Positions 1 through 64,000 of a stretch of DNA of 64,000 nt are shown in pieces. The first letter of the stretch is position 1. Each line of letters begins with the position of its first letter. A program made the translations under genes and the position numbers. The notes below the pieces were generated by a model. The model searched no databases. It had not been told where the DNA came from and saw only the letters and a list, made by a program, of their open reading frames with translations. The stretch is from Gemmata massiliana (GTDB lineage Bacteria; Planctomycetota; Planctomycetia; Gemmatales; Gemmataceae): NCBI GenBank assembly GCA_000531095.1, contig HG799462.1:1204948-1268947 (forward strand), written 5' to 3'.

Positions 1-33
1 CCTAAGAAGGGAGGCGGGGGGGGGTAGGTTCTT
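1..33. repeat. Partial copy of G/C-rich CCTAAGAAGG repeat family
   Basis: The first bases read CCTAAGAAGGGAGGC followed by a run of nine G and TAGG. The same unit, with CCTAAGAAGGAAGGGG, appears in reverse orientation at about 57650-57695. It is therefore probably the right-hand part of a dispersed palindromic repeat cut by the window edge. No gene is visible before the first start codon at 93. Confidence 0.55.
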
Positions 34-92
34 CTCCTTCGTGCGTACAATACCCACATCTCTGATTTCGCACACTCACCGATTCGCGACCC

Positions 93-722
93 ATGAATAA
101 CTTGGCCGATCAGATTGCCCGCTTTCGCAACATGGCGCAGGAAGACCCCGAGAACGACCTCGCGCACTACCGGCTCGGGCAGTTCCTCCTCGAAGACGGA
201 CAGTTCGAGGAAGCGGCGAAGTCCTTCCGGCGCACGCTCGAAATTACCCCGGAGTTCTCCACCGCGTTCAAGTTTCTCGGCGAGAGCCTGCTGAAACTCG
301 ATCGTAAGGACGAAGCGATTGAAGTGTTCACGAAGGGCTGGGCCATTGCGGACGACCGCGGCGACCGCGTGCCGCGCGACGCAATGGCGAAGCACCTGGA
401 ACAGCTCGGCGCACCGATCCCCAAGAAGCAGGTGACCGCGCCGGTGGACGACGGCACCCCCGGAACCGGGTTCCGCTGCGAGCGCCCCGGGTGCATGGAG
501 GGCAAGCGCGCCCGGCAACTCGATAAGCCGCCGGTCCCCGACGCGATCGGGCTGCGCATCCACCAGGAAATCTGCTCGGCGTGCTGGACGCTGTGGCTGA
601 AAGACCTGAGCGTGAAGGTCGTGAACGAGCTGCGCCTCGACCTCAGTTCCGAGGGCGGCCAGCAGGAGTACGACAAGAACATGCGCGAGTTCTTCGGGTT
701 CGAGCCGGAAGCCGCTCAGTGA
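93..722 (+). CDS. TPR protein fused to YggX-like Fe(2+)-trafficking domain
   Basis: The 209-residue protein has two TPR-like helical hairpins at about residues 22-90 (core AHYRLGQFLLEDGQFEEAA) and a C-terminal region (about 128-203) resembling the YggX/Fe(2+)-trafficking family. In E. coli YggX, about 90 residues long, the corresponding core is a GxRIYNEIS-type helix followed by W-x-W; here it is GLRIHQEICSACWTLWL followed by NELRLDL. Cysteines at 129, 134, 161 and 164 could bind iron or zinc. YggX protects Fe-S clusters and labile iron from oxidation. The TPR fusion is unusual for that family and suggests partner recruitment. The stop codon overlaps the GTG start of the next gene (GTGA), so the two are probably translationally coupled. 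No strong ribosome binding site precedes the ATG. The YggX call rests on pattern and length. Confidence 0.75.
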   Translation: MNNLADQIARFRNMAQEDPENDLAHYRLGQFLLEDGQFEEAAKSFRRTLEITPEFSTAFKFLGESLLKLDRKDEAIEVFTKGWAIADDRGDRVPRDAMAKHLEQLGAPIPKKQVTAPVDDGTPGTGFRCERPGCMEGKRARQLDKPPVPDAIGLRIHQEICSACWTLWLKDLSVKVVNELRLDLSSEGGQQEYDKNMREFFGFEPEAAQ

Positions 723-1387
723 CACCATCCGCACTCGTACAGTACGGCCGGTCCGGGTTCGTCGGCCGGTTCACCTCGGCCGCGCCGGTGTTGCGGTCCG
801 CGCGCGTGATCGTGCGCGGTCCGCGCGGCGTCGAGCCGGGCGTGGTGCTGTGCGAACCGGGCGAGCGGTTCACCCCGGCGCTTTCTACCGAGGGCGAACT
901 GCTTCGTGCTGTAACGGCCGAGGACGATTCGCTCGTCGCGTCGTTCCCCGCGCGCGAGGCCGAACTGCTCGCAGCAGCGAACGCGGCCGCTTCCGAATGT
1001 GGCCTCCCGCTCACGTTCGTGGATGCGGAACTCACGCTCGACGCACACCTCATTCTGCACGGGCTCGCGTGGGAAGCCTGCGACGCGACCCCGCTGTTCG
1101 CCGATCTCTCCGCGCGCTTCGGCCTCTCAGTGCGGTTGCTCGACCTTTCGCAAACGGCGGTCACCAAAGATCCCCCACCGCCATCCACGAGTTGCGGTAA
1201 ACCGGGCTGCGGGTCCGAGGGCGGGGGCTGTTCGTCGTGCGGTACGGACAGCGGGGAGAAGGGTGGCTGCTCGACCAAGTCGTGCTCGCGGGGAAAGGTG
1301 AAGTCCGCCGACGAGCTGACCGCGTATTTCTCCGACCTGCGCCAAAAGATGGAACGGTCCGCGGCCACGCGCACCCCGTTGATGTGA
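719..1387 (+). CDS. PSP1/RicT-like protein with Cys-rich tail
   Basis: A start at GTG 719, overlapping the upstream TGA by four bases, gives 222 residues; the open frame extends further upstream only inside the previous gene. Residues about 25-145 resemble the PSP1 C-terminal (RicT/YaaT) fold: RVIVRGPRGVEPGVVL matches the family's 'hypervariable-ligand, GlxxGxV' opening, and LTFVDAELTLDAHLILHGL matches the segment that in RicT reads VDxEYTFDxxKxxFYF. The tail holds Cys at about 159, 164, 171, 174, 184 and 189 (CGKPGCG, CSSCG, CSTKSC), a probable metal or Fe-S site; RicT-type proteins also carry conserved cysteines. Coupling to the YggX-like fusion fits a joint iron/redox role, but that is inference. 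The exact function is unknown. Confidence 0.6.
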   Translation: MTPSALVQYGRSGFVGRFTSAAPVLRSARVIVRGPRGVEPGVVLCEPGERFTPALSTEGELLRAVTAEDDSLVASFPAREAELLAAANAAASECGLPLTFVDAELTLDAHLILHGLAWEACDATPLFADLSARFGLSVRLLDLSQTAVTKDPPPPSTSCGKPGCGSEGGGCSSCGTDSGEKGGCSTKSCSRGKVKSADELTAYFSDLRQKMERSAATRTPLM

Positions 1388-1507
1388 GAGCAATTCTTGT
1401 TATCCTTGTCGGACGAGTCTTGTTGTTCTCGTAATTCGTGCAGTCTTTGATCCCGCACGAGTGACAGATCACGTTCTGCGTTCCCACCAAACAGGGAGGC
1501 GATTCTT

Positions 1508-2707
1508 ATGCAGCGGTGGACCTGTATCGCGGCCACGCTCGCGCTACTCGGTGCCGCGCTCGCGCTCGCACCGGCGCGCGCGGCCGATGACGACATGACA
1601 CGGGCGCTGACCGCGCTCAAGGCGATAACCAAGGAGGGGCGCGGAAACGAAGACGCTGGCCCCGCGTGGAAGACGCTCGTGAGTCGCGGAGGGGCCGCGC
1701 TGCTTCCGGCGCTCGAAGCGTTCGACGACAACAACCCCACAGCGGCCAACTGGCTTCGCACAGCGGTGGACGCGATCGCCGAGGGCGAGAAAGCTGCGAA
1801 CCGCACGCTGCCAGCCAACAAACTCGAAGCGTTCGTGAAGGACACGAAGAACGCGGCCAACGCGCGGCTCGTGGCTTACGAACTGCTCGTGGGGCAAGAC
1901 GCCGCGGCGAAGGAGCGTTTGCTGCCGGGGTTCCTCGACGACAAATCGCCCGATCTGCGCCGCGACGCGATCGGCCACCAACTCGACACCTTGGAAAAGT
2001 CCACGCGCGCGAATGTTCGGACCGACCTGGAGAAACTCTTCACCTTCACACGCGACCAGGACCAGGTGGAATCGCTCGCGAAGAAGATCGAGGAGAAGGG
2101 CGGGAAGGTCAGCGTCAGCGAACACTTCGGGTTCGTCACCCACGCGGCCCTGATCGGCCCGTTCGACAGCACCGCGGGGAAGGGGTTCGACACCATGTAT
2201 CCTCCCGAGAGCGCGAAGGACACGGAGGGCAAATTTAAGGGCAAGGAGGACAAGGAGCTAAAGTGGGGCGCGTTCACCACCACTGACAAGTCCGGCACGT
2301 TCAACCTGAACAAGATGCTCGCCGCACACAAAGATGCGGTGATCTACGCGCGGGCGATCGTGGTCGCGGGGGCCGAGACGCCGGCCGAGATCCGCGTGAC
2401 CAGCCCGACCGCGGTTCAGATCTTCCTCAACGGCAAGAAACTGTTCGCCCGCGAGGAGTACCACCACGGGGCGCCGTTCGATGCGAACATCGGAAAGGCC
2501 ACACTTCAGAAGGGCGAGAATGTGATTCTGCTGAAGGTGTGCCAGAACAACCAGCGGGAAGATTGGGCGCAAGTTTGGCAGTTCCAAATGCGCGTGTGCG
2601 ACGCGACCGGTGGCCCGCTCCCGCTAGAGCAGAAGGTCACGGTGGACGGCAAGTCACTAACGCACAAGCTCGGCTGGCTCCCGGAATCGAAGGAGGAGAA
2701 GAAGTGA
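1508..2707 (+). CDS. Exported HEAT-like protein with C-terminal beta-sandwich
   Basis: The 399-residue protein begins with a clear signal peptide (hydrophobic 8-22, cleavage probably after ARA at about 26). Residues about 35-195 are Ala-rich helices with HEAT-repeat character (for example SPDLRRDAIGHQLDTLEKS). Residues about 205-375 look like a carbohydrate-binding or PA14-like beta domain, with IGPFDSTAGKGFDTMYPPE, AVQIFLNGKKLF and LQKGENVILLKVCQN, a pattern common in planctomycete secreted proteins. The ribosome binding site is a plausible AGGGAGG upstream of ATG. Its stop overlaps the GTG of the PQQ propeller gene, so the two are co-expressed. No catalytic motif was recognised; a periplasmic binding or scaffold role is likely. 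Confidence 0.65.
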   Translation: MQRWTCIAATLALLGAALALAPARAADDDMTRALTALKAITKEGRGNEDAGPAWKTLVSRGGAALLPALEAFDDNNPTAANWLRTAVDAIAEGEKAANRTLPANKLEAFVKDTKNAANARLVAYELLVGQDAAAKERLLPGFLDDKSPDLRRDAIGHQLDTLEKSTRANVRTDLEKLFTFTRDQDQVESLAKKIEEKGGKVSVSEHFGFVTHAALIGPFDSTAGKGFDTMYPPESAKDTEGKFKGKEDKELKWGAFTTTDKSGTFNLNKMLAAHKDAVIYARAIVVAGAETPAEIRVTSPTAVQIFLNGKKLFAREEYHHGAPFDANIGKATLQKGENVILLKVCQNNQREDWAQVWQFQMRVCDATGGPLPLEQKVTVDGKSLTHKLGWLPESKEEKK

Positions 2708-3906
2708 TTCGCTACCTGCTAACTTCTGCACTCGCACTCACGCTCTCTTCCGCCCTCTTCGCAACGGACTGGCCGCAGTTCCGCGGGCCGAACGCGACCG
2801 GCGTTTCCGTGGATAAGAACCTGCCGACCGAGTGGACGAAGGATAAGGGCTTCAAGTGGAAGGCGACGCTCCCTGCACGGGGTGTGTCGTCGCCCGTTGT
2901 AGTCGGTGATCGCGTGTACGTGACGTGTGCGTCTGGTACACGCGGCGACCGCTTGCACGTGTTGTGCTTCGATGCGGAGAGTGGAAAACAACTCTGGCAC
3001 CGCCAGTTGCAGGCCACGGGGAGCACCGCGTGCCACCCGAAGTCGGGCATGGCCGCGAACACCCCGGTCGCGGACGAGACCGGCGTTTACGCGCTGTTCG
3101 GCACTGGCGACCTCGCGGCGTTCGATAAGGACGGCACCCTGCGCTGGTACCGGTCGCTGGTCAGCGACTACCCGACCATCACGAACGCCGTCGGGATGGC
3201 CGCGTCACCTGTTCTGGTGGCGGGTAAACTCATCGTGCCGATGGACAATTCGGGCGAATCGTTCCTCGCGGCCGTCGACACGAAGTACGGCAAGAACATC
3301 TGGAAGACCGAGCGCCCGCGCGAGATCAACTGGACCACGCCGATCGTGCGCCAGGTCGGATCGACTACCGAACTGCTTTTTGCGGGGCCAAAGGGCCTGA
3401 CCGCTTACGACGCCACGAGTGGAGCGGACCGTTGGACGTTTAAGGGCGGCGGCGGGGCCATTCCGGTCGGCGTGATGGACGGCGACGCGCTGTACCTACC
3501 GGTGGCCGGTGTGAGTAAGTTCAAGATCGACGCGAAGGGCGTGGCCGAGAAGCCCGAGTGGAACGCGAAGGACATGCAGACCGGGTACCCGTCTCCTGTA
3601 GTGTACGACGGCCGTGTGTTCACGGTCGGGAGCCAGGGGCTTGCGGTATGTACGAACGCGAAGACCGGCAAAGTGATTTACAAGGAGCGCCTGAAGGGCG
3701 CGTACTCGGCGTCGCCGGTCGCGGGCGACGGGAAGGTGTACTTCCTGAACGAAACGGGTCTCTGCACCGTGGTGAGCGCGAAGGCCGACGAGTACGAACC
3801 GCTCGCCACCAATGACCTCGGCGACGGCTCTCTCGGCACTCCCGCGATCGCCAACGGTCGCATCTACATTCGTACCGACAAGGCGCTCTACGCGATCGGG
3901 AAGTAG
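2704..3906 (+). CDS. Exported PQQ-like beta-propeller protein
   Basis: A GTG start at 2704 overlaps the upstream stop by four bases and places a signal peptide (IRYLLTSALALTLSSALFA) at residues 2-20; upstream in-frame sequence belongs to the previous gene. The mature protein opens with DWPQFRGPNATGVS, the hallmark of planctomycete PQQ-like outer-membrane propellers (BamB/PQQ_2 family), followed by repeated blades with SSPVVVGDRVYV, CFDAESGKQLW and SPVAGDGKVYF. About 400 residues gives seven or eight blades. Such proteins usually act as periplasmic scaffolds; enzyme activity cannot be inferred because no dehydrogenase catalytic motif is visible. A paralogue lies at 59251-60633. Confidence 0.85.
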   Translation: MIRYLLTSALALTLSSALFATDWPQFRGPNATGVSVDKNLPTEWTKDKGFKWKATLPARGVSSPVVVGDRVYVTCASGTRGDRLHVLCFDAESGKQLWHRQLQATGSTACHPKSGMAANTPVADETGVYALFGTGDLAAFDKDGTLRWYRSLVSDYPTITNAVGMAASPVLVAGKLIVPMDNSGESFLAAVDTKYGKNIWKTERPREINWTTPIVRQVGSTTELLFAGPKGLTAYDATSGADRWTFKGGGGAIPVGVMDGDALYLPVAGVSKFKIDAKGVAEKPEWNAKDMQTGYPSPVVYDGRVFTVGSQGLAVCTNAKTGKVIYKERLKGAYSASPVAGDGKVYFLNETGLCTVVSAKADEYEPLATNDLGDGSLGTPAIANGRIYIRTDKALYAIGK

Positions 3907-3933
3907 CTCCGGCGCCCGCGTTGTTGAACGACC

Positions 3934-3962
3934 GGTGTCGGCGCCATCGAGCGTCCGACACC
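3934..3962 (+). terminator. Possible hairpin after PQQ-propeller gene
   Basis: GGTGTCGG (3934-3941) and CCGACACC (3955-3962) form an 8-bp perfect stem with a 13-base loop, 28 bases after the stop codon. No T-run follows, so it may be only a stabilising hairpin between the convergent genes. Confidence 0.35.
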
Positions 3963-4013
3963 GAGTTAAAGCTCTGCCCGAGCGCAAACCAACCGTTCCT
4001 CGCTCGTGGCAGA

Positions 4014-4277
4014 CTATCGGATCACGTCCAGAACCTCGGCTCCGGTCATTCCCACTTGAAGACCGGCAGTGGCACCGCTGGTCGATACGGCCGTGACCTT
4101 GGCCGCCAGCATGTCATCGAACGAGCGCACCCCGGTAACGATCGCGGCCACTTCACCGGTCTTGTCAAACGTGGCGACGGCCAAGTACCCGCAAGCCAAT
4201 ATCCCGCGGCTCCCGCGAATCAAAAGCAGCGGGAGCTTCAGGTCGATCCGGTGCTGTTCCAGTCCGTCCCAGTTCAT
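4014..4277 (-). CDS. DUF1805 (YunC-like) small protein
   Basis: The start at ATG 4277 is chosen because AAGGGGAA lies at good spacing upstream; a longer start at 4325 would add 16 proline-rich residues unlike the family. The 87-residue product has the DUF1805/YunC pattern: LPLLLIRGSRGILACGYLAVATFDKTG near residues 12-38 and FDDMLAAKVTAVS followed by GLQVGMTGAEVL. YunC-like proteins are small alpha/beta proteins of unknown biochemical role. It lies between two unrelated operons, convergent with the PQQ gene. Confidence 0.7.
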   Translation of the reverse strand: MNWDGLEQHRIDLKLPLLLIRGSRGILACGYLAVATFDKTGEVAAIVTGVRSFDDMLAAKVTAVSTSGATAGLQVGMTGAEVLDVIR

Positions 4278-4446
4278 GGTGTGTTCCCCTTTCGGTTCGG
4301 TCGGAGTCGGGGCCAGTTTCATCAACCGCGAGTCCCCTGATGTAGACCGGCTCTATGATCGCATACTGAGCCCGCCGTTCTTCGGCGAATGCCCTCTCTG
4401 TGTGCTCTCATGGTTCCGTCGGTGTTCGGCCCAAACGAGATGGAAA

Positions 4447-5826
4447 CTACCAGAATATCGCGGTGCGAAACCCGAAGACGTGGACCGGTAGGGCCGGCGT
4501 CCCGCGCGCTTCTGGCGTGGCCATCGTGTAGTTCATCATGATCCGCGTGTAGTCGTTGAGGTACCAGTTCGCCCCGAATGTCGCCTGCAAGAGACGCGCC
4601 CCCTGCGACGCGGACGCGAACGGGCCGCTGGTGGGTTGCGGCAAGTTCGACGACATGAAATCGCCCAGGGCGAACCGGGCCGCGAGTTCCACCGCGCCGA
4701 ACCCAGTTGCAGGTTTACCCGGGGATCGGACCAGCGGACGTAGCACCGAAACGTTCGAGAGCGCGGCGTCCGTCCGGTTGTACCCGCGGTGTTCGCCGGT
4801 CAAAAAGTAACTCGCATCGACATAAAACCCGTGCAGGAAGATCGGTCCGCCGCCAACTTGTTGGATCGCGGTACCGAACCATTCGCTCTGCATCGAGAAC
4901 GGCCCGTAAACGCCCGCGGCCTGAAGGTTATAGAGTTGCTGACTGCTCGCGGGAATGTTGATCGTCGGCAGGAACGGCGACACGGGGCTGTCGCTCACGT
5001 CGAGGATGTTTGATTGTGCGTCCGGGGCGTAGCGGACCACACCGTTGAGCGGAACCCGGTGCGAGAACGCGCCGCCGATATGAACGAGGCGGAACGTGCC
5101 TTCGTCGGCGGAGTAGATCGGCAGCCCGGTGAGCCGGGTCGTGACGGCCCAGTTCCCGCCATCCCCACTACTGAACCCGCCGCTACTCGTGCCCACACGG
5201 AACGCCCCGAGCGCGAACGTGGCGCGCTCGTTCTCGGTCCACCACCGCCCCGCAATGCCCCAATCGCGTGCCGGGTCCAGTTCGTTCAACGGCGAGCGCT
5301 CCATGAACGTGATGAAGCGCGAACTGGTGGCCCCGTCCAAGCTGAACGGCTCGCGGAAATAGCCCACCTGCAACTCGCGGAGCCCCGGGAGTGCGGTCAG
5401 CGCTACGTACAGGTCGCGTGGGCGGAAGTTCCCGTTCGCGAAATCGACTTCCGCGACCCAACGGGTGGAATCCCCCACGGTGCCCTGGGCGCCGAGACGT
5501 GCGCGCCGGAACCCGTAACCGTTTTGCAAGTCACCGATTAGGGCTTTGCTCGACGTCGATTGCGAGACCACTACGGCGTCTGCTTCGATACGCCCGCGGA
5601 GTTCAAAGGTCGGTTTCAGCCCCAACCCCAGCCGCTCGCTCAGTGGATTCGTTACAGACGCAGGGAGATCGGGAGTAGCTGGCGTGGCGGGTGTTAGCGC
5701 TGGGGCGCTGGGAGGAACCGGTTCCCCCATAGGCGCGGCCGTTCCCCCTGGAAGATCACCCGCGCTTGCTGGCGCCGAGATCGCCCATGCGACGACGAGC
5801 ACACCCCACGCGGCCCAGCGGGTCAT
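4447..5826 (-). CDS. OprO/OprP-type phosphate-selective porin
   Basis: The 459-residue protein has a signal peptide (WAAWGVLVVAWAISAPASA, about residues 4-22), a Pro/Ala-rich linker, then a long beta-strand-rich barrel. Family features of PF07396 include LGLKPTFELRGRIEADAV, FRRARLGAQGTVGDSTRWVAEVDFANG and EVGYFREPF-like LQVGYFREPFSLD, SRFITFMERS. It ends in the aromatic FRTAIFW, as expected for an outer-membrane barrel recognised by the Bam machinery. OprO/P porins pass phosphate or polyphosphate, but the basic ligand-binding residues cannot be confirmed here, so the substrate is open. No neighbouring phosphate gene is present. The gene is divergent from an OprB-type porin at 6077. Confidence 0.8.
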   Translation of the reverse strand: MTRWAAWGVLVVAWAISAPASAGDLPGGTAAPMGEPVPPSAPALTPATPATPDLPASVTNPLSERLGLGLKPTFELRGRIEADAVVVSQSTSSKALIGDLQNGYGFRRARLGAQGTVGDSTRWVAEVDFANGNFRPRDLYVALTALPGLRELQVGYFREPFSLDGATSSRFITFMERSPLNELDPARDWGIAGRWWTENERATFALGAFRVGTSSGGFSSGDGGNWAVTTRLTGLPIYSADEGTFRLVHIGGAFSHRVPLNGVVRYAPDAQSNILDVSDSPVSPFLPTINIPASSQQLYNLQAAGVYGPFSMQSEWFGTAIQQVGGGPIFLHGFYVDASYFLTGEHRGYNRTDAALSNVSVLRPLVRSPGKPATGFGAVELAARFALGDFMSSNLPQPTSGPFASASQGARLLQATFGANWYLNDYTRIMMNYTMATPEARGTPALPVHVFGFRTAIFW

Positions 5827-6076
5827 GGTACCCCGAAAAATCGCTCAAGATTTCCCGCTCCATAGTCGGAGCACGGTCCGTAATCAACGTCAAACTGTTC
5901 CGCATGTAGTAGTCCGCTTCCCCGGCTTTAATATCTCTCCCCGTTTTTCCATCACAACCGTCTTTCCACGGCACCGATAGTTTTCGTGACTGATCGGACG
6001 AGTTGCGCTAACAGTGCTTCGAGTCTGGTCCCGCCCGAGCTGTGCCACGGACGGCGCGTCGTGAAGGACTCACGCC

Positions 6077-7512
6077 ATGCGGAAACTCTATTTCGGCTTG
6101 CTGGCGACGGTCGCCGTGGGCTTAACACATACGGGAAGGGGGGCGGCCCAGAACCCGCCCCCGGCCGTGTTACCCGACGGGCTCCCGACCGCGGTTCCGG
6201 CAGACCCACTCACGGTCACTCAGCCCCCCGCACCTCAACCCGGCGCGCCAGGAGCGTTTGACGCTCTCCAGGGCATTACGGGCTGCGCGCCCGCGGAACC
6301 ACCGACTCCCCCGCGCCACCGCCCTACGGCGGGCCGCTCCTGGAGCGCCAGAAGCTACTCGGTGGTTGGTTCGGCGCGCGGGAGCGCCTGCGCGATCACG
6401 GCGTGACTCTCGACATTCACTCAACAAACATCATCAGCGACTTGGCCAATGGGGGGCTGCGTGAGAGCTTCCAGCAGCGCGGGCGCATCGACTATCTGAT
6501 GCACGTCGACGGTGAGAAGGCCGGGTTGTGGAAGGGGTCGTTCATCGACCTGCACGCGGAAATGGCATACGGCACCGCGATCAGTGGGTACACCGGTGCT
6601 CTGGAACCGGCGAACATCGCGCAGATCCTGCCCACCCCCAACGGGTACGTCGGCGCCTTGACTGGGGTGAAGTTCACGCAAGCTCTATCGGAACGGTTCA
6701 TTACCTTCTTCGGGAAGATTAACACGGCCGAGGCGTTCAACCAGCCGTTCACCGGCGGTGCGCTCGGGGTCGACGGGTTCATGAACGGGGGCCTGACGAT
6801 CCCGGCCGTGTTCGTGCGCACCATCCCGTACTCGACCTACGGTGCGGGCTTTGCGTACCTCAAGGGTGCCGAACCGGTCTTCTCGTTCAGCCTCTTCGAC
6901 GCGAACAACACGCCGACGCGCGACGGGTTCGACACGTTCTTCGATAACGGTGTGGTGTTCGTCCCGCAGGTCAATGTCCCGACCAAGTTCTTCGGACTTC
7001 CCGGGCACCAGGGGCTCACCGGGTCTTACAGCACCAAGCGGTACACCATTATCGACCGCACGGCGTTCATCAACCCGATCCTCGGGCTGACCGCGCCGAC
7101 CAAGAGCGGGTCGTGGGCGCTGTCGTACAACTTCGACCAGACCCTCTACGTCGCCCCGGACAACCCGAAGCGCTCGTGGGGTACGTTCGGGAACCTCGGC
7201 CTCGCGGACCAGAACCCCAGCCCGTTCCGATGGTTCGCGAACATCGGTTTCGGTGGGAGCAGTCCCATCGCGTCCCGCAAGCTCGACACGTTCGGCGTCG
7301 GGTACTACTACTTGGGGCTGAACAACGCCCTTCAGAACCTCGCCCCGCGCTTGTTGCCCTTCCGCGACCACGAGCAAGGGGTCGAAATGTTCTACAACTG
7401 CGCGGTGACCCCGTGGTGCCACCTCACCCCGGACGTGCAGTTCGTGATCCCCGCACAAAAAAGAGCCGATGCCCTGACGGTCTTCGGCCTCCGGGCGAAG
7501 ATCGACTTCTGA
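6077..7512 (+). pseudogene. OprB-family carbohydrate porin, single frameshift
   Basis: The gene starts at ATG 6077 with a signal peptide (RKLYFGLLATVAVGLTHTGRGAAQ) and a Pro-rich linker in one frame; the rest runs in another frame from about 6301 to 7512. In that frame TDSPAPPPYGGPLLERQKLLGGWFGARERL leads directly into the barrel (LDIHSTNIISDLANGG, HAEMAYG, FFGKINTAEAF) and ends VFGLRAKIDF. Restoring one C in the CCCCC run at 6308-6312 joins both parts without other changes. OprB proteins (PF04966) are sugar-selective outer-membrane porins. A free-standing start at 6403 would lack a signal peptide. Because only one base is involved, a sequencing indel is as likely as real inactivation. Confidence 0.8.
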
Positions 7513-7556
7513 TGCCGTGGGTCGCTCGTTTCGTAGCGACGGTTCGGAACGCCGCT

Positions 7557-9595
7557 TCACTCGGTCTCAATCGGCGCGCCCATTTTGATGACGACGAAGG
7601 TCACGTCGTCGACCGACTTGGCGTCCCCACGGAACGCGGTGAGGTGCTCGCGAACCGCCGCGGCAATGCTATCAGCCGATCCCGCGGCCGACGCGCGAAT
7701 TATGTCGCGCAGTCGGTCCTTCCCGAACTGCTCGCCGGTCACGTTGGGCATTTCCCACACGCCGTCGGTTCCGATGAAGAGAACCCGACCGGGCGGGAAC
7801 GCAGCGGACGTTTGTTCGCGGTACTGCGTGTCGTCCATCACGCCGAGCGGCAGATCGCCCTCGCCCACTTCGGCAAAGCTCCCGTCGGCCGGGTCGTAGA
7901 CGATCACCGGATCGTGCCCCGCGCTCACCCAGCGCATCGTGCCAGTCTTCGAGTCGATCACCGAGAGGTGCATCGTCATGAACCGGTCGCCGCCGTGGTC
8001 GGCCGAAATAAGGCGGTTGAGTCGGCCCATCAGGTCCGCGAGATCCCCCGCGACGACCGCCCGGTCGCGCAGCACCGCTCGCACCCCGGCCATCACGAGC
8101 GCCGCAGCGACCCCGTGGCCCATCACGTCCCCCAGTGCGACGAGTACCGCGTTCGGTGCGGCCTTGTCTAGCACGAGGAAGTCGTAATAGTCGCCACCGG
8201 TTTCGTCGCAGTACGTACTGTGCCCGGCCACATCGAGTCCGCGCACAACGGGCGCCGCGGTGGGTAGCAGGCGCTGTTGCACCTCCATCGCGATCCCGAG
8301 CGAGTGCCGGAGTCGGAGCCGGTCTCGCAGGTCCGCGATCATACGATTAAGCGCATCGGCCAGTTGCCGGAACTCGCGGCTCCCGCCGAACTCGGCTTTC
8401 GCTTCCAGGTCTCCTCCACCGACCCGCTGCATGAACCCGATGAGCGCCGACACCGGGCGCGACACGATGTTCGCCAGCGCGAACGCGAGCACGACGGCGG
8501 CCAGTACCGCGAGCGCGGCCGCCACGAGCGCGAGCACCTGCGTGCGCCACACGTCGCCAACAAAATCGGACTTCGGCGCGACCACAGCGACCGCCCAGAC
8601 CAGATCGTCGCCGACCCGGAAAGTCGTGACCGACCCGAGGTAGTCCGTGTCCGCGTGGCGGAACTCGAAGCGGTGGAAGTCGTCACTGGTCGCAGAGGTG
8701 AGGTATTCGGGTCGGAGGTTCGCGCGGTACGCATCGACGAGCGGGTCACCGACGTCCGCGAGCGTCAGAATCTTCCCGCTGTCGCGCGCCCCGGGCGCTC
8801 CCACTCCCCGGTGGTCCGGGTGCGCGAGCAGGCTCCCATCAGCAGTGAAGAGGAACACGCGCGAGTGCGCGCTCACCGACAGTCCGGAGACGAAATCCGA
8901 GAGCGCGTTTAGATCGAAGTCCACGCTCAGTACACCGCGAACCGCGCCCGTGCCGTCTTTTACAGGTGCCGCGCACGAGATGCCGGGGACGCCCTGGTTG
9001 TAAAACACATACGGCGGGAGCCACACCAACCGGCCCAGTGCTTTCGCCCGAACGTAGAACGGGCGCGTCCGCGGGTCGTACCCGCTGTCGTCGTCGGTCT
9101 TGAACACCTTACGGCTGCAACCGGGTAGCACGTCGTACTCGACGAGTTTCGTCTTCCGGCCACCATCCGGCTGTGGTTGATGCGAAGCGTGCCCTCCGGG
9201 GCTCGGTACGCGCCGGTAAACGTTCCGGCCTCGTCGCCGTAGCTAACCCAACTCAGACCGGGGTTCGCGCGCAGAACCGCGAGCAGTTGCGCGGCGATTC
9301 GTTCGTGGTCTGTCACCGCGAGCCCGTTATCAGCGAGTTGCACGAGCGATTCGACGACCGGCGCCGCTCGCAGCACGAATGCGTGCGTGTGCGTCGCGGC
9401 CCGCGCGCTGACTTCCCGGAACACGGCGCCGGTGAGGGCTTCGGTGCTGGCTCGCGTGCTGCGGTGCGCGAGCCACAGAACCACGGCCCCCGTGAGCAGC
9501 ACCAGTCCGCACACGCCCAGCACCAACTTCGTGCGGAAGCTCAGCCCGTGTGCCACGGGCGCGGTGGTCGGCGGCGCGGGTGCGATCGGGTTCAT
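7557..9595 (-). pseudogene. Cache-HAMP-SpoIIE membrane phosphatase, single frameshift
   Basis: From ATG 9595 the protein reads MNPIAPAPP, a transmembrane helix (LVLGVCGLVLLTGAVVLWLA), then an extracytoplasmic Cache-type sensor region. The frame changes at about 9160-9175: one frame ends in RINHSRM, the other resumes as PDGGRKTKLVEYDVLPG and YDPRTRPFYVRAKA, typical of dCache. A second helix (about 8470-8550), a HAMP linker (RPVSALIGFMQRVGGGDLEAK) and a C-terminal SpoIIE/PP2C domain follow (HSTYCDETGGDYYDF, LVALGDVMGHGVAAALVMA, ATDGVWE-like GTDGVWEMPN). RsbU-like proteins of this layout dephosphorylate anti-sigma antagonists in response to an external ligand. Insertion of one base restores the frame. 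It is convergent with the OprB gene. Confidence 0.8.
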
Positions 9596-9789
9596 GATCC
9601 GTCCAGTGTCAAGGAACACAATCACCCGCACGCACCCGCTGCGGAGATGATCGGGAGTTGGACGGACCCCGCGGCGAGAGCGACTACGATTGGGATTGGT
9701 TGAGCGCGTACCCGAGGATCATACCCCGTTCCGCGAGTCGGTACGAACGTATTCCCTGCACAGAGACGTGCGGATTCCGCCGGAAACGC

Positions 9790-9822
9790 GAAGACCCGCT
9801 GGAACACCGCCGGCGGGCCTTC
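9790..9822 (-). terminator. Hairpin downstream of DUF1559 gene
   Basis: On the minus strand GAAGGCCCGC pairs with GCGGGTCTTC (one G-T wobble) around a 13-base loop, 20 bases after the DUF1559 stop, followed by GCGTTTCC. The T-run is short, so efficiency is uncertain. Confidence 0.45.
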
Positions 9823-9841
9823 GCGCTGGTTCGATTTCGGA

Positions 9842-10808
9842 TCAATCGTTCCCGTTTACTTCACCGGCCTGAGCGGTCACCATCCGGGCAAACATGCGAA
9901 TGTCCATGCTCTCGCGCAGGAACCGCACCGAGCCGTCGCACAGGCCGACGCTGATCCCGCCGGTGTGGAACGCATACGGTTCGCCGTTGTTCGTGCAGTT
10001 CATCGCCTGGAGGCCCGGGCGGGTGTCGTTCGGGGGCGTGCAGCCCTGGAACCCGAACTCGGACGCCTCGTCGCACCACGCGGCCCCGGGCACCGTGGCC
10101 CCGGTGGAGCTGAGGCGCCGGTTCGCGCGCCACCCGTTCGGCCGGCCCGCGTCCTCGACGTAGAAGAGCGTGTTCGACAGCCCGTCCGTTACACTCGACC
10201 AGGTCATGACCCGGTACGTCGAGCCGGTGTTGTACGAGAACGGCCCCCAGGCGGTCGAGTCGGTGTAGGCGTCCACGTTGCTGGGGAAGCTGCTGACCAG
10301 GTCGGCGGACACCCGGTTGATGACCGAGTAGTCGGTCACGGCCGCGTTGTCGATCGTGAAGCCGCCGTAAGTCCGAATCACCGCGACGCGCTACGCAGTT
10401 CGGGGTGGACGGGCAGTTGAACACGTTCACCTTGGTCGTAACCGCGGTGCGATTGTTCGCGTGCCCGAAGTGGAGCTTGATGTCGTAGGCCTTCCGAATG
10501 TTGTCCTGCTCGATGTAGGGCAGGATCCACACCAGCGCGCCCTGGTAGGCCCCGGCGGGGACGCCGAGTTTCGGGAACCCGCCGCCGGCGGACCGCGACG
10601 GCGGGATGACGCCCGTTGCGTCGTGGAACCCGTGGCACGCGAGCCCGAGTTGTTTGAGGTTGTTCTGGCACTTCATGCGCGCGGCGGCCTCGCGCACCTT
10701 CTGAACCGCGGGCAGAAGGAGACCGATCAAAATCGCGATTATGGCGATGACGACGAGCAGCTCGATCAGCGTGAATCCGCGCTTCGAGCGATGGAAGGAG
10801 AGGGGCAT
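9842..10808 (-). pseudogene. DUF1559 prepilin-like protein, single frameshift
   Basis: From ATG 10808 the product begins [20 protein letters not shown], the type IV prepilin/pseudopilin N-terminus with the GFTLIE cleavage site, then [20 protein letters not shown] and the DUF1559 body ([20 protein letters not shown]). The frame is lost near 10381-10382 within [11 protein letters not shown] and continues as [18 protein letters not shown] to a normal DUF1559 C-terminus ([27 protein letters not shown]). Removing one G from GG at 10381-10382 joins them. DUF1559 proteins are hugely expanded in planctomycetes and have the H-x-GG/DGSV motif; a pseudopilin-like surface or secretion role is assumed. 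A lipoprotein gene lies just upstream in the same direction. Confidence 0.85.
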
Positions 10809-10879
10809 GGGCAACTCCGGGAGGGCAAGGGCGGAAAACAGAATGGGCGATTCGGGCGGTCGCTCGGTGGTCGAGCGGG

Positions 10880-11317
10880 TCACTTCAACTTGAACGGCGC
10901 GAGCTCGTTGGGGCCGTTCTTGATTGTGGCTTTCAACTTTGTTTGGCCGGGGTCGCGGTACCGCCCCTTGAGCCGGTCTTCGGCCGAGTCGCGTCCGTCC
11001 TCCGGCCACGTCACAGCGACCGAGTACGCCCCGGCCGGGGCGCCGTCGTTCTCGCCGTAAGTGCTCAACTGGAAGTCGCCGTTGGCGTCCACGGTCGCAC
11101 GGGGGCGCGGGTCGGGGTTGGTGGTCGGTTCGTTATCCGGGATGAACAGAACGAACGCACCCGCGGCGGGTTTGTCGGCGATGAGGAGCTTCCCGCGGAC
11201 GGGGTGAACGGGCTTTTGTCCGTCGGGCACTTGCGTGGAACCGCAGCCGAGCACGAGCAATGACAAAAGGAGGACGGAGCGCCGTGAACGGCACTTGCAC
11301 CGGGAGAGGGCGGGCAT
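10880..11317 (-). CDS. Lipoprotein with transthyretin-like domain
   Basis: The 145-residue protein has a basic N-terminus, a hydrophobic stretch and a lipobox ([11 protein letters not shown], Cys at about 25), so it should be anchored as a lipoprotein. The body ([48 protein letters not shown]) is the carboxypeptidase-regulatory/transthyretin-like beta sandwich common in Gemmata small lipoproteins. It lies 72 bases upstream of a DUF1559 gene in the same direction, the same pairing, in reversed order, as at 28745-30241. No enzymatic motif is visible; an envelope structural role is likely. Confidence 0.7.
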
Positions 11318-11587
11318 GGTGGTGGACCGACTGTTTATGAAGATTTCGGGTAGGCGGAGTGAAGATTTATCATAAATGTCGGCTCTGCCAAGCCCAAAAA
11401 TGAAAGTGCAAAAGACGAATACAGTCTGCGCGTCACAGAAATGTGGCCACTCAATGAATTTCAGCCGCGTCGTTATTCGGAGAAAAGTACGGAGATCGAG
11501 CGGAAAGAGATGAGTTGCGGTGTGCGCTATTGTGAGCTGCTCGCACCGAGGGCCGCGAACGGCGTGGCCCTCGGGCGGTAACTTGAG

Positions 11588-12880
11588 CTACTGCTTTTCG
11601 TCCTTCGGCTCCGGCAGGCGCACCAGGATCATTTGCTGCGTGCTTTCCTTGCCGTAGTGGACCAGGATCGTCGATTCGTCTTTCGTGAGGTTGTTCAGCC
11701 CGGTCTCGAACACAATGTCCTTCTTTTCCCCGATCGACCACGCGACGCGCTGCGTCTTCTTGTCCACGGACCCGTACACCTGGAGCGTGTTGTCGGCCAC
11801 GGCGTCGTAATAGTTCCCGCGGAGCACGCCGTCCTTGTTCACCGCGATCTGGACGATGCGCTGCGCGACCTTTTCGTCGCTCTGGATCAGCCCGAACACT
11901 CCGAGCGGTTGCCACTCGTCGTTTTCCGCCGGCTTCACCGCGCGCCCGGCGTCGGCGATGGACGTCGCTTGTGTCGCGTACTCCGTCGCGGTGCCGGCCG
12001 ATTCGCCGTTCACATACACGTTGTCGTTCTGAATGACGACAGTGCTCCCGTAGTCGTACTCGACCGGCGGGGCCGAGACGCCGACGAACGTCGAGACCGT
12101 GTTCCACACGGGCGGAGCCCATAACGCGGCCCCGACTACGTACCGCGGCGCGACCCAGGCGACCGCGTGGGTGCGGTACCACGTCGGCGAGAAGTACGGG
12201 TACGGGGTCGCGCGAATACCAACCGCTGCGCCACGAACCGCGACCGGACTGACGTACCCGGTGTAGTGCCCGACCGCTCCGACCCGCACACCTCCTGCGG
12301 CGTACCCGCCGTAGGGACCGGCGACCGCCCCGCGTCGCACGCCCCCGGCAGCGTACCCACCGTAAGGACCGACCGCGGCCCCGCGCGCGGCGCCACCCGC
12401 CGCGACCCCGCCGTAGGGTCCGACCGCGACTCCCCCGCGTCGCCCGACGGCCGCGGCTCCGGCTGGTCCGTTGACCGCCGCACCAGCAGCCCCACCCGCG
12501 CGAACGCCGCCCGCCGGACCGACCGCGACCCCGCCTCGGTGCCCGGTCGTGTACGAGTTCCCGCCCGGTCCCGTGACGCGAGTGGCCCCGCCCCCTCCGG
12601 CGCGAACGCCGCCGTAGGGTCCGACCGCGGCGCCTCGACCGCCGACGTGCTGAACCGTCGCACCGCCCGGACCGGAATACGTTCCGCCGTGTACGTTCCC
12701 TCCCCGAACGCCACCATACGGACCGGTCGCGACCCCGCGTGCGGCGCCGCCCGTGCGAACCCCTCCCCCGGGACCGACCGCGGCCCCACGGACCGCGCCC
12801 CCGCGCCCGAACGCTTGAACCGGCCCGGTCGAAATTGCCACAACCATTCCCGCGGCTATCGCGCAAATTGCGAGTTTCAT
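11588..12880 (-). CDS. Exported Gly/Ala-rich repeat surface protein
   Basis: The 430-residue protein has a signal peptide (LAICAIAAGMVVAISTGPVQA). Residues about 23-215 are low-complexity tandem repeats built on GPYGGVRAGG, GPYGGYAAGG and AVGPAGG, about a dozen copies. A YFSPTWYRTHAVAWV segment follows, and a folded C-terminal domain of about 110 residues begins near WQPLGVFGLIQSDEKVAQ and ends in LPEPKDEKQ. Similar planctomycete proteins have been annotated as 'mu-protocadherin-like cell-surface' proteins; that name is descriptive only. The C-terminal part (LRGNYYDAVADNTLQVYGSVDKK) is also found in planctomycete exported proteins. A structural or cell-surface role is likely. The repeat makes this region prone to copy-number variation. 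Confidence 0.7.
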   Translation of the reverse strand: MKLAICAIAAGMVVAISTGPVQAFGRGGAVRGAAVGPGGGVRTGGAARGVATGPYGGVRGGNVHGGTYSGPGGATVQHVGGRGAAVGPYGGVRAGGGGATRVTGPGGNSYTTGHRGGVAVGPAGGVRAGGAAGAAVNGPAGAAAVGRRGGVAVGPYGGVAAGGAARGAAVGPYGGYAAGGVRRGAVAGPYGGYAAGGVRVGAVGHYTGYVSPVAVRGAAVGIRATPYPYFSPTWYRTHAVAWVAPRYVVGAALWAPPVWNTVSTFVGVSAPPVEYDYGSTVVIQNDNVYVNGESAGTATEYATQATSIADAGRAVKPAENDEWQPLGVFGLIQSDEKVAQRIVQIAVNKDGVLRGNYYDAVADNTLQVYGSVDKKTQRVAWSIGEKKDIVFETGLNNLTKDESTILVHYGKESTQQMILVRLPEPKDEKQ

Positions 12881-12945
12881 ATGTAGTTCCTCTCGGAAGA
12901 CGCTGTTATGAGTTTCCCAATTGATCCACCCGTGTGACGCCCGCG

Positions 12946-13893
12946 TTACTTCTTGACGCGCGTGACCTTGATCGGCGGAAGCGCCGGGAGCGGGACGTCG
13001 TCGGCTTCCCGGTCCGTGGTCTGCCAGGTGAACGAGTCGGGGCCGAGCGGGATGAGGACGTTGACGGAGCTGATCTCCGTTCCGTCCGGGAGCACGCCCG
13101 TTGCGTCGTTGATCCAGCGCTTACCGTCACGAACCCAAACAGCGTCGCTTGTGGTCCCGGAGCTGTCGAACATCCACGACCGCAGCCCGCCGGCCGGGTT
13201 CCGCCCGATTATCTGCGTGCCGGACGACACCGTTTTGCCGTCCTTCGTGATGGTGTACTTGCTGTTGATGAACACCTTGTTCTCGTCCCACGCATACGTC
13301 AGTTTCAGTTCCCCGCCCTCGCCCTTCGCGGTCCAGTCGCCGACGAGCCATTCGAGGTGCTGGGGGGTAACTTCGGTCGCGGGGTCCGGTACCCACTCGC
13401 GCACCGACGCGGCGCGCCACACGCCGTCTTCCAGTACGTGGAGCGCGGTGTACCGCGATTCGACCGCCGACTCGGTGCCCGGGAGCTTCAACCGCACCAC
13501 GCCCTCGGCCGACGCGGTCCCGCGCCCGATGAGCCGAACCGATTCGATCTGAACGTCGGCGGTCGCCTTGGGGTACTCTTTGAAGAACTCAGCGAGGCTC
13601 TTTTCGATCGCCGCGCGCCCCGTCACGGTTTCGTCATCGGCCCCCACGTACTCGCCCTCGTCCGTCCAGAGTGCGGCCGCGGCCTTGGCGTCGGCCGCGT
13701 TGAACGCCTTCGCGTACTCGGCGGTGATCTTCTTGATCCCGGCCTCCGCGCCGTCCGCCTTCGCGGGTTGTGCCGTGGCCTTTTCCGGTTGCGCCGCGGG
13801 CGCGTTCGTGAGCGACGGGGCGCGCCCGCCACTGACGAGCACGGCAGCGCTGACCGCGACAACTAGGCCCAGAATCATTCGGTGCCGTTTCAT
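12946..13893 (-). CDS. Exported SnoaL-like (SgcJ/EcaC family) protein
   Basis: ATG 13893 is preceded by GGGAGGAAG at good spacing, so it is chosen over an upstream ATG at 14025 that lies inside the batD gene. The 315-residue product has a signal peptide (MILGLVVAVSAAVLVSGG), a Pro/Ala/Lys linker, a SnoaL/NTF2-like domain at about 50-170 (ITAEYAKAFNAADAKAAAALW, DEGEYVGADDETVTGRAAIE), then a second beta-rich domain (LEWLVGDWTAKGEGGELKLTY) resembling DUF1579/lipocalin-like folds. NTF2-like domains form cone-shaped ligand pockets, so binding or an uncharacterised enzyme activity is possible. No catalytic residues can be assigned. Confidence 0.75.
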   Translation of the reverse strand: MKRHRMILGLVVAVSAAVLVSGGRAPSLTNAPAAQPEKATAQPAKADGAEAGIKKITAEYAKAFNAADAKAAAALWTDEGEYVGADDETVTGRAAIEKSLAEFFKEYPKATADVQIESVRLIGRGTASAEGVVRLKLPGTESAVESRYTALHVLEDGVWRAASVREWVPDPATEVTPQHLEWLVGDWTAKGEGGELKLTYAWDENKVFINSKYTITKDGKTVSSGTQIIGRNPAGGLRSWMFDSSGTTSDAVWVRDGKRWINDATGVLPDGTEISSVNVLIPLGPDSFTWQTTDREADDVPLPALPPIKVTRVKK

Positions 13894-13913
13894 CGGTGCT
13901 TCCTCCCGAGGGG

Positions 13914-15200
13914 TCACCCGACCGGGTTCAATGGCGGCAAAGCCCGCGCCCCGGGCCGGGTCGTTGAGGGGCGCAGTGTACGACGGGCAAGTTTGATGCG
14001 AGCGAATAGTTGATGTGCGGTCCACGGTCCGGGAGCACCCGCCCCCGGGCGAACGTAGACGCGACTCGTTAGGTCCGCGAGCGCGCTAGACAGTTCGGGA
14101 TCGGCGACTCGGCGCTCGAATTCGGCGAGAGACGTGAACCCGAACCGATCGAGCCATTGTTCCAGAGCCACGAACACGGCGTGCGCGTCGTGAGAGCGGC
14201 ACGCGCGTTGAAGTCGGGCGAAGTAAGCTGACTCGGACGCACTCCACGCGGCGTAGCGTCGGGTACCCCACGACCAGAGACGCACGACCAGAAACCCGCC
14301 CAGCGCGGTCACACCGACGAGCACAGCGCCCACCCGCCACCACCGGCCGCGTGCATTTGAGGCAGTGGAAGTTGTGGTTGGCTCGGGCGCGGGCGCTGGA
14401 ACGGCCGCTACTGTGAACGTCTTGCCGGGCAGTTTCACGATTTTCAGTTCGTTGGTGCCCAAGTCGAACCACGTCAGCGTTCGGTCCGGGACGGTCACGG
14501 TGCCGGCTTCTTTGCACACGTAGGTAACGATTTCGGTGCGCTGGCCCGTCAGCGCGCCGCGCTCGGTGCGATCGTTGACGACCGGCTCTTTGGGGTACGC
14601 GGCCAGTTCGTCGATCTCGTCGAGCCGGAACGGAGGGAACACCATCCCCGGCACGCCGTCCGCGGTCACGGTGAGCGCCCGCGTGAGCGCGTCACCGACT
14701 TTCAGCGCCTTCGGGTCCGGCTTCCAATCGTCTGTCACCTTGAGGTCGCGTGCAGCGATCACGGTCCCGAGTCCCTCCGCCCCCGGAGGAGTTTTCGCGG
14801 TGAATGACGCGCTCGCCGTGGTGACGAGTCGCTGAATCGTGGGCTTGCCGAACCCGGCGTTCGACTCGAACCGGACCGCGAATGCCGGGATCTGGACCGC
14901 TCCGGCCCGCTGCGCGTAAACGGCGAACTCGTGGCGCTGGGTGGTGAAACTCGTGTCACCGATCGTTTCCGAACCGACGATGGAGCCGCTCGGGGGTAGC
15001 ACGACCGCCCCCGGGATCGGCGGCATATCGAACGAAGGTACGCCGGCAAACAGATCGGGGGTGTAGAGCGTGATCGCCAGCGTGACTCGCTGACCGACCC
15101 ATACGCCGTCCTTTGGTGCCAGTTCTACCTTTGCGCGCGGAGGCGGATCGGCGGCCGTTACGGGCGCGGCGAAGAACAGGAGCGGGACGATGAACCTCAC
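13914..15200 (-). CDS. BatD-like membrane protein of the MoxR/Bat operon
   Basis: GTG 15200 overlaps the stop of the TPR gene (GTGA) and gives a signal peptide (RFIVPLLFFAAPVTAA). The 428-residue protein has Ig-like beta domains (RAKVELAPKDGVWVGQRVTLAI, RLDEIDELAAYPKEPVV), one transmembrane helix near residues 300-325 (VGAVLVGVTALGGFLVVRLW) and a cytoplasmic helical tail rich in Arg. This is the BatD (BatD/'oxygen tolerance') layout. It is last in an eight-gene overlapping operon and presumably sits with BatA/BatB at the membrane. The biochemical function of BatD is not known. Confidence 0.8.
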   Translation of the reverse strand: MRFIVPLLFFAAPVTAADPPPRAKVELAPKDGVWVGQRVTLAITLYTPDLFAGVPSFDMPPIPGAVVLPPSGSIVGSETIGDTSFTTQRHEFAVYAQRAGAVQIPAFAVRFESNAGFGKPTIQRLVTTASASFTAKTPPGAEGLGTVIAARDLKVTDDWKPDPKALKVGDALTRALTVTADGVPGMVFPPFRLDEIDELAAYPKEPVVNDRTERGALTGQRTEIVTYVCKEAGTVTVPDRTLTWFDLGTNELKIVKLPGKTFTVAAVPAPAPEPTTTSTASNARGRWWRVGAVLVGVTALGGFLVVRLWSWGTRRYAAWSASESAYFARLQRACRSHDAHAVFVALEQWLDRFGFTSLAEFERRVADPELSSALADLTSRVYVRPGAGAPGPWTAHQLFARIKLARRTLRPSTTRPGARALPPLNPVG

Positions 15201-15826
15201 GGCGCCTTCTCCCCCGATTGCGCCTGGAACGCGAACTTCGCGCGCAAGAAGTCCGCCGGTTTTGTCTGCACGCGCCGTAACCACAGCCCGCGCAATTGCT
15301 CATCGTTCAGAGGCTCATCGCCCGCGACCTCGGTTTTCTGTCCGCGGTTCGCGTTCTTCCCCTTCTCAAAAACGATTTTGTCGGCCTTCACCTGCCCCCC
15401 GGTCTCGTCCCCGCCGGTGAGCTTCAACCGATCGCGCCGTACCACCGCAACCGCACGGTTTTTCAGGCACTCGGGCCAGTTGGCGCGCAGATTCAGCGCG
15501 CGATCGTAACTCGCAATCGCGGCATCGTACTTACCGAGCATCACGAGGCTGTTTCCGCGATCGAACGCGGCTTCCGGTGTGCTCACCGTGGCGAACGCGG
15601 ACGCGGCGTCCTTGAAATTGCCCGCGCGATAGAGCGCGACACCGCGCCGGTACGGGTCGACGTAAACTTGCGCTGCGCCTTCAAACTGTCCCGCTCGAAA
15701 CAGGCGATCGGCGCGCTGATCCGGTGAGGACCAGAGGTCCGGGTTGCGCTCGGATGCCAGTGCGAGTGCGGCCCCCGCGATCACCAGGGCACCCGCAAAT
15801 AACATGAACGGTCGGCGCGTGCTCAT
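15197..15826 (-). CDS. BatC-like TPR protein
   Basis: ATG 15826 overlaps the stop of batB (ATGA). The 209-residue protein has an N-terminal anchor (FMLFAGALVIAGAALALA) and TPR units at about 35-125, including RADRLFRAGQFEGAA, RRGVALYRAGNFKDAASAF and RGNSLVMLGKYDAAIASYDRAL. The C-terminal part is Lys/Asp-rich (TGGDETGGQVKADKI) and ends in LRGLWLRRVQTKPADFLRAKF, a segment seen in Bat-operon TPR proteins after the tetratricopeptides. TPRs probably contact the VWA partners. Assignment rests on position and repeats together. Confidence 0.8.
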   Translation of the reverse strand: MSTRRPFMLFAGALVIAGAALALASERNPDLWSSPDQRADRLFRAGQFEGAAQVYVDPYRRGVALYRAGNFKDAASAFATVSTPEAAFDRGNSLVMLGKYDAAIASYDRALNLRANWPECLKNRAVAVVRRDRLKLTGGDETGGQVKADKIVFEKGKNANRGQKTEVAGDEPLNDEQLRGLWLRRVQTKPADFLRAKFAFQAQSGEKAP

Positions 15827-16749
15827 GCTTCGCCCCCCGTGGATCGCACCATCCACCCGCGCCGAAACGACAGCAGCGCCACGAGCGCGAGTGGGAAAAC
15901 GAGCCAGTAGCCGAAATCTTTCCAGCGCGCACCGCCAGCCTGTTCCGAAACGGTCGAGAACCGCGTGTTGCGGCTGAGGTGCTGTACGTCGGCGTCGTCC
16001 GGCGACACGCGCACGACCGGCGCATCGAGTGCGGATGCCGCTTGTTTGAGTGATTCCAGTTCCGGCCCTTCGCCAGCCACCGCCAGCACGCTCACCGGCG
16101 CGCGCCCCTCGGTGCTGTACTTCTCCAGCGCCTTTTGTTCGTCCGGAGAAGCACCATCCGCGATCCACAGCACCCACCCGGCCCGACCGGACTTCTTCAC
16201 TGTTTCGTCGGCCGCGGTCAGGGCGGCGCCGGCGCTGGCCCCTTCAACGGGCATCACATCTGGTGACAGTTCCGCGGCGAATGCGGTAACGATTCCTGCA
16301 TCAGACGTGAGCGGCATGACGCGGTGTGCGCTGCCGGCATAAGCGAAGAGCGCGGTCCGCGTGCCTGGACGCAGTTTGAGCAGGTCGCGCATTTTCTCTG
16401 TCGCGCGGGCGAGCCGGTTCGGTTGCACGTCCTCAGACTTCATCGAGGGCGTGACCTTCACGACGATCACGAGCACCGCGGTGTCCTCCGCGAACGGCGC
16501 AGGTTCGCGTTCCCACGTTGGCCCGGCCAGAGCGACTGTCCCGAGCAACCACCCGATGAGGAGCGCGGTTACCGGTCGGAACCAGCCGCGCTCTTCGTGC
16601 CCGGTAAGCAGGTGCGGGAGCAGGTGTGGTGCGACGATTTTCCGCCACGCGCGACCTGCGTCCTCAGTCGCCCACAATCGCCATGCCAGCACACCGGCCG
16701 GAACGACCGCGAGCAGCCACCACGGACGGAGGAAATGGAACTCCGTCAT
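15823..16749 (-). CDS. BatB-like VWA membrane protein with degenerate MIDAS
   Basis: The upstream TGA overlaps ATG 16749 (TGATG); a GTG one codon earlier is also possible. The 308-residue protein has an N-terminal helix (WWLLAVVPAGVLAWRLW), a second (VTALLIGWLLGTVALAG), a VWA domain at about 90-270 and a C-terminal helix. In most BatA/BatB proteins the metal site begins D-x-S-x-S; here the segment is VVKVTPSMKSEDVQPNRLA, so the first Asp is Lys and the first Ser is Thr. Later positions are also weak (GASAGAALTAAD), although IADGAS retains an Asp. Metal-dependent adhesion is therefore doubtful; a structural partner to BatA is more likely. Confidence 0.8.
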   Translation of the reverse strand: MTEFHFLRPWWLLAVVPAGVLAWRLWATEDAGRAWRKIVAPHLLPHLLTGHEERGWFRPVTALLIGWLLGTVALAGPTWEREPAPFAEDTAVLVIVVKVTPSMKSEDVQPNRLARATEKMRDLLKLRPGTRTALFAYAGSAHRVMPLTSDAGIVTAFAAELSPDVMPVEGASAGAALTAADETVKKSGRAGWVLWIADGASPDEQKALEKYSTEGRAPVSVLAVAGEGPELESLKQAASALDAPVVRVSPDDADVQHLSRNTRFSTVSEQAGGARWKDFGYWLVFPLALVALLSFRRGWMVRSTGGEA

Positions 16750-17765
16750 CACACCCTCGCGACTTGGGCAGGTGAGCGCGCCCTCGATGGCGTCCGTAAA
16801 CGGTTCGCCAGTACCCCAACGACCGCTGGTACGAAGCTCAGCACGAATCCCGCCGCGAGCGGCCAGTGAAACAGGTCGCGCCGCGGGCGGTGTGAGATCG
16901 TTTGGGCCTCGCGTGTGGGCAGTTCGTCGAGCCGCTTGTAGATCGCGTCCAGTTCGGCCCGGTTACCGGCGTGCGAATACGTTCCGCCGGTGGTGCCCGC
17001 GACCCGCTTGAGTGCCTCTTCGTCGAGCTTGTCCTCGCCCGCTGATTTGGGATCACCGACCGCGACCGTGTAAATGACGATCCCCTTATCCTTCGCGACC
17101 GCGGCGGCCTTTTCGGGCGGCACCTGGCTACCGGTGTCGTTGCCGTCGGTCAGAACGATCAGCACCTTTTCGGGCACGTCGCTCCGGTCGAAGACCGTGA
17201 TCGCCAGCCCGATCGCGTCGCCGAGTGCCGTTTTTGGCCCGGCCATGCCGACGCGCGTTTCGGCGAGCAGTTCGTGGCACACGTCGAGGTCTTGCGTGAA
17301 CGGCGCCTGAACGAACGGCGCGTTCCCGAACACGATCAGCCCCACGCGGTCGCCCTTGCGCCGCGTCAAAAAATCATCGAGCACCTGCTTCACCGCGGTG
17401 AGCCGGTCCGTGGTCTTTCCGGCCGAATCGGTGAAGTCGCGCGTCTCCATCGAGCCGGACAGATCCACCGCGAGCATCATGTCGCGGACCGGTACGGTTC
17501 GACTGATCGGCGGTTCGAGCCACTGTGGGCGCACGAGCGCAGACACAATGCACAGCCAGCCGCCGATGAGCACGAACCCGCGCACCCACCCGCCGCGCAG
17601 CACGACAGCGCCGGTCGTCGGCTCCTGACCGGTGAGGCGCGCGAGGCGCGGGAGGAACGGTACCCGGAGCGCTTCGCGGTGCTCGCGGTATGCAGGTGCC
17701 GCCCACCGCACCAAGAGGGGTAGCGGTAGCACAGCGAGCAGCCAGGGATAGGCGAGTGTCAGCAT
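16749..17765 (-). CDS. BatA-like VWA membrane protein
   Basis: ATG 17765 overlaps the preceding DUF4381 stop. The 338-residue protein has two N-terminal helices (YPWLLAVLPLPLLVRW; WVRGFVLIGGWLCIVSALV), an intact VWA MIDAS (LAVDLSGSMETRDF, TALGDAIGLA, IVLTDGNDT) and a C-terminal helix near residues 295-320 (LAAGFVLSFVPAVVGVLA). This is the standard BatA layout (Aerotolerance/Bat operon, PF13519). It lies between DUF4381 and the degenerate BatB, and probably forms the metal-competent half of a BatA-BatB pair working with the MoxR ATPase at the head of the operon. Confidence 0.85.
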   Translation of the reverse strand: MLTLAYPWLLAVLPLPLLVRWAAPAYREHREALRVPFLPRLARLTGQEPTTGAVVLRGGWVRGFVLIGGWLCIVSALVRPQWLEPPISRTVPVRDMMLAVDLSGSMETRDFTDSAGKTTDRLTAVKQVLDDFLTRRKGDRVGLIVFGNAPFVQAPFTQDLDVCHELLAETRVGMAGPKTALGDAIGLAITVFDRSDVPEKVLIVLTDGNDTGSQVPPEKAAAVAKDKGIVIYTVAVGDPKSAGEDKLDEEALKRVAGTTGGTYSHAGNRAELDAIYKRLDELPTREAQTISHRPRRDLFHWPLAAGFVLSFVPAVVGVLANRLRTPSRARSPAQVARV

Positions 17766-18238
17766 CGGTGGTGCGTGATCCAGTGCCGAACGACGGCCAC
17801 GAGCTTCGGAACATCGGGCGCTGTGCCCGGTTCCGCGCGCTGGTAAATCGCGTCTCCCAAGAGTCGCCCGTCGCCGCTCGTGAAAGCGCCTGTTCCACCG
17901 GTCGCGTCGAGGAACCCGAGCCACGCCGCGCCCGTGAGTGACGCGACGCGCTCGCGCGGGAACGCCGCGAGCGCCGTCCGCTTCAACAGTTCCGCGATCT
18001 CAATCACGGCCGTGGACACTTGTGCGCGGTGCGCGATCAGGTCGAGTTCCCGCAGTGCGTCGCGCCGGTATCGGTTGCGGCGCCAGCGATCCACCGCGGC
18101 CCACACACTGACGCCGAGCAATACCAGCGCAACCCCCGCGATCACGTACCACCCCGGTGCGAGGGGCCACCACGACACCGGAGGGGGAACGGCGATGTCG
18201 TGTAGTCGATCGAGACTACCTGGATCGGTGTCAGCCAC
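17759..18238 (-). CDS. DUF4381 membrane protein
   Basis: The 159-residue protein has one transmembrane helix at about 30-48 (YVIAGVALVLLGVSVWAAV), preceded by DIAVPPPVSWWPLAPGW, the DUF4381 signature. A basic, helical cytoplasmic part follows (RRNRYRRDALRELDLI). DUF4381 proteins recur between DUF58 and BatA in MoxR/VWA operons. It overlaps both neighbours by a few bases, so translation is coupled. Its biochemical role is not known. Confidence 0.8.
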   Translation of the reverse strand: MADTDPGSLDRLHDIAVPPPVSWWPLAPGWYVIAGVALVLLGVSVWAAVDRWRRNRYRRDALRELDLIAHRAQVSTAVIEIAELLKRTALAAFPRERVASLTGAAWLGFLDATGGTGAFTSGDGRLLGDAIYQRAEPGTAPDVPKLVAVVRHWITHHRC

Positions 18239-19175
18239 GGCGCCCCCCCGGTCGGGCGCCGAGCGCGCGCAGAACCTGGTCGGTCACGTCCGCGTCTGTG
18301 CGAACCGGCAGTACGGGAACCTCGCGCGTCAGCAGGAACTTCTTCGCCGCTGCGAACCGCTCATCGAACTCCCGGCGGAACCCGCTTTGCACGGAGGCGC
18401 TGCCGGTATCGACTTCCATTTGCCGCGTGCCGTCTGAAACGACCAGATTCCCCGCGGCGGGCAGATCCGTTTCAAGTGGGTCGAACACGAACGCGATCAG
18501 GACGTCGTTGTGCCGCGCGATCGTCGTGAGCAATTGTCGCGTATCCGGGTTCGCCCCGGCCGCGTCGGAGATCAGCACCACGAGGAAATCGTGTGTCGCC
18601 ACTCGCACCGCGCGCCGTAGGGCCTCGTTCAGCATCTCGGGACCGGGCTTGGCGGGCGAGTTCGCCCGAAGCTCGTGGTTCCGCTGTGCGATCGTGCCCA
18701 ACAGGTGCATCACGGTGGACCGCGTGCGCTGCGGGCGGATCTCCGTGATTTCGGAATCGTTAAACACAATTGCGCCGACGCGGTCCTTCACCGCAACCGT
18801 GCGCCACGCGGCGAGCGCGGCGAGTTCGGTCGCCGCGACCGACTTCATCGCCTTCACGCTACCGAAGAACATCCCGATCCGCTGATCGACCAAGAGCAGC
18901 ACCGGGCGCTCACGCTCTTCGGTGAACACGCGGCTGTGCGGTGATCGCATGCGCGCGGTCACCTTCCAGTCGATCGTGCGGGGGTCGTCCCCGGGCAGGT
19001 ACTTGCGGATCTCCTCGAAATCCAGCCCGCGCCCGCGCAGCTTCGACGTGTGCCCGCCCGCGAGCAAACTCGTCACCGGCTGGCGCGGCAGGAGGCTGAA
19101 CCCCCGCGCCTTGTGCCGGAGTGCTGCGAGTTGCTCCAGAGTGACGTACACGCCGCTCGTGATCGGTTCGGCCAT
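18231..19175 (-). CDS. DUF58 protein of the MoxR/Bat operon
   Basis: The 314-residue protein carries the DUF58 signature RGRGLDFEEIRKYLPGDDPR followed by TIDWKVTAR, and a VWA-like fold after it (LLLVDQRIGMFFGS, AIVFNDSEITEI, LVVLISDAAGANPDT). DUF58 proteins are the usual companion of MoxR ATPases in bacteria. The first metal-site Asp is D in LLLVDQR, but the expected S-x-S is replaced, so metal binding is uncertain. The gene lies 6 bases from the HdeD-like gene and overlaps DUF4381 by 8 bases. Confidence 0.85.
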   Translation of the reverse strand: MAEPITSGVYVTLEQLAALRHKARGFSLLPRQPVTSLLAGGHTSKLRGRGLDFEEIRKYLPGDDPRTIDWKVTARMRSPHSRVFTEERERPVLLLVDQRIGMFFGSVKAMKSVAATELAALAAWRTVAVKDRVGAIVFNDSEITEIRPQRTRSTVMHLLGTIAQRNHELRANSPAKPGPEMLNEALRRAVRVATHDFLVVLISDAAGANPDTRQLLTTIARHNDVLIAFVFDPLETDLPAAGNLVVSDGTRQMEVDTGSASVQSGFRREFDERFAAAKKFLLTREVPVLPVRTDADVTDQVLRALGARPGGRRG

Positions 19176-19181
19176 CGGAGT

Positions 19182-19775
19182 TTACCCCGCGGCCGGCTCG
19201 GTGAGTGCCGGCAGTTGTCGGGCCGCGAGCCCCGCCATCACCCACGACCACCCGGCAAAGATTAGATCGATGCCGACGAACGTCCCGATGACCCACAGGG
19301 CCGATTCCGGGAAGTCGCGCCAGATCATCACCGCGAGGAGCACGCTGATGCCCCCGCTTAGTGCGGCCCATCCCCAACCGGAGAACCGCGCCCCGACCGC
19401 GGCAGCCACTCGGACGATCCCGACGGCGAACAGGAGCATCGTGAGGAACAGTGTGTACCCGGCGGCCCCCAGAAGCGGGCGTTCGAGTAACACGATTCCG
19501 GCAAAGAGGTACAACGCCGCACACAGGACCGCGCACAACCCGCCGCCCCACCCGCGGGATTGGAACGCCGCGATGAACTGCCCGGCTGCGGCGAACAGGA
19601 GCAGGACCGCGAACACTTCGACCGAGACGACGGTGGCCGCGGCCGGGTACGCGAGGGCCGCGATTCCCCCCACGGTCAAAAGGGCGCCCCAACCCACCAT
19701 CCAACCCCACACGCGGTGAATGGCGGCGTGCTCTTCTGCCACGCGCGACCGAAAGTACGGGAATCCGGTGGACAC
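19182..19775 (-). CDS. HdeD/DUF308-family membrane protein
   Basis: GTG 19775 is preceded by GGAGCG and leaves a 17-base gap from moxR; earlier in-frame starts lie inside moxR. The 197-residue product has five to six transmembrane helices, for example WMVGWGALLTVGGIAALAYP, VFAVLLLFAAAGQFIAAF and LSGGISVLLAVMIWRDFP, with the repeated pattern of HdeD (acid-resistance membrane protein, DUF308). E. coli HdeD is involved in acid resistance at high cell density, but that is not evidence of the role here. Its placement between moxR and DUF58 is not part of the standard Bat operon. Confidence 0.8.
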   Translation of the reverse strand: MSTGFPYFRSRVAEEHAAIHRVWGWMVGWGALLTVGGIAALAYPAAATVVSVEVFAVLLLFAAAGQFIAAFQSRGWGGGLCAVLCAALYLFAGIVLLERPLLGAAGYTLFLTMLLFAVGIVRVAAAVGARFSGWGWAALSGGISVLLAVMIWRDFPESALWVIGTFVGIDLIFAGWSWVMAGLAARQLPALTEPAAG

Positions 19776-19792
19776 GTTTGCGCTCCGCGTGG

Positions 19793-20758
19793 TTAGGGAA
19801 GGGCGACTCGTTTGATGACTTCGGCCACCACTTGATCGGGCGCGGTGCCGTCCGCGGCGGCCTCGTAACTGAGGATGAGCCGGTGCCGCAAACAGTCCGG
19901 CGCGATGGCCCGCACGTCGTCCGGGGTCACGTGGTCGCGCCCCTGGAGCCAGGCGTAGGCCCGTGAACAGCGGTCGAGCGCGAGCGTCCCGCGCGGGCTG
20001 GCCCCGACCTGAATCCACTTCTTGAGATCGGCCGAGAAGTCTCCTGGCCGCCGCGTCGCAGCGATCACGCTGACGATGTACTTTTCCAGCGCCTCAGACA
20101 CGAACACTTTGTGAACTTCCGCCCGTGCATCGGTCACTACCTGTTGGGGTAGTTTCGCGGTCTCGGGCGGCTTGGACGAGCCCTCTTCGCCGCGCACGAG
20201 TCGGAGGATCTGGCGCTCCTCGTCGTCCGTGCCGTACCCGAGGATGACTTTCATCAGGAAGCGATCCGTTTGCGCTTCGGGCAGCGGGTACGTCCCCTCC
20301 TGCTCGATGGGGTTCTGCGTCGCCATGACGAGGAACAGCGGCGGCAGTGCGTGCGTCGTACCGGCGACGGTCACCTGCCGCTCCTCCATCGCTTCGAGGA
20401 GCGCGGCCTGGGCCTTAGCAGGTGCGCGGTTGATCTCGTCGGCGAGGACGAGGTTGCCGAAGATCGGTCCCGGTTGGAACTTGAACGTCCCCTTCCCGCC
20501 CTCGTCGTAGTACACCTCCGAGCCGGTCACGTCGGCCGGGAGCAGGTCCGGGGTGAACTGAATGCGGCGGAACTCGCTTTCGAGGTTCTTGGCCAGCGTT
20601 TTGATGGTGCGCGTCTTCGCCAGCCCGGGCAACCCCTCCATCAACACGTGCCCGTCGGCCAGGAGCGCGACGAGCAGTCGATCGATCGCGGCCTGCTGAC
20701 CGATGATCGACGTGCCGATGCGCCGTTTCAGTTCCAGGATCGAGTCGCGTGCGGACAT
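19793..20758 (-). CDS. MoxR-family AAA+ ATPase
   Basis: The 321-residue protein has the MoxR features in order: Walker A GLPGLAKT (about 41-48), the sensor-like RIQFTPDLLPADVTGSE, Walker B LVLADEINRAPAKAQAAL, and VATQNPIEQEGTYPLPEAQ with the final arginine segment DRFLMK. The C-terminal lid (about 230-315) includes GASPRGTLALDR. MoxR ATPases act as chaperone-like motors for VWA partners. It is the first gene of the operon that runs through DUF58, DUF4381, batA, batB, TPR and batD, so it probably drives assembly of that membrane complex. Confidence 0.9.
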   Translation of the reverse strand: MSARDSILELKRRIGTSIIGQQAAIDRLLVALLADGHVLMEGLPGLAKTRTIKTLAKNLESEFRRIQFTPDLLPADVTGSEVYYDEGGKGTFKFQPGPIFGNLVLADEINRAPAKAQAALLEAMEERQVTVAGTTHALPPLFLVMATQNPIEQEGTYPLPEAQTDRFLMKVILGYGTDDEERQILRLVRGEEGSSKPPETAKLPQQVVTDARAEVHKVFVSEALEKYIVSVIAATRRPGDFSADLKKWIQVGASPRGTLALDRCSRAYAWLQGRDHVTPDDVRAIAPDCLRHRLILSYEAAADGTAPDQVVAEVIKRVALP

Positions 20759-20890
20759 TCAGATCCCCGTAATGTAGTTCAGGTAGCCTTCCATCCGGAT
20801 GGTTGTGATTGAGCGCGAATAACGGGCGGAGCAAGCCGGTCGCTCCGGTCGGTTCTCCCTCCACAGTGCTCGTGATCGAATCTCTGGGGC

Positions 20891-20935
20891 GCGGGCGGTT
20901 CGGAAGCGCCGACCGGGTGCCCTAGAACCGCCCGC
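20891..20935 (-). terminator. Possible hairpin between sulfatase operon and moxR
   Basis: GCGGGCGGTTC (20891-20901) and GAACCGCCCGC (20925-20935) form an 11-bp perfect stem with a 23-base loop, about 50 bases after the DUF1254 stop. No T-run follows. It is a plausible boundary between two minus-strand transcription units. Confidence 0.4.
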
Positions 20936-20987
20936 CCAACTGCACCGAAAAATCGAGCACGAATTGCGCGCCGCGACTCGCCCGGAC

Positions 20988-22016
20988 TCACTTCACGTGC
21001 TGGGCGTCGGGAACCTTCCAGGTGCCGTCCAGGATCTCTTTGCGCGGGCGGTACATGCGGAACACGTAGTTCCACCCCGGCGTGACGGGCAGGTAGTTCG
21101 GTGTGCCCTCGTCGCCGCCGAACTGGATCGTTACCGAACCGTCCGCGTCCCGCTTCGCGGTGACGTTGTTCAGCGTGTAAGCGTTCTTCTCGTTCTTCTC
21201 GAAGAAGCCGTCCTTGTTGTAAACGCTGACGGACCAGAACCCGTCCACCGGGACGTCCTTGACCGTGAGCCGGTACACCGTTTTCCCGTCGTTGAACTTC
21301 GGTACGGCACCCGCGTAGAGCGCGGCGGTGCGCGGGTTCCCGCCCCAGCCCGCGGCCGTGCCGATCAGGTGCTGAACCGGATCGACCTCACTTTTGCGCC
21401 CGAACATGCGAGACGAGTCCAGCCCGCCGTTAGCTGCAGTGAGTGCGAGCAGCGCGTCGCGAACCTTCTTGAGTGACGGCTGGTCCCAGTTCGGCACCTT
21501 GAACTTGCCCGGCGCCTTTTGCTCCGCCTTGATCGCGTCTTGTAAGGCGTGGACCGCTTTGACGTCCTCCGCGGAGTCCGGGATCAAGAAGGTCCGGATC
21601 GCCAGACACACGTAGCGCGTGCCGACTTGTTCCTGCGTGAAAGTGTGCGCGCCCGGCTTGTAGATCACGTCGAGCGCGTAGTGATCCTCGTTGATGACCT
21701 GCACCGCCAAGTACCGTTTCCCGGCGTCCGGGAGCGTGATCGTGACCGGCCCGGCTTCCAGATCGAACACGCCGAACGAGTACAGCGTGTCCCGGTTCAG
21801 GCGAATCACCGTCTGTTTGTCGATGGGGGCCAGTTCGCGCTCGTGGTGGAACTTGCCGAACCCGCCCTCCGTCACGAACCGGGTGAAGTACGTGTCGCTC
21901 TCGGCGCGGACGAAGTTGTCCACCGTCACCCGCACGGGCGGGGAGTCGTTCGCGGATGCGGCGGTCAACCAACCGGCCGCAACGAGCGCGGCCGAGATCA
22001 GGAATCGCGAGTGCAT
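20988..22016 (-). CDS. DUF1254/DUF1214 exported protein
   Basis: The 342-residue protein has a signal peptide (FLISAALVAAGWLTAASA, cleaved at about 22). The DUF1254 region (about 30-130) includes RLNRDTLYSFGVFDLEAGPV and the DUF1214 region (about 230-340) includes VDGFWSVSVYNKDGFFEKN followed by YTLNN and a TPNYLPVTPGWNYVFRMYRP-type end. These two domains commonly occur together in exported proteins of unknown function, often beside sulfatases. Here it lies 69 bases downstream of the second arylsulfatase and on the same strand, so an accessory role in the same pathway is likely. Confidence 0.8.
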   Translation of the reverse strand: MHSRFLISAALVAAGWLTAASANDSPPVRVTVDNFVRAESDTYFTRFVTEGGFGKFHHERELAPIDKQTVIRLNRDTLYSFGVFDLEAGPVTITLPDAGKRYLAVQVINEDHYALDVIYKPGAHTFTQEQVGTRYVCLAIRTFLIPDSAEDVKAVHALQDAIKAEQKAPGKFKVPNWDQPSLKKVRDALLALTAANGGLDSSRMFGRKSEVDPVQHLIGTAAGWGGNPRTAALYAGAVPKFNDGKTVYRLTVKDVPVDGFWSVSVYNKDGFFEKNEKNAYTLNNVTAKRDADGSVTIQFGGDEGTPNYLPVTPGWNYVFRMYRPRKEILDGTWKVPDAQHVK

Positions 22017-22085
22017 GGGTCGCTCTGGTTCTGAGTGGCAGTCGGCGCGGGCCGGGACAGATTCCCGGCCCGCACCGTATCGATG

Positions 22086-23792
22086 TTACTTGCCCTTGAG
22101 ACCGGATTCGAGCTTCTCGATGACCTGATCGATCGAGAAACTGGCCGGCCGCTGGCGCGGTGGGAAGTCCTTGTACGTCTTGAGGTACGCACCGACCTTC
22201 TCGACCGAGGGGAGTAACAGATAGGCGTGGTCGATCAGCCAGCCGTGGTAGTAGGCCGAGGCGTCGATGGAGTACTCGTAGGGGTCGCTCTTCAGATCGA
22301 TGACCTGCGGCGTCCGCAGCACCGTGAAGGGCTGGACCCAGACCTCCACGCCCTTCGCGTTCTGCGTCTGGTACGTGTACTTGAAGCGGTCGTCGCGGTA
22401 GGCCACGAGGGCACCGTCGTCGCTGAAGTAGAAGAACTCGTGCCGGGCGCCCTTGTCGGTTTTGCCGGTGAGGTAGTCGAGCTGGTTGTAGCCGTCCAAG
22501 TGGACCTTGAACTTCTTGTCGCCGGCCTGGACGCCCTTGGTCGCGCTCTCGCGCAGGTTCGCGTCGCCGCCGGCTGCAGCGACGAGCGTCACCAGCCAGT
22601 CTTCCGCGGAGAACAGTTCCGTGAAATTCGAGCCGGGTTTGATGTGCCCGGGCCAGCGGACCAGCGCCGGGACGCGGAACGCGCCGTCCCAGTTCGTGTC
22701 CTTCTCGGACCGGAACGGGGACGCCCCGCCGTCCGGCCACATGCTCTTCATCGCACCGTTGTCGGTGGTGTAGACCACGATTGTGTTGTTCGCGATACCG
22801 AGGTCGTCGAGCTGCTTCAGCAACTCGCCGACCATCCCGTCGTGTTCGGTCATACCGTCCGCTTGAGTCCCGAGTCCGGTTTTGCCCTTCGCCGCGGGCT
22901 TGAGGTGCGTGAAGATGTGCATCCGGGTGCTGTTGAACCAGCAGAAGAACGGCTTGTCGGCTTTGTGACTGCGGTCGATGAAGTCCTTCGCCGCGGCCAG
23001 GAACTCCTCGTCCACCGTCTCCATGCGCTTCTTCGTGAGTGGTCCTGTATCCGTGATCTTCCCGTCGGAGGTACACTTCAGCACCCCGCGCGGGCCGAAC
23101 TTCTTCTTGAATTCTGGGTCTTTGGGATAGTCCTCGTTCTCCGGTTCCTGTTCGGCGTTGAGGTGGTACAGGTTGCCGAAGAACTCGTCGAACCCGTGCG
23201 CGGTGGGCAGGAACTCGTCGCGGTCGCCGAGGTGGTTCTTCCCGAACTGGCCGGTCGTGTAGCCGAGCGGCTTGAGGAACTCGGCGATCGTCGGGTCTTC
23301 CTTCTGGAGCCCCACCTTCGCACCGGGCATGCCGACTTTCGTCAGCCCCGTGCGGAACGGGCACTGCCCGAGGATGAACGCCGCGCGCCCGGCGGTGCAG
23401 GACTGCTGCCCGTAGTAGTTGACGAACACGCCGCCCTCGCTACCGATGCGATCGATGTTCGGCGTCGTGAAGCCCATCAGCCCGCGGCTGTAGGCGCTGA
23501 CGTTCGACTGGCCAATGTCGTCGCCGAAGATGACGAGGATGTTGGGCTTCTTGCCGTCCTTCTGCGCGTTGGCGCTCACCTTCGCATTGTGCGCGTTGAT
23601 TGCGGTGAGTGCAGCGGCCTTGTCGGGGTTCGCACAACACCCGCCCTCGGCACACGGGGTAGAATCCGCCGCGGGCGTGGCCTGCTGCTCGGCGCGCAGC
23701 AGTGCGTCGAACTTGCCGCTCGCTCCTGCCCATCCGCCCGCGGCGCCGACCGCCAACGCGATCATCACGGGGACGTTCGCTATCCGAAACAT
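22086..23792 (-). CDS. Arylsulfatase, tandem paralogue 1
   Basis: ATG 23792 is preceded by GGAGGAG at about 6 bases. The 568-residue protein has a signal peptide (VPVMIALAVGAAGGWAGA) and a Cys-rich spacer CAEGGCC before the sulfatase core. The core shows metal-ligand DD in LVIFGDDIGQSN, the formylglycine site QQSCTAGRAAF (C-x-A-x-R type) and the H/D/N ligands of the C-terminal part (TTDNGAMKSMWPDGGA). Sulfatases of this class need FGE to convert the Cys to formylglycine; no FGE gene is in the window. It sits between a close paralogue (23861-25591) and a DUF1254 gene. The substrate is probably a sulfated glycan, but no specificity motif can be read. Confidence 0.9.
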   Translation of the reverse strand: MFRIANVPVMIALAVGAAGGWAGASGKFDALLRAEQQATPAADSTPCAEGGCCANPDKAAALTAINAHNAKVSANAQKDGKKPNILVIFGDDIGQSNVSAYSRGLMGFTTPNIDRIGSEGGVFVNYYGQQSCTAGRAAFILGQCPFRTGLTKVGMPGAKVGLQKEDPTIAEFLKPLGYTTGQFGKNHLGDRDEFLPTAHGFDEFFGNLYHLNAEQEPENEDYPKDPEFKKKFGPRGVLKCTSDGKITDTGPLTKKRMETVDEEFLAAAKDFIDRSHKADKPFFCWFNSTRMHIFTHLKPAAKGKTGLGTQADGMTEHDGMVGELLKQLDDLGIANNTIVVYTTDNGAMKSMWPDGGASPFRSEKDTNWDGAFRVPALVRWPGHIKPGSNFTELFSAEDWLVTLVAAAGGDANLRESATKGVQAGDKKFKVHLDGYNQLDYLTGKTDKGARHEFFYFSDDGALVAYRDDRFKYTYQTQNAKGVEVWVQPFTVLRTPQVIDLKSDPYEYSIDASAYYHGWLIDHAYLLLPSVEKVGAYLKTYKDFPPRQRPASFSIDQVIEKLESGLKGK

Positions 23793-23860
23793 GAAGTCAC
23801 TCCTCCGGTGAGAACGCGAGGCGCTCACGTGAGCGCCTCACAGAGATCGGCGATAGCCGG

Positions 23861-25591
23861 TTAGCGCGGCTTCAGCCCTTCTACCTCTTTGAGCCGCTTC
23901 AGCGCGTCCTGCTGTCGAAGCATGCCGTAATTGATGCCGCCCGCGTTGAGCGAACTGCCGGACTGGTACGGGAACTTGTCGAAGTCCGAGAAGAATTCCT
24001 TGATCTTCCCTTGAACCGGGACAATGAGCCACATGTTCTGGGCGAGGAACTTGATGGCTCCGCCGCCCTCTTCCATCCCGCGCTCGTAGGGGTCCATGCG
24101 CAGGTTCGCGATGAGTGCCCAGGCCGACACCTCACGGGTGCCGGTCGCGATGTTCCCCTTCGTCGAGGCGAAGCTCAGCTTCCAGTCGTTCCACCGGAGC
24201 GCGTTGAGGTTGCCGCCCTGGTCGAAGTACATGATCGAGTCGCGCGGGCCGGCCTTCTCCTTGCCCTCGAAGTAGGGCATGAAGTTGTGACCATCGAGGT
24301 GGACCTTGAACTTCTTGCCGTTCGCCTCCGTCCCCGCGGCCATCTTCTCCTTGATGTCCGGCGCGCCCGCAGCGGCGCAGAGCGTCGGGAACCAGTCGAT
24401 CAGCGAGATAACGTCGTTGTAAACCGTGCCCGGCTTGACCACGCCCGGCCAGCGCACCATCATCGGGATGCGGAACCCGCCCTCCCACGTCGTGCCCTTC
24501 TCGCCGTGGAACATGGTCATCGCGCCGTCCGGCCACAGCGCGATTTCCGCGCCGTTATCGGTGGTGTAAAGCACGATCGTGTCGTCCGCGATCTTGAGGT
24601 CATCGAGCTGCTTCAACAGCTCGCCCACCATCCCGTCGTGTTCGACCATCCCGTCCGCGTGAATGCCCTTACCCGTCTTGCCCAACGATTCCTTCTTCAG
24701 GTGCGTGAAGACGTGCATGCGGGTACTGTTGAACCAGCAGAAGAACGGCTTGTTGGCCTTGTGCTGGCGGTCGATGAAATCCTTCGCCGCGGCCAGGAAT
24801 TCTTCGTCCACGGTCGGCATGCGCTTGGTGTTGAGCGGTCCGGTGTCGGTGATCTTGCCGTCGGAGGTACACTTCAGCACCCCGCGCGGACCGTACTTCT
24901 TCTTGAACTCCGGGTCTTTCGGGTAGAAGTACCCTTCCGGTTCTTCTTCGGCGTTGAGGTGGTACAGGTTGCCGAAGAACTCGTCGAACCCGTGGTTGGT
25001 CGGGAGGTGCTTGTCCTGGTCGCCGAGGTGGTTCTTCCCGAACTGCCCGGTCGCGTACCCCTGAGCCTTCAGTGCGTCCGCGATGGTGGGCATCCAGTCT
25101 TGGATACCGTGTGGGTCACCGGGCATACCGATTGTCAGCAACCCGGTGCGGAACGGTTCCTGGCCGAGAATGAACGACGCCCGACCCGCGGTGCAGCTCT
25201 GCTGGCCGTAGGAGTCGGTGAAGAGTGCGCCTTCCTTCGCGATGCGGTCGATGTTCGGCGTCCGGTACCCCATCAGACCCTGTGTGTAGGCGCTGATTTG
25301 TGGGATACCGATGTCATCGCCGAAGATGACGAGGATGTTGGGTTTCTTGCCGTCTTTTTGGAGGTTCGCGCTCACCTTCGCGTTGTGCGCGCTGATCGCT
25401 GTCAGTGCCGCGGCCTTGTCGGGGCTCGCACAGCACCCGCCCTCGGCACACGCCCCGGATTCGGTCGGCGCGCTCGTCGCCTTCGGCTCGGCGCGCAGCA
25501 GGGAATCGAACTTCCCACTAGCCCCAGCCCACCCACTCACCACCCCGACCGCCAGTGCGATCACGAGGGCGAGGTTCGACGTTCGGAACAT
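23861..25591 (-). CDS. Arylsulfatase, tandem paralogue 2
   Basis: ATG 25591 is preceded by GAGAGGGG. The 576-residue product is a close paralogue of the sulfatase at 22086-23792: both have the same signal-peptide layout (IALAVGVVSGWAGASGKFD), the same CAEGGCC spacer, LVIFGDDIGIPQ, and the formylglycine site SCTAGRASFIL. The metal-ligand segment TTDNGAEIALWPDGAM is intact. C-terminal sequences differ (residues about 490-576 are specific), which may define separate substrates. The two genes lie 68 bases apart, consistent with duplication in place. The upstream HAD gene shares direction and may be the first gene of the unit. Confidence 0.9.
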   Translation of the reverse strand: MFRTSNLALVIALAVGVVSGWAGASGKFDSLLRAEPKATSAPTESGACAEGGCCASPDKAAALTAISAHNAKVSANLQKDGKKPNILVIFGDDIGIPQISAYTQGLMGYRTPNIDRIAKEGALFTDSYGQQSCTAGRASFILGQEPFRTGLLTIGMPGDPHGIQDWMPTIADALKAQGYATGQFGKNHLGDQDKHLPTNHGFDEFFGNLYHLNAEEEPEGYFYPKDPEFKKKYGPRGVLKCTSDGKITDTGPLNTKRMPTVDEEFLAAAKDFIDRQHKANKPFFCWFNSTRMHVFTHLKKESLGKTGKGIHADGMVEHDGMVGELLKQLDDLKIADDTIVLYTTDNGAEIALWPDGAMTMFHGEKGTTWEGGFRIPMMVRWPGVVKPGTVYNDVISLIDWFPTLCAAAGAPDIKEKMAAGTEANGKKFKVHLDGHNFMPYFEGKEKAGPRDSIMYFDQGGNLNALRWNDWKLSFASTKGNIATGTREVSAWALIANLRMDPYERGMEEGGGAIKFLAQNMWLIVPVQGKIKEFFSDFDKFPYQSGSSLNAGGINYGMLRQQDALKRLKEVEGLKPR

Positions 25592-25682
25592 GGTGCCCCT
25601 CTCAGTTGAGTACGGGAACTCGGACGCCCACGACCCCGCGGGCATCGCTCCTCTATCAACGCCTTGCGTGCTTCGGCGAATG

Positions 25683-26686
25683 CTATTTCTTCGACGGAAA
25701 GACCGTCTTCCAGTCGTCCTTGATGCTCGTGACCACCCACCCACGTTTCGCGGCTTCGTCCAATCCGCGATCGAGCTTCCCGACGGGCGACTTGCGGTCG
25801 TAAGCGAACTCGCGTTCGGCATCGGTGTGGTGAACGAGCAGCCCGAACCGCGGCCCCTTGGCCGTCGTGGTGTACTCGAGCATCTCGAAGTCGCCGTCCG
25901 AGTTGCCGAACGCCATGAGCGGCCGGCGCCCGATCGCGCGAGCGATCCCGACTGGCTTCCCCGCGTGGTCGTCGATCAGATCGATGTTCGGTTCGATGAC
26001 GACGGCCGATTTGCCGTCCTTCGCGGTGTACTTCGTCTTGAACGTGGTGCCGACGACCTGCTCGGGCGGCACGCCGTAGACCTTCTCGGCCCACGGGCGC
26101 ATGGAATCGACCGTTCCGCCGGACACGATGAACGTCTTGAACCCGTTCGCCCGCAGGTACGCGAGCACTTTCGAGCATCGGCTGGTAGACGCACTCGGTG
26201 TACGGCCGCTCGTACTTCGGGTGCCGCGCGGTGGCGAGCCAGTCGGTTACCGTGGTTTCAAACTCCTCGATCGTCATCCCCGTGTGCGTGGCGATCAGGA
26301 TCGCGGCCAACCCCTTCTCGCCGGACGCGGCGAGCGTCTTGTGGTCGCCTTCCAGCACTGCCTTGAACGGTTGCTGGTCCTTCCACTCCGGGTGCTTGTC
26401 GGCGAGCGCCTTGACCCGATCGATCGCGAACGCGAACTGGACGTAGATCGGCTGCTCGCACCAGAGCGTGCCGTCGTTGTCGAACACCGCGACGCGCTCG
26501 GCGGGCGGGACGAAGTCCGGGGAACCGTCCTTCGTGACTTTTGCGACGAACGCCGTGAGCGCCTTCTTGGGCGCGGTGTCGTTCCACGACGGGAGCGGAT
26601 CTGCGGGCGCAGTCCGGGCGCCCCAACCGGGGCGGGGAATAAGGCTCCCCCACGAGCAGGAGGGGGACGAAGATCGCGGACCGCAT
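25683..26686 (-). pseudogene. Exported HAD-family phosphatase, two frameshifts
   Basis: ATG 26686 begins a signal peptide (MRSAIFVPLLLV). The frame then changes at the CCCCC run 26647-26651, continues through DPLPSWNDTAPKKAL and the HAD motif I VAVFDNDGTLWCEQP, and changes again at the TTT run 26169-26171, where YQPMLE continues as VLAYLRANGFKTFIVSGG (motif II), then LMAFGNSDGDFEML (motif IV). Correcting one base at each site yields a continuous HAD protein with all motifs. The active Asp pair is D-N-D-G-T. HAD phosphatases of this exported type accompany the arylsulfatase/DUF1254 operon in which this gene is first. Two single-base defects in one otherwise intact gene suggest either decay or assembly error. 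Confidence 0.8.
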
Positions 26687-27123
26687 GGCCACGCCCTGAA
26701 AACCGGACAACGGTGCTGGCGGCCGGCCGGTTACCGTCCGCGAGCGGCCCTAAATCCTTGGGCTTCGTGGGCGATCCGTTCGGGAAGTGCGTGGTAGATG
26801 ATGCGCCGATCGACCGAGTGTGACAAGCAGAAAGCCGACGGGAAATTCAAATTCAATTGCAACCCGAATCTTGAGGCGCACCGATACGACGACAAATGGC
26901 GCTGAGTACACGGTCAGAGTGCGACCGGTGACTGCGAGTTTCGTAAAACTTCAGATCGATCATTCTAATCAAAAAAATGTCCTTGGGCTCACAACAGAAA
27001 ATTGGTCCGGTAACACTCCGCGCGGTTTCCCGCTCCCCTACCTGAGCGGGCGAGGGAACGGTGAGGGTACCGCCCCGGGGCCCGCCTCTAGATCCGTGCG
27101 GCGGACCGCCGCGGGAGTGTCCT
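26687..27123. other. Intergenic region between HAD gene and surface protein
   Basis: About 440 bases with no supported gene. It separates divergent genes, so it probably holds both promoters. An AT-richer stretch lies at about 26830-27000. A hairpin CCCGCTC(CCCTACCT)GAGCGGG at 27029-27050 precedes the surface-protein start, followed by GCGAGGGAACGGTGAGGG. No recognisable operator was found. Confidence 0.5.
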
Positions 27124-28374
27124 GTGAAGAAATTGCTTGCCAAGGTTTTTGGTGGTGAAGCCCGACCCCAGTCGACGCGCCCGGCGTCGGGGTTCCGGCC
27201 GTCGATGGAGGTACTCGAGGGGCGCGCGCTGATGTCGGTCGTCGGCCCGGAACTGCACGTGAACACGATCACGTCGCTGTACCAGGACCAGGTCGCCGTC
27301 TCCAGTTCCCCGGCCTCGAACGGTGGGTCAGTTGTAGCCTGGAGGCACCAGTACAACACGAGCGGCACCGACACCGACATCCACATCCAGCGGTACGACC
27401 AGTTCGGGAACCGGCTCGGCGGCGAGATCACCGTTGCGGCGGGCATCTTCCGGGAGAGTCAGCCGTCCGTGGCGATGGACGGGGCCGGTAACTTCGTCGT
27501 CGTTTGGGTGGACGACGTCAACAACTCCGGGAACACCAACATCCTGGCCCAGCGGTTCTTCGCCAACGGCAACCGCAACGGCGGCGTGATTACCGTGGCC
27601 AACGACGCCCGGGCCGAGTACGACCCGGACGTCGCGATGGACTGGGCCGGGAACTTCGCGGTGAGTTACACGCTCCAGTACTCGGCCAACGACCGCGACG
27701 TGTACGTCCGCCGGTTCGCCGCCAACGGCACCGCGATCGGGTCGAACGTGGTGGCTGGCAGCGGGCTGAACGAGTACTCGGCCAGCATCGCCCGGACCGC
27801 GGACGGTCGGTTCGCCGTCGCGTACCAGATCGACCGGCCGAGCGGCAATTCGATCGATAGCGACATTCTCCTCAATCGGTACACCGCCGCCGGCGCGCTC
27901 CAGACCTCGCAAGCCGTCGCCAACACGGGCCGGAACGAGTACTCCCCGGACATCGCGATGGACGCATTCGGGAACACGACGCTGGTTTACGAGGAAGCGT
28001 ATGCGAACCTCGACCACGACATCCGGGCGCGCCGGATCTCGAACACCGGCGCGCTGAGCGCGACGATGTACGTGGACGGCAGCACCGACTACGAGTTCGC
28101 CCCGGCGGTCGCGGTGAACCCGAGCACGGGCAAGTTCGTGGTCGCGTACCAGCGCCTGCACAGCAACGGCTCGCAGCTCAGCGGCCCGAACCAACAGATC
28201 GTCCGCGAGATGACCGCGGACGGGTTGATCTTGAACACGGTGAACCTGGGCGACCGGTTCACCGCCTCGATCGGGATGAACGGGTCCGGTACCTACTTCA
28301 TCGGGGACGTCGGGTACAACGTCCCCGGCGACCAGGGTCTCGGGATCTTCGCCCGCCGCGGCGTCCTGGTTTGA
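27124..28374 (+). CDS. Planctomycete-type surface protein with tandem beta repeats
   Basis: GTG 27124 gives a 416-residue product with the basic N-terminus and short SMEVLEGRALMS motif (about residues 23-34) typical of planctomycete exported proteins with a LEPR-XLL-like opening. The body has about six repeats of 40-55 residues, each with an SV/PDVAMD-xxGNFVVVW-type core, for example QPSVAMDGAGNFVVVWVDD, DPDVAMDWAGNFAVSYTLQ and SPDIAMDAFGNTTLVYEEA. These match the beta-propeller-like repeats of large planctomycete surface proteins. No catalytic motif is seen. An adhesion or cell-wall role is inferred. A strong terminator follows at 28428. Confidence 0.7.
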   Translation: MKKLLAKVFGGEARPQSTRPASGFRPSMEVLEGRALMSVVGPELHVNTITSLYQDQVAVSSSPASNGGSVVAWRHQYNTSGTDTDIHIQRYDQFGNRLGGEITVAAGIFRESQPSVAMDGAGNFVVVWVDDVNNSGNTNILAQRFFANGNRNGGVITVANDARAEYDPDVAMDWAGNFAVSYTLQYSANDRDVYVRRFAANGTAIGSNVVAGSGLNEYSASIARTADGRFAVAYQIDRPSGNSIDSDILLNRYTAAGALQTSQAVANTGRNEYSPDIAMDAFGNTTLVYEEAYANLDHDIRARRISNTGALSATMYVDGSTDYEFAPAVAVNPSTGKFVVAYQRLHSNGSQLSGPNQQIVREMTADGLILNTVNLGDRFTASIGMNGSGTYFIGDVGYNVPGDQGLGIFARRGVLV

Positions 28375-28427
28375 TCGATTGTCTACCGCGAAGCTGTAAC
28401 TAGTTTCGCGGCGAGATCGCCCCGCTG

Positions 28428-28471
28428 CCGCCCGATCCCTTATCAAAATGGATCGGGCGGTACTTATTTTT
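28428..28471 (+). terminator. Rho-independent terminator after surface-protein gene
   Basis: CCGCCCGATCC (28428-28438) and GGATCGGGCGG (28450-28460) form an 11-bp perfect stem with an 11-base loop, followed by TACTTATTTTT. It lies 54 bases after the stop codon of the upstream gene. Confidence 0.8.
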
Positions 28472-28744
28472 ACAGGCGTTCTTCCGCGCGCTTGAGATGC
28501 CCCAAATCACTTGAATCGATGAGTACGGTCACCAGGCGCATTGTGTAGATTTCCCACGTGGCGGAGCGTCCCGTGTGCGACTTCTCACTCGGCCCATCAC
28601 ATTGCGAACCGAGTCAATCCCAAAGTAATAAGAACTGACGATTCTCGTGTTGCCGGTGTCGCGTGACGGGCGATAATATCCCATGTCTCCCAAACTCGCA
28701 GGGGGACTCATGTCACGTCAGTTTCTGTGCATTTCGAGGCTCTT
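28472..28744. other. Intergenic region before second DUF1559 gene
   Basis: About 270 bases after the terminator at 28428-28471; with the terminator the gap is about 370 bases. No gene or RNA was recognised. It should hold the promoter for the downstream DUF1559 gene. The ATG at 28727 would add six residues to the chosen start. Confidence 0.4.
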
Positions 28745-29701
28745 ATGTACTCTCCCCGTCGCGGTCCGCGTGGGTTCACGCTGATCGAGCTATTGGTCGT
28801 GATCGCGATCATCGCGATTCTCATCGGGCTACTCTTGCCCGCGGTTCAAAAAGTGCGGGACGCCGCCGCCCGCATTCAGTCGGCGAACAATCTGAAGCAA
28901 CTCGGCATCGCCTGTCACTCGGTCAACGACGTCAGCGGCACCCTTCCGCTGGTATGGAACCCGTGGTGGGGCAACGCATCGCCGTTTCTCCAACCGTGGC
29001 CCGCGGACAACACCGGGCACCTGATCCTGCTCCCGTTCATTGAGCAGGACAACCTCCAGAAGCAGGAGAAGCAGTACGGCCCCTGGCGCGAGACCGGCAC
29101 CCTCCCAACCGGTACCGTGGCCGTGTGCGAAACGGTGGTGAAGACCTACCAGGCCCCCGCCGGCGGACTCACCGGCGTTCAGACGTTCGGAGGCAACTAC
29201 GGGAACGGCAGCGGGGCGTGGTACTCGTGGATGAAGACCAACACGTTCTCCACCACGAATTACGTGCTGAACATCCAGGTCTTCGGGAACCCGTCGAACG
29301 TGGCGGGCGACGTGTGGGACGGGTGGAACCTCAATAAGACCACGCGCCCGCTCGCGGTGCAGAGGATCTCCGACGGCAGCTCGAACACGGTGATGTTGGC
29401 CGAAAAACTGTCGAGTTGCCCGCTGAGCTGGATGGCCGGCGGGAAGAGCTACGTTACGTTCGCCGGGGCGAGCTACGAGTACCCCAACGCGCCGGTGTTC
29501 CACGGCGGCCAAGGGGCGCCCCAATTCGGCGCCACCATCGCGAACTGCGACCCGGCCCGCGTTCACGCGCTGTCCACCGGTGTGATGCTCACCGGTATGG
29601 CTGATGGCAGCGTCCGCAACGTGTCGTCGGGCGTCTCGGCCAGCACCTGGGCCATCGCCTGTGGCCCGCAGGACGGCGCGGTGTTGCCGTCCGACTGGTA
29701 A
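28745..29701 (+). CDS. DUF1559 prepilin-like protein
   Basis: ATG 28745 (a start six codons earlier at 28727 is possible) gives a 318-residue protein beginning [19 protein letters not shown], with the prepilin cleavage site G|FTLIE, a single N-terminal helix and the [20 protein letters not shown] segment. The C-terminal DUF1559 body includes [10 protein letters not shown], the [14 protein letters not shown] motif and [13 protein letters not shown] (the H/DGS motif region). This copy is intact, unlike the one at 9842. A lipoprotein gene follows 108 bases downstream, giving the same DUF1559-lipoprotein pair seen at 9842-11317 in inverted order. Confidence 0.9.
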
Positions 29702-29809
29702 CTGCTGTCACCGGTTCCTGAGCGTGGAACCGTTCCCGTTCACCGCTGCTCCGCCCCTGCTCTGTGCCGCGGGCGGGCGCGGGGCCGCACCACCATACAC
29801 AAAAACATC

Positions 29810-30241
29810 ATGCTGAATTTTCACTCGGGCCGGTCCCGCGCGACCGGGCTTTGTCTCGCGTTTCTCGCCGGTCTCGGCGTCCTCGGCTGCGGGTCAAAGA
29901 CACCCACCGGCGAGGTGTACGGAACCGTCACCTACAAGAACGCTCCCGTATCCGCGGGCACGGTCAAGTTCATCCCGGAGAAGGGGGAGCCGGTGTCCGC
30001 CGATCTGGGACCGGACGGTACTTACCGGGCTACGGGCGTACCGGCCGGGAAAGCCAAGATCGCGATCGAAACGATCCGCTTCAAGAATCTGACCCCACCC
30101 CCGGCGGGCATGGCCAAGATGATGGGCGGACCGAAGATGCACTACGTGCCGATCCCGGACAAGTACGAGAAAGCCGAAACCACGGATTTGTCCGTCGACG
30201 TGATCGACGGGAAGAAAGAGTGGAAGATCACTCTGGAGTAA
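29810..30241 (+). CDS. Small lipoprotein with beta-sandwich domain
   Basis: The 143-residue protein has an N-terminal helix ending in a lipobox (FLAGLGVLGCGS, Cys at about 27). The body (TGEVYGTVTYKNAPVSAGTVKF, SADLGPDGTYRATGVPAGKA) is a carboxypeptidase-regulatory-like beta sandwich similar to the lipoprotein at 10880-11317. Placement directly after an intact DUF1559 gene makes it a likely partner at the cell surface. No catalytic motif is seen. The start is the first ATG after a 108-base gap from the upstream gene. Confidence 0.7.
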   Translation: MLNFHSGRSRATGLCLAFLAGLGVLGCGSKTPTGEVYGTVTYKNAPVSAGTVKFIPEKGEPVSADLGPDGTYRATGVPAGKAKIAIETIRFKNLTPPPAGMAKMMGGPKMHYVPIPDKYEKAETTDLSVDVIDGKKEWKITLE

Positions 30242-30389
30242 GCAAACCGCGTCCCTACGCAAGCTCAAACTCGCGTGGGGGCGCTCTCCGTCCGCATCTA
30301 CAAAGCGTTTTCTTGTCTGATCTGCGTTATCCGCGTCATCCGCGGCTCTTTATCTTCTTCTCACACGAGTGCCCTGCTCCAATATGCGG

Positions 30390-33300
30390 TCAGCGGCCGG
30401 GCACTTGTCCCGCAGCTTTGGTCAGTGGGGCGTGCGGGTCGCCTTTGGCCCATTTTGCGAGCAGCGCACGCGACGAGTCGGTGCCGATCCACTGGAGTGC
30501 TTGAACGGCACGCACCTCGCGGTTTTCGGCTGCGGTCAGAGATCGTGCTTCGACGGCTTTGAGCAAGTTCCCCGCGCGCTGGCGCGATTCCGGGGACGTG
30601 CTCGTCCGCACCTCGTCACGCAAATACGGTTCGGTCTGAGCGCCCATCGCACGCAGTTCTTTTTCGGCCTTCTCGCGTGCGTCGAACTGCGGAGAACTCA
30701 GATCGGCAATCAGTCCTTTCATTCGCGCCGCATCCAGGGCCTTTTTCGCCGTAATCTTCTCACCCAGCAGGGAAACGGCTTTATCACCGGCAGTGCTCAG
30801 AATCCGGGCCGCACGCAGACCGGTCGTCGCGTCTTTGGCGAGATCGTCCCATACCGGCGCCAGGTCGGTCGGTACCGTTCGCGCGAGGCGCTCGGCGAGT
30901 TGCTTCTGCCAGGGCGCTGTGTCCCACACCACGACCGAGGTGTCGGACAGCGAAACGGCCACTCGGTTGCCGTCCGGGGAGAACTCGAACCGCACGGGGC
31001 GCGCGGCCGTGGAGATCGTCGCCACCGTCTTCTTGAGCACGAACGGTTCGCACACCTCGAACGTATTGTCGTCGAGAACCCGGAGCACGAACCGCGCCTC
31101 CGGCCCGAGCACGACCGGGTTCAACCGATCCTGCTCGAAGACGCGCACCTTGTCGCGACTGGTCAGTTCCCAGAGATCGTAGGCGTAGGGCGCTTGGGGC
31201 GTGTAGCGCGAACTGTTCGCCCGCGAGACCCATTTACTGTCGTACCCGACTGTGAACAGGAAGTTCCCTTGAACCCGGTCCGGGTCGGTACTGGCGAAGT
31301 CGGTCCGTAACTCGTGCGCCAGCTTGCCGTCGGCGAGTGAGTAGCACCGGAGGCGCGCCGGGTCCGGTTTGTCATCGGAACGGATGTTCGGGTAACTCTG
31401 CACCGTGAAGACGGAGTACGGAGCGTAGTGGCGCGGCGGTTCCGTTCTTCCCGCTCCGACCGCGGTCCACTCGCGGATTTTTTCCTTCCGCACCGTATCC
31501 CAGAGTACGGTCGGGTACTTGAATTCCGGCTGCGTGCGGAATTCAGCCCCGCCGCTCACTGCGTAGGCTTGCATCAGCACGGTCGCCCCGTCGTCGGCGA
31601 CGCTGATCGGGTGCATCCAGCGGAACGTCTCGTCGGGAAGCGGGGTGCCGAGCCGCCTCTTGCACTGTCCGGTGCCAGCGTCGAAGACGAGTAGCTCCTT
31701 CGACCCGCTCCGTTCGGTTGATTCGGAATTCTCCAGGCCGGCAACGATCTCTTTACCGCCCCCGATGAAGAACAGATCGGGCAGCATCTTCCAGTTCTCG
31801 TTCGCCGCGAACCCGGTTGGCAGAAGGTCGTAGAGCCGCTTACCGGAGCCGGCGTCCCAGACCGTCCAGGTGCGGTCGTGATTGGCCGCGCGTGTGAAAA
31901 GCGTCCGACCATCCGGAGCCCAAACCAGACCGGTCGGGACCGAGGGCGCGTCGATCGGGTCGCGTTCGGCCCCCGTTTTGGCATCGAGACGCGACAGCCC
32001 GTGACCGTGACGAACCAGGACCGTGGCCCCGTCCGGCGAGACGTCGCACAACTGTACCCTCACGGTGTGGAGCGTGCGGAACGTCGTCCGCCACTTCTCC
32101 TTGCCGCTGGCCACGTCGTAGGCGAGCGGGCGGTGGTCCCACACGAACACGGTTTTGCCGTCCGGGGAGAACAGCGGGCGCGGCTTCTCCCAGGAGCGCC
32201 GAAGCACCGGCAACTGTTTGTCCGTGTCCCCGGTGGGAAGGGTCAGGATGCGGATGTCTTCGGTACTGGTCGCGACCAGAATTTTGCCGTCCGGAGAAGC
32301 GGCCAAATCGGACGGGATACTAACCTTGTGAGGAAGCGTGCGGACGACCTCGCCCGATTCCAGATCGAAGACGGTCGGCTCGCGCCCGGATTGCCACAGG
32401 ATCGCTTGTTTGCTGCCTGGTAGGGGGTGCATGACCGTACCCCACTCCCCAAAGCCGTCCGGCAAATCGTGAGAGCGGGCCACTTCCAGTTTGTCGTCAC
32501 GGACGATCAGCTTCCAACCGGTCGGCTTCTCCCACCCGACGTTTGCGCGCTCCAGGAGTTGTTTACCGTCCGGGGTCCAGGCCAGAGATTTGAGCGCGTC
32601 ACAGCTACTGGTCTTCTCCGCAATGATCTTGCCCGTCTCGATGTCCCAAATTTGGAGATGTGTCTTGTCGTCCCGCGCACCGCCACACGCCACGCGCGAT
32701 TCCTTCGGGTGCATGGCAAAGGCCAGTTCCTTCTTGCCGTGTTTGGTGGGGTCGTCGAGCAACTCCAGTTTCGTGTCGATCGTGCGGAGGAGCGCGCCGG
32801 TGCCGGCATCCCAGACATAAAGCGTGCTACCGGCGTGCCCGACGACGCGCTTCCCGTCCGCACTGTAGCGGGCATCATCGATCGGCCCGGCGGCGCGGAA
32901 CCGCGGGGAACCGATCCGGCTCACAACAGACGGCTCCGTCACAGCCGTGGGCGACTCGGGCTCCCGCGCGGGCGGCGGTACGTCCGGAGGAGCGACCACC
33001 GCGCCCAGTCCAACGACCGCGGCAGTGGCCAGCGCTAGTAGCGTCACCTTCGCGCGTGTTAGCATCGAGTTCACGGTCAGCCCTCGTGCAAGTGCGGCCG
33101 CGCGTCCCGTTGAGGAAGCTGCGAGCGCGGTCAGGATGGAATCCGCCAAGCGCGGTGGAGTCGCCGCGACCGCGCTCGCAGTGGCCACCACCAACAGAAC
33201 CACTCCCAGGTCGCACCCGCGTGCGGTCAGTGCGTCGGCCAGTTTCTTGCGTCCGCGTTTGAGCTGGCTCTTGAGAGTGGCTTCGGGCACGCCCAATCGG

Positions 33301-33809
33301 ATCGCGGCCTCGTCCTGCGTCAGCCCTTCGAGGTAGCACAGCACGAGGGGCGCGCGGTAGTGCGGCGGGAGCCGGTCGAGTTCTTCGTCCAGAAGTGCGG
33401 CCAGTTCGCGCCCGCTTACTGCGTCTGCTGGTGGGATCGCTTCGGGCACCGCGGCGCGGGCCTCGCGCCCCCTGCGCCGGTCGGCCGCAACGCGGGCGTT
33501 CCGGGCTACGTTCCGGGCCGTCGAGTACAGCCAGTTCGCCACGGACGCCTGCCACCGCGTTCCGGCGGCCTTCTCCGCTAACAGCAGGAACACGGCCTGA
33601 CAAACGTCTTCCGGATCGTGCCCGCGGGGTAGCGCCCGGCGGCACACGCCGAACACCATCACCGCGTGCCGGTCCACGACTGCCGCGAACGCCCCCTGGT
33701 CCCCTTCGGCGACGAAGCGGGCCAAAAGGTCGCGGTCGCTGAGCGCCGAGAATTTGATTTTCGCCGCGGCGCGCGCCACGCGAGTGACCGCGGTCGTGTG
33801 CTGTGTCAC
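30390..33809 (-). CDS. ECF sigma-70 factor fused to transmembrane and WD40 domains
   Basis: GTG 33809 follows GAGGGCGAGGC and is preferred over an ATG at 33860. The 1139-residue protein starts with an ECF sigma domain: region 2 at about 20-85 (LLARFVAEGDQGAFAAVVDRH, DPEDVCQAVFLLL) and region 4 at about 135-195 (LPPHYRAPLVLCYLEGLTQD, the EAAIRLGVPEATLKSQLKRG helix-turn-helix). A transmembrane helix follows at about 253-273 (VTLLALATAAVVGLGAVVA). Residues about 315-980 hold WD40 repeats (YSADGKRVVGHAGSTLYVWD, SPDGKTVFVWDHRP, FSPDGNRVAVSLSDTSVVVWD), and the end is helical (LSSPQFDAREKAEKELRAMG). Such proteins are characteristic of Gemmata-like planctomycetes. The WD40 part is presumably extracytoplasmic and could sense or anchor. 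Confidence 0.85.
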   Translation of the reverse strand: MTQHTTAVTRVARAAAKIKFSALSDRDLLARFVAEGDQGAFAAVVDRHAVMVFGVCRRALPRGHDPEDVCQAVFLLLAEKAAGTRWQASVANWLYSTARNVARNARVAADRRRGREARAAVPEAIPPADAVSGRELAALLDEELDRLPPHYRAPLVLCYLEGLTQDEAAIRLGVPEATLKSQLKRGRKKLADALTARGCDLGVVLLVVATASAVAATPPRLADSILTALAASSTGRAAALARGLTVNSMLTRAKVTLLALATAAVVGLGAVVAPPDVPPPAREPESPTAVTEPSVVSRIGSPRFRAAGPIDDARYSADGKRVVGHAGSTLYVWDAGTGALLRTIDTKLELLDDPTKHGKKELAFAMHPKESRVACGGARDDKTHLQIWDIETGKIIAEKTSSCDALKSLAWTPDGKQLLERANVGWEKPTGWKLIVRDDKLEVARSHDLPDGFGEWGTVMHPLPGSKQAILWQSGREPTVFDLESGEVVRTLPHKVSIPSDLAASPDGKILVATSTEDIRILTLPTGDTDKQLPVLRRSWEKPRPLFSPDGKTVFVWDHRPLAYDVASGKEKWRTTFRTLHTVRVQLCDVSPDGATVLVRHGHGLSRLDAKTGAERDPIDAPSVPTGLVWAPDGRTLFTRAANHDRTWTVWDAGSGKRLYDLLPTGFAANENWKMLPDLFFIGGGKEIVAGLENSESTERSGSKELLVFDAGTGQCKRRLGTPLPDETFRWMHPISVADDGATVLMQAYAVSGGAEFRTQPEFKYPTVLWDTVRKEKIREWTAVGAGRTEPPRHYAPYSVFTVQSYPNIRSDDKPDPARLRCYSLADGKLAHELRTDFASTDPDRVQGNFLFTVGYDSKWVSRANSSRYTPQAPYAYDLWELTSRDKVRVFEQDRLNPVVLGPEARFVLRVLDDNTFEVCEPFVLKKTVATISTAARPVRFEFSPDGNRVAVSLSDTSVVVWDTAPWQKQLAERLARTVPTDLAPVWDDLAKDATTGLRAARILSTAGDKAVSLLGEKITAKKALDAARMKGLIADLSSPQFDAREKAEKELRAMGAQTEPYLRDEVRTSTSPESRQRAGNLLKAVEARSLTAAENREVRAVQALQWIGTDSSRALLAKWAKGDPHAPLTKAAGQVPGR

Positions 33810-34022
33810 GCCTCGCCCTCGGAATCGGCCGTCACCCGTATCATGTGCGCCGAACGGCACGGGGGGGCAACCGGGCCAGAATACCGCACGCAGTGCTGGA
33901 ATCCGAACCTCTGCGCTTCCCGCCCCAATTCGGTGAAACGCCCTCCGCCACTACGTTGACAGCCCGTCTGTGCGGGGTCGATAATGTTCCGGCCTCTCCG
34001 CACCGTTACTAAGGTTCCCAAC

Positions 34023-34634
34023 ATGTCGCGCCCGGTTTTGTTGCTGATCGCCCTTCTCGGGGCGGGTTGCGAAGAGAGGCCCGGCCCACCGCCCCCACCG
34101 CCACAAGATAGTGGAGCGAACCGCCCGTCGGTGGCGATCGTCTCACCCGAAGAGCGCACCGAAGGGCGCGGGTACCCGGACCGGGTGTCGGCCGGGTTGG
34201 GCCGTGTGGTGCGGGGAGACGTTGAGGTGTGTGTCGACCACGCCGGTCACGCCGGCAGTCAATGCATCATCCAAATTTCGGTGAGGAACCGGAGCAAAGA
34301 CAAACCGCTCGCCTTCACCAACTGGACCAAGCCGGGGCACGCGACCCTCAAGGACGACGAGGGGCGGGCGTACCCGCTGATCCCGATCTCGGCGGAGCGG
34401 GAGCGGCTCCTGCGCGAGTGGGAACAGGGGCGCCCCGATCCGGGGTTCGGCACCGGGACGGGTTCGGTTACCCGCGAGCGCCCGCGGGTCGCGTCCTTGT
34501 GGTTCGACCCTGCCGCGCTGAGTGGCCTCTACTTGGACCTGGACCTGGAAGGTGCCCCGGTCGGGTTCGCGGACCCAATTCGGTTTCGTATCTCGGGCGA
34601 GATGATGGTTACGATTGCACCAGGATCGCCGTAA
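34023..34634 (+). CDS. Putative lipoprotein, unknown
   Basis: ATG 34023 gives a 203-residue protein with an N-terminal helix and lipobox (LLLIALLGAGCEE, Cys at about 15), then a Pro-rich linker. The body has no recognised domain: it includes VVRGDVEVCVDHAGHAGSQC, WTKPGHATLKDDEGRAYPLI and a WFDPAALSGLYLDLDLEGAPVG segment, a beta-rich layout similar to hypothetical planctomycete lipoproteins. The gene starts 214 bases from the sigma-WD40 gene in the opposite direction, so a shared regulatory region is possible. Function is unknown. Confidence 0.5.
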   Translation: MSRPVLLLIALLGAGCEERPGPPPPPPQDSGANRPSVAIVSPEERTEGRGYPDRVSAGLGRVVRGDVEVCVDHAGHAGSQCIIQISVRNRSKDKPLAFTNWTKPGHATLKDDEGRAYPLIPISAERERLLREWEQGRPDPGFGTGTGSVTRERPRVASLWFDPAALSGLYLDLDLEGAPVGFADPIRFRISGEMMVTIAPGSP

Positions 34635-34859
34635 AGTTTTTCGGTGTGCGGGTTAGGTGTATTAACGTGCTTTGATTCGCCCGTTGTGGTGAATGAATTG
34701 CGCACGTTTCCCGTTTTCCCGCCGCGGAGCACGAGGCTCGGTACAAACCGTGGCGTGATCTTGTGCAATCCTTTTCTTTGCTACTGTCCTTGCGATCACT
34801 TCTGGCGACATGGTACAACTTCCTCTCCCAATTCGCTCATTTGTTGGGGGAGGGAACTG

Positions 34860-35087
34860 ATGCTTTGTCCGCGCTGCTACGGTAAGCACGTCGTTCTCTT
34901 GAGCGGCTCGTGGACACCGTGTCCCGAGTGCGCCGGTATCGGGGAACTGCACTGCTGTGACGGGCTGCGCGAACAGGAAGAATGCCGGTACACAGTGGTT
35001 TCAGATCGCACGACCACAAGCTTCGGACCGGCACCGGAAGCCATTTCTGCTCCCGAGCCAACGCCGGTCCTTCCATTCCGCATCTGA
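34860..35087 (+). CDS. Small zinc-ribbon protein
   Basis: A start at ATG 34860 follows GGGAGGG at good spacing. The 75-residue product reads MLCPRCYGKHVVLL and then CPECAGIGELHCCDGL, a C-x2-C ... C-x2-C zinc ribbon of the DnaJ-like or treble-clef type, with further Cys at about 39, 40 and 49. The rest is polar and low-complexity (APEAISAPEPTPVLPF). An upstream in-frame extension to 34644 lacks a ribosome binding site and is proline/arginine-rich, so it is not included. The role is unknown; a nucleic-acid or protein contact is possible. Confidence 0.6.
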   Translation: MLCPRCYGKHVVLLSGSWTPCPECAGIGELHCCDGLREQEECRYTVVSDRTTTSFGPAPEAISAPEPTPVLPFRI

Positions 35088-35119
35088 GGTGCGTTCGTTT
35101 TCAAGCACCCGCGGCGTGT

Positions 35120-36523
35120 CTATTTCTTCGGCGCCGCGAACGTTCTGAGGTCGATCTCGCCGGGGGTAGGACCGAGTGGCACCGTGTAACCGTAATGGCG
35201 ATATGCATCAAATGAAAAGTTGTACTTAACGGTCGGGTGTTCAATACGACTAAACGTTGCCTTGGTGTAACCGGCCGCTCCACACGCCGCGAATACTGGG
35301 TGGAGGTAGTCGCTTGAGTGCTCCTTGTACGCAATAACGCGGAGCTTCTTCGGTCCCTTCGGATCGTTGAACGCGCGGCTCAGGTACTTGGTGAGAGCGT
35401 CCAGGTTGGAACAGGTGATCTCGGCAACACGATCGTTTATCACTTCGCGAATGGTGTAAGCCGCCTTCCCCGCATCCCCAACCACAACCGCAACGTCTTT
35501 TCCCAATTCGGCTGCGGCGTCTGCTTCGGCTTTTTCGCGCTTCGCGTCTTCGAGTTTCTGCTTTTCGGCCTTTAATTCTTCGAGCGTGGTGTCGAGGAGC
35601 TGCTTCTGTTTTTCCAGGTCGGCGAGCCGCTTTTCGAGCCGCTTCATCGTGTCCGGTTCTTCGGGCGCGTTATTCGTTCCGCCCCGGCTGAGCGGCTCGG
35701 TTGCCTGAGCAACGCTTTCCGAGCGCCCCGTCAGACCGAGTCCCAATATGCCCGTACCAACGACGAGCACGGCGACTACGGTCGCGGTCATGATCTTCTT
35801 CATCCAGAACATGCGAAGCACTCCGTCGGTTAGCCCGGCCACCGCCGGTGACACACCGGTCGCGGCCAGGGTCGAAGTCGAATAAACCGTTGCGGCTCGA
35901 ATGGTGGCTGTCGCCAACCCGGTTGGCAGAGCCACCGCCGCGCCCACCAGCGCGACCGGAATGCCGTTACCCAAACGTGCCCGAAGCCGCTCGAACGCAC
36001 GATTGAGGCGTGCGGAGAGTGTTCCTTCGGGGCAGCCGAGGCGCTCGGCCGCTTCGCGCCGCGTTAGCCCCTGTAAGTGGCACAGCACTACAGGTTCGCG
36101 ATACCGCTCCGGCAGCGCGAGTAGGGCCGCGTCGAGGTCGAGTTTGTTTTCGGCGGTTCCCGTGGTGGGAGCGGGCACCTCGTGTTCCATTGGTCCCGTA
36201 ACGACCGCTCGGCGCCGGTTCGTTCGGTTCACGTTTCGGGCCGTCATCAGCGCAACGCGGTACAGCCACGGACCGAGCGGCGTGTTACCGTGCAAGCTCT
36301 CGGCTCGGCGGAGCAGGACGAGGAACGTCGCCTGGAACGCATCTTCTGCATCCTGCGTGTGGGTGAGTGCCCGCCGGCACGCGCCCCACACGACCGGCCC
36401 GTACCGGCGCACGAGTTCCGCGAACGCGGCTTCGTCGCGCGCGGCCAGGAAGCGGTCGAGGAGGTGCCGATCGGTTGTGGCGTCCGCGCGCTGATCGCGG
36501 AGAATCATCAGAACCCGGTTCAT
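35120..36523 (-). CDS. ECF sigma-70 factor with transmembrane and coiled-coil segments
   Basis: ATG 36523 is preceded by GGGGGCATG, a purine-rich start, and gives 467 residues. Region 2 (about 20-85) has LLDRFLAARDEAAFAELVRR and EDAFQATFLVLLRR, region 4 (about 130-185) has LPERYREPVVLCHLQGLTRR followed by EAAERLGCPEGTLSARLNRA. A hydrophobic helix follows near 250 (ATVVAVLVVGTGILGLGLTG), then a long coiled coil at about 290-345 (KRLEKRLADLEKQKQLLDTT), and a C-terminal folded part (TCSNLDALTKYLSRAFNDPK, YAYKEHSSDY-like). No separate anti-sigma gene is nearby, so autoregulation through the attached domains is plausible. The C-terminal fold is unassigned. Confidence 0.8.
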   Translation of the reverse strand: MNRVLMILRDQRADATTDRHLLDRFLAARDEAAFAELVRRYGPVVWGACRRALTHTQDAEDAFQATFLVLLRRAESLHGNTPLGPWLYRVALMTARNVNRTNRRRAVVTGPMEHEVPAPTTGTAENKLDLDAALLALPERYREPVVLCHLQGLTRREAAERLGCPEGTLSARLNRAFERLRARLGNGIPVALVGAAVALPTGLATATIRAATVYSTSTLAATGVSPAVAGLTDGVLRMFWMKKIMTATVVAVLVVGTGILGLGLTGRSESVAQATEPLSRGGTNNAPEEPDTMKRLEKRLADLEKQKQLLDTTLEELKAEKQKLEDAKREKAEADAAAELGKDVAVVVGDAGKAAYTIREVINDRVAEITCSNLDALTKYLSRAFNDPKGPKKLRVIAYKEHSSDYLHPVFAACGAAGYTKATFSRIEHPTVKYNFSFDAYRHYGYTVPLGPTPGEIDLRTFAAPKK

Positions 36524-36703
36524 GCCCCCATACTGTCCGGAAATTGTCCCGCGCGTGCAGAAAAAATGGGGCGAGTCGTAACAACTCGTGGCGGGACGTT
36601 TGCCTACCTGTGACCGCGAAAGCCACAACCGCTGTCGCCCAACCGCCGACCTCACTTGCGTTCTGGCGGGACAACGACCCCGGCGAGAGATAAAACCCAC
36701 CGC

Positions 36704-37507
36704 ATGAACCCCATCGACTCTCTCTTTCAGCGGCTCCGCGCCGCGAAACGCGCCGCGTTCATGCCGTTCGTGACCGCCGGCGACCCGGACATCACTTTTA
36801 CGCGCGAACTCCTTCCCGCCGTCGCTGAGGCAGGCGCCGATCTCATGGAGATCGGGTTCCCGTTCTCCGACCCGATCGCCGACGGTCCCGTAATCCAGGC
36901 GTCGTACACGCGGGCACTGGCGCAGAAGCTGAAACTCGCGGACGTCTTCGCCGCACTGCGTGACACCACCGCGCGCCCGGGTTGGAGCGCGCCACTCGTT
37001 TCGATGGCGTCGTACTCGCTGATGTTCAAAATGGGGCCGGCCGCGTTCATTGATGCGGCGAAGGCGGCCGGCGTAAGCGGGGCTGTGGTGCCGGACGTGC
37101 CCGTTGAGGAAGCGGAAGAACTCTCGAAGCTCGCCGCGGACCGTGATTTCAAGCTCGTCCTGTTGGTCACGCCCACGACGTCGCCGCAGCGCGCGGAGAA
37201 AGTGGTGAAGGCGTGCGGTGGGTTCGTGTACGTCGTGAGCGTGGTGGGTATCACCGGGGCGCGAGAGGCACTACCCTCTGCACTACGCGAGCAGCTCACG
37301 CGGCTCCGGACCATGACCGACCTTCCGCTGTGCGTCGGGTTCGGGGTGAGCCGGCCCGAACACGTCCGCGAACTGAAGGACATCGCCGACGGGGTGATTG
37401 TCGGCAGCGCCGTAGTGAAGAAGCTGGAAGCCGCCGGGACCGACCGCGCGAAGGCACTGGCCGACGTGAAACAGTTGGTGAGCGAACTACGCGGCGCGCT
37501 GAACTAA
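36704..37507 (+). CDS. trpA: Tryptophan synthase alpha subunit
   Basis: ATG 36704 gives a 267-residue protein of normal TrpA length. The catalytic glutamate lies in ADLMEIGFPFSDPIADGPVI, with the second acid at ADGP; the phosphate loop is VGFGVSRPEHVRE and the last conserved segment is ADGVIVGSAVVK. TrpA cleaves indole-3-glycerol phosphate to indole and glyceraldehyde 3-phosphate, passing indole to TrpB. No trpB or other trp gene is adjacent in the window; the gene stands alone between a sigma factor and a DUF1444-like gene. A short sequence of about 180 bases separates it divergently from the ECF gene. Confidence 0.95.
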   Translation: MNPIDSLFQRLRAAKRAAFMPFVTAGDPDITFTRELLPAVAEAGADLMEIGFPFSDPIADGPVIQASYTRALAQKLKLADVFAALRDTTARPGWSAPLVSMASYSLMFKMGPAAFIDAAKAAGVSGAVVPDVPVEEAEELSKLAADRDFKLVLLVTPTTSPQRAEKVVKACGGFVYVVSVVGITGAREALPSALREQLTRLRTMTDLPLCVGFGVSRPEHVRELKDIADGVIVGSAVVKKLEAAGTDRAKALADVKQLVSELRGALN

Positions 37508-37575
37508 TTCGATTTGGTGCGTTCATCCGGGCCGGTTGTGGCGAGCCTTTGCCACAGAACCGGCGCGGTTCGTAC

Positions 37576-38454
37576 TTACGGGCGCGGGCCTTCCAGTGCC
37601 TGAAGTGCTTCGATGAACAGGTCCGGCGGGTCGATGACGGAGTCCCCGTTCTTCAGCGTGATGAACGGGTGCCACATCCCCTGCCACACCCAAAACACGT
37701 CGTCGGTGATCGGGTAAGCGTGTTCGCGGAAGTTCTCCGTCGCGAACAGGTGTAGCCCGTGAACGTTCTTGATCGCGGGGAACGACACCGGCCACACGGC
37801 CAGTTCCTCGCGGCTCGGGATCGCGACCCAGAACCCCGCGGGCGAGTCCGGCATCAGCTCTTCCAGGAGCAGCGCGCGGGTCGCGTCGTAGCTGTCGCCG
37901 GTGTGCCCGATGTAGATGTCGTGTTCCGGTGACGCGCGCTCGAAGAAATCGGCCGGGGTCGCGGTGCGCAGGTTTTCGAGCGCGACATCGAGCAGGTCTT
38001 CGCCGCGCTTGCGGCTCCGCTTCAGCATCTCGTCGGTGACGAACGCCATCGTCTGCGGGAAATCGACAACGAGCGTGATTTCGAGCCCCGTACCGGGGAG
38101 CGGAATGCCCCACGGGTGTGCGACGGTGCGATTGAACGGACGCCCCAAGCGCGGGCGCAGGCGGTCGAGGATCGTGGTGAGGTCGTTCGGGATGTCCGGC
38201 GCGGCGACGGCGCGGGCGAGGCGGTCGAGGAACGAGTGAATCATTTCCGGCCACTCGGCCGGTTCCGCGGCGCGCACGCGACGGTGCAAGTTACTCAGCC
38301 CGATGTACTGCTCGTCGCCCCCCTCCGGCGGGCGGACGTTCACGCCGTTCTGTTCCCAGTCGACGATGGTGTACCCGTCGCTCGCGAGCCGCGCGCTAAC
38401 GGCCGCCCGGAAGTCTTCGGGGAAGTGAGAAACGGGTTCGTCGGCAGCGGACAC
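37576..38454 (-). CDS. DUF1444-like protein
   Basis: GTG 38454 with GGAGG at 7 bases is chosen; an ATG at 38487 would overlap the upstream gene by 17 bases. The 292-residue protein has no signal peptide. It shows DUF1444-like features: FPEDFRAAVSARLASDGYTI near the start, then YIGLSNLHRRV, PFNRTVAHPWGIPLPGTGLEITLVVDFP, and HDIYIGHTGDSYDATRALLLEEL. The family has no assigned activity. It follows the universal stress protein gene by 16 bases, so the two are probably cotranscribed. Confidence 0.6.
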   Translation of the reverse strand: MSAADEPVSHFPEDFRAAVSARLASDGYTIVDWEQNGVNVRPPEGGDEQYIGLSNLHRRVRAAEPAEWPEMIHSFLDRLARAVAAPDIPNDLTTILDRLRPRLGRPFNRTVAHPWGIPLPGTGLEITLVVDFPQTMAFVTDEMLKRSRKRGEDLLDVALENLRTATPADFFERASPEHDIYIGHTGDSYDATRALLLEELMPDSPAGFWVAIPSREELAVWPVSFPAIKNVHGLHLFATENFREHAYPITDDVFWVWQGMWHPFITLKNGDSVIDPPDLFIEALQALEGPRP

Positions 38455-38470
38455 TGAGAGCCTCCTGCGA

Positions 38471-38902
38471 TCAGGCGCGAGCGGCAACCGGCCGCTCCGG
38501 ACCCGCCGCGCCCTTCGGCAACTTCACCACCATTACGGAGCACGAAGCCTCGCGCATCACGCGCTCGGCCACGCTGCCCATCACGAGCCGGTCGGCCCCG
38601 GCGCGCCCGTGCGTGCCGATCACGATCACGTCGATCCCGGCGTCGGCGGCGTACCGGGTGATCTCGGTCGCCGGGTCACCCTCTAATAGTATGTGGCTCA
38701 CCGGGATCTTCGGGTTCGCGGGGCGCACCTGTTCCAGTTGGTCCCGCCAGTGCGCCGCGGAGTCGGGCGCGCCGGGCGCGTGAACGTACACAATAGTCAG
38801 GCTCGCACCGGACGCCTCGGCCAGCCCGACCGCGTGGAAGTACGCCTGGTTCGAGTAGCTCGAAAAGTCGGTCGGGTACAGGATGCGCGTGACGCGGATC
38901 AT
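38471..38902 (-). CDS. Universal stress protein (UspA family)
   Basis: The 143-residue protein has the UspA fold: RILYPTDFSSYSNQAYFHAV at the start, SLTIVYVHAP and the ATP-binding motif G-x2-G-x9-G-(S/T) in IGTHGRAGADRLVMGSVAE, and VMREASCSVMVVK at the end. The glycine-rich signature is intact, suggesting ATP binding. UspA proteins respond to nutrient or redox stress, but the ligand here is not known. The start has a modest ribosome binding site. The gene is first in a two-gene unit with the DUF1444-like gene. Confidence 0.9.
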   Translation of the reverse strand: MIRVTRILYPTDFSSYSNQAYFHAVGLAEASGASLTIVYVHAPGAPDSAAHWRDQLEQVRPANPKIPVSHILLEGDPATEITRYAADAGIDVIVIGTHGRAGADRLVMGSVAERVMREASCSVMVVKLPKGAAGPERPVAARA

Positions 38903-39316
38903 TAGTTGGCCCCGCGAAGTCAGGTGGCCCGGTCAACGACCACCGCTCCTATCGTACCAACGGAACCGGACGAAGGAAGGCGGGAACTGTGGTTGCTCGT
39001 GGCTGGTGAACCCCACCCGCAAGAGTGGTGGGTGGACTCAAAGACAACAGATGTGCTTATCGAGGCGTGGTGTGGACGCGCCCGGCAAGAGGCAACCGAC
39101 CCACCGCCCTTGCGGGCGGGGTTCACCAATCTGGCACTTTGTGGGAATTGGCGAAGTGGGGGAGATTCGCCTGGGCGTCCGATTGGCTCGCGAAACTCCC
39201 TAAGTCGCCGTGCTTTCCACAGCATATAAAGGGCGCGCAAGTCCGTTTAATCCAATCAATCTATCTCTGCCGATTGTAACAGTGTATGTGTGCGTTCCAC
39301 GATTTGAGGCGCGGAC
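38903..39316. other. Intergenic region with inverted repeat
   Basis: About 410 bases without a gene between a minus-strand universal stress gene and a plus-strand BBP7-like gene. Imperfect 29-base arms (39005-39033 and 39099-39127, three mismatches) flank a 65-base centre; each arm carries GGTGAACCCC and GGTGGGT. The rest probably holds divergent promoters. No tRNA or ncRNA was recognised. Confidence 0.5.
39005..39127. repeat. Imperfect inverted repeat, possible dispersed palindrome
   Basis: The left arm starts GGTGAACCCCACCCGC and the right arm, read in reverse complement, starts GGTGAACCCCGCCCGC; three positions differ over 29 bases. The 65-base interior has no open frame. This could be a REP-type element or a small nonautonomous mobile element; no transposase or target duplication is seen. 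Confidence 0.55.
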
Positions 39317-40648
39317 ATGCGGTATCGGTTGTGTGTGACTACAGCGACGCTCGTGTTGCTTGTAGTCGGCGCACGCGCCGATGAGCACGCAATACCGGCG
39401 TGGGAGTTACCGCCCCCGAATACCGACCCTTTCAGCGCGCCGTTTTTTCAACCGTCGAATTCGTCAGGGCACTCTCGTGACACACCGAACTCGGCCCTCG
39501 TGGACGCCGTTATCACGCACGATCCGCGTGCGGTGACGTTGCCCTCCGAGGTCGTTGGGGCGCGCGCCTGTTGTTGCAACCTCACGACGTGGGCCACGAT
39601 GGAGTTACTGATCGGGCGCACGCGCGGGCCGAGCGTCGCGCCCATCGTGACGACAGGCCCGGTGTCTGCGGGTGCATTTGCCGGCGCGATCGGCCAACCG
39701 ACCACGCTTCCATTATTTGGCGGGAAACGGATTCTCGATGACTGGCGCAGCGGATTGCGCATCGAACTTGGCGCGTGGATGGACAGCAGCCAGCAGAGCG
39801 GCATCGGGCTTCGCTTTTACTCACTGTTCACAACCAACGAACAGTTCCGCTCGGCCTCTAACAACCGGATCGTTATCAATGTTCCGCAATCGGTGAGTGC
39901 CGGGCCGGTCAGGATTCAAATCCCCGCGTTCGTGAGTTTCCCCGGCGCGAGTACGGGGCGCGTTGCGGCCAGTGCCGAAACGATGTTCGCGGGCGGGGAC
40001 TTGAACTGGCGCTACCTGATCGATCGGAACGAGTGGGGCCGCGTGGACACGCTCGTGGGCTACCGACAACTGCACCTCGTGGACTCGCTCGGGTCGAATT
40101 TCAACGTCGTACCCACCTCACCTGTCAGTGAGTCGTTGCTCGTGTCCCCACAATATGCGGGGGTCGACAACGTACACACGCGGAACAATTTCTATGGTCC
40201 GCAGCTCGGGCTGTGTGCCTCGGCCGGTGTGGGGCGCTTCTGGATCGAGGGGCACGCCGCGGCCGCGTTGGGGGTGACGGAGAGTTCGCTGGACTTCGCA
40301 CGTTCACGAACGGGTGTTGTCGCGTCGAACCCGGCCGCGATGCTCGCCACGCTCGGCGCACCGGCCTCTGCCACGAACTCCGTGATGGCCGCGACGACGA
40401 ACCAGGTGCCGACGATGCAATCGAACGTGGCGAGTCGGTTGTCGTACTTCGGTGTGGTGGGCGAGGGCGGCGTGCGGGTAAACTGGCGCGCCACCGACCA
40501 TGTTCGCTTCACGGCCGGGTACAGCTTCCTTTACTGGAACAACGTGCGCCGGGCGCAAGAGATGTTCATACTCGGTCCCGTGCTGCGACCGCAAGCGATC
40601 GACTTCACCACGCACCTGTTCAGCGTGGGGCTGGATCTGCGTTTCTGA
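39317..40648 (+). CDS. BBP7-family outer-membrane beta-barrel protein
   Basis: The 443-residue protein has a signal peptide (VTTATLVLLVVGARA, cleaved at about 21). The mature part has alternating hydrophobic strands and segments typical of planctomycete BBP7 proteins: ATMELLIGRTRGPSVAPIVTT, ILDDWRSGLRIELGAWMDSS, GDLNWRYLIDRNEWGRVDTL and YNNVRRAQ-like YWNNVRRAQEMF, ending SVGLDLRF with C-terminal Phe for Bam recognition. Some internal strands have Gly/Ala/Ser repeats. The role is an outer-membrane barrel of unknown substrate. The upstream region carries the inverted repeat at 39005-39127. Confidence 0.75.
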   Translation: MRYRLCVTTATLVLLVVGARADEHAIPAWELPPPNTDPFSAPFFQPSNSSGHSRDTPNSALVDAVITHDPRAVTLPSEVVGARACCCNLTTWATMELLIGRTRGPSVAPIVTTGPVSAGAFAGAIGQPTTLPLFGGKRILDDWRSGLRIELGAWMDSSQQSGIGLRFYSLFTTNEQFRSASNNRIVINVPQSVSAGPVRIQIPAFVSFPGASTGRVAASAETMFAGGDLNWRYLIDRNEWGRVDTLVGYRQLHLVDSLGSNFNVVPTSPVSESLLVSPQYAGVDNVHTRNNFYGPQLGLCASAGVGRFWIEGHAAAALGVTESSLDFARSRTGVVASNPAAMLATLGAPASATNSVMAATTNQVPTMQSNVASRLSYFGVVGEGGVRVNWRATDHVRFTAGYSFLYWNNVRRAQEMFILGPVLRPQAIDFTTHLFSVGLDLRF

Positions 40649-40779
40649 TCTCACATTGATAGCAACTCACGTCAGGTTCCACTTCGAGAAAGTTTTGTAA
40701 CAGCGCTCCTACTGAGCTACCGAACCCGCCGAAGCCCAATTACAACCCTCAAATCGCCCATCATCTCTGGAGAGTGCCG

Positions 40780-41301
40780 ATGAAGACGGTGCGTTGTTTC
40801 TGTGCGGTCGCGTTGGTGGCCGCACTGGTAGCTCCCGCAGCGCGCGGGCAGGATGCCCCCAAACCCGGTCCGGAGCACGAGATTCTCAAAAAGCAGGAGG
40901 GTAATTGGGATCTCGTGATGAAGTTCGGTGGGGGCGAGTCCAAGGGAACCGTGACGTACAAGATGGACCTCGGCGGGCTGTGGCTGTCCGGGACGCTGGA
41001 GAGCGAGCTTTTCGGCACGAAGTTCCAGGGCCGGAGCCTCGAAACCTACGACGCTGCCAAGAAGAAATACATCAGCGTGTGGACGGACAGCATGAGCACC
41101 CAACCGATGGTGATGGAAGGCACCTACGACAAGGACAAGAAAACGCTGACGCTGACCGGCGAGCACCCCGGACAGGACGGCAAACCGGCGAAGTGGAAGT
41201 CGGTGACCACGTTGACGGACGACAACACGATCAACTTCAGCATGTTCGTGGGCGACGACAAAGAACCGATGTTCACGATCGTCTACAAGCGAAAGAAGTA
41301 G
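40780..41301 (+). CDS. DUF1579 exported protein
   Basis: ATG 40780 (an ATG two codons upstream is also possible) gives 173 residues with a signal peptide (VALVAALVAPAARG). The mature domain has the DUF1579 pattern: EHEILKKQEGNWDLVMKF, DLGGLWLSGTLESELFG, SLETYDAAKKKYISVWTDS, TLTGEHPG and TLTDDNTINFSMFVGDDKEP. DUF1579 proteins are small beta-barrel-like folds of unknown role, common in planctomycetes. A rho-independent terminator lies 22 bases downstream. Confidence 0.85.
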   Translation: MKTVRCFCAVALVAALVAPAARGQDAPKPGPEHEILKKQEGNWDLVMKFGGGESKGTVTYKMDLGGLWLSGTLESELFGTKFQGRSLETYDAAKKKYISVWTDSMSTQPMVMEGTYDKDKKTLTLTGEHPGQDGKPAKWKSVTTLTDDNTINFSMFVGDDKEPMFTIVYKRKK

Positions 41302-41323
41302 CTCGGGCGCAACGCACGTGTGG

Positions 41324-41348
41324 CCCAGGCCCGCTGGCCTGGGTTTTT
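41324..41348 (+). terminator. Rho-independent terminator after DUF1579 gene
   Basis: CCCAGGCC and GGCCTGGG form an 8-bp stem with a CGCT loop, followed by TTTTTGTTTTGG. This is one of the clearest terminators in the window. Confidence 0.85.
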
Positions 41349-41548
41349 GTTTTGGTACGCTTCGTTGTGCCCGCCTTATACTGCGGCATCGCTCCACTTC
41401 GCCGCAGGTGCTTTCATGTCCGTCAGAGCGGGCGGCGCGCCGACCGGATTTCTGTCGCCCTTAGCTTGTCCCCCAACTGTAGCCAAAGATGCGCTCCCTG
41501 ATGTCGGTTGATTGGAGTCGAGTGGCCGGAGGAGTCGAAGAATATCTC

Positions 41549-42637
41549 ATGCGCACCCAAATCACACGCACCTCTGAGCAAAACGGGCAATCTTACCGCA
41601 AGCATTTTGAAGAATTCCGCGCCGATGCGGGGTACTCCCCGTTTTTCTTGTGCGGCGATGCCTTGAAGATTTTGGCCGACCTTCCGACCGACTCGATTGA
41701 TTGTGTGATGACTTCGCCCCCGTACTGGGGCCAACGGGATTACGGTGGTGGTGGCATCGGTCTGGAAGAGACGTGGCAAGAGTACGTTGTCAACCTGTCT
41801 GCCGTCTGCGAGCAGTTGAAGCGGGTGCTAAAACCGACGGGTTCTTTTTGGTTGAACATCGGCGACGCCTACCAGAACAAGAGCCTGCTCGGATTGCCCT
41901 GGCGGGTCGCTTTGACTCTCACAGATCAACAGGGGTGGGTTCTGCGGAACGATGTGGTGTGGAACAAGGTGAAGGGGGGGATGGATAACGCCACCGACAA
42001 GTTGCGGAATAACCACGAGTTCGTTTTCCACTTCGTCAAGAAAGCGAAGGGGTATTTCTACAACGTGGACGCCGCACGCCACCAACCCCGTCAGTCAAAG
42101 GTCGTGGGCGAACGGGTGGTATCCGCTACCGGCGTGAGCGGGGTGCGGTACCGACGGCAAATCGAACTCACTACGGCGATGAGCGACGAGGAGAAGAAAA
42201 CCGCACTGGTGGCCCTGGAAGCCATCCTGGCCGATGTTCGGGATGGCCGCCTCTCGGATTTTAGAATGATTATTCGGGGAGTTCAGCGAGCGACGCACTC
42301 AGACTCGGAGAAGGTATCGGGCCGAGCGCGGGAGCTGAGGGAGAAGGGTTTCTACTTTCTGAAGTACCACCCGAACGGGGCCAAGTTGAGCGACGTGTGG
42401 GAGATCGTGCCAGAGGATACACAGAAGCGGAAGACTCACTTCGCCCCGTATCCGGAAGACCTCTGCAAGCTCCCGATTCTGACCACCTGTCCCGAAGGTG
42501 GTATCGTTCTCGACCCGTTTGCCGGTACCGGGACGACGAACTACGTTGCCTTCCGTTTGGGTAGGAGATCCGTTGGTATCGAGATATCCCCCGAACACAT
42601 CAAGCACGCCCGTGAGCGGTGCAGGTTGCTGCTATGA
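41549..42637 (+). CDS. DNA methyltransferase (beta-class, TSPPY motif)
   Basis: ATG 41549 is chosen with GGAGGAG about 14 bases upstream; starts at 41489 and 41501 are also open. The 362-residue protein has motif IV as MTSPPYWGQRDY near its N-terminus and motif I as VLDPFAGTGTTNYVA near its C-terminus, the order of beta-class amino-methyltransferases. The SPPY form is frequent in N4-cytosine enzymes, so N4C is more likely than N6A. Between the motifs lie FWLNIGDAYQNKS, WVLRNDVVWNK and an inserted variable region (about 190-270), probably target recognition. The stop overlaps the NotI-like nuclease ATG (ATGA), so the pair is coupled. Base composition looks less G+C-biased than the neighbours. 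Confidence 0.9.
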   Translation: MRTQITRTSEQNGQSYRKHFEEFRADAGYSPFFLCGDALKILADLPTDSIDCVMTSPPYWGQRDYGGGGIGLEETWQEYVVNLSAVCEQLKRVLKPTGSFWLNIGDAYQNKSLLGLPWRVALTLTDQQGWVLRNDVVWNKVKGGMDNATDKLRNNHEFVFHFVKKAKGYFYNVDAARHQPRQSKVVGERVVSATGVSGVRYRRQIELTTAMSDEEKKTALVALEAILADVRDGRLSDFRMIIRGVQRATHSDSEKVSGRARELREKGFYFLKYHPNGAKLSDVWEIVPEDTQKRKTHFAPYPEDLCKLPILTTCPEGGIVLDPFAGTGTTNYVAFRLGRRSVGIEISPEHIKHARERCRLLL

Positions 42638-43548
42638 GCAAGGTTGTCGAGCTGTACGGTCTACCCACTATCCAGAAACCAATCGGAGGTTGGGGAGCCG
42701 CGGTGAAGAATGCGAAATGCCCTTACCTCGATCGCAAGTGCCTCAAGTGTCGGAAGAGCTCGCCGAATATCTCGATTGGGACGTGTTCGGTGCACGTCAA
42801 GAAGGACGATGGCACCCCGGAGCACATGATTATCTGCCCGTACCGGTTGCTCGAAGATCAGCAGATTTTCATCGACTGTCTTCCGCTGTTAACAAAGCAC
42901 GAGCACGGCAACGAGTATCACATCACGAACCAACTGAGCATCCCTGGCGGGAAGGTAGATTACTGCTTGGCTTCGGTTCGTAAGAACGGCGTAGTCGTGG
43001 ATTTTGTAGGTATCGAGTTTCAGACACTCGATACGACGGGCACCATTTGGCCGGAGCGCCAACGGTTCCTGCACTCTCAGAACCTCAAGGTAGGTACAAA
43101 GGACAGGGCATCCAAGAAGAAGTTTGGTATGAACTGGAAGATGACTGCGAAGACAATCTTAGTACAGTTGCTCCACAAGGTTGAGACTTTCGAGCACGCC
43201 GGCAAGAAGTTGGTTTTGGTCTGCCAGACGCGACTGCTGAAGTACATGCGTGATACCTTCCTGTTCGACCACGTCAACACCGATGATGAGTCGCACACTA
43301 TGCGACTCCATACCTACGACCTCCAACGCGTTGCGGGGGAGGGGTTCCAGTTGGTGGCGGGAGACAAGTTCAGTACGAACAGAGAAGGGGTGGAAAAGTG
43401 TCTGAGATTGAAAGATTCTGGTAAGATCGATGTTGATACACTCACGGTGCATGTTCAGTCAAAGATTACTAGCAACACGAAATTGTTGGTGACGAAACCA
43501 AGTAGCATTCCGGCACTTGAAAAAGACAAGAACAAAGACGGGGCGTGA
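42634..43548 (+). CDS. NotI-family type II restriction endonuclease
   Basis: ATG 42634 overlaps the methyltransferase stop by four bases. The 304-residue protein opens with a Cys cluster CPYLDRKCLKCRKSSPN ... GTCS, equivalent to the metal (iron)-binding CX-rich N-terminus of NotI. The core shows D in GKVDYCLA and the E-x-Q in VGIEFQTLDTTGT; NotI uses an Asp and a Glu-x-Gln as catalytic residues in a PD-(D/E)XK fold, so the active site appears intact. NotI cuts an 8-bp GC-rich site; the site here cannot be read from sequence and may differ. A methyltransferase is fused operonically upstream, as expected for a complete type II system. A terminator follows. Confidence 0.85.
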   Translation: MSKVVELYGLPTIQKPIGGWGAAVKNAKCPYLDRKCLKCRKSSPNISIGTCSVHVKKDDGTPEHMIICPYRLLEDQQIFIDCLPLLTKHEHGNEYHITNQLSIPGGKVDYCLASVRKNGVVVDFVGIEFQTLDTTGTIWPERQRFLHSQNLKVGTKDRASKKKFGMNWKMTAKTILVQLLHKVETFEHAGKKLVLVCQTRLLKYMRDTFLFDHVNTDDESHTMRLHTYDLQRVAGEGFQLVAGDKFSTNREGVEKCLRLKDSGKIDVDTLTVHVQSKITSNTKLLVTKPSSIPALEKDKNKDGA

Positions 43549-43613
43549 TTACATCGAAGGGCCGAACTGCGGTCGCGTAACCCCAGTTGCCTTCACAAGT
43601 ACGACAAGCCTCG

Positions 43614-43654
43614 CCCCGGGTCAGCCGAAAGGCATCCGGGGTATTTCGTTTTTT
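43614..43654 (+). terminator. Rho-independent terminator after restriction gene
   Basis: CCCCGG (43614-43619) pairs with CCGGGG (43636-43641), with an inner GCC-GAAA-GGC stem, followed by TATTTCGTTTTTT. The GAAA tetraloop makes the hairpin stable. It ends the methyltransferase-nuclease transcription unit. Confidence 0.8.
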
Positions 43655-43774
43655 GATAGCCCTTGCGCTATCAGCGTTCCCATATCGGTTATTGCGTGGT
43701 TAAATCCTCGCTTTGTGCTTACTTCTTGAGCTAATGATGTTGCGGTCGCGAGCACGGCTTGCTACCCTAGCTCT

Positions 43775-44935
43775 ATGCGGAGCGACATTCTCTCGACGCC
43801 CGCGGCTTCCTCTCCCGGAAGCGTTTTTTCGATGCCGAAAAGCGAGCAGTTTTTACCGCCGCTACCCGAGATCGTGGGCACCGCGCCGGCCATGCAAGAC
43901 GTGTTTCGTCTTGTTCGCCTCGCCGCGCCCCGATCGGCGAACGTTCTGCTCATAGGTGAAACCGGCACCGGCAAAGAAGTTATCGCGAAAGCCGTTCACA
44001 AACTCAGTCGTCGGTCGGACGGGCCGTTCGTCAAAGTGAATTGCGGCGCGCTGCACGAGAACCTGCTCGAAAGCGAGCTCTTCGGGCACATCAAGGGATC
44101 GTTCACCGGAGCCGTCGAGAACAAGACGGGCCGATTTGAAGCCGCACACGGCGGCACCATTTTCTTGGACGAAATCAACAGCACCTCACAGAAACTCCAG
44201 GTGAAACTGCTCCGCGTGCTCCAGGAACGCGAGTTCGAGCGCGTCGGCGAGAGCCGAACGATCCGCGTCGATGTGCGGGTGGTCGCGGCGACGAACACGT
44301 CGCTGGAACAGGCCGTTGAAGACGGCGAGTTCCGCGAAGACCTCTATTACCGGCTGAACGTCATCCCGATCGCGTTGCCCCCTCTGCGCGAGCGCCGCGA
44401 CGACATTCCCCTACTGGCTCAGTTCTTCCTCAAGCGCTACGGCGACTTGCACAAGTGCCCCGTACCGGAACTGACTCCGATCGCGCTCGACGCACTCAAA
44501 GCCCACGACTGGCCCGGGAACGTGCGGGAACTGGAAAACACCCTGGAACGCCTCACGGTGTTCGCCGACGGTGGGCCGCTCACACCGGAACTGCTCCGAT
44601 TCGGGCGCCCGCGGCCTGTCATTCGCGCTTCGCGTGGCAGCGGGGCACCGACCGATGTGCCGTCGCTGATTCACGCTCTCGTTCGCGCTGGGATGCACGC
44701 ACCGCGCCCGGCGCACATCAAGCTCCACAAATTCCTCGTTGACGGCGTCGAACGCGAGTTGATCGAAGAAGTTCTGCGTGAGTGCGGCGACAACCAAGTG
44801 AAGGCCGCCGACAGGCTGGGCATCAACCGCAACACGCTGCACAAGAAGCGGGAAGAGTACCGTAAGGCCGACGCGGGCGGGGTCGACATCCCGTCGAGCG
44901 AGCCGCCCGCCGAACCGCCAGCAGCAGCCGGGTGA
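43775..44935 (+). CDS. Sigma-54-dependent transcription activator without sensor domain
   Basis: The 386-residue protein has only a short N-terminus (about 33 residues) before the AAA+ domain: Walker A IGETGTGKEVIA, the sigma-54 loop GSFTGA (in FGHIKGSFTGAVENK), Walker B GGTIFLDEI, and the sensor II region DLYYRLNVIPIALPPLRERR. A Fis-type helix-turn-helix near 342-365 (NQVKAADRLGINRNTLHKKR) and a Pro/Ala-rich tail follow. No receiver, GAF or PAS domain is present. Control may therefore be by partner proteins or expression level. The next gene, precorrin-2 dehydrogenase, starts 3 bases after the stop. Confidence 0.9.
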   Translation: MRSDILSTPAASSPGSVFSMPKSEQFLPPLPEIVGTAPAMQDVFRLVRLAAPRSANVLLIGETGTGKEVIAKAVHKLSRRSDGPFVKVNCGALHENLLESELFGHIKGSFTGAVENKTGRFEAAHGGTIFLDEINSTSQKLQVKLLRVLQEREFERVGESRTIRVDVRVVAATNTSLEQAVEDGEFREDLYYRLNVIPIALPPLRERRDDIPLLAQFFLKRYGDLHKCPVPELTPIALDALKAHDWPGNVRELENTLERLTVFADGGPLTPELLRFGRPRPVIRASRGSGAPTDVPSLIHALVRAGMHAPRPAHIKLHKFLVDGVERELIEEVLRECGDNQVKAADRLGINRNTLHKKREEYRKADAGGVDIPSSEPPAEPPAAAG

Positions 44936-44938
44936 GTC

Positions 44939-45538
44939 GTGTTTCCCATCCTCCTCGACTTGCGCGGGAAACTCGTTTGCGTGATCGGGGGAGGCGCGGT
45001 CGGTTCGCGCAAAGCGCGGGCCGCCGTTGACGCGGGCGCGAGCGTTCGCGTAGTCGATCCACAAGTCGTGCTTTCACTTCCAGGTCCAATCGCTCACATC
45101 ACTGAGCTGTATCGCGCAGAACACCTCGAAGGTGCGGCCCTCGTGTTCGCGTGCGCCACTCCCGAAGTCAACACACGAATTGTGACTGACGCGCACCAGC
45201 GCGGAATTTGGGTGAACGCAGCTTCGTCGCCGGACGCGGGTGACTTCACATTGCCCGCGGTCGTGCGCCGCGGAGGGTTAACGCTGGCCGTCAGCACTGA
45301 AGGCGCATCACCCGCTCTGGCCCGACGCATTCGCGAAAAGCTCGAATCCGAGTTCGATGAGGTGTTCGCTGAGTGGGTACAAATACTCGCCGAGGTGCGA
45401 ACCGAAGTGCTTGCGACTGTAACAGATGAAGCCCGCCGGCGCGAGCTGCTCGATTCCTTCGCTGATTGGTCCTGGCTCACGCGGCTGCGCACAGAAGGAG
45501 CCGAAGCCGTGCGTCAGGCAATGCGGGCCTCTTTGTGA
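44939..45538 (+). CDS. Precorrin-2 dehydrogenase / siroheme synthase N-terminal type
   Basis: GTG 44939 gives a 199-residue protein of the Met8p/CysG N-terminal size. It begins with the NAD-binding loop CVIGGGAVGSRKARAAVDAG, then a segment corresponding to the catalytic-Asp loop (SSPDAGDFTLPAVVRRGGLTL), and STEGASPALARRIREKLE. The enzyme oxidises precorrin-2 to sirohydrochlorin and in some members inserts iron, giving siroheme for sulfite and nitrite reductases. No uroporphyrin methyltransferase domain is attached. The gene is 3 bases from the sigma-54 activator, so the two are probably cotranscribed, an unusual pairing. Confidence 0.85.
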   Translation: MFPILLDLRGKLVCVIGGGAVGSRKARAAVDAGASVRVVDPQVVLSLPGPIAHITELYRAEHLEGAALVFACATPEVNTRIVTDAHQRGIWVNAASSPDAGDFTLPAVVRRGGLTLAVSTEGASPALARRIREKLESEFDEVFAEWVQILAEVRTEVLATVTDEARRRELLDSFADWSWLTRLRTEGAEAVRQAMRASL

Positions 45539-45969
45539 GAGTACGATCGCCCTCGCGCTCGCGAGGAGTCACCTGGGTATAATCAGCTCGTTCCGTTCGT
45601 GTCGCGGAATATGAAGAATCTGCGTTTCACTCGAACAGAGTAAAGTTCCAGCCGCATTCAACTCTGAGCCTGCAACTGTCCGAATACACGAGTTCGACCC
45701 ACCGGCGGTAAAATCGGCAGAGACGCTAAAAAACAAGTGCGAGGCACAAACGGACTTGGTAGACCAATTGAGGCTTCGGGGTTCCAGGGGTTGAAACCCC
45801 TGGCTATTTCCTGTGACCCCAACGGGGTCCAAAAGTCATTGGGAACCGGGGATAGAGACTCGGATTAGTCGCCCCAACGGGGCGTCCGGTAATAGCCAGG
45901 GGTTTCAACCCCTGGCTCCTGTGAACGCGGGGTTGATGGGTCGGTTTTGATTTCTCGGCAAGGGCGGAC
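45539..45969. other. Intergenic region with large palindromic repeat
   Basis: About 430 bases with no supported gene. Its right part, 45784-45915, is a perfect 25-base inverted repeat with two smaller hairpins between the arms. The left part (45540-45780) shows no coding sequence, tRNA or conserved RNA that could be recognised. Confidence 0.5.
45784..45915. repeat. REP-like palindromic element with 25-bp perfect arms
   Basis: The left arm 45784-45808 and right arm 45891-45915 are perfect reverse complements and share the core CCAGGGGTTGAAACCCCTGG, itself palindromic. The 82-base centre contains two short hairpins, GACCCC-AAC-GGGGTC (45815-45829) and CGCCCC-AAC-GGGGCG (45870-45884). Such units, with CCCCTGGCTATT-type arms, are a probable dispersed element of this genome. 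Confidence 0.75.
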
Positions 45970-48048
45970 ATGAACCTGCTCGTGACGTGGAAAAAGGTAC
46001 TGCTGTTCGGTGCCTTCGGTGCGGTCGGCTGTTTGGCCGGCTGGCTCGTCGGCGAGCCGCTCGTGTGGGCGTCCCGATCGGTCGCGGAAGCGGCCGGGGC
46101 CAAGGACGCCCCGTCGCTCATCTCCAAACCGGCGCCCCAATTCGCCGAACCGCCCCCGCTCCCCAACGACTTCCGCGAGCGCGTTGAGAAGGCTGGCGGG
46201 AAGTCCGGAGACGTGCAGCTCTCGCTCATCTGGTACAACGCTAACGACCTCGACTTGTACTGCAAAGACCCGAACGGCGACGTCGTTTTCTACAAGAACC
46301 CGCGCGTACTTAGCGGCGGCGAATTGGACGTGGACGCGAACGCCGGCACGACGCGCAGCGGCCTCCCCACGGTACTGACCACCGAGCCGGTCGAGAACAT
46401 TTACTGGCCGAAGGGCGGCGCACCAGCCGGTCGCTATCAGGTGTTCGTGGTGTAAGCCGCCCACCGCCCAGCGACCGGGGCGCCCAACGCGACCAAGTAC
46501 AAGGTGAACGTCCTCCACGACGGTCAGCGGTACGAGTTTACAGGAACCATCGAGCACGGCGGCACACAGCGGAACGAGCGCCTGATTTACGAGTTCGAGC
46601 TGAAGCCTCGGCTCGAACTGTTGGCCCCCGACGAAGTGAATTTGCTCCCGGCCGCGCCCGCGATCAAACTTCCGGTCGTGATTCGGCGGACGTACTACAA
46701 GGGACCGGTCGAGGTGCGAGCCGAGAACCTACCGGAAGGTATAGCCGCGAGCAAACTCACCATTCCCGAAGGCGAGAATGCGGGCGAAATCGAACTCCAG
46801 GCCGTTGAAGGCGCGAAGGAAATCAAGAAGGCCACTATCAAGTTTGTCGCTACCGGCGACAGCCTCGATTCGTCGACCAGCGTGCAGGTTGCCACACTCA
46901 AGTCGGCCGTCGCGTTTTCTCTTCTCGCAACGCTTTCCACTGGCGCGTGGACGGCACTGCTCGCGATCGGGTTGTGTCTCGCACTCCTGGCCGGGCAGAA
47001 CAAGTACCTCGGCAAACCGTTGTTCGCGTCGAGCCGCATTCCGCTCCGGACCGTTATTGTGGGCGCTGGGGCGGCCGGCTTCGTGTCGGGGAGCGTCGGA
47101 CAGTTGCTCTTTTTTGCGCTGCTCGCGAGCGGCGCCGCGAACCTCGGTTTCCTGGTTGGCTGGGTGCTCCTCGGTGCGCTCCTCGGGTGGGGCATCAGTC
47201 GCTTCGTTCCGAACCTAGACGGCGTAAAGGCGGCGCTTGCGGGCTTGGGCGGTGGGTTGCTCGGTGCGGGCGCGTTCTTGCTCCTGTCCGAACTCGCACA
47301 GTGGACCGGGCGCTTCGGTGGTGCGGTGATACTCGGATTCTGTATCGGGCTAATGGTCGCGGTGGTCGAAGCCGCGTTCCGGCGCGCGTGGATCGAAGTG
47401 CGCTACGGTGAGCGCGAAATAATCACCGTGAACCTCGGTGCCGAACCGGTGCGGATTGGAGGCGATGCGCAAGCCTGCACCGTTTGGGCACGCGGAGCCG
47501 CTTCGATCGCTCTCAAATACTGGATTCGCGACGGGCAGGTGCAGTGTGCGGACGTGCCCGCGAAGCAAGAAACGCCCGTCGCGGACGGTGACACGCGGAC
47601 GGCCGGCAACGTAACCGTGATCGTGCGCACGAGCAACGCCGTTGCCTCAACAGAAGACACGCGGCCGACCGTGGCGCATGTGTCCACGCCCACGGCCCCC
47701 GCGCCGGTGCTACCGGAACTCGTGGTTACGCCGCCCCCTCCTGCGCCGCCTGCTCCATTTGATTACGACGACGGGCTGCCGATGCCGCTGTCTCCTCCTC
47801 CCCCCGCGCGCCCCGCGGTGACGTCCATTCTCGATCTGGACGACGCACCGGCTCAGACAGTGCGGTCAACTAGCGCGGCGCCCGCTCCGTCGAAATCTTC
47901 GGCCCCGTCAGCACCCGTCGCGGCCCCGCGCCCAGCTCCGGCGAATACACCCAATTCCAATGCTGCGGACGTGTGCCCGACGTGCGGTCGGAAGGTGCCC
48001 GGGCGCACCGGCGCCCGATACTGTGTGGTCTGCGACCGGACGTTTTGA
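45970..48048 (+). pseudogene. DUF2135-like membrane protein with zinc ribbon, in-frame TAA
   Basis: From ATG 45970 the protein has an N-terminal helix and then a DUF2135/YfaP-like domain (VQLSLIWYNANDLDLYCKDP, GGELDVDANAG, ENIYWPKGGAPAGRYQVFVV). A TAA at 46453-46455 interrupts the frame, and the same frame continues as AAHRPATGAPNATKYKVNV and beyond. The later part has about five transmembrane helices (46905-47375), an FHA-like beta segment (EPVRIGGDAQACTVWARG; weak), a Pro-rich linker and a zinc ribbon CPTCGRK ... YCVVC. A Tyr codon would fit at the stop, since related domains read VFVVYY-type there. Translation could restart at GTG 46504. Either a nonsense mutation or a base error is possible. 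Confidence 0.7.
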
Positions 48049-48125
48049 ATATTGTGAGTGTGGGCACCACCGAGCGACCGCGAGAAAACTCAGCCTTCCA
48101 TGAACGAAGACGAGGAGCTTCCGTT

Positions 48126-49022
48126 ATGCCCTACGATATGCAGATCGATCGCTCGAATCCCGGGTGCATTGTGTTCCTGGTGGACCTGTCCAACTCGATG
48201 CTGGACGGGATCGCGGGCACGCAGCGGGCGAAGATGGACACCGTTTCCACCGCCATCAACCGGTTCTTCCAGGAACTCATCACGAGCTGCGAAAAGGGCG
48301 AAGAGAAGCCGCGCAACTACTTCGACGTGGGCCTGATCGGGTACACCACCGACGCCAACGGGGTCGCCATCGTCCGCCCGCTGTTCCAGGGCGCGCTGTC
48401 CGGGCGCGACCTCGTTTCTATCAGCGAACTGTACGACAACCCGCTCGAAATCGAGCAGCGGCGCAAGAAGGAGTTCGTGGACGACGGCGCCGGCGGGCTC
48501 ACGGAAATGGAGCGCCAGATCGCGTTCCCGGTCTGGTTCCGCTCGCCGGCCCAGGGCGAGATGTTCGGCACGCCGATGTGTACCGCGCTCGGGTACTGCA
48601 AGCAGGTGATCCAGACGTGGATCGACGCCCACTCGGGCAGCTTCCCGCCGATGGTCATCAACCTGACTGACGGCGAGTCCACCGACGGGGTACCGGTGCC
48701 GTTCGCCGAAGAACTCAAGGGGCTGGCGACCGCGGACGGTAACGTGTTGCTGTTCAACTGCCACCTGTCCGGGCGCGACGCACAACCCGTGTTCCTCCCA
48801 CCGACCGAGGGGCAGTTGCCCGACGAGTACGCCCGCGACCTGTTCGGCATGTCCAGCCCACTGCCGGACAAACTGCGGCACATGGCCGAGGTGAAAGGCA
48901 TTTCCGCGCCTTTGGGGTGCAAGGCGATGGCGTTCAACGCGGACGCGGTGAGCCTGCTCAAGCTCCTGAACGTCGGCACCCAGGTCGTCGCAGCCGCCAC
49001 TCTCCCGCCGCACCTGCGGTAA
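48126..49022 (+). CDS. VWA-domain protein (TerY-like)
   Basis: ATG 48126 is preceded by GAGGAG and gives 298 residues; an in-frame upstream extension lies in the previous gene's end. The protein is almost entirely a VWA domain with an intact MIDAS: GCIVFLVDLSNSMLDGIAG, then FDVGLIGYTTDANG, MFGTPMCTALGYC (the conserved Thr) and MVINLTDGESTDG. This layout resembles TerY-type soluble VWA proteins found with PP2C phosphatases. It lies between the DUF2135 membrane gene and a VWA-like/PP2C protein on the same strand, so the three probably form one module. It has no signal peptide and should be cytoplasmic. Confidence 0.85.
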   Translation: MPYDMQIDRSNPGCIVFLVDLSNSMLDGIAGTQRAKMDTVSTAINRFFQELITSCEKGEEKPRNYFDVGLIGYTTDANGVAIVRPLFQGALSGRDLVSISELYDNPLEIEQRRKKEFVDDGAGGLTEMERQIAFPVWFRSPAQGEMFGTPMCTALGYCKQVIQTWIDAHSGSFPPMVINLTDGESTDGVPVPFAEELKGLATADGNVLLFNCHLSGRDAQPVFLPPTEGQLPDEYARDLFGMSSPLPDKLRHMAEVKGISAPLGCKAMAFNADAVSLLKLLNVGTQVVAAATLPPHLR

Positions 49023-49128
49023 CCAACGGTTCCAGGTTCCAAGTCCCAGAGTTCCCGGTTGAAGTCGGAACTTGGTCTTGTGTGCTTTAAACTTGGAACC
49101 TGGGAACTCTGGACCTGGAACTCGGATA
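49023..49128. repeat. TTCCAGG-rich imperfect inverted repeat
   Basis: The 106-base gap between the VWA gene and the PP2C gene contains GGTTCCAGGTTCCAAG near 49027 and, in reverse complement, a related CCAGGTTCCAAG-type sequence near 49090-49120. Pairing is imperfect, with several short hairpins. A terminator role is possible; no T-run is visible. Confidence 0.45.
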
Positions 49129-50889
49129 ATGGACCCGATCTCCGCCGATCCGCCCCCCGGCTGTGTCGTACTGCTGCTCAGCCTGTCGGCCGAGATGACC
49201 GCGAACGTGGTCACCGAAACCGGCGCTTTGACGGCGGCCGCGGCGGAACGGCGCCTGGCCGCGGGGGTCGTCGAAGGGCTGGTGAGCGCGGTCGCGGCCG
49301 GGCACGCGACGGGACCGATCGACGTGGCCGTTCTGGGCTACCGCGCGCACGAGGACGGTGCATTTCAACTGATCTCGCTGCTGCCGGTCGGTGACCCGAA
49401 GCCGCAATTTCTCCCGCTCGCACAACTCGCGCGAATGTTCGCGCTCGAACACGCGACGACCGCGGACCAGCCGCGCGAGTGGGTCACGGCACCCGAGTGC
49501 GAGGGGGATGCGTGTGCGGCCCCGGCGCTCGCTCGCGTGTATCAGATGGTATCGGTGTGGCTCACCGGCCGGTTCGCGTCGCGTGCGCCGGTTGTGGTTC
49601 ACTGCACTACCGCGGGCGCGCTCAACGAAACGTACTTTCGGACCGCGCGCTCGCTGCGCCTGCTCGCAACAACCCACGGGTTGCCGCGTTTGCTGCACTA
49701 CGTGTTCGATCCGGAACCGGAGAGCGAGGTCGTTGAGCGGCTCGCGGACGTTTCGGCCGAACTACCCGCGAAGGAAGGCCCAACGCGGCGCGCGGTGTTC
49801 GTCAATTCGTGGGACATCCGCGATCCGCTGAGCGCGATTTTCTCCCACGCCCCACAAAGAGACACGATTCCTTGGCGCCGCGGCCGCGCGGGGTTTCGCA
49901 CGACCACGACGATGTGGACCCAGAAATTGGGGAACGCGCCGGACCAGTGGGAAGACGCATTCGCGCTGGACGAATTGACCAGCGCGACGGCCGTGTCCGA
50001 CGGGGCCAGTGCGGGCATCTTTTGTAGCATTTGGGCGCAGCAGTTGAGCCGGCGGTTCCTTTCCGACCGGCCCGACGCGCGCGACCCGGCCGCACTGAAC
50101 CGGTGGGTGAACGATCTGCGTACCGAGTGGCGCACGGCGATCAACTACGACAACTTGAACTGGTCGAAGCAGGCGAAGGTCGATCAAGTGGGCGCGGCAG
50201 CGACTCTATTGGGACTGGAACTCGGCCCCGCGGACGCACAGGGCCGGCGCCCGTGGCGCGCGTGTGCGGTCGGCGACGCGAGTCTCTTTTGGGTCCGCGC
50301 CAACCGATTGCTCGCGACGTTTCCGGTGGTCGCGGCCGATCAGTTCGGGTCCGCGCCGCTTTTAGTCCGATCGAATCCGGGGTTCCGAACGCTTGCCCTC
50401 GCCGCGGCCGGGGTGTGCGAACCCGACGACCGGTTCGTGCTCGCGACCGATGCCGTTGCCGCGCGCCTGTTCCGGAGCATGGTGGCCGGCTACGACCTGG
50501 ATTGGGGCCGGTTCGAGGCGCTCGACGAGGTCGACTGGTGCGCGGAGATGGACGCGCTCCGCAAATCGAACGACATGGTGAACGACGACTGCACGCTCAT
50601 CGTGCTCCGCGTCAACGAATTTACGGGCACGGCCGAGGTGCCCGACTTCGGGGAAGGTGAAGAACAGGAAGACCTTCCGTTTGCTGAAACGGAACCGTTC
50701 GCCGAAGACATCGAAGACCCGGAGCCGGCGCACCCGGTCGCTAGCTCTGCGCGTTCGGCCGAAGCGGACCTCACCGCGGACGACATCGACGACTCGATGA
50801 TCGAGGAGCCTTCCGACCTGCTGGAACCGGGACCAGAAGAACTCCCGCCGACCGACGACTCCCCGAAATCCACGGACCCGAGCAACTGA
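49129..50889 (+). CDS. PP2C-like phosphatase with N-terminal degenerate VWA-like domain
   Basis: ATG 49129 gives 586 residues. Residues about 1-220 follow the VWA protein next door: GCVVLLLSLSAEM aligns with GCIVFLVDLSNSM, IDVAVLGYRAHEDG with FDVGLIGYTTDANG, and APVVVHCTTAGAL with PPMVINLTDGEST. All MIDAS acids are lost here. The PP2C part (about 240-500) has VSDGASAGIFCS, ACAVGDASLFWVR, RFVLATDAVAARLF and DDCTLIVLRV, corresponding to the metal-binding motifs of the family, with acids retained at VSDG and DDCT. The last 80 residues are acidic and Pro-rich. A phosphatase that uses a dead VWA domain for partner contact is likely. Confidence 0.7.
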   Translation: MDPISADPPPGCVVLLLSLSAEMTANVVTETGALTAAAAERRLAAGVVEGLVSAVAAGHATGPIDVAVLGYRAHEDGAFQLISLLPVGDPKPQFLPLAQLARMFALEHATTADQPREWVTAPECEGDACAAPALARVYQMVSVWLTGRFASRAPVVVHCTTAGALNETYFRTARSLRLLATTHGLPRLLHYVFDPEPESEVVERLADVSAELPAKEGPTRRAVFVNSWDIRDPLSAIFSHAPQRDTIPWRRGRAGFRTTTTMWTQKLGNAPDQWEDAFALDELTSATAVSDGASAGIFCSIWAQQLSRRFLSDRPDARDPAALNRWVNDLRTEWRTAINYDNLNWSKQAKVDQVGAAATLLGLELGPADAQGRRPWRACAVGDASLFWVRANRLLATFPVVAADQFGSAPLLVRSNPGFRTLALAAAGVCEPDDRFVLATDAVAARLFRSMVAGYDLDWGRFEALDEVDWCAEMDALRKSNDMVNDDCTLIVLRVNEFTGTAEVPDFGEGEEQEDLPFAETEPFAEDIEDPEPAHPVASSARSAEADLTADDIDDSMIEEPSDLLEPGPEELPPTDDSPKSTDPSN

Positions 50890-50932
50890 CTGTGGGAGCG
50901 CACTTATGTGCCCTCCACCCCGCACAAATCGT

Positions 50933-52213
50933 TTACACTTTCGGCAACTCGAAGCCCTTGCGGTACTCGCGGCCCAAGAGTTTGTTCGCTTCGGGCGAGT
51001 CGGTCGTCTCGGTCTGGACGTCGAACTTCAGCACCTTACCGGTGCGGAACGCGATGTTGCCGAGGTGACACAACCGCGTGCTCTTGTGCCCCTCCTCGAT
51101 GTCCGCGTTCGGTTGTGCGTCCCCGCGGATCGCGTCGATGAAATTTTTCTGGTGGGCCTTCAGCATGTCGGGGCCGCTCGGCTCCTTCACCTCTTCGCCG
51201 TCGCGGACGTGCCAGCCGTTGTTGTCGAAAAGGAGCGTCCCCTTCTCGCCGTGCAGGATCACGCCATACGACATTTTCTCTGGCCCGTTCTTCTCCCATA
51301 CGCGGTGCTCCCACACCACCGTACAACCGGGGAACTCGAACGTCGCGGTCTGCGTGTCGGGCGTCTCCTGATCGTCGTCGAAGACGTATTTACCACCCAT
51401 CGAGGAGATCCGCGTGGGTGCGTCGAGGCCGAGGACGTTGCGGATCTGGTCCAGTCCGTGGATACCGTTGTTACCGAGTTCGCCGGTGCCGAGTTCCCAG
51501 AACCAGTGCCAGTTGTAATGGAACCGGTTCGCGTTGAACGGGCGCGCCGGCGCCGGCCCTAAAAAGAGGTCGTAGTCGACACTCTTCGGCGGCGCGGCTT
51601 CGTCCGCTTTCTTGCCGATCGGCTTACGGCTCCCCGCGATCCACGTGCGCGCGAACGGCACCTTCCCGAGCTTGCCGGCTTTGATGAATTCGCGCGCGGC
51701 AGCCACGTTGGTGGAACTCCGGCGCTGGGTGCCGGCCTGGATCACCACCTTATACTTGCGCGCGGCCTGCACCATGCGCCGGCCTTCGAGCAGGTCGTGC
51801 GAAACGGGCTTCTCGACGTACACGTGCTTCCCGCGCTCCGCGGCCCAGATCGTCGCGAGCGCGTGCCAGTGGTCCGGTGCCGACACGACCACCGCTGTCA
51901 CCGACTTGTCTTCCAGTACCTTGCGGATGTCGGTTTCGACTTTCGGCGGCGACTCGGGGTTCTTGAGTGCGTCGAGTACGGGCTTCACCATCGCCGGATC
52001 GGGATCAACGACGTGCGAAATCTCGACACCGGGCACGGACGCGAAGCCGGGCACGAGCTGCTTGCCGCGCGTGCGCAGGCCCATCGCCGCGAGCCGGACC
52101 TTTTCGTTCGGCTTGTCCGCGGCGCGGTTGTAGGAAGCCGCGGACAGCGTGAGAGCGGACGTGGCGAGGAACTGACGACGAGTTGCGGACACGGCAGCGC
52201 TCCGGGGAGACAT
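50933..52213 (-). CDS. Tat-exported Gfo/Idh/MocA oxidoreductase
   Basis: The 426-residue protein has a twin-arginine signal (ATRRQFLATSALTLSAA) near residues 10-26. The N-terminal Rossmann domain (about 35-155) includes VRLAAMGLRTRGKQL in place of the usual GxGxxG loop, and the middle shows the family EKP motif (YVEKPVSHDLLEGRR). The C-terminal domain includes HWFWELGTGELGNNGIHGLD, with the GNNGIH segment found in planctomycete members. These exported enzymes oxidise sugars or cyclitols with NAD(P), but the substrate is unknown. It is divergent from a GH32 glycosidase with a gap of 66 bases, so a common sugar-degradation role is likely. Confidence 0.9.
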   Translation of the reverse strand: MSPRSAAVSATRRQFLATSALTLSAASYNRAADKPNEKVRLAAMGLRTRGKQLVPGFASVPGVEISHVVDPDPAMVKPVLDALKNPESPPKVETDIRKVLEDKSVTAVVVSAPDHWHALATIWAAERGKHVYVEKPVSHDLLEGRRMVQAARKYKVVIQAGTQRRSSTNVAAAREFIKAGKLGKVPFARTWIAGSRKPIGKKADEAAPPKSVDYDLFLGPAPARPFNANRFHYNWHWFWELGTGELGNNGIHGLDQIRNVLGLDAPTRISSMGGKYVFDDDQETPDTQTATFEFPGCTVVWEHRVWEKNGPEKMSYGVILHGEKGTLLFDNNGWHVRDGEEVKEPSGPDMLKAHQKNFIDAIRGDAQPNADIEEGHKSTRLCHLGNIAFRTGKVLKFDVQTETTDSPEANKLLGREYRKGFELPKV

Positions 52214-52279
52214 CGGGTGCCCGCTATGGTAACTTGTCAGGCAGCGATTACGTACCGGAAACCTCGGCCGGGTGATTTC

Positions 52280-54418
52280 ATGCGATTCCTCTCCGTCTTT
52301 GGGTTGCTCGTGGCATCGTCATTTGCCGGCGCCGCTGATCGCGCCGATATCCTCGTCGCGGACTTTGAAAGCGACACTTACGCCGACGGTTGGAAGACCA
52401 CGGGCACGGCGTTCGGTAAGGGACCAGCGAGAGGGACGCTCCCGAACCAGATGGCGGTAACCGGCTTTCTCGGTAAGGGGCTGGTGAACAGCTTTGCGGG
52501 CGGGGACGACAGCACCGGCACGCTCACGTCACCGGAAATCACCATCGACCGCAAGTACATCAATTTCCTCATTGGGGGTGGGAAACACCCGGGAAAAACG
52601 TGCATTAACCTGCTCGTTGATGGCAAGGCGGTCCGCACCGCGACCGGACCGAACGGCCAAGCCGGTGGGTCCGAACACCTCGACTGGCACACGTGGGACG
52701 TGAGCGACCTCGCGGGCAAGAAGGCGGTCATCGAGATCGTGGACGAGCAGAAGGGCGGGTGGGGGCACATCAACATCGACCACATCGTTCAGAGCGACAC
52801 GAAGAAGCAGGCCGAACTGAAGTCGCAAGTGCTCGAAATTGGGGAATCGTACCTGCACTTCCCGGTGAAGACCGGCGCCCCGATGCGCCGCGTGAAGTTC
52901 CTCGTCGGTCAGGACGTCGTGCGCGAGTTCGACATCGAGTTGGCCGCGCACGGTCAGGCGAGCTTCTGGGCGGCTTCCGACGTGACCGCGTTTAAGGGGA
53001 AGAAACTGACCGTCGAAGTCATGCTCCCGGCCGACGCGAAACTCGCGGACCTCATCGTGGCGTCCGACAAATGGCCCGCGGCGGACAAGGTGTACCAGGA
53101 AAAGCACCGGCCGCTGTTCCACTTCACCAGTCGCGTCGGGTGGCTGAACGACCCCAACGGGCTGGTGTTCGCGGACGGAGAGTGGCACCTCTTCTACCAG
53201 CACAACCCGTTCGGGCGCGAGTGGGGCAACATGCACTGGGGCCACGCGGTCAGCAAAGACCTCGTCCGCTGGAAGGAAGAGGGGATCGCACTGTACCCGA
53301 AGAAATACGACGATTTCGCGTTCTCCGGGTCGGCCGTGCTCGACAAGAACAACACCTCCGGTTGGGGCACGAAAGAGAAACCACCGCTCGTGTTGGCGTA
53401 CACGAGCACCGGGCGCGGTGAGTGCATCGCATACAGCACGGACCACGGGCGCACCTGGAAGGAGCACGACAAGAACCCCGTGGTGAAGCACGCCGGGCGC
53501 GACCCGAAGCTGATCTGGCACGAAAAGGCGAAACACTGGGTGATGGCGGTTTACGACGAGACCGACAAGAAGCAGTGGATCGCGTTCTACACGTCACCGG
53601 ACCTGAAAGAGTGGACGTTCGCGAGCCGCATTGAGGGTTTCTTTGAGTGCCCGGACCTGTTCGAGCTGCCGGTTGAGGGGCAGGAACCCGGCGGTGCGAT
53701 GAGCCCTTGGGTACTGTACGCGGCCGACTGCAAATACCTGCTCGGCGATTTCGACGGCAAGGAGTTCAAACCCCACTTCAAGGAGAAGAAGCAACTCTGG
53801 TACGGCCGATTCTATGCGGCGCAAACGTTCGATAACGGTCCGGCAACGGGCGGGCGCCCGCCGCGGCGGGTGCAAATCGGTTGGGCACAGGGCGTCACGT
53901 TCCCCGGAACGGCGTTCAATCAACAGATGACGGTGCCGGTCGAACTCCAGTTGATCTCCACCCGGAACGGGCCGTCCCTGCGGGCGCGACCGGTGCGGGA
54001 ACTGGAATCGCTGCGCGACACAGACAAGCCGATCGCACCGATAAAAGACGTGACCAGGAAGGGGGCAACGACCTTGGCCGACGATCTGGACGCATTCGAG
54101 TTACTCCTGACGACCAGTTCCGTCCGTGGATTTGCCCTCGATGTCCGTGGTACGAAACTCGTTTACGACGCGGACAAGAAGACACTGACCTGCAACGGTG
54201 TAACCGCATCCGTCAGTCCGCGGGCCGGCTCCCTCTCTCTCAGAGTGTTCGTGGACCGCGGCTCGATCGAGGTGTTCACCAACGACGGGGTGACTGCGAT
54301 GTCGATCGCGGCGATTCCCGATGAGAAGAACACGAAGTTGCAGTTCATCCCGGTAACGGACGACACGACCATCGACTCGGCCCAGGTGTACCGTCTGAAG
54401 TCCGCGTGGGGGAAGTAA
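52280..54418 (+). CDS. GH32 family glycosidase (levanase/inulinase-like)
   Basis: The 712-residue protein has a signal peptide (LSVFGLLVASSFAGA). An N-terminal beta-sandwich (about 20-170; SPEITIDRKYINFLIGGGKH, HLDWHTWDVSDLAGKK) precedes the GH32 catalytic propeller. The three catalytic motifs are visible: WLNDPNG (about 286-292, nucleophile Asp), GRDPKLIW (stabiliser Asp) and FECPDLFELP (acid/base Glu). A C-terminal beta-sandwich ends the protein. GH32 enzymes hydrolyse fructans; exo-action is likely given the layout. The N-terminal extra domain resembles that in planctomycete and Bacteroidetes homologues. It lies divergent from a Gfo/Idh oxidoreductase. Confidence 0.9.
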   Translation: MRFLSVFGLLVASSFAGAADRADILVADFESDTYADGWKTTGTAFGKGPARGTLPNQMAVTGFLGKGLVNSFAGGDDSTGTLTSPEITIDRKYINFLIGGGKHPGKTCINLLVDGKAVRTATGPNGQAGGSEHLDWHTWDVSDLAGKKAVIEIVDEQKGGWGHINIDHIVQSDTKKQAELKSQVLEIGESYLHFPVKTGAPMRRVKFLVGQDVVREFDIELAAHGQASFWAASDVTAFKGKKLTVEVMLPADAKLADLIVASDKWPAADKVYQEKHRPLFHFTSRVGWLNDPNGLVFADGEWHLFYQHNPFGREWGNMHWGHAVSKDLVRWKEEGIALYPKKYDDFAFSGSAVLDKNNTSGWGTKEKPPLVLAYTSTGRGECIAYSTDHGRTWKEHDKNPVVKHAGRDPKLIWHEKAKHWVMAVYDETDKKQWIAFYTSPDLKEWTFASRIEGFFECPDLFELPVEGQEPGGAMSPWVLYAADCKYLLGDFDGKEFKPHFKEKKQLWYGRFYAAQTFDNGPATGGRPPRRVQIGWAQGVTFPGTAFNQQMTVPVELQLISTRNGPSLRARPVRELESLRDTDKPIAPIKDVTRKGATTLADDLDAFELLLTTSSVRGFALDVRGTKLVYDADKKTLTCNGVTASVSPRAGSLSLRVFVDRGSIEVFTNDGVTAMSIAAIPDEKNTKLQFIPVTDDTTIDSAQVYRLKSAWGK

Positions 54419-54421
54419 CCC

Positions 54422-55365
54422 GTGTCTGTCATTGTCGTCGATTGCCCCGGCTGCCCGGCGAAGCTCAGCGCGCCGGAAACGGCCGCGGGGAAACAGATCC
54501 GGTGCCCGAAGTGCGGCGCGGTCGCGACCGTGCCCGCGCTCGTTCAGGCCGAAGAAGTGCCGGTGGTGGACGGAACGCTGGCACCCCACCACCAAAGCCC
54601 CGGCCGAAACCGCTCCTGGTCGATGACGATGAGGAAGACGAGCGCCCCCGTGTGCGGGGGCATCGCGCGGAAGACGATGACGAGGAGGACGAACGGCCGC
54701 GCAAGAAAAAGCGCCGACGGACCGCCGATGATGACGATGACGACGATCCCCCGCCGCGCAAACGGCGGCGAAAGAGCGGCGGTGTGTCCGCGGGGATCAT
54801 TGTGCTCGCCGTGGTCGGTGGCTTGTTGCTTGTGTGTGGGATCGGTTTCGGTATTTATGCGCTCACCGGTAAGAACTCGCTCTTCGCAAAGAAAACGCCG
54901 GTGCCGGCCGGGTGGAAGGAGTTCAGTTACCCGCAGGACGGGTTCAAGGCGTACTTCCCGAGCGAACCGACGACGATGGGGATGAACATGCAGTTCGGTC
55001 CGGGTGGGGCACTGCCCGGTGGGGGCGAAATCCCCCAAATGGAATCGATGCGCACGTACACGACCGACGGGTTCGGCGGCAAAGACCGCGTGAGCATCAC
55101 GGTGGAGGTGATGCGGTTCCGCTCATCGCTCCCGCGGGCGGCGCGCGACGCGATGGGAAATATCGGCCGGTTCGCGGGCGGTTCGGCTCGGCGGGCGCGG
55201 TGGTTGGGGGGCGACGCCGCCGAAATGGAGCTGGGAGGGACGCTGACGCGAATCGTGTACCTCGACAAGATGGTGGTCATAGTCCGGATCACTGGGCCGA
55301 ACGGTACGCGGGCGAAGCCGGAGGAAGAGGCCGCCTTCTTCGACAACTTCGAGCTAACGAAGTGA
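54422..55365 (+). pseudogene. Zinc-ribbon membrane protein with acidic linker, single frameshift
   Basis: GTG 54422 begins just after the GH32 stop. The first part is a zinc ribbon (DCPGCPAKLSAPETAAGKQI then RCPKCGAVATVP). The frame changes in the CCCC run 54584-54587: the correct continuation is PPPKPRPKPLLVDDDEEDE, an acidic Arg/Asp stretch (RPRKKKRRRTADDDDDDDPP), a transmembrane helix (GIIVLAVVGGLLLVCGIGFG) and an extracytoplasmic domain (AGWKEFSYPQDGFKAYFP, RVSITVEVMRFRSSLPRAAR). One added C restores the full 315-residue frame. The extracytoplasmic part has no family I can name. It may be a surface-anchored sensor or scaffold. Confidence 0.7.
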
Positions 55366-55375
55366 CCGATTTCGG

Positions 55376-56341
55376 TCACTCCTCCTCGTCCCAATCGATG
55401 TACTGTGGCGGGCTTTCACCCACGCGCTTGGTGACGCGCGGGAACTTCCCCTTCGGTACTTTGTCCGCAATTTCGACCACACCGATCTGGTGGTGCCAGT
55501 CGTCGCCGAAGTCGAACCAGTACCCGAACTGTCGACCGATCTTTAACCCGAGGTCGTCGAGGGCCGTTTCCGTCGTAAAGCCGGCCGGTGCCGGGTCGAG
55601 GCCGTCGTTCCCGGCTTCGGGCATGACGTACCGCGGCCCCTTCGGGTCCATCGGCCCCTTGCCGAACTGGAACTCGTACATGTGGGCGTCTTCGCGATCG
55701 AAGGCGTCGAAAATCGCTTCGTGTAAGGCGTCGAGCGTCTGGTCGCCGCGGATCTCGATGGTGCGCACTACCGAGCGGTTCTTTTTCGCGAACGCTTTCG
55801 TGATCGGGCCGCTGAGCAGCATCACGTCGAGCGTGTAGAGGCGCGGCGGCCCGGCGGATTTGTCGCGTGCCTTCTTCGCCGGGCGCGGGCGCACGGGCAC
55901 CGGGGCACTCGTCAGTGCCTGCTCGAACGCCGCAAACATCGCGCTGAGCGGGTTGTCCTCTTTCATTTGCCGCAAACTGTAGCGCGGGTCGAACCGGTCG
56001 ATGTCGAGCGCGGTGCGAATCGCCTTCGCCTTGTTGTGCATGGTCGCGGGCGACACGCCGACGCCCTTCGCCATGTCGTCCGGCGCGACGTGAAACTGTT
56101 GACTACGGTCGCCGCCGAGGAAGTTCGCGTAGGCGACCGAGTACACGACCCCGGAAGCCCAGCTCGCGGCTTGTCCGCTCGCGACCGGTACCTTCGCCGC
56201 GCACGCATCGGCCGCGCACGCGCGACACAGGTCGCGGAGCTCGTTGTTCCAGTGCGCGGCGCAGAACTTGTCCGTCAGCGCAACGATTTCGTGGAACCGG
56301 ACCCGAAGCGTCTTCGGGACGCGGGCCAAGAGCTTGTCCAT
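55376..56341 (-). CDS. pRiA4b ORF-3-like protein with DUF6398-like N-terminus
   Basis: The 321-residue protein has an N-terminal helical part (about 1-120; RVRFHEIVALTDKFCAAHWN, VSPATMHNKAKAIRTALDID) with DUF6398-like character and a C-terminal domain of the plasmid pRiA4b ORF-3 family (PF07929): LYTLDVMLLSGPI, TIEIRGDQTLDALHEAIFDA, HMYEFQFGKGPMD and GYWFDFGDDWHHQIGVVEI. This C-terminal fold occurs in plasmid and mobile regions but also on chromosomes, and its role is not known. It ends convergent with the zinc-ribbon gene. No other plasmid marker is nearby. Confidence 0.8.
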   Translation of the reverse strand: MDKLLARVPKTLRVRFHEIVALTDKFCAAHWNNELRDLCRACAADACAAKVPVASGQAASWASGVVYSVAYANFLGGDRSQQFHVAPDDMAKGVGVSPATMHNKAKAIRTALDIDRFDPRYSLRQMKEDNPLSAMFAAFEQALTSAPVPVRPRPAKKARDKSAGPPRLYTLDVMLLSGPITKAFAKKNRSVVRTIEIRGDQTLDALHEAIFDAFDREDAHMYEFQFGKGPMDPKGPRYVMPEAGNDGLDPAPAGFTTETALDDLGLKIGRQFGYWFDFGDDWHHQIGVVEIADKVPKGKFPRVTKRVGESPPQYIDWDEEE

Positions 56342-56360
56342 TGCGTGCTCCCCATCGGGT

Positions 56361-57455
56361 TCACTTCGAGTCGCCTTCCTTCACCCAGGCTTCAGTGAAG
56401 CGGGCGTGCTTCATGCTCTTGCCGTCGGCCACGAAGTAACTGTACACCGCGTGGATACCGCCGTCCCTGGCCTGAATGATGGCCGGGTAGTGGTACGACC
56501 CGGTGTCGTGCTTTTCCAGGTGCCGCGTCCACTTCCAGGTTTTGCCCTCGTCGTCCGAGAGCGACACCGCGAGGCTACTCCGCCCTCGCGTGGTGTCGTT
56601 GTAAATGAGTGCCCAGTTGCCGCTCGCGAGGCGCACGGCATCCAGGCCGCTGCCGGGGTTCGGCAACTCGCTCGATGTGACTGTGCCCCACGATTCGCCC
56701 TTATCCTTCGATTCTGCGACGCGGATCTTCTTGAACACGCCGTTCTCGCGCATGTACGCGACCAGTGTGCCGTCCTTGCGCTCCAGGACCGCGGGCTGAA
56801 TGTTGCCGAAGCCTGCGATCGGTTGCGACGCGGTCCACGTCTTTCCGCCGTCGTCGCTGATTGCCATGAGGCCCGCAGAGTACGTGTCCGAGTACAGTGG
56901 GAGCAGGATGCGCCCCGAGGCGATTTGGATTGGCTTGCAGCGCGGTTGCCAGCCCAGGCGCGAGAGTAACTTGTCGCCGACGCGCTTCTTCACGACGTCG
57001 TCGCCGAGCGAAACCGGGAGCTTGGTCGCGTCGCTGATCTGTTTCTTCCAGGTGCCGAACTCGCGGAGCATCACCTCCTCGAAGTTCTTCGGCTTGAGCA
57101 GGATCGTGTCCTGCCATGTCCACTTCGGCGCGCCGTCCTTCTGGAAGTCCGACGACACGCGGTACTGCGTGATGCACGACTCCCACGAGTTCGCGATAAT
57201 CACCGGCCAGAACAGCCACAGTTTGTCGTCCTTGTCGACCCACATGGTCGTGTTGCAATCCGGGAACCCGGGCGTGTCGACCATCAGGAACGCGGCGCCC
57301 CATTCGGTTGCCTTCGCTTTCTTCCGGGCGCCGTACACGGCGACGTCGTCGGCGGAGCGCTCGCCGCTCCCGCGGTACCACGACACGAGCAGATCCCCGT
57401 TGGGGCACTCGACGACCCCCGGCGCGTGGTTGTGCTGCTTGTGCAACGGGAACAC
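56361..57455 (-). CDS. Sialidase-like BNR-repeat protein, N-terminus replaced by repeat
   Basis: The 364-residue frame starts at GTG 57455, but upstream in-frame codons continue into a repeat (57486-57695), so the true signal peptide is missing or displaced. The core has Asp-boxes SDDGGKTWTAS, SKDKGESWGTV and SDDEGKTWKWT, and sialidase-type segments (APGVVECPNGDLLVSWYRG, NWALIYNDTTRGRSSLAVSL). Exo-alpha-sialidases release terminal sialic acid; the Arg triad cannot be confirmed by eye. The neighbour, a sulfatase on the same strand, suggests shared degradation of sulfated or sialylated glycans. The N-terminal defect may be recent. Confidence 0.7.
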   Translation of the reverse strand: MFPLHKQHNHAPGVVECPNGDLLVSWYRGSGERSADDVAVYGARKKAKATEWGAAFLMVDTPGFPDCNTTMWVDKDDKLWLFWPVIIANSWESCITQYRVSSDFQKDGAPKWTWQDTILLKPKNFEEVMLREFGTWKKQISDATKLPVSLGDDVVKKRVGDKLLSRLGWQPRCKPIQIASGRILLPLYSDTYSAGLMAISDDGGKTWTASQPIAGFGNIQPAVLERKDGTLVAYMRENGVFKKIRVAESKDKGESWGTVTSSELPNPGSGLDAVRLASGNWALIYNDTTRGRSSLAVSLSDDEGKTWKWTRHLEKHDTGSYHYPAIIQARDGGIHAVYSYFVADGKSMKHARFTEAWVKEGDSK

Positions 57456-57485
57456 GAGTTCGGATGTGAATTCGGGCTTATCGGT

Positions 57486-57695
57486 CGCACCTTCTTTCCC
57501 TTCAGGGAAAGGGGAAGAACAAAGGCAACCTACCCCCCCGACCCCCTCCCTAAAGGGAAGGGGGGTAAGAACCCCTCCCCAACCCCTCCCCCAAGGGGAG
57601 AGGGGCTTAAAACCGTCTCGGATTGTTTCGTGTCTTCTGCATTTGGTTCTGTTCCCCCTTCCTTCTTAGGGAAGGGGGTTAGGGGGTTAGGTTGT
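57486..57695. repeat. C/G-rich palindromic repeat cluster
   Basis: The stretch has several hairpins: CTTTCCC-TTCA-GGGAAAG near 57494, CCCCCTCCCTAAAGGGAAGGGGG-type at 57541-57565, CCCCTCCCC to GGGGAGAGGGG at 57572-57605, and GGAAGGGG-type near 57660-57690 in reverse. The same family occurs at window positions 1-33. It sits between two genes on one strand and appears to encode the last about 55 residues of the upstream sulfatase. Confidence 0.7.
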
Positions 57696-59137
57696 CTTTG
57701 AGGGTTCGGTTTCTTCTCCTCCGGCACCCGTCCGGGTTCGCGAGTGTTCTTCCCGACGCGCTTGGTGAGCGAATCGCCCAGGTCTTCGCGTGCAGATTCG
57801 GCGAACGCGAGTAGGCGCTTCACGATGTCCGGGTTCGCGTCCGCGACGTTCTGCGATTCGCCCGTGTCCGCGTCGAGGTCGTACAGTTCGGGCGCCTCGA
57901 TCTTCACTTGCTTGTACTTGCCCGGTGTGCCGTCCTTGCCCTGCGGTTGTCCGGCCATCGTGCGGTACGTGTGCGGGAGGATCAGCTTCCATTTGCCGCT
58001 GCGGACAGCTTGGAGTTCGTTCGTGTTGTAGTAGTGGAAGTAAGCCTCTTGCGGGGACTTCGCGTTCGGCTCACCGCGGAGCAGCGGGCCAATGTCCTTG
58101 CCGTCGATCTTGGTTTTGGGAAGGTCGGCGCCGATGATTTTGGCGACGGTGGGGAGCACGTCGATCGTCATGGCCGGTTCGCGGCACACGGAACCGGCGG
58201 GGATCTTTCCCGGCCAGCGCGCGACGAACGGCACCCGCACCCCGCCCTCCCACACAGTACCCTTGCCCTCGCGGAGTTGACCCGCAGCGCCCGCGTGGTT
58301 GCCGTAACTGAGCCAGGGGCCGTTGTCGCAGGTGAAGATCACGAGCGTGTTGTCCGCGAGCTTGTGTTCGTCGAGCGCGCTGAGAATCTGTCCCACCGAC
58401 CAGTCGATCTCCTGGATCACGTCACCGTACAGCCCCTGTTTCGACTTACCTCGGAACGCTTCGCTCGCGAACAGCGGGACGTGCGGCATCGAGTGCGCAA
58501 CGTACAAAAAGAACGGCTCCGATTTGTGCGCTGTGATGAAGTCCAGCGCGTGTTTGGTATAGCGCTGGGTAAGTTGCGACTGGACCGCCGCGGTCACGTT
58601 CGGGTCGACGATCTTCTCGTTCTCGATGAGCGGGAGCGGCGGGTACGTGCCCTTCTTTGCTTCCGGGTGCTCGGGCCACATGTCGTTGGAGTACGGCAAC
58701 CCGAAGTAGCTATCGAAACCGTGTTTGGTGGGGAGGAATTGCGGGTGGTGGCCGAGGTGCCACTTCCCGACCATTCCGGTCGCGTACCCCCTGCTTTTGC
58801 ACACTTCCGCGAGCGTCGTCTCGTTCGCGTGAATGCCGTGGCGCGCGTTCGGCCCGAGCGCGCCGTGAATCCCGAGACGGTTCGCGTAGCAGCCCGTTAG
58901 CAGCGACGCACGGCTCGCGGAGCAGACCGGTTGCGACACGTGGAAGTCGGTGAACTTCGTGCCCTGTTTCGCGAGCTTGTCGATATTCGGGGTCACGAAG
59001 TCTTTCGCGCCGAAGCACCCCACGTCCCCGTACCCCTGATCGTCGGTGAAGACCAGAACGATGTTGGGAGTGTCGGCCGCGCGGAGAGGCGCTGTGAGAA
59101 ACAGCAGTGCAGCGAGTGCGGGGAGTATGTGTTTCAT
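57530..59137 (-). CDS. Secreted sulfatase with repeat-derived C-terminal tail
   Basis: ATG 59137 gives 535 residues with a signal peptide (ILPALAALLFLTAPLRAA). The sulfatase core has FTDDQGYGDVGCFGAKDF with metal acids, the formylglycine site PVCSASRASLLTG (C-x-A-x-R), the metal-ligand/His segment MVGKWHLGHHPQFLPTK, and CDNGPWLSYGNHAG. The final about 55 residues (from NPLTPFPKKEGG) are translated from the palindromic repeat at 57486-57695, so the natural C-terminus is probably just before. It is upstream of and parallel to a sialidase-like gene and divergent from a PQQ propeller gene. It is distinct from the tandem sulfatases at 22-25 kb. Confidence 0.85.
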   Translation of the reverse strand: MKHILPALAALLFLTAPLRAADTPNIVLVFTDDQGYGDVGCFGAKDFVTPNIDKLAKQGTKFTDFHVSQPVCSASRASLLTGCYANRLGIHGALGPNARHGIHANETTLAEVCKSRGYATGMVGKWHLGHHPQFLPTKHGFDSYFGLPYSNDMWPEHPEAKKGTYPPLPLIENEKIVDPNVTAAVQSQLTQRYTKHALDFITAHKSEPFFLYVAHSMPHVPLFASEAFRGKSKQGLYGDVIQEIDWSVGQILSALDEHKLADNTLVIFTCDNGPWLSYGNHAGAAGQLREGKGTVWEGGVRVPFVARWPGKIPAGSVCREPAMTIDVLPTVAKIIGADLPKTKIDGKDIGPLLRGEPNAKSPQEAYFHYYNTNELQAVRSGKWKLILPHTYRTMAGQPQGKDGTPGKYKQVKIEAPELYDLDADTGESQNVADANPDIVKRLLAFAESAREDLGDSLTKRVGKNTREPGRVPEEKKPNPQRQPNPLTPFPKKEGGTEPNAEDTKQSETVLSPSPLGGGVGEGFLPPFPLGRGSGG

Positions 59138-59250
59138 GGGGCACACGATACCCCGCCCGTGCCGGTTCTGCCAGTGGGCGGGTTGTAAGCCGGGCGCGGG
59201 TTTCTGGTATGATCCCCGAAGACGCTCGCACGTCTCATCCCGGAGGGCTC

Positions 59251-60633
59251 ATGTTCCGCTTCACCCTTTTCACCGCCGTTGCCGGCGCTCTTGCGTCAAC
59301 CGCCACCGTGCGGGCCGACGACTGGCCCCAGTGGATGGGACCGAACCGCGACGACGTGTGGGCCGAAACCGGCATCGTGAAATCGTTCCCGGAGAGCGGA
59401 CTCAAGCCCCTCTGGAGTATCCCCATCAGCGCGGGGTACGCAGGGCCGGCGGTGGCCAACGGGTACGTGTATGTTCCCAGCCGCGAACTGGCGAAGGGCG
59501 CGAAGAACCCGGACGACCCGTTCGACACGAAACAAGAAGTGAAGAGCGTCGAGCGCGTGCAGTGCTTCGATGCGAAAACCGGCAAAGAAATCTGGAAGCA
59601 CGAGTACGACTGCCCGTACCAGATCAGCTACCCGGCCGGTCCGCGCTGCACGCCCACCGTTCATGAGGGGAAGGTCTACACGCTCGGCGCGATGGGGCAC
59701 CTGTTCTGCCTCAACGCCGCGGACGGTAAGGTGATTTGGTCGAAGAACTTCATCAAGGACTACAAGGCGAAGGCGCCGACGTGGGGATTCTGCGGGCACC
59801 CGCTCGTTTACAAGAACCTGCTCATCTGCTTGGCGGGTGGCGAAAAGGCGACCGCGGTCGCGTTCGATAAGGACACCGGCGCGGAGAAGTGGACGGCGCT
59901 TGAGGCCCGTGAACCGGGCTACTGTCCGCCCACGCTCATCAAGGCGGGCGGGGTGGATCAGGTCGTGATCTGGCACGCCGCCGCGCTCAACGGTCTCGAT
60001 CCGCTGACCGGTAAGGTGTACTGGACCGTCGGGCTGGAACCGATGTACGGCATGTCGATCATGGGACCGCGGCAACACGGCGACCGACTGTTCGCGGGCG
60101 GGATCGGCACAAGCACGGTGCTGAAATTGGACAAGGACAAACCGGGCGTGACGGTGCTGTGGAAGGAAGCCGCCGACAAGGGCGGCGCGAAGCTGCCGAA
60201 GGACCGCGGGCTGTACCCCGTTAACATGACGCCGTTCGTCGACGCGGGCACGATCTACGGCGCCGACCAACCCGGGATGTTCCGCGCGGTCGAACTGGAA
60301 ACCGGCAAGAAGCTCTGGTTCTCGTATGTGCCGGTCATCAACAAAGACGAAGCGGAAGACTTTAAGGGAGCCGCTTCGGGCACCGCGTTCGTGGTGAAGA
60401 ACGGGGACCGCTACTTCCTGTTCGCCGAGACGGGGGATCTCATTATTGCGAAACTCACCCCGAACCCGAATCCAAAGGAAGGGTACAAGGAGTTGAGCCG
60501 GACCAAGTTACTCGAACCGACCGGGGCCGCGTTCGGCCGCAAGGTGCTGTGGACGCACCCCGCGTTCGCGAACAAGTGCGTATTCGTTCGCAACGACAAG
60601 GAACTCGCGTGCTTCTCGCTCGCGGAGAAGTAA
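59251..60633 (+). CDS. Exported PQQ-like beta-propeller protein
   Basis: ATG 59251 is preceded by CGGAGGG. The 460-residue protein has a signal peptide (LFTAVAGALASTATVRA), then DWPQWMGPNRDDVW, the planctomycete PQQ-like opening, and propeller blades with AGYAGPAVANGYVYVPS, QCFDAKTGKEIWKHEYD, CTPTVHEGKVYTLGAMGHLF and AVELETGKKLWFSYV. It resembles the protein at 2704-3906 but is only distantly related. Its role is presumably a periplasmic scaffold or assembly protein; no dehydrogenase motif is present. It is divergent from the sulfatase at 57530. Confidence 0.85.
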   Translation: MFRFTLFTAVAGALASTATVRADDWPQWMGPNRDDVWAETGIVKSFPESGLKPLWSIPISAGYAGPAVANGYVYVPSRELAKGAKNPDDPFDTKQEVKSVERVQCFDAKTGKEIWKHEYDCPYQISYPAGPRCTPTVHEGKVYTLGAMGHLFCLNAADGKVIWSKNFIKDYKAKAPTWGFCGHPLVYKNLLICLAGGEKATAVAFDKDTGAEKWTALEAREPGYCPPTLIKAGGVDQVVIWHAAALNGLDPLTGKVYWTVGLEPMYGMSIMGPRQHGDRLFAGGIGTSTVLKLDKDKPGVTVLWKEAADKGGAKLPKDRGLYPVNMTPFVDAGTIYGADQPGMFRAVELETGKKLWFSYVPVINKDEAEDFKGAASGTAFVVKNGDRYFLFAETGDLIIAKLTPNPNPKEGYKELSRTKLLEPTGAAFGRKVLWTHPAFANKCVFVRNDKELACFSLAEK

Positions 60634-60640
60634 CCACAAC

Positions 60641-60667
60641 TTCGGCCGGCTCCCAGAGTCGGCCGAA
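60641..60667 (+). terminator. Hairpin after PQQ-propeller gene
   Basis: TTCGGCCG (60641-60648) and CGGCCGAA (60660-60667) form an 8-bp perfect stem, 8 bases after the stop codon. No T-run follows, so it is probably a weak terminator or a stabilising hairpin. Confidence 0.4.
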
Positions 60668-60714
60668 TAAGTCACGCATCGAGCCGTTCGGTAACCAGCC
60701 GGTTGCTGAGCGGC

Positions 60715-61098
60715 TTATTCTTCGTTGTTCTCGTTGCCCTTATCTTTCTTCCCCTTCCCGAAGCCGCCCTTCCCACCTTTGCCGAACTTCTCTTTGAGTT
60801 CCTTGAGCTTCTCCGGATCGATCTTGCTCTTGTCGAGCCCACCTTTGCCGAATTTCTCCTTCATCGCTTTCAGCTTTTCCGGGTCGATCTTGCTCTTATC
60901 GAAGCCGCCCTTACCGAACTTCCCGCCGGGCCCACCTTTGCCTTCGCCCTTCTTGTCGCCCTTATCACCCTTGTCGCCCTCGCTGTCGCTAACCGAGCCT
61001 GGGGTCAGAGTTTCTTCGCCCGTGGCAACGGTGTGAGCGTACAGCGTAATTGTGCAGGCCAGCGCGAACAGCCCGGCGGCAAACAACTTGCGAGACAT
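60715..61098 (-). CDS. Small exported Lys/Gly-rich repeat protein
   Basis: ATG 61098 gives 127 residues with a signal peptide (KLFAAGLFALACTITLYAHT). The mature part is strongly charged, with Asp/Lys/Gly tracts (GDKGDKGDKKGEGKGG) and two tandem repeats of KFGKGG(F/L)DKSKIDPEKLK (about 66-108), ending GKKDKGNENNEE. No known domain. The repeats suggest an adhesion, nucleic-acid or mineral-binding surface protein, but this is inference. It lies between a PQQ gene and pyrD in a convergent/divergent arrangement, so it has its own promoter. Confidence 0.7.
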   Translation of the reverse strand: MSRKLFAAGLFALACTITLYAHTVATGEETLTPGSVSDSEGDKGDKGDKKGEGKGGPGGKFGKGGFDKSKIDPEKLKAMKEKFGKGGLDKSKIDPEKLKELKEKFGKGGKGGFGKGKKDKGNENNEE

Positions 61099-61231
61099 GG
61101 CCACCCCTGGGATTGGAACCGGAAATGTGATCCGTAGTCTCGTAAACACTGCCACGCGGACAGAGTTACGCGCAACAAACTAATAAAATGTCGGAAGTCG
61201 TTCGTGGGGCCGAATCGGGAGACCGCTGTTA

Positions 61232-62146
61232 ATGATTGACCTGTCCTGTACGCTCGGCCGGCTCCGGCTCCGCAACCCGGTCCTGGTGGCCAGCGGCACG
61301 TTCGGTTACGCGAAGGAAATGGCTCCGTTCGTTGACTTCGCGAAACTCGGCGGGGTCGTTCCCAAGACCGTGACGCACGCGCCACGCGCCGGTAACCGCC
61401 CGCCGCGCACGGTAGAAACCGCGTCCGGGATGCTGAACGCGATCGGCCTCGATAACGACGGCCTCGAACACTTCCTCACCCACCACCTCCCGTACCTCCG
61501 CACGCTCCCGACGGCGATCGTCGGCAACATCGCGGGAAAGAGCGAGGACGAATTCGTTGCGATGGCAGCGCGCGTCCACCAGTCGCGGGAGGGGCTGAGC
61601 GCGCTGGAACTGAATCTGTCGTGTCCCAACGTGAGTGGCGGGACCGACTTCGCCGTGGACCCGAAACTGACGCGGGACATCGTCCGCCAGTGCCGCGACG
61701 TGTGCCCGGACCTGCCACTGATTGCGAAGCTCACACCGAACGTGACCGACATCACCGTCATCGCGAAAGCCGCGGCCGACGGTGGCGCTGACGCGGTGAG
61801 CGCGGTCAACACGTTCGTGGGGATGGCGGTCGATTGGCGGAAACGAACCCCGATCCTCGGCAACATCACCGGCGGCTTGAGTGGCCCCGCGATCAAGCCA
61901 CTCGCGCTGCGTGCGGTGTGGCGGATCGCGCAGTTGAAAGCGATTCCGGTAATCGCAGTAGGCGGGATCGCGACCCTTAACGACGTGATGGACTTTCTCG
62001 TGGTCGGGGCGTCCGCAGTTCAGATCGGCACCGCGAACTTCTACGATCCGACCGCGAGCGTGAAGATTGTGGACGCGCTTCCCGGCGCGATCGAGTCACT
62101 TGGGGCGACTAGCGTGCGCGAGATCATTGGCACGCTGAAGACGTAG
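61232..62146 (+). CDS. pyrD: Dihydroorotate dehydrogenase, class 1B catalytic subunit
   Basis: The 304-residue protein has the class 1 DHODH features: LRNPVLVASGTFGYAKEM at the start, the catalytic Cys segment LELNLSCPNVSGG, LIAKLTPNVTDITVIAK and AVGGIATLNDVMDFLVVGAS with FMN-binding glycines, then AVQIGTANFYDP. Cys as the catalytic base points to class 1, and the length fits the B subtype that works with a PyrK electron-transfer subunit; no pyrK is in the window. It catalyses the fourth step of pyrimidine synthesis, oxidising dihydroorotate to orotate. A 26-bp inverted repeat follows at 62161. Confidence 0.95.
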   Translation: MIDLSCTLGRLRLRNPVLVASGTFGYAKEMAPFVDFAKLGGVVPKTVTHAPRAGNRPPRTVETASGMLNAIGLDNDGLEHFLTHHLPYLRTLPTAIVGNIAGKSEDEFVAMAARVHQSREGLSALELNLSCPNVSGGTDFAVDPKLTRDIVRQCRDVCPDLPLIAKLTPNVTDITVIAKAAADGGADAVSAVNTFVGMAVDWRKRTPILGNITGGLSGPAIKPLALRAVWRIAQLKAIPVIAVGGIATLNDVMDFLVVGASAVQIGTANFYDPTASVKIVDALPGAIESLGATSVREIIGTLKT

Positions 62147-62160
62147 GCTATGCACCCACT

Positions 62161-62224
62161 GTTTGTGGTACAGGCTTCTGGCCTGTGGAATCATTCTTAC
62201 AGGTCAGAGGCCTGTGCCACAAAC
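62161..62224. repeat. Inverted repeat with GTTTGTGG arms
   Basis: The arms 62161-62186 and 62199-62224 are reverse complements with three mismatches over 26 bases, sharing GTTTGTGG and ACAGGC. The loop is 12 bases. It lies between the stop codons of convergent pyrD and the coiled-coil gene, and may serve both as a bidirectional terminator and as a dispersed REP-like element. Confidence 0.7.
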
Positions 62225-62241
62225 GTAAGACCGAATTCGGT

Positions 62242-63564
62242 TTACGCCGCACGGCGAGTGTACGGGAACACCTCGGCCTCTTCCGATTGGTCCGCGGCCC
62301 ACGGCAGGTCGCCCTCGTGCGGTTCCGGCGGTTCCGGTAGTTCCGCTTCGAGGAGCAGGCCGGCCATGCGCTCGACCTCGTTGCGGAGCGCAGATAGTTC
62401 CGCCGAGGCCGCTCCAGGGCCGGCGTCGTCGGCAACCGGGATCGCGAACGGGATTACGGGCGGGAGTGCGTCCGAGCCGTTTCCACCGGTACCCGACTCG
62501 CGGGCGAGGAGTACCTCTTCGCGCCGGGCGAAGTCCGCTTCGAGTTGTTCGCGCTCCGTGTTCCAGCGCATCTCGAACGCGACCAGCTTCGATTGCCACG
62601 CTTCGAGCCGCAACCGGAACTGCCACAGGTCGTAAGCGTCCTCGCGCCGGCGAACGTCCGCGGCGCTGATGCGCTGGTCGCGCGAGTCGAGTTCGGACTC
62701 GCGCTGCCGGAGCGACTGGGCGAGTTGCTCGATTTCCGCCACGGTCGCGCGCTCGGCGGCCTGCCACCCGGCGCGGGCCGCGGTGAGCTGCGCGAACTGC
62801 TCGCTGAGCAACCGGCGCTGGTCCCCGATCCCGGCCTTGTCGCGCGCCAGGTCCGCGAACAGCGTCGTGACCGTGGCGCGCTCGACGTTCAGCCGCTCCT
62901 CTTTCTTCGCCAGTTCGGTAACCCACTGTGCGAGATCGCGGTCGGTCGCGCGGTCGAGCGCGACCTGCGTGTCGACCGGCGCCACCTCATCTACCGCGAC
63001 CGGCACGAGCGCCTCGGCCCGCAGTTGCTCGCGCTGCTGTTCGAGTTCCTCGATCACCTGGCGCATGTTGCGCACACGCGATTCGAGGGTCGCGGCCTCT
63101 TCTCGCAGCAATGTAACATCGTGCTGGAGCCGGTCCTTCTCTTCGCTCGCACCCCGCTCGCGTGCGTCGAGGGCCGCGGCGCGTGCGTCGAGGGCCGCGG
63201 CCTGGTCCGCCTGGAACCGGCTCGCCTCGTCCCACTCCTCCACCGAGCGCTTCTGGCGGGCGGCGAGGTCGGTCCAGGCTTCACGGAGCCGGGCGCGGTC
63301 GGCCGCCATCGTGCTGTTGAAGGTCGATTGTGTTTCATTAAAACGCGCGACCCGTGCTTCGAGCACCATGCGGTCGGCGTCCAGTTGCGCGCGGGCCGAG
63401 TCCAGCGTGCGTTCGACGCGGCGCGACAGGCGCCCCGCGATTTTACGGGCGCGGCTCCGCTCGCGCTCGGCGTTGCGGTGCGCGGTTCGGGCCTCCGCGA
63501 GCAGGCGCTCCGCCTCCGCGCGGTCCAACGCGATCCGTAGCCGCTCGTCGTTAACGTTTGCCAT
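62242..63564 (-). CDS. Long coiled-coil protein
   Basis: ATG 63564 gives 440 residues. Most of the length is heptad-rich coiled coil with many Glu/Arg/Ala/Leu (RLRIALDRAEAERLLAEART, LRHDVTLLREEAATLESRV-like LQHDVTLLREEAATLESR, ELEQQREQLRAEALV). It has no signal peptide or transmembrane helix. The tail (about 360-440) is Pro/Glu-rich (LPEPPEPHEGDLPWAA). No domain is recognised; similar proteins are found in planctomycetes and may act as cytoskeletal-like or scaffold proteins. It follows a thioredoxin gene on the same strand, with an inverted repeat between. Confidence 0.7.
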   Translation of the reverse strand: MANVNDERLRIALDRAEAERLLAEARTAHRNAERERSRARKIAGRLSRRVERTLDSARAQLDADRMVLEARVARFNETQSTFNSTMAADRARLREAWTDLAARQKRSVEEWDEASRFQADQAAALDARAAALDARERGASEEKDRLQHDVTLLREEAATLESRVRNMRQVIEELEQQREQLRAEALVPVAVDEVAPVDTQVALDRATDRDLAQWVTELAKKEERLNVERATVTTLFADLARDKAGIGDQRRLLSEQFAQLTAARAGWQAAERATVAEIEQLAQSLRQRESELDSRDQRISAADVRRREDAYDLWQFRLRLEAWQSKLVAFEMRWNTEREQLEADFARREEVLLARESGTGGNGSDALPPVIPFAIPVADDAGPGAASAELSALRNEVERMAGLLLEAELPEPPEPHEGDLPWAADQSEEAEVFPYTRRAA

Positions 63565-63642
63565 GTCCGCGCTCCCCGCTCCGTCGGAAGAACCCGCACA
63601 TTTTATCGGCACGGGGCGGGGGCAATCTTCAAACTTCAAAGC

Positions 63643-63734
63643 GAGATGGGCGGAGGGGCTAAGTGGGCGAACCGGTGACCGAGCCCGTCACGCGCCCCGA
63701 TCACCAATACCCGCTCAGCCCCTCCGCCCATCTC
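63643..63734. repeat. 18-bp perfect inverted repeat between trx and coiled-coil gene
   Basis: The arms GAGATGGGCGGAGGGGCT (63643-63660) and AGCCCCTCCGCCCATCTC (63717-63734) are perfect reverse complements with a 56-base spacer that can itself fold (GGTGAC ... GTCACG and GATCACC). It begins 30 bases after the thioredoxin stop. It may be a terminator or a dispersed palindrome. Confidence 0.65.
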
Positions 63735-63763
63735 TAACGAACTCTGGCGAGTCTGACCCGAAA

Positions 63764-64000
63764 TTAGGCGTACTGGTTGATCAGCTTCGACAGTTCGTCC
63801 GGGGACAGGACGCCGCTCTCCGTGTGAACGGGGGTGTCGCTGCCCTTGAAGAACAAGATGCGCGGGATCGTCATCACGTCGTACTTCACGGCGAGATTCG
63901 GGTTCTCGTCGACGTTCAGTTTGCCCACCTTCACTTTGCCGGCGAACTGATCGGCGACGGCGTCGATGGTGGACGCGAGCCGGCGGCACGGGCCGCACCA
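63764..64000 (-). CDS. Thioredoxin (partial, N-terminus beyond window)
   Basis: The frame runs off the right edge with no start. The visible 78 residues begin with the thioredoxin active site WCGPCRR, followed by KVKVGKLNVDENPNLAVKYD, the cis-Pro segment VMTIPRILFF and GVLSPDELSKLINQYA at the end. This is a normal thioredoxin C-terminal part; the missing part should be about 30 residues with the first beta-strand. The active-site Cys pair and cis-Pro are intact, so the enzyme should be functional in disulfide reduction. Its stop lies 30 bases before the inverted repeat. Confidence 0.9.
   Translation of the reverse strand, partial: WCGPCRRLASTIDAVADQFAGKVKVGKLNVDENPNLAVKYDVMTIPRILFFKGSDTPVHTESGVLSPDELSKLINQYA

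What the first reader, a model, noticed from the sequence alone, without database searches (positions are those of the whole stretch)
49129..50889. PP2C-like phosphatase carrying a VWA-like domain that has lost its metal site
The first about 220 residues of the PP2C protein align with the neighbouring VWA protein (48126-49022): GCVVLLLSLSAEM with GCIVFLVDLSNSM, IDVAVLGYRAHEDG with FDVGLIGYTTDANG, and APVVVHCTTAGAL with PPMVINLTDGEST. All three MIDAS positions are changed in the fusion and intact in the neighbour. This suggests an internal duplication in which one copy became a regulatory or dimerisation module for a phosphatase. The locus recalls TerY-type VWA plus PP2C systems described for tellurite/phosphorylation triads, but with a pseudo-VWA fused to the phosphatase. 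No kinase gene is in the window.
Basis: partly seen in the sequence, partly recalled or inferred. Interest (0 to 1): 0.85.

Follow-up and report, generated by a model that had tools for sequence, protein, structure and literature searches.

The report
Phosphatase fused to dead TerY domain
In one family of planctomycete bacteria, a protein phosphatase carries at its front a worn-out copy of its neighbour's metal-binding domain, kept by evolution but without the metal site, which offers a test of how such phosphatases are steered to their targets.

Summary
Residues 10-242 of the PP2C protein (49129-50889) are predicted with good confidence as a VWA fold, and their closest relative is the neighbouring TerY gene. 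Four of five metal-site (MIDAS) residues are replaced in the window protein; one serine remains. In 22 fusions from 22 genomes of one planctomycete family the first metal-binding Asp is never present, while TerY, the gene upstream in 20 of 20 testable loci, keeps its site. The fused PP2Cs group together, so one fusion event is likely. The domain is under purifying selection, yet its former metal loops are no more conserved than the rest of it; in TerY they are about twice as conserved. The PP2C metal residues are intact. In seven relatives a TerY-P-type kinase lies about 8-11 kb upstream, in several with GAP1 and GTPase genes. In the window genome the kinase lies 1.13 Mb away; GAP1 and GTPase were not found. 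Best reading: a variant TerY-P phosphorylation module, derived from a GAP1-N2-type cluster, whose phosphatase is held in its complex by a metal-independent pseudo-VWA. Docking is inferred, not shown. New variant of a known kind.

The parts
49129..50889 (+). pseudo-VWA::PP2C fusion protein, 586 aa
   Evidence: fusion in 22 genomes
49156..49854 (+). pseudo-VWA domain (residues about 10-242), TerY-derived, MIDAS lost
   Evidence: AlphaFold2 of residues 1-262: pLDDT 87.4, pTM 0.86; VIA Z 17.5, rmsd 2.6, 169 aligned to 7n1o; hhalign to TerY E 2.6e-15
49180..49194 (+). former DxSxS: S18-L19-S20-A21-E22 (TerY: D-L-S-N-S)
   Evidence: alignment; first Asp kept in 0 of 22 fusions
49510..49512 (+). former MIDAS Thr, now A128
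   Evidence: Thr kept in 0 of 22 in the aligned column; in L020, L024 and L026 a Thr lies one column away
49609..49611 (+). former MIDAS Asp of strand 4, now T161
   Evidence: Asp kept in 5 of 22
49891..50619 (+). PP2C phosphatase domain (residues 255-497), acidic metal residues D276, D291, D383, D441, D486/D487 present (assignment of these as the PP2C metal residues is recalled)
   Evidence: PADLOC PP2C 6.5e-24; VIA Z 19.1, rmsd 2.9, 207 aligned to 6ae9_A; D276 and D291 in 22 of 22 rows, D383, D441, D486 and D487 in 21 of 22, the other row (L021) being cut by its contig end; also invariant in 9 standalone PP2Cs
50620..50886 (+). variable C-terminal tail rich in acidic residues (residues 498-586)
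   Evidence: 30-92% identical in four pairs
48126..49022 (+). TerY: VWA protein with intact MIDAS (D20, S22, S24, T149, D182), 298 aa
   Evidence: PADLOC TerY 1.5e-77; of 17 related loci examined, 15 are 80-99% identical and two 56-58% (L041, L046, L050, L052 and L053 were left out of that call)
45970..48048 (+). upstream operon partner: one ORF in relatives, interrupted here by an in-frame TAA at 46453-46455; hydrophobic segments and a C-terminal CxxC..CxxC zinc-ribbon-like end (both by eye)
   Evidence: only weak Pfam hits below cut-off (DUF2135 0.025 in L042; DZR 0.053 in the window)
49029..49121 (+). inverted repeat between TerY and the fusion, foldable as a hairpin
   Evidence: role unknown

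Best explanation
It is the phosphatase of a variant TerY-P phosphorylation module (TerY VWA + PP2C + STK_OB-type kinase) that sits, in fuller form, in a GAP1-N2/DO-GTPase2 gene cluster of relatives in the same planctomycete family. Supported by calls: a VWA domain of TerY descent is fused in front of a PP2C; the first metal-site Asp is missing in all 22 known fusions; TerY beside it keeps the site; the domain is under purifying selection; the PP2C metal residues are intact. Inferred: the kinase and this PP2C act on the same partner proteins. TerY supplies metal-dependent peptide binding. The pseudo-VWA works through faces other than the old metal face as a permanent docking domain that holds the phosphatase in the complex with TerY, the kinase or the membrane/zinc-ribbon partner, so that dephosphorylation no longer depends on metal-gated recruitment.
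For: Fold. TerY descent; in the tree the non-operon TerYs split off from operon TerYs plus pseudo-VWAs with 100/100 support. One group of fused PP2Cs, 100/99 over 21 fused and 19 standalone rows. MIDAS tally. Old metal loops in the fusions as variable as the rest of the domain (1.37 and 1.37 bits), in TerY more conserved (0.25 against 0.55). dN/dS 0.14-0.48 for the pseudo-VWA, 0.08-0.20 PP2C, 0.02-0.12 TerY, four pairs. TerY upstream in 20 of 20 testable loci. Kinase ortholog in 18 of 19 genus genomes and about 8-11 kb upstream in seven relatives. The window genome has one match to TerY, one to STK_OB and no second match to the fusion protein's PP2C. Two-domain model pTM 0.89, compatible with fixed packing.
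Against: No binding, complex or activity was tested. Docking by the pseudo-VWA rests on analogy. In the window genome the kinase is not linked and GAP1 and GTPase were not found, so the module may have a reduced role there. The pseudo-VWA evolves several times faster than TerY, which a firm interface need not do. The TerY profile finds the window fusion only at E 0.0025. No tool gave an inter-domain error map. The pseudo-VWA branch in the tree is long, and treekit warned of long branches in both trees.
Confidence: 0.6

Rival explanations
1. The pseudo-VWA is an autoinhibitory or allosteric domain: it packs on its own PP2C and gates the active site until a partner pulls it off.
For: The two-domain model has pTM 0.89 with both domains well predicted, as expected for a fixed contact.
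Against: Inter-domain error and active-site occlusion could not be examined; the stretch between the domains is less confident (pLDDT 66-69 in blocks 241-260); the standalone PP2Cs of the family do without such a domain.
Confidence: 0.2
2. The pseudo-VWA pairs with TerY as an asymmetric heterodimer, one partner with and one without a metal site, in the manner of VWA pairs such as Ku70/Ku80 (that comparison is recalled).
For: TerY is the upstream neighbour in 20 of 20 testable loci; shared ancestry; Ku80 is among the structural matches.
Against: TerY is nearly frozen in sequence while the pseudo-VWA drifts; no interface was predicted.
Confidence: 0.15
3. The N-terminal domain is a decaying relic with no function.
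For: Fast divergence, metal loops no more conserved than the rest.
Against: dN/dS 0.14-0.48 in four pairs, invariant residues across 17 rows, kept in 19 of 19 genus genomes, well-folded model.
Confidence: 0.04
4. The domain still binds metal through replaced residues.
For: S20 kept in 20 of 22; an Asp at position 166 in 20 of 22; some members keep the strand-4 Asp.
Against: First Asp 0 of 22, replaced by Arg in 12; Thr 0 of 22 in the aligned column; metal positions vary widely.
Confidence: 0.04

Closest known systems
TerY-P (TerY-phosphorylation triad; VWA + PP2C + STK with zinc ribbon or OB fold)
   Same: TerY and PP2C match PADLOC models; an STK_OB-type kinase is in the genome and about 8-11 kb upstream in seven relatives.
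   Different: PP2C is fused to a MIDAS-less TerY-type VWA; kinase unlinked in the window genome; where linked, several other genes lie between kinase and TerY.
GAP1-N2-type GTPase-centred systems with kinase, PP2C and standalone vWA (Kaur et al. 2020, PMC7159879; section 29 read; passages)
   Same: Relatives' clusters hold a GAP1-N2 protein (1.3e-10 in L045; GAP1-M there is below its cut-off), kinase, TerY and PP2C; a DO-GTPase2 lies near the kinase in several.
   Different: The paper calls the kinase/PP2C/vWA theme restricted to actinobacteria and its vWA standalone; here it is planctomycete and a second, degenerate VWA is fused to the PP2C. GAP1 and GTPase not found in the window genome.
Type III-A CoCoNuT operons with duplicated TerY-like VWA genes (PMC11090510, passages read)
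   Same: TerY VWA duplicated in one operon; one copy keeps MIDAS, the other lacks a MIDAS residue.
   Different: There the second copy lacks the Thr and is slightly shorter, and no fusion to the phosphatase is mentioned in the passages read; here it is fused and lacks most of the site.
E. coli PphC (YegK) / YegI phosphatase-kinase pair (passage in PMC13232886; primary paper not held)
   Same: PP2C that dephosphorylates a kinase encoded next to it. That YegL is the adjacent VWA protein is recalled.
   Different: No fused VWA is mentioned in the passage read; membership of that family was not tested.

Membership tests
TerY-P triad | TerY-like VWA protein with MIDAS | tested here: met
   48126-49022, PADLOC TerY 1.5e-77; all five residues present
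TerY-P triad | PP2C of the triad's family with intact catalytic acids | tested here: met
   PADLOC PP2C 6.5e-24; acids invariant
TerY-P triad | STK_OB / zinc-ribbon kinase in the genome | tested here: met
   G000:C1:121093-121998, 1.6e-51 to PADLOC STK_OB, profile positions 3-289 of 562 only; the rest of that profile (the OB part) did not match
TerY-P triad | three genes adjacent | tested here: not met
   TerY and PP2C adjacent, kinase 1.13 Mb away; about 8-11 kb apart in seven relatives, with genes between
TerY-P triad | anti-phage or tellurite phenotype | not testable with these tools
   no experiment; anti-phage activity of other TerY-P systems is reported in PMC10889362 and PMC7699616 (passages)
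VWA domain superfamily | VWA alpha/beta fold | tested here: met
VWA domain superfamily | MIDAS motif DxSxS...T...D (not kept by all VWA domains) | tested here: not met
   one of five residues kept in the window protein
VWA domain superfamily | match to a Pfam VWA model | tested here: not met
   no VWA model listed for the fusion or for residues 1-240 at E up to 1 (HMMER filters drop most matches above about 0.1)
PP2C / PPM phosphatases | PP2C fold | tested here: met
   6ae9_A Z 19.1, rmsd 2.9, 207 aligned
PP2C / PPM phosphatases | phosphatase activity | not testable with these tools
   needs assay
GAP1-N2 GTPase-centred system | GAP1-N2 protein and DO-GTPase in the genome or gene neighbourhood | tested here: not met
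   window genome: 0 matches to GAP1-N2 and 0 to DO-GTPase2. In relatives: GTPase, kinase and GAP1 in one stretch in G022; GTPase next to kinase in G004 and G006, where GAP1 was not searched genome-wide

The most novel reading that the evidence does not exclude
TerY and the pseudo-VWA form an obligate unequal pair, one metal-dependent arm and one dead arm, that holds kinase and phosphatase on the same membrane-bound partner. The dead arm was made by duplicating TerY and freezes the phosphatase in place, turning a metal-gated recruitable phosphatase into a resident one. This would be a pseudo-VWA signalling subunit, parallel to pseudokinases, derived from a planctomycete GAP1-N2 cluster.
Probability: 0.2. 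Interest if true: 0.7.

Novelty: new variant of a known kind. Interest (0 to 1): 0.52.

Why it matters
What the VWA protein does in TerY-P modules is unsettled; one paper read in passages calls the triad a hypothesised metal-sensing phosphorylation switch (PMC11090510). A natural fusion of the phosphatase to a metal-blind copy of that VWA separates the scaffold role of the domain from its metal role, so each can be tested in one pair of neighbouring genes. It also extends the kinase/PP2C/vWA theme of GAP1-N2 systems, described as restricted to actinobacteria (PMC7159879), to planctomycetes, where the fusion is present in 19 of 19 genomes of this genus.

Tried and rejected
Chance alignment: rejected. 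Descent from another VWA family: the VWA_4 membrane proteins of related clusters did not match, and in the window genome only the fusion and TerY match the N-terminal profile at E 0.001 (where 24 of 69 first-look candidates were scored). No wider set of VWA families was compared. The pseudo-VWAs sit on a long branch (about 2 changes per site), so their exact point of attachment is not resolved; the operon TerYs are one group in 20% of bootstraps, treekit warned that PV_L024 and PV_L026 may join falsely, and two rows have unusual composition. It gave similar long-branch warnings for the PP2C tree.

Row choice: TerY and PP2C rows for the trees were those over a score and length limit from loci that I listed by name, not every hit. 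Two TerY rows (L049, L056) repeat the genomes of L026 and L007; they stayed in the tree and were left out of the tallies. Four operon TerY rows lack the DxSxS part because their locus is cut. L021 is cut by its contig end, lacks most of the PP2C and is absent from the PP2C tree.

Solved-structure sequence searches with the N-terminal profile, TerY, the whole-fusion profile and the PP2C domain gave no usable relatives. NCBIfam and PHROGs gave no family for the fusion. Pfam gave none for it either, and the Pfam PP2C_2 search of the genome listed four other places, not the fusion. Plasmids: two PP2C-only matches at 23-24% identity.

Wider spread: 392 genomes of the phylum gave only the window's own match at E 1e-6, but only 6 candidates per genome were scored, so absence elsewhere is not proven.

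Cluster exceptions: in G014 (L048) and G024 (L036) the zinc-ribbon membrane gene is not upstream of TerY; in G004 (L051) no GAP1 match was seen between kinase and TerY. DO-GTPase2 was found in 7 of 13 genomes searched; G014, G015 and G018, whose kinase is linked or nearly so, gave none at E 0.001, though a frame beside the G018 kinase has a weak match below cut-off (1.4e-4). GAP1-N2 was absent in 5 of 19 genus genomes (G000, G009, G011, G013, G020).

Not in print: (TerY, PP2C and vWA together: 0 papers); the listings show no title or abstract about a PP2C fused to a MIDAS-less VWA. The 2012 Ter-system paper by Anantharaman and co-authors is not held, so an earlier mention there cannot be excluded.

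Full report
What is there. The window holds TerY (48126-49022, 298 aa) and, 106 bases after its stop codon, a 586-residue protein (49129-50889). PADLOC models identify TerY (1.5e-77) and, in residues 269-496 of the second protein, the PP2C of TerY-type systems (6.5e-24). Pfam and NCBIfam list no family for the fusion at E up to 1. The next gene downstream by homology is on the other strand (50933-52213).

The N-terminal domain is a VWA fold. AlphaFold2 on 17 aligned N-termini gives mean pLDDT 87.4 and pTM 0.86. The best structural match is the CMG2 VWA domain (7n1o: Z 17.5, rmsd 2.6, 169 aligned); the 50 listed rows are mostly recognisable VWA or I-domain proteins, Ku80 and TFIIH subunits among them. 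The two-domain model (residues 1-504) has pLDDT 85.8 and pTM 0.89 and matches PP2C phosphatases in 255-498 (6ae9_A: Z 19.1, rmsd 2.9, 207 aligned) and VWA domains in the first half.

It descends from TerY. BLASTP to the neighbour: E 5e-5, above all of 1000 shuffles. Profile to profile: E 2.6e-15 over 218 columns. In the own genome the N-terminal profile matches only the fusion and TerY at E 0.001 (24 of 69 candidates scored). The reverse, TerY profile against the window, finds the fusion only at 0.0025. In a tree of 61 rows (22 pseudo-VWAs, 22 operon TerY rows including two duplicates, 17 other TerYs) the other TerYs are split from operon TerYs plus pseudo-VWAs with 100/100 support, and the pseudo-VWAs are one group with 100/99. 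This fits duplication of the operon's own TerY, but the tree is unrooted and the long branch leaves the joining point open. Fused PP2Cs (21 rows) are one group against 19 standalone ones (100/99), so one fusion event suffices.

The metal site is gone. Among 22 fusions the first Asp of DxSxS is present in 0 (Arg 12, Ser 4, Pro 3, Ala 2, Gln 1), the first Ser in 20, the second Ser in 4, the Thr in 0 of the aligned column, and the strand-4 Asp in 5. Operon TerYs keep all five wherever the residue is covered (16 of 16 for the first three, 20 of 20 for the last two). In L020, L024 and L026 a Thr lies one column away, so the Thr count depends on the alignment. The loops around the old site have mean entropy 1.37 bits, equal to the rest of the domain, whereas in TerY they are more conserved than the rest (0.25 against 0.55). 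The domain is still constrained: dN/dS 0.14-0.48 against the four relatives compared, 0.08-0.20 for the PP2C domain and 0.02-0.12 for TerY (simple pairwise estimates).

How widespread. In 95 genomes of the family, 46 match the fusion protein: all 19 genomes of the window's genus and 3 others (G004, G006, G088) over both domains, and 24 in the PP2C part only. Named relatives carry titles such as Gemmata, Gemmataceae, Planctomycetia, Isosphaera and Singulisphaera, all planctomycete and nearly all MAGs (16 loci with the N-terminus, one PP2C fragment). In 102 genomes of the order the N-terminal profile matches 33; the 11 beyond the 22 fusions match at far lower scores (at best 74.8 bits; the fusions score 252 or more). 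I read the ORFs of eight of the eleven (L079-L086), and each holds a TerY-like VWA frame, in L080 broken by a stop.

The setting. TerY is the upstream neighbour of the fusion in 20 of 20 loci where the contig reaches far enough, with gaps of 12-657 bases; in G014 a 144-aa frame lies between. In G015, G022 and G023 the order is kinase, GAP1, membrane protein, zinc-ribbon membrane protein, TerY, fusion, secreted-type protein, VWA_4/zinc-ribbon membrane proteins (families); other genomes keep parts of it, with the exceptions told under Tried and rejected. A DO-GTPase2 lies next to the kinase in G004, G006, G010, G022 and G026 and about 5 kb from it in G021 and G023, and beside the G024 kinase. 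STK_OB matches are found in 19 of 19 genus genomes. An ortholog of the window genome's kinase was confirmed in 18 of 19, the window's own included (53-94% identity over about 800 residues in 13 others and over 376 in G025; three by comparison with the L045 kinase); G020 has only weak matches. The kinase lies about 8-11 kb upstream of the fusion, on the same strand, in G004, G006, G014, G015, G021, G022 and G023; in G018 the contig with kinase, GAP1 and TerY ends just after TerY and the fusion begins another contig. In the window genome and in G009, G010, G011 and G026 it is far away on the same contig; in the remaining drafts it is on another contig, and for G088 it was not resolved. The window genome has one TerY, one STK_OB match, no second PP2C matching the fusion, and no match to GAP1-N2 or DO-GTPase2. 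So the window seems to show the rump of a larger cluster with its kinase elsewhere.

Mechanism. Supported: descent, fold, loss of the metal site, selection, linkage in relatives. Inferred: kinase and PP2C act on common partners, as PphC dephosphorylates YegI in E. coli (passage in PMC13232886). The pseudo-VWA keeps the fold but not the metal face; the simplest role is metal-independent docking of the phosphatase through other faces. Autoinhibition and pairing with TerY are live rivals.

Known work. Kaur and co-authors (PMC7159879, section 29 read in full) describe GAP1-N2 neighbourhoods with kinase, PP2C and standalone vWA, restricted to actinobacteria in their survey, and note vWA domains lacking one or both aspartates in other conflict systems (passages). 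The CoCoNuT paper (PMC11090510, passages) describes duplicated TerY VWA genes of which one lacks the Thr. TerY-P has reported anti-phage activity in Pseudomonas (PMC10889362, passages). Presence in 19 of 19 genus genomes with a slowly changing TerY looks less like a patchy defence island than like a resident signalling module; that is my inference.

Noticed in passing
window 46453-46455: The zinc-ribbon membrane gene upstream of TerY is interrupted by an in-frame TAA in the window; the same gene is open in G009, G011 and other relatives. Real mutation or sequence error not decided.
   Followed up: partly
window 49029-49121: Long inverted repeat in the gap between TerY and the fusion; 49018-49135 folds at -49.3 kcal/mol, z -3.54, 1 of 200 shuffles as good. 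A 24-base piece of its 3' arm occurs once in the window.
   Followed up: partly
L116, L120, L127, L134: Frames of 630-674 aa in loci found with GAP1-N2 also carry a TerY domain in their second half: apparent GAP1-TerY fusions in G010, G018, G024 and G026.
   Followed up: no
L082 922-1767: A TerY-like gene outside the fusion clade (G028) has lost the first Asp and the Thr of MIDAS by itself.
   Followed up: no
L042 14157-16622; L044, L045, L048 downstream regions: One to three tandem membrane proteins follow the fusion in relatives; the L042 one has a VWA_4 domain (2.9e-8), and they share their second half with the gene upstream of TerY.
   Followed up: partly
L044-L046, L051 (G015, G022, G018, G004): These fusions keep the strand-4 TDG or SDG motif though the first Asp is lost, so the metal site may have decayed in steps.
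   Followed up: partly
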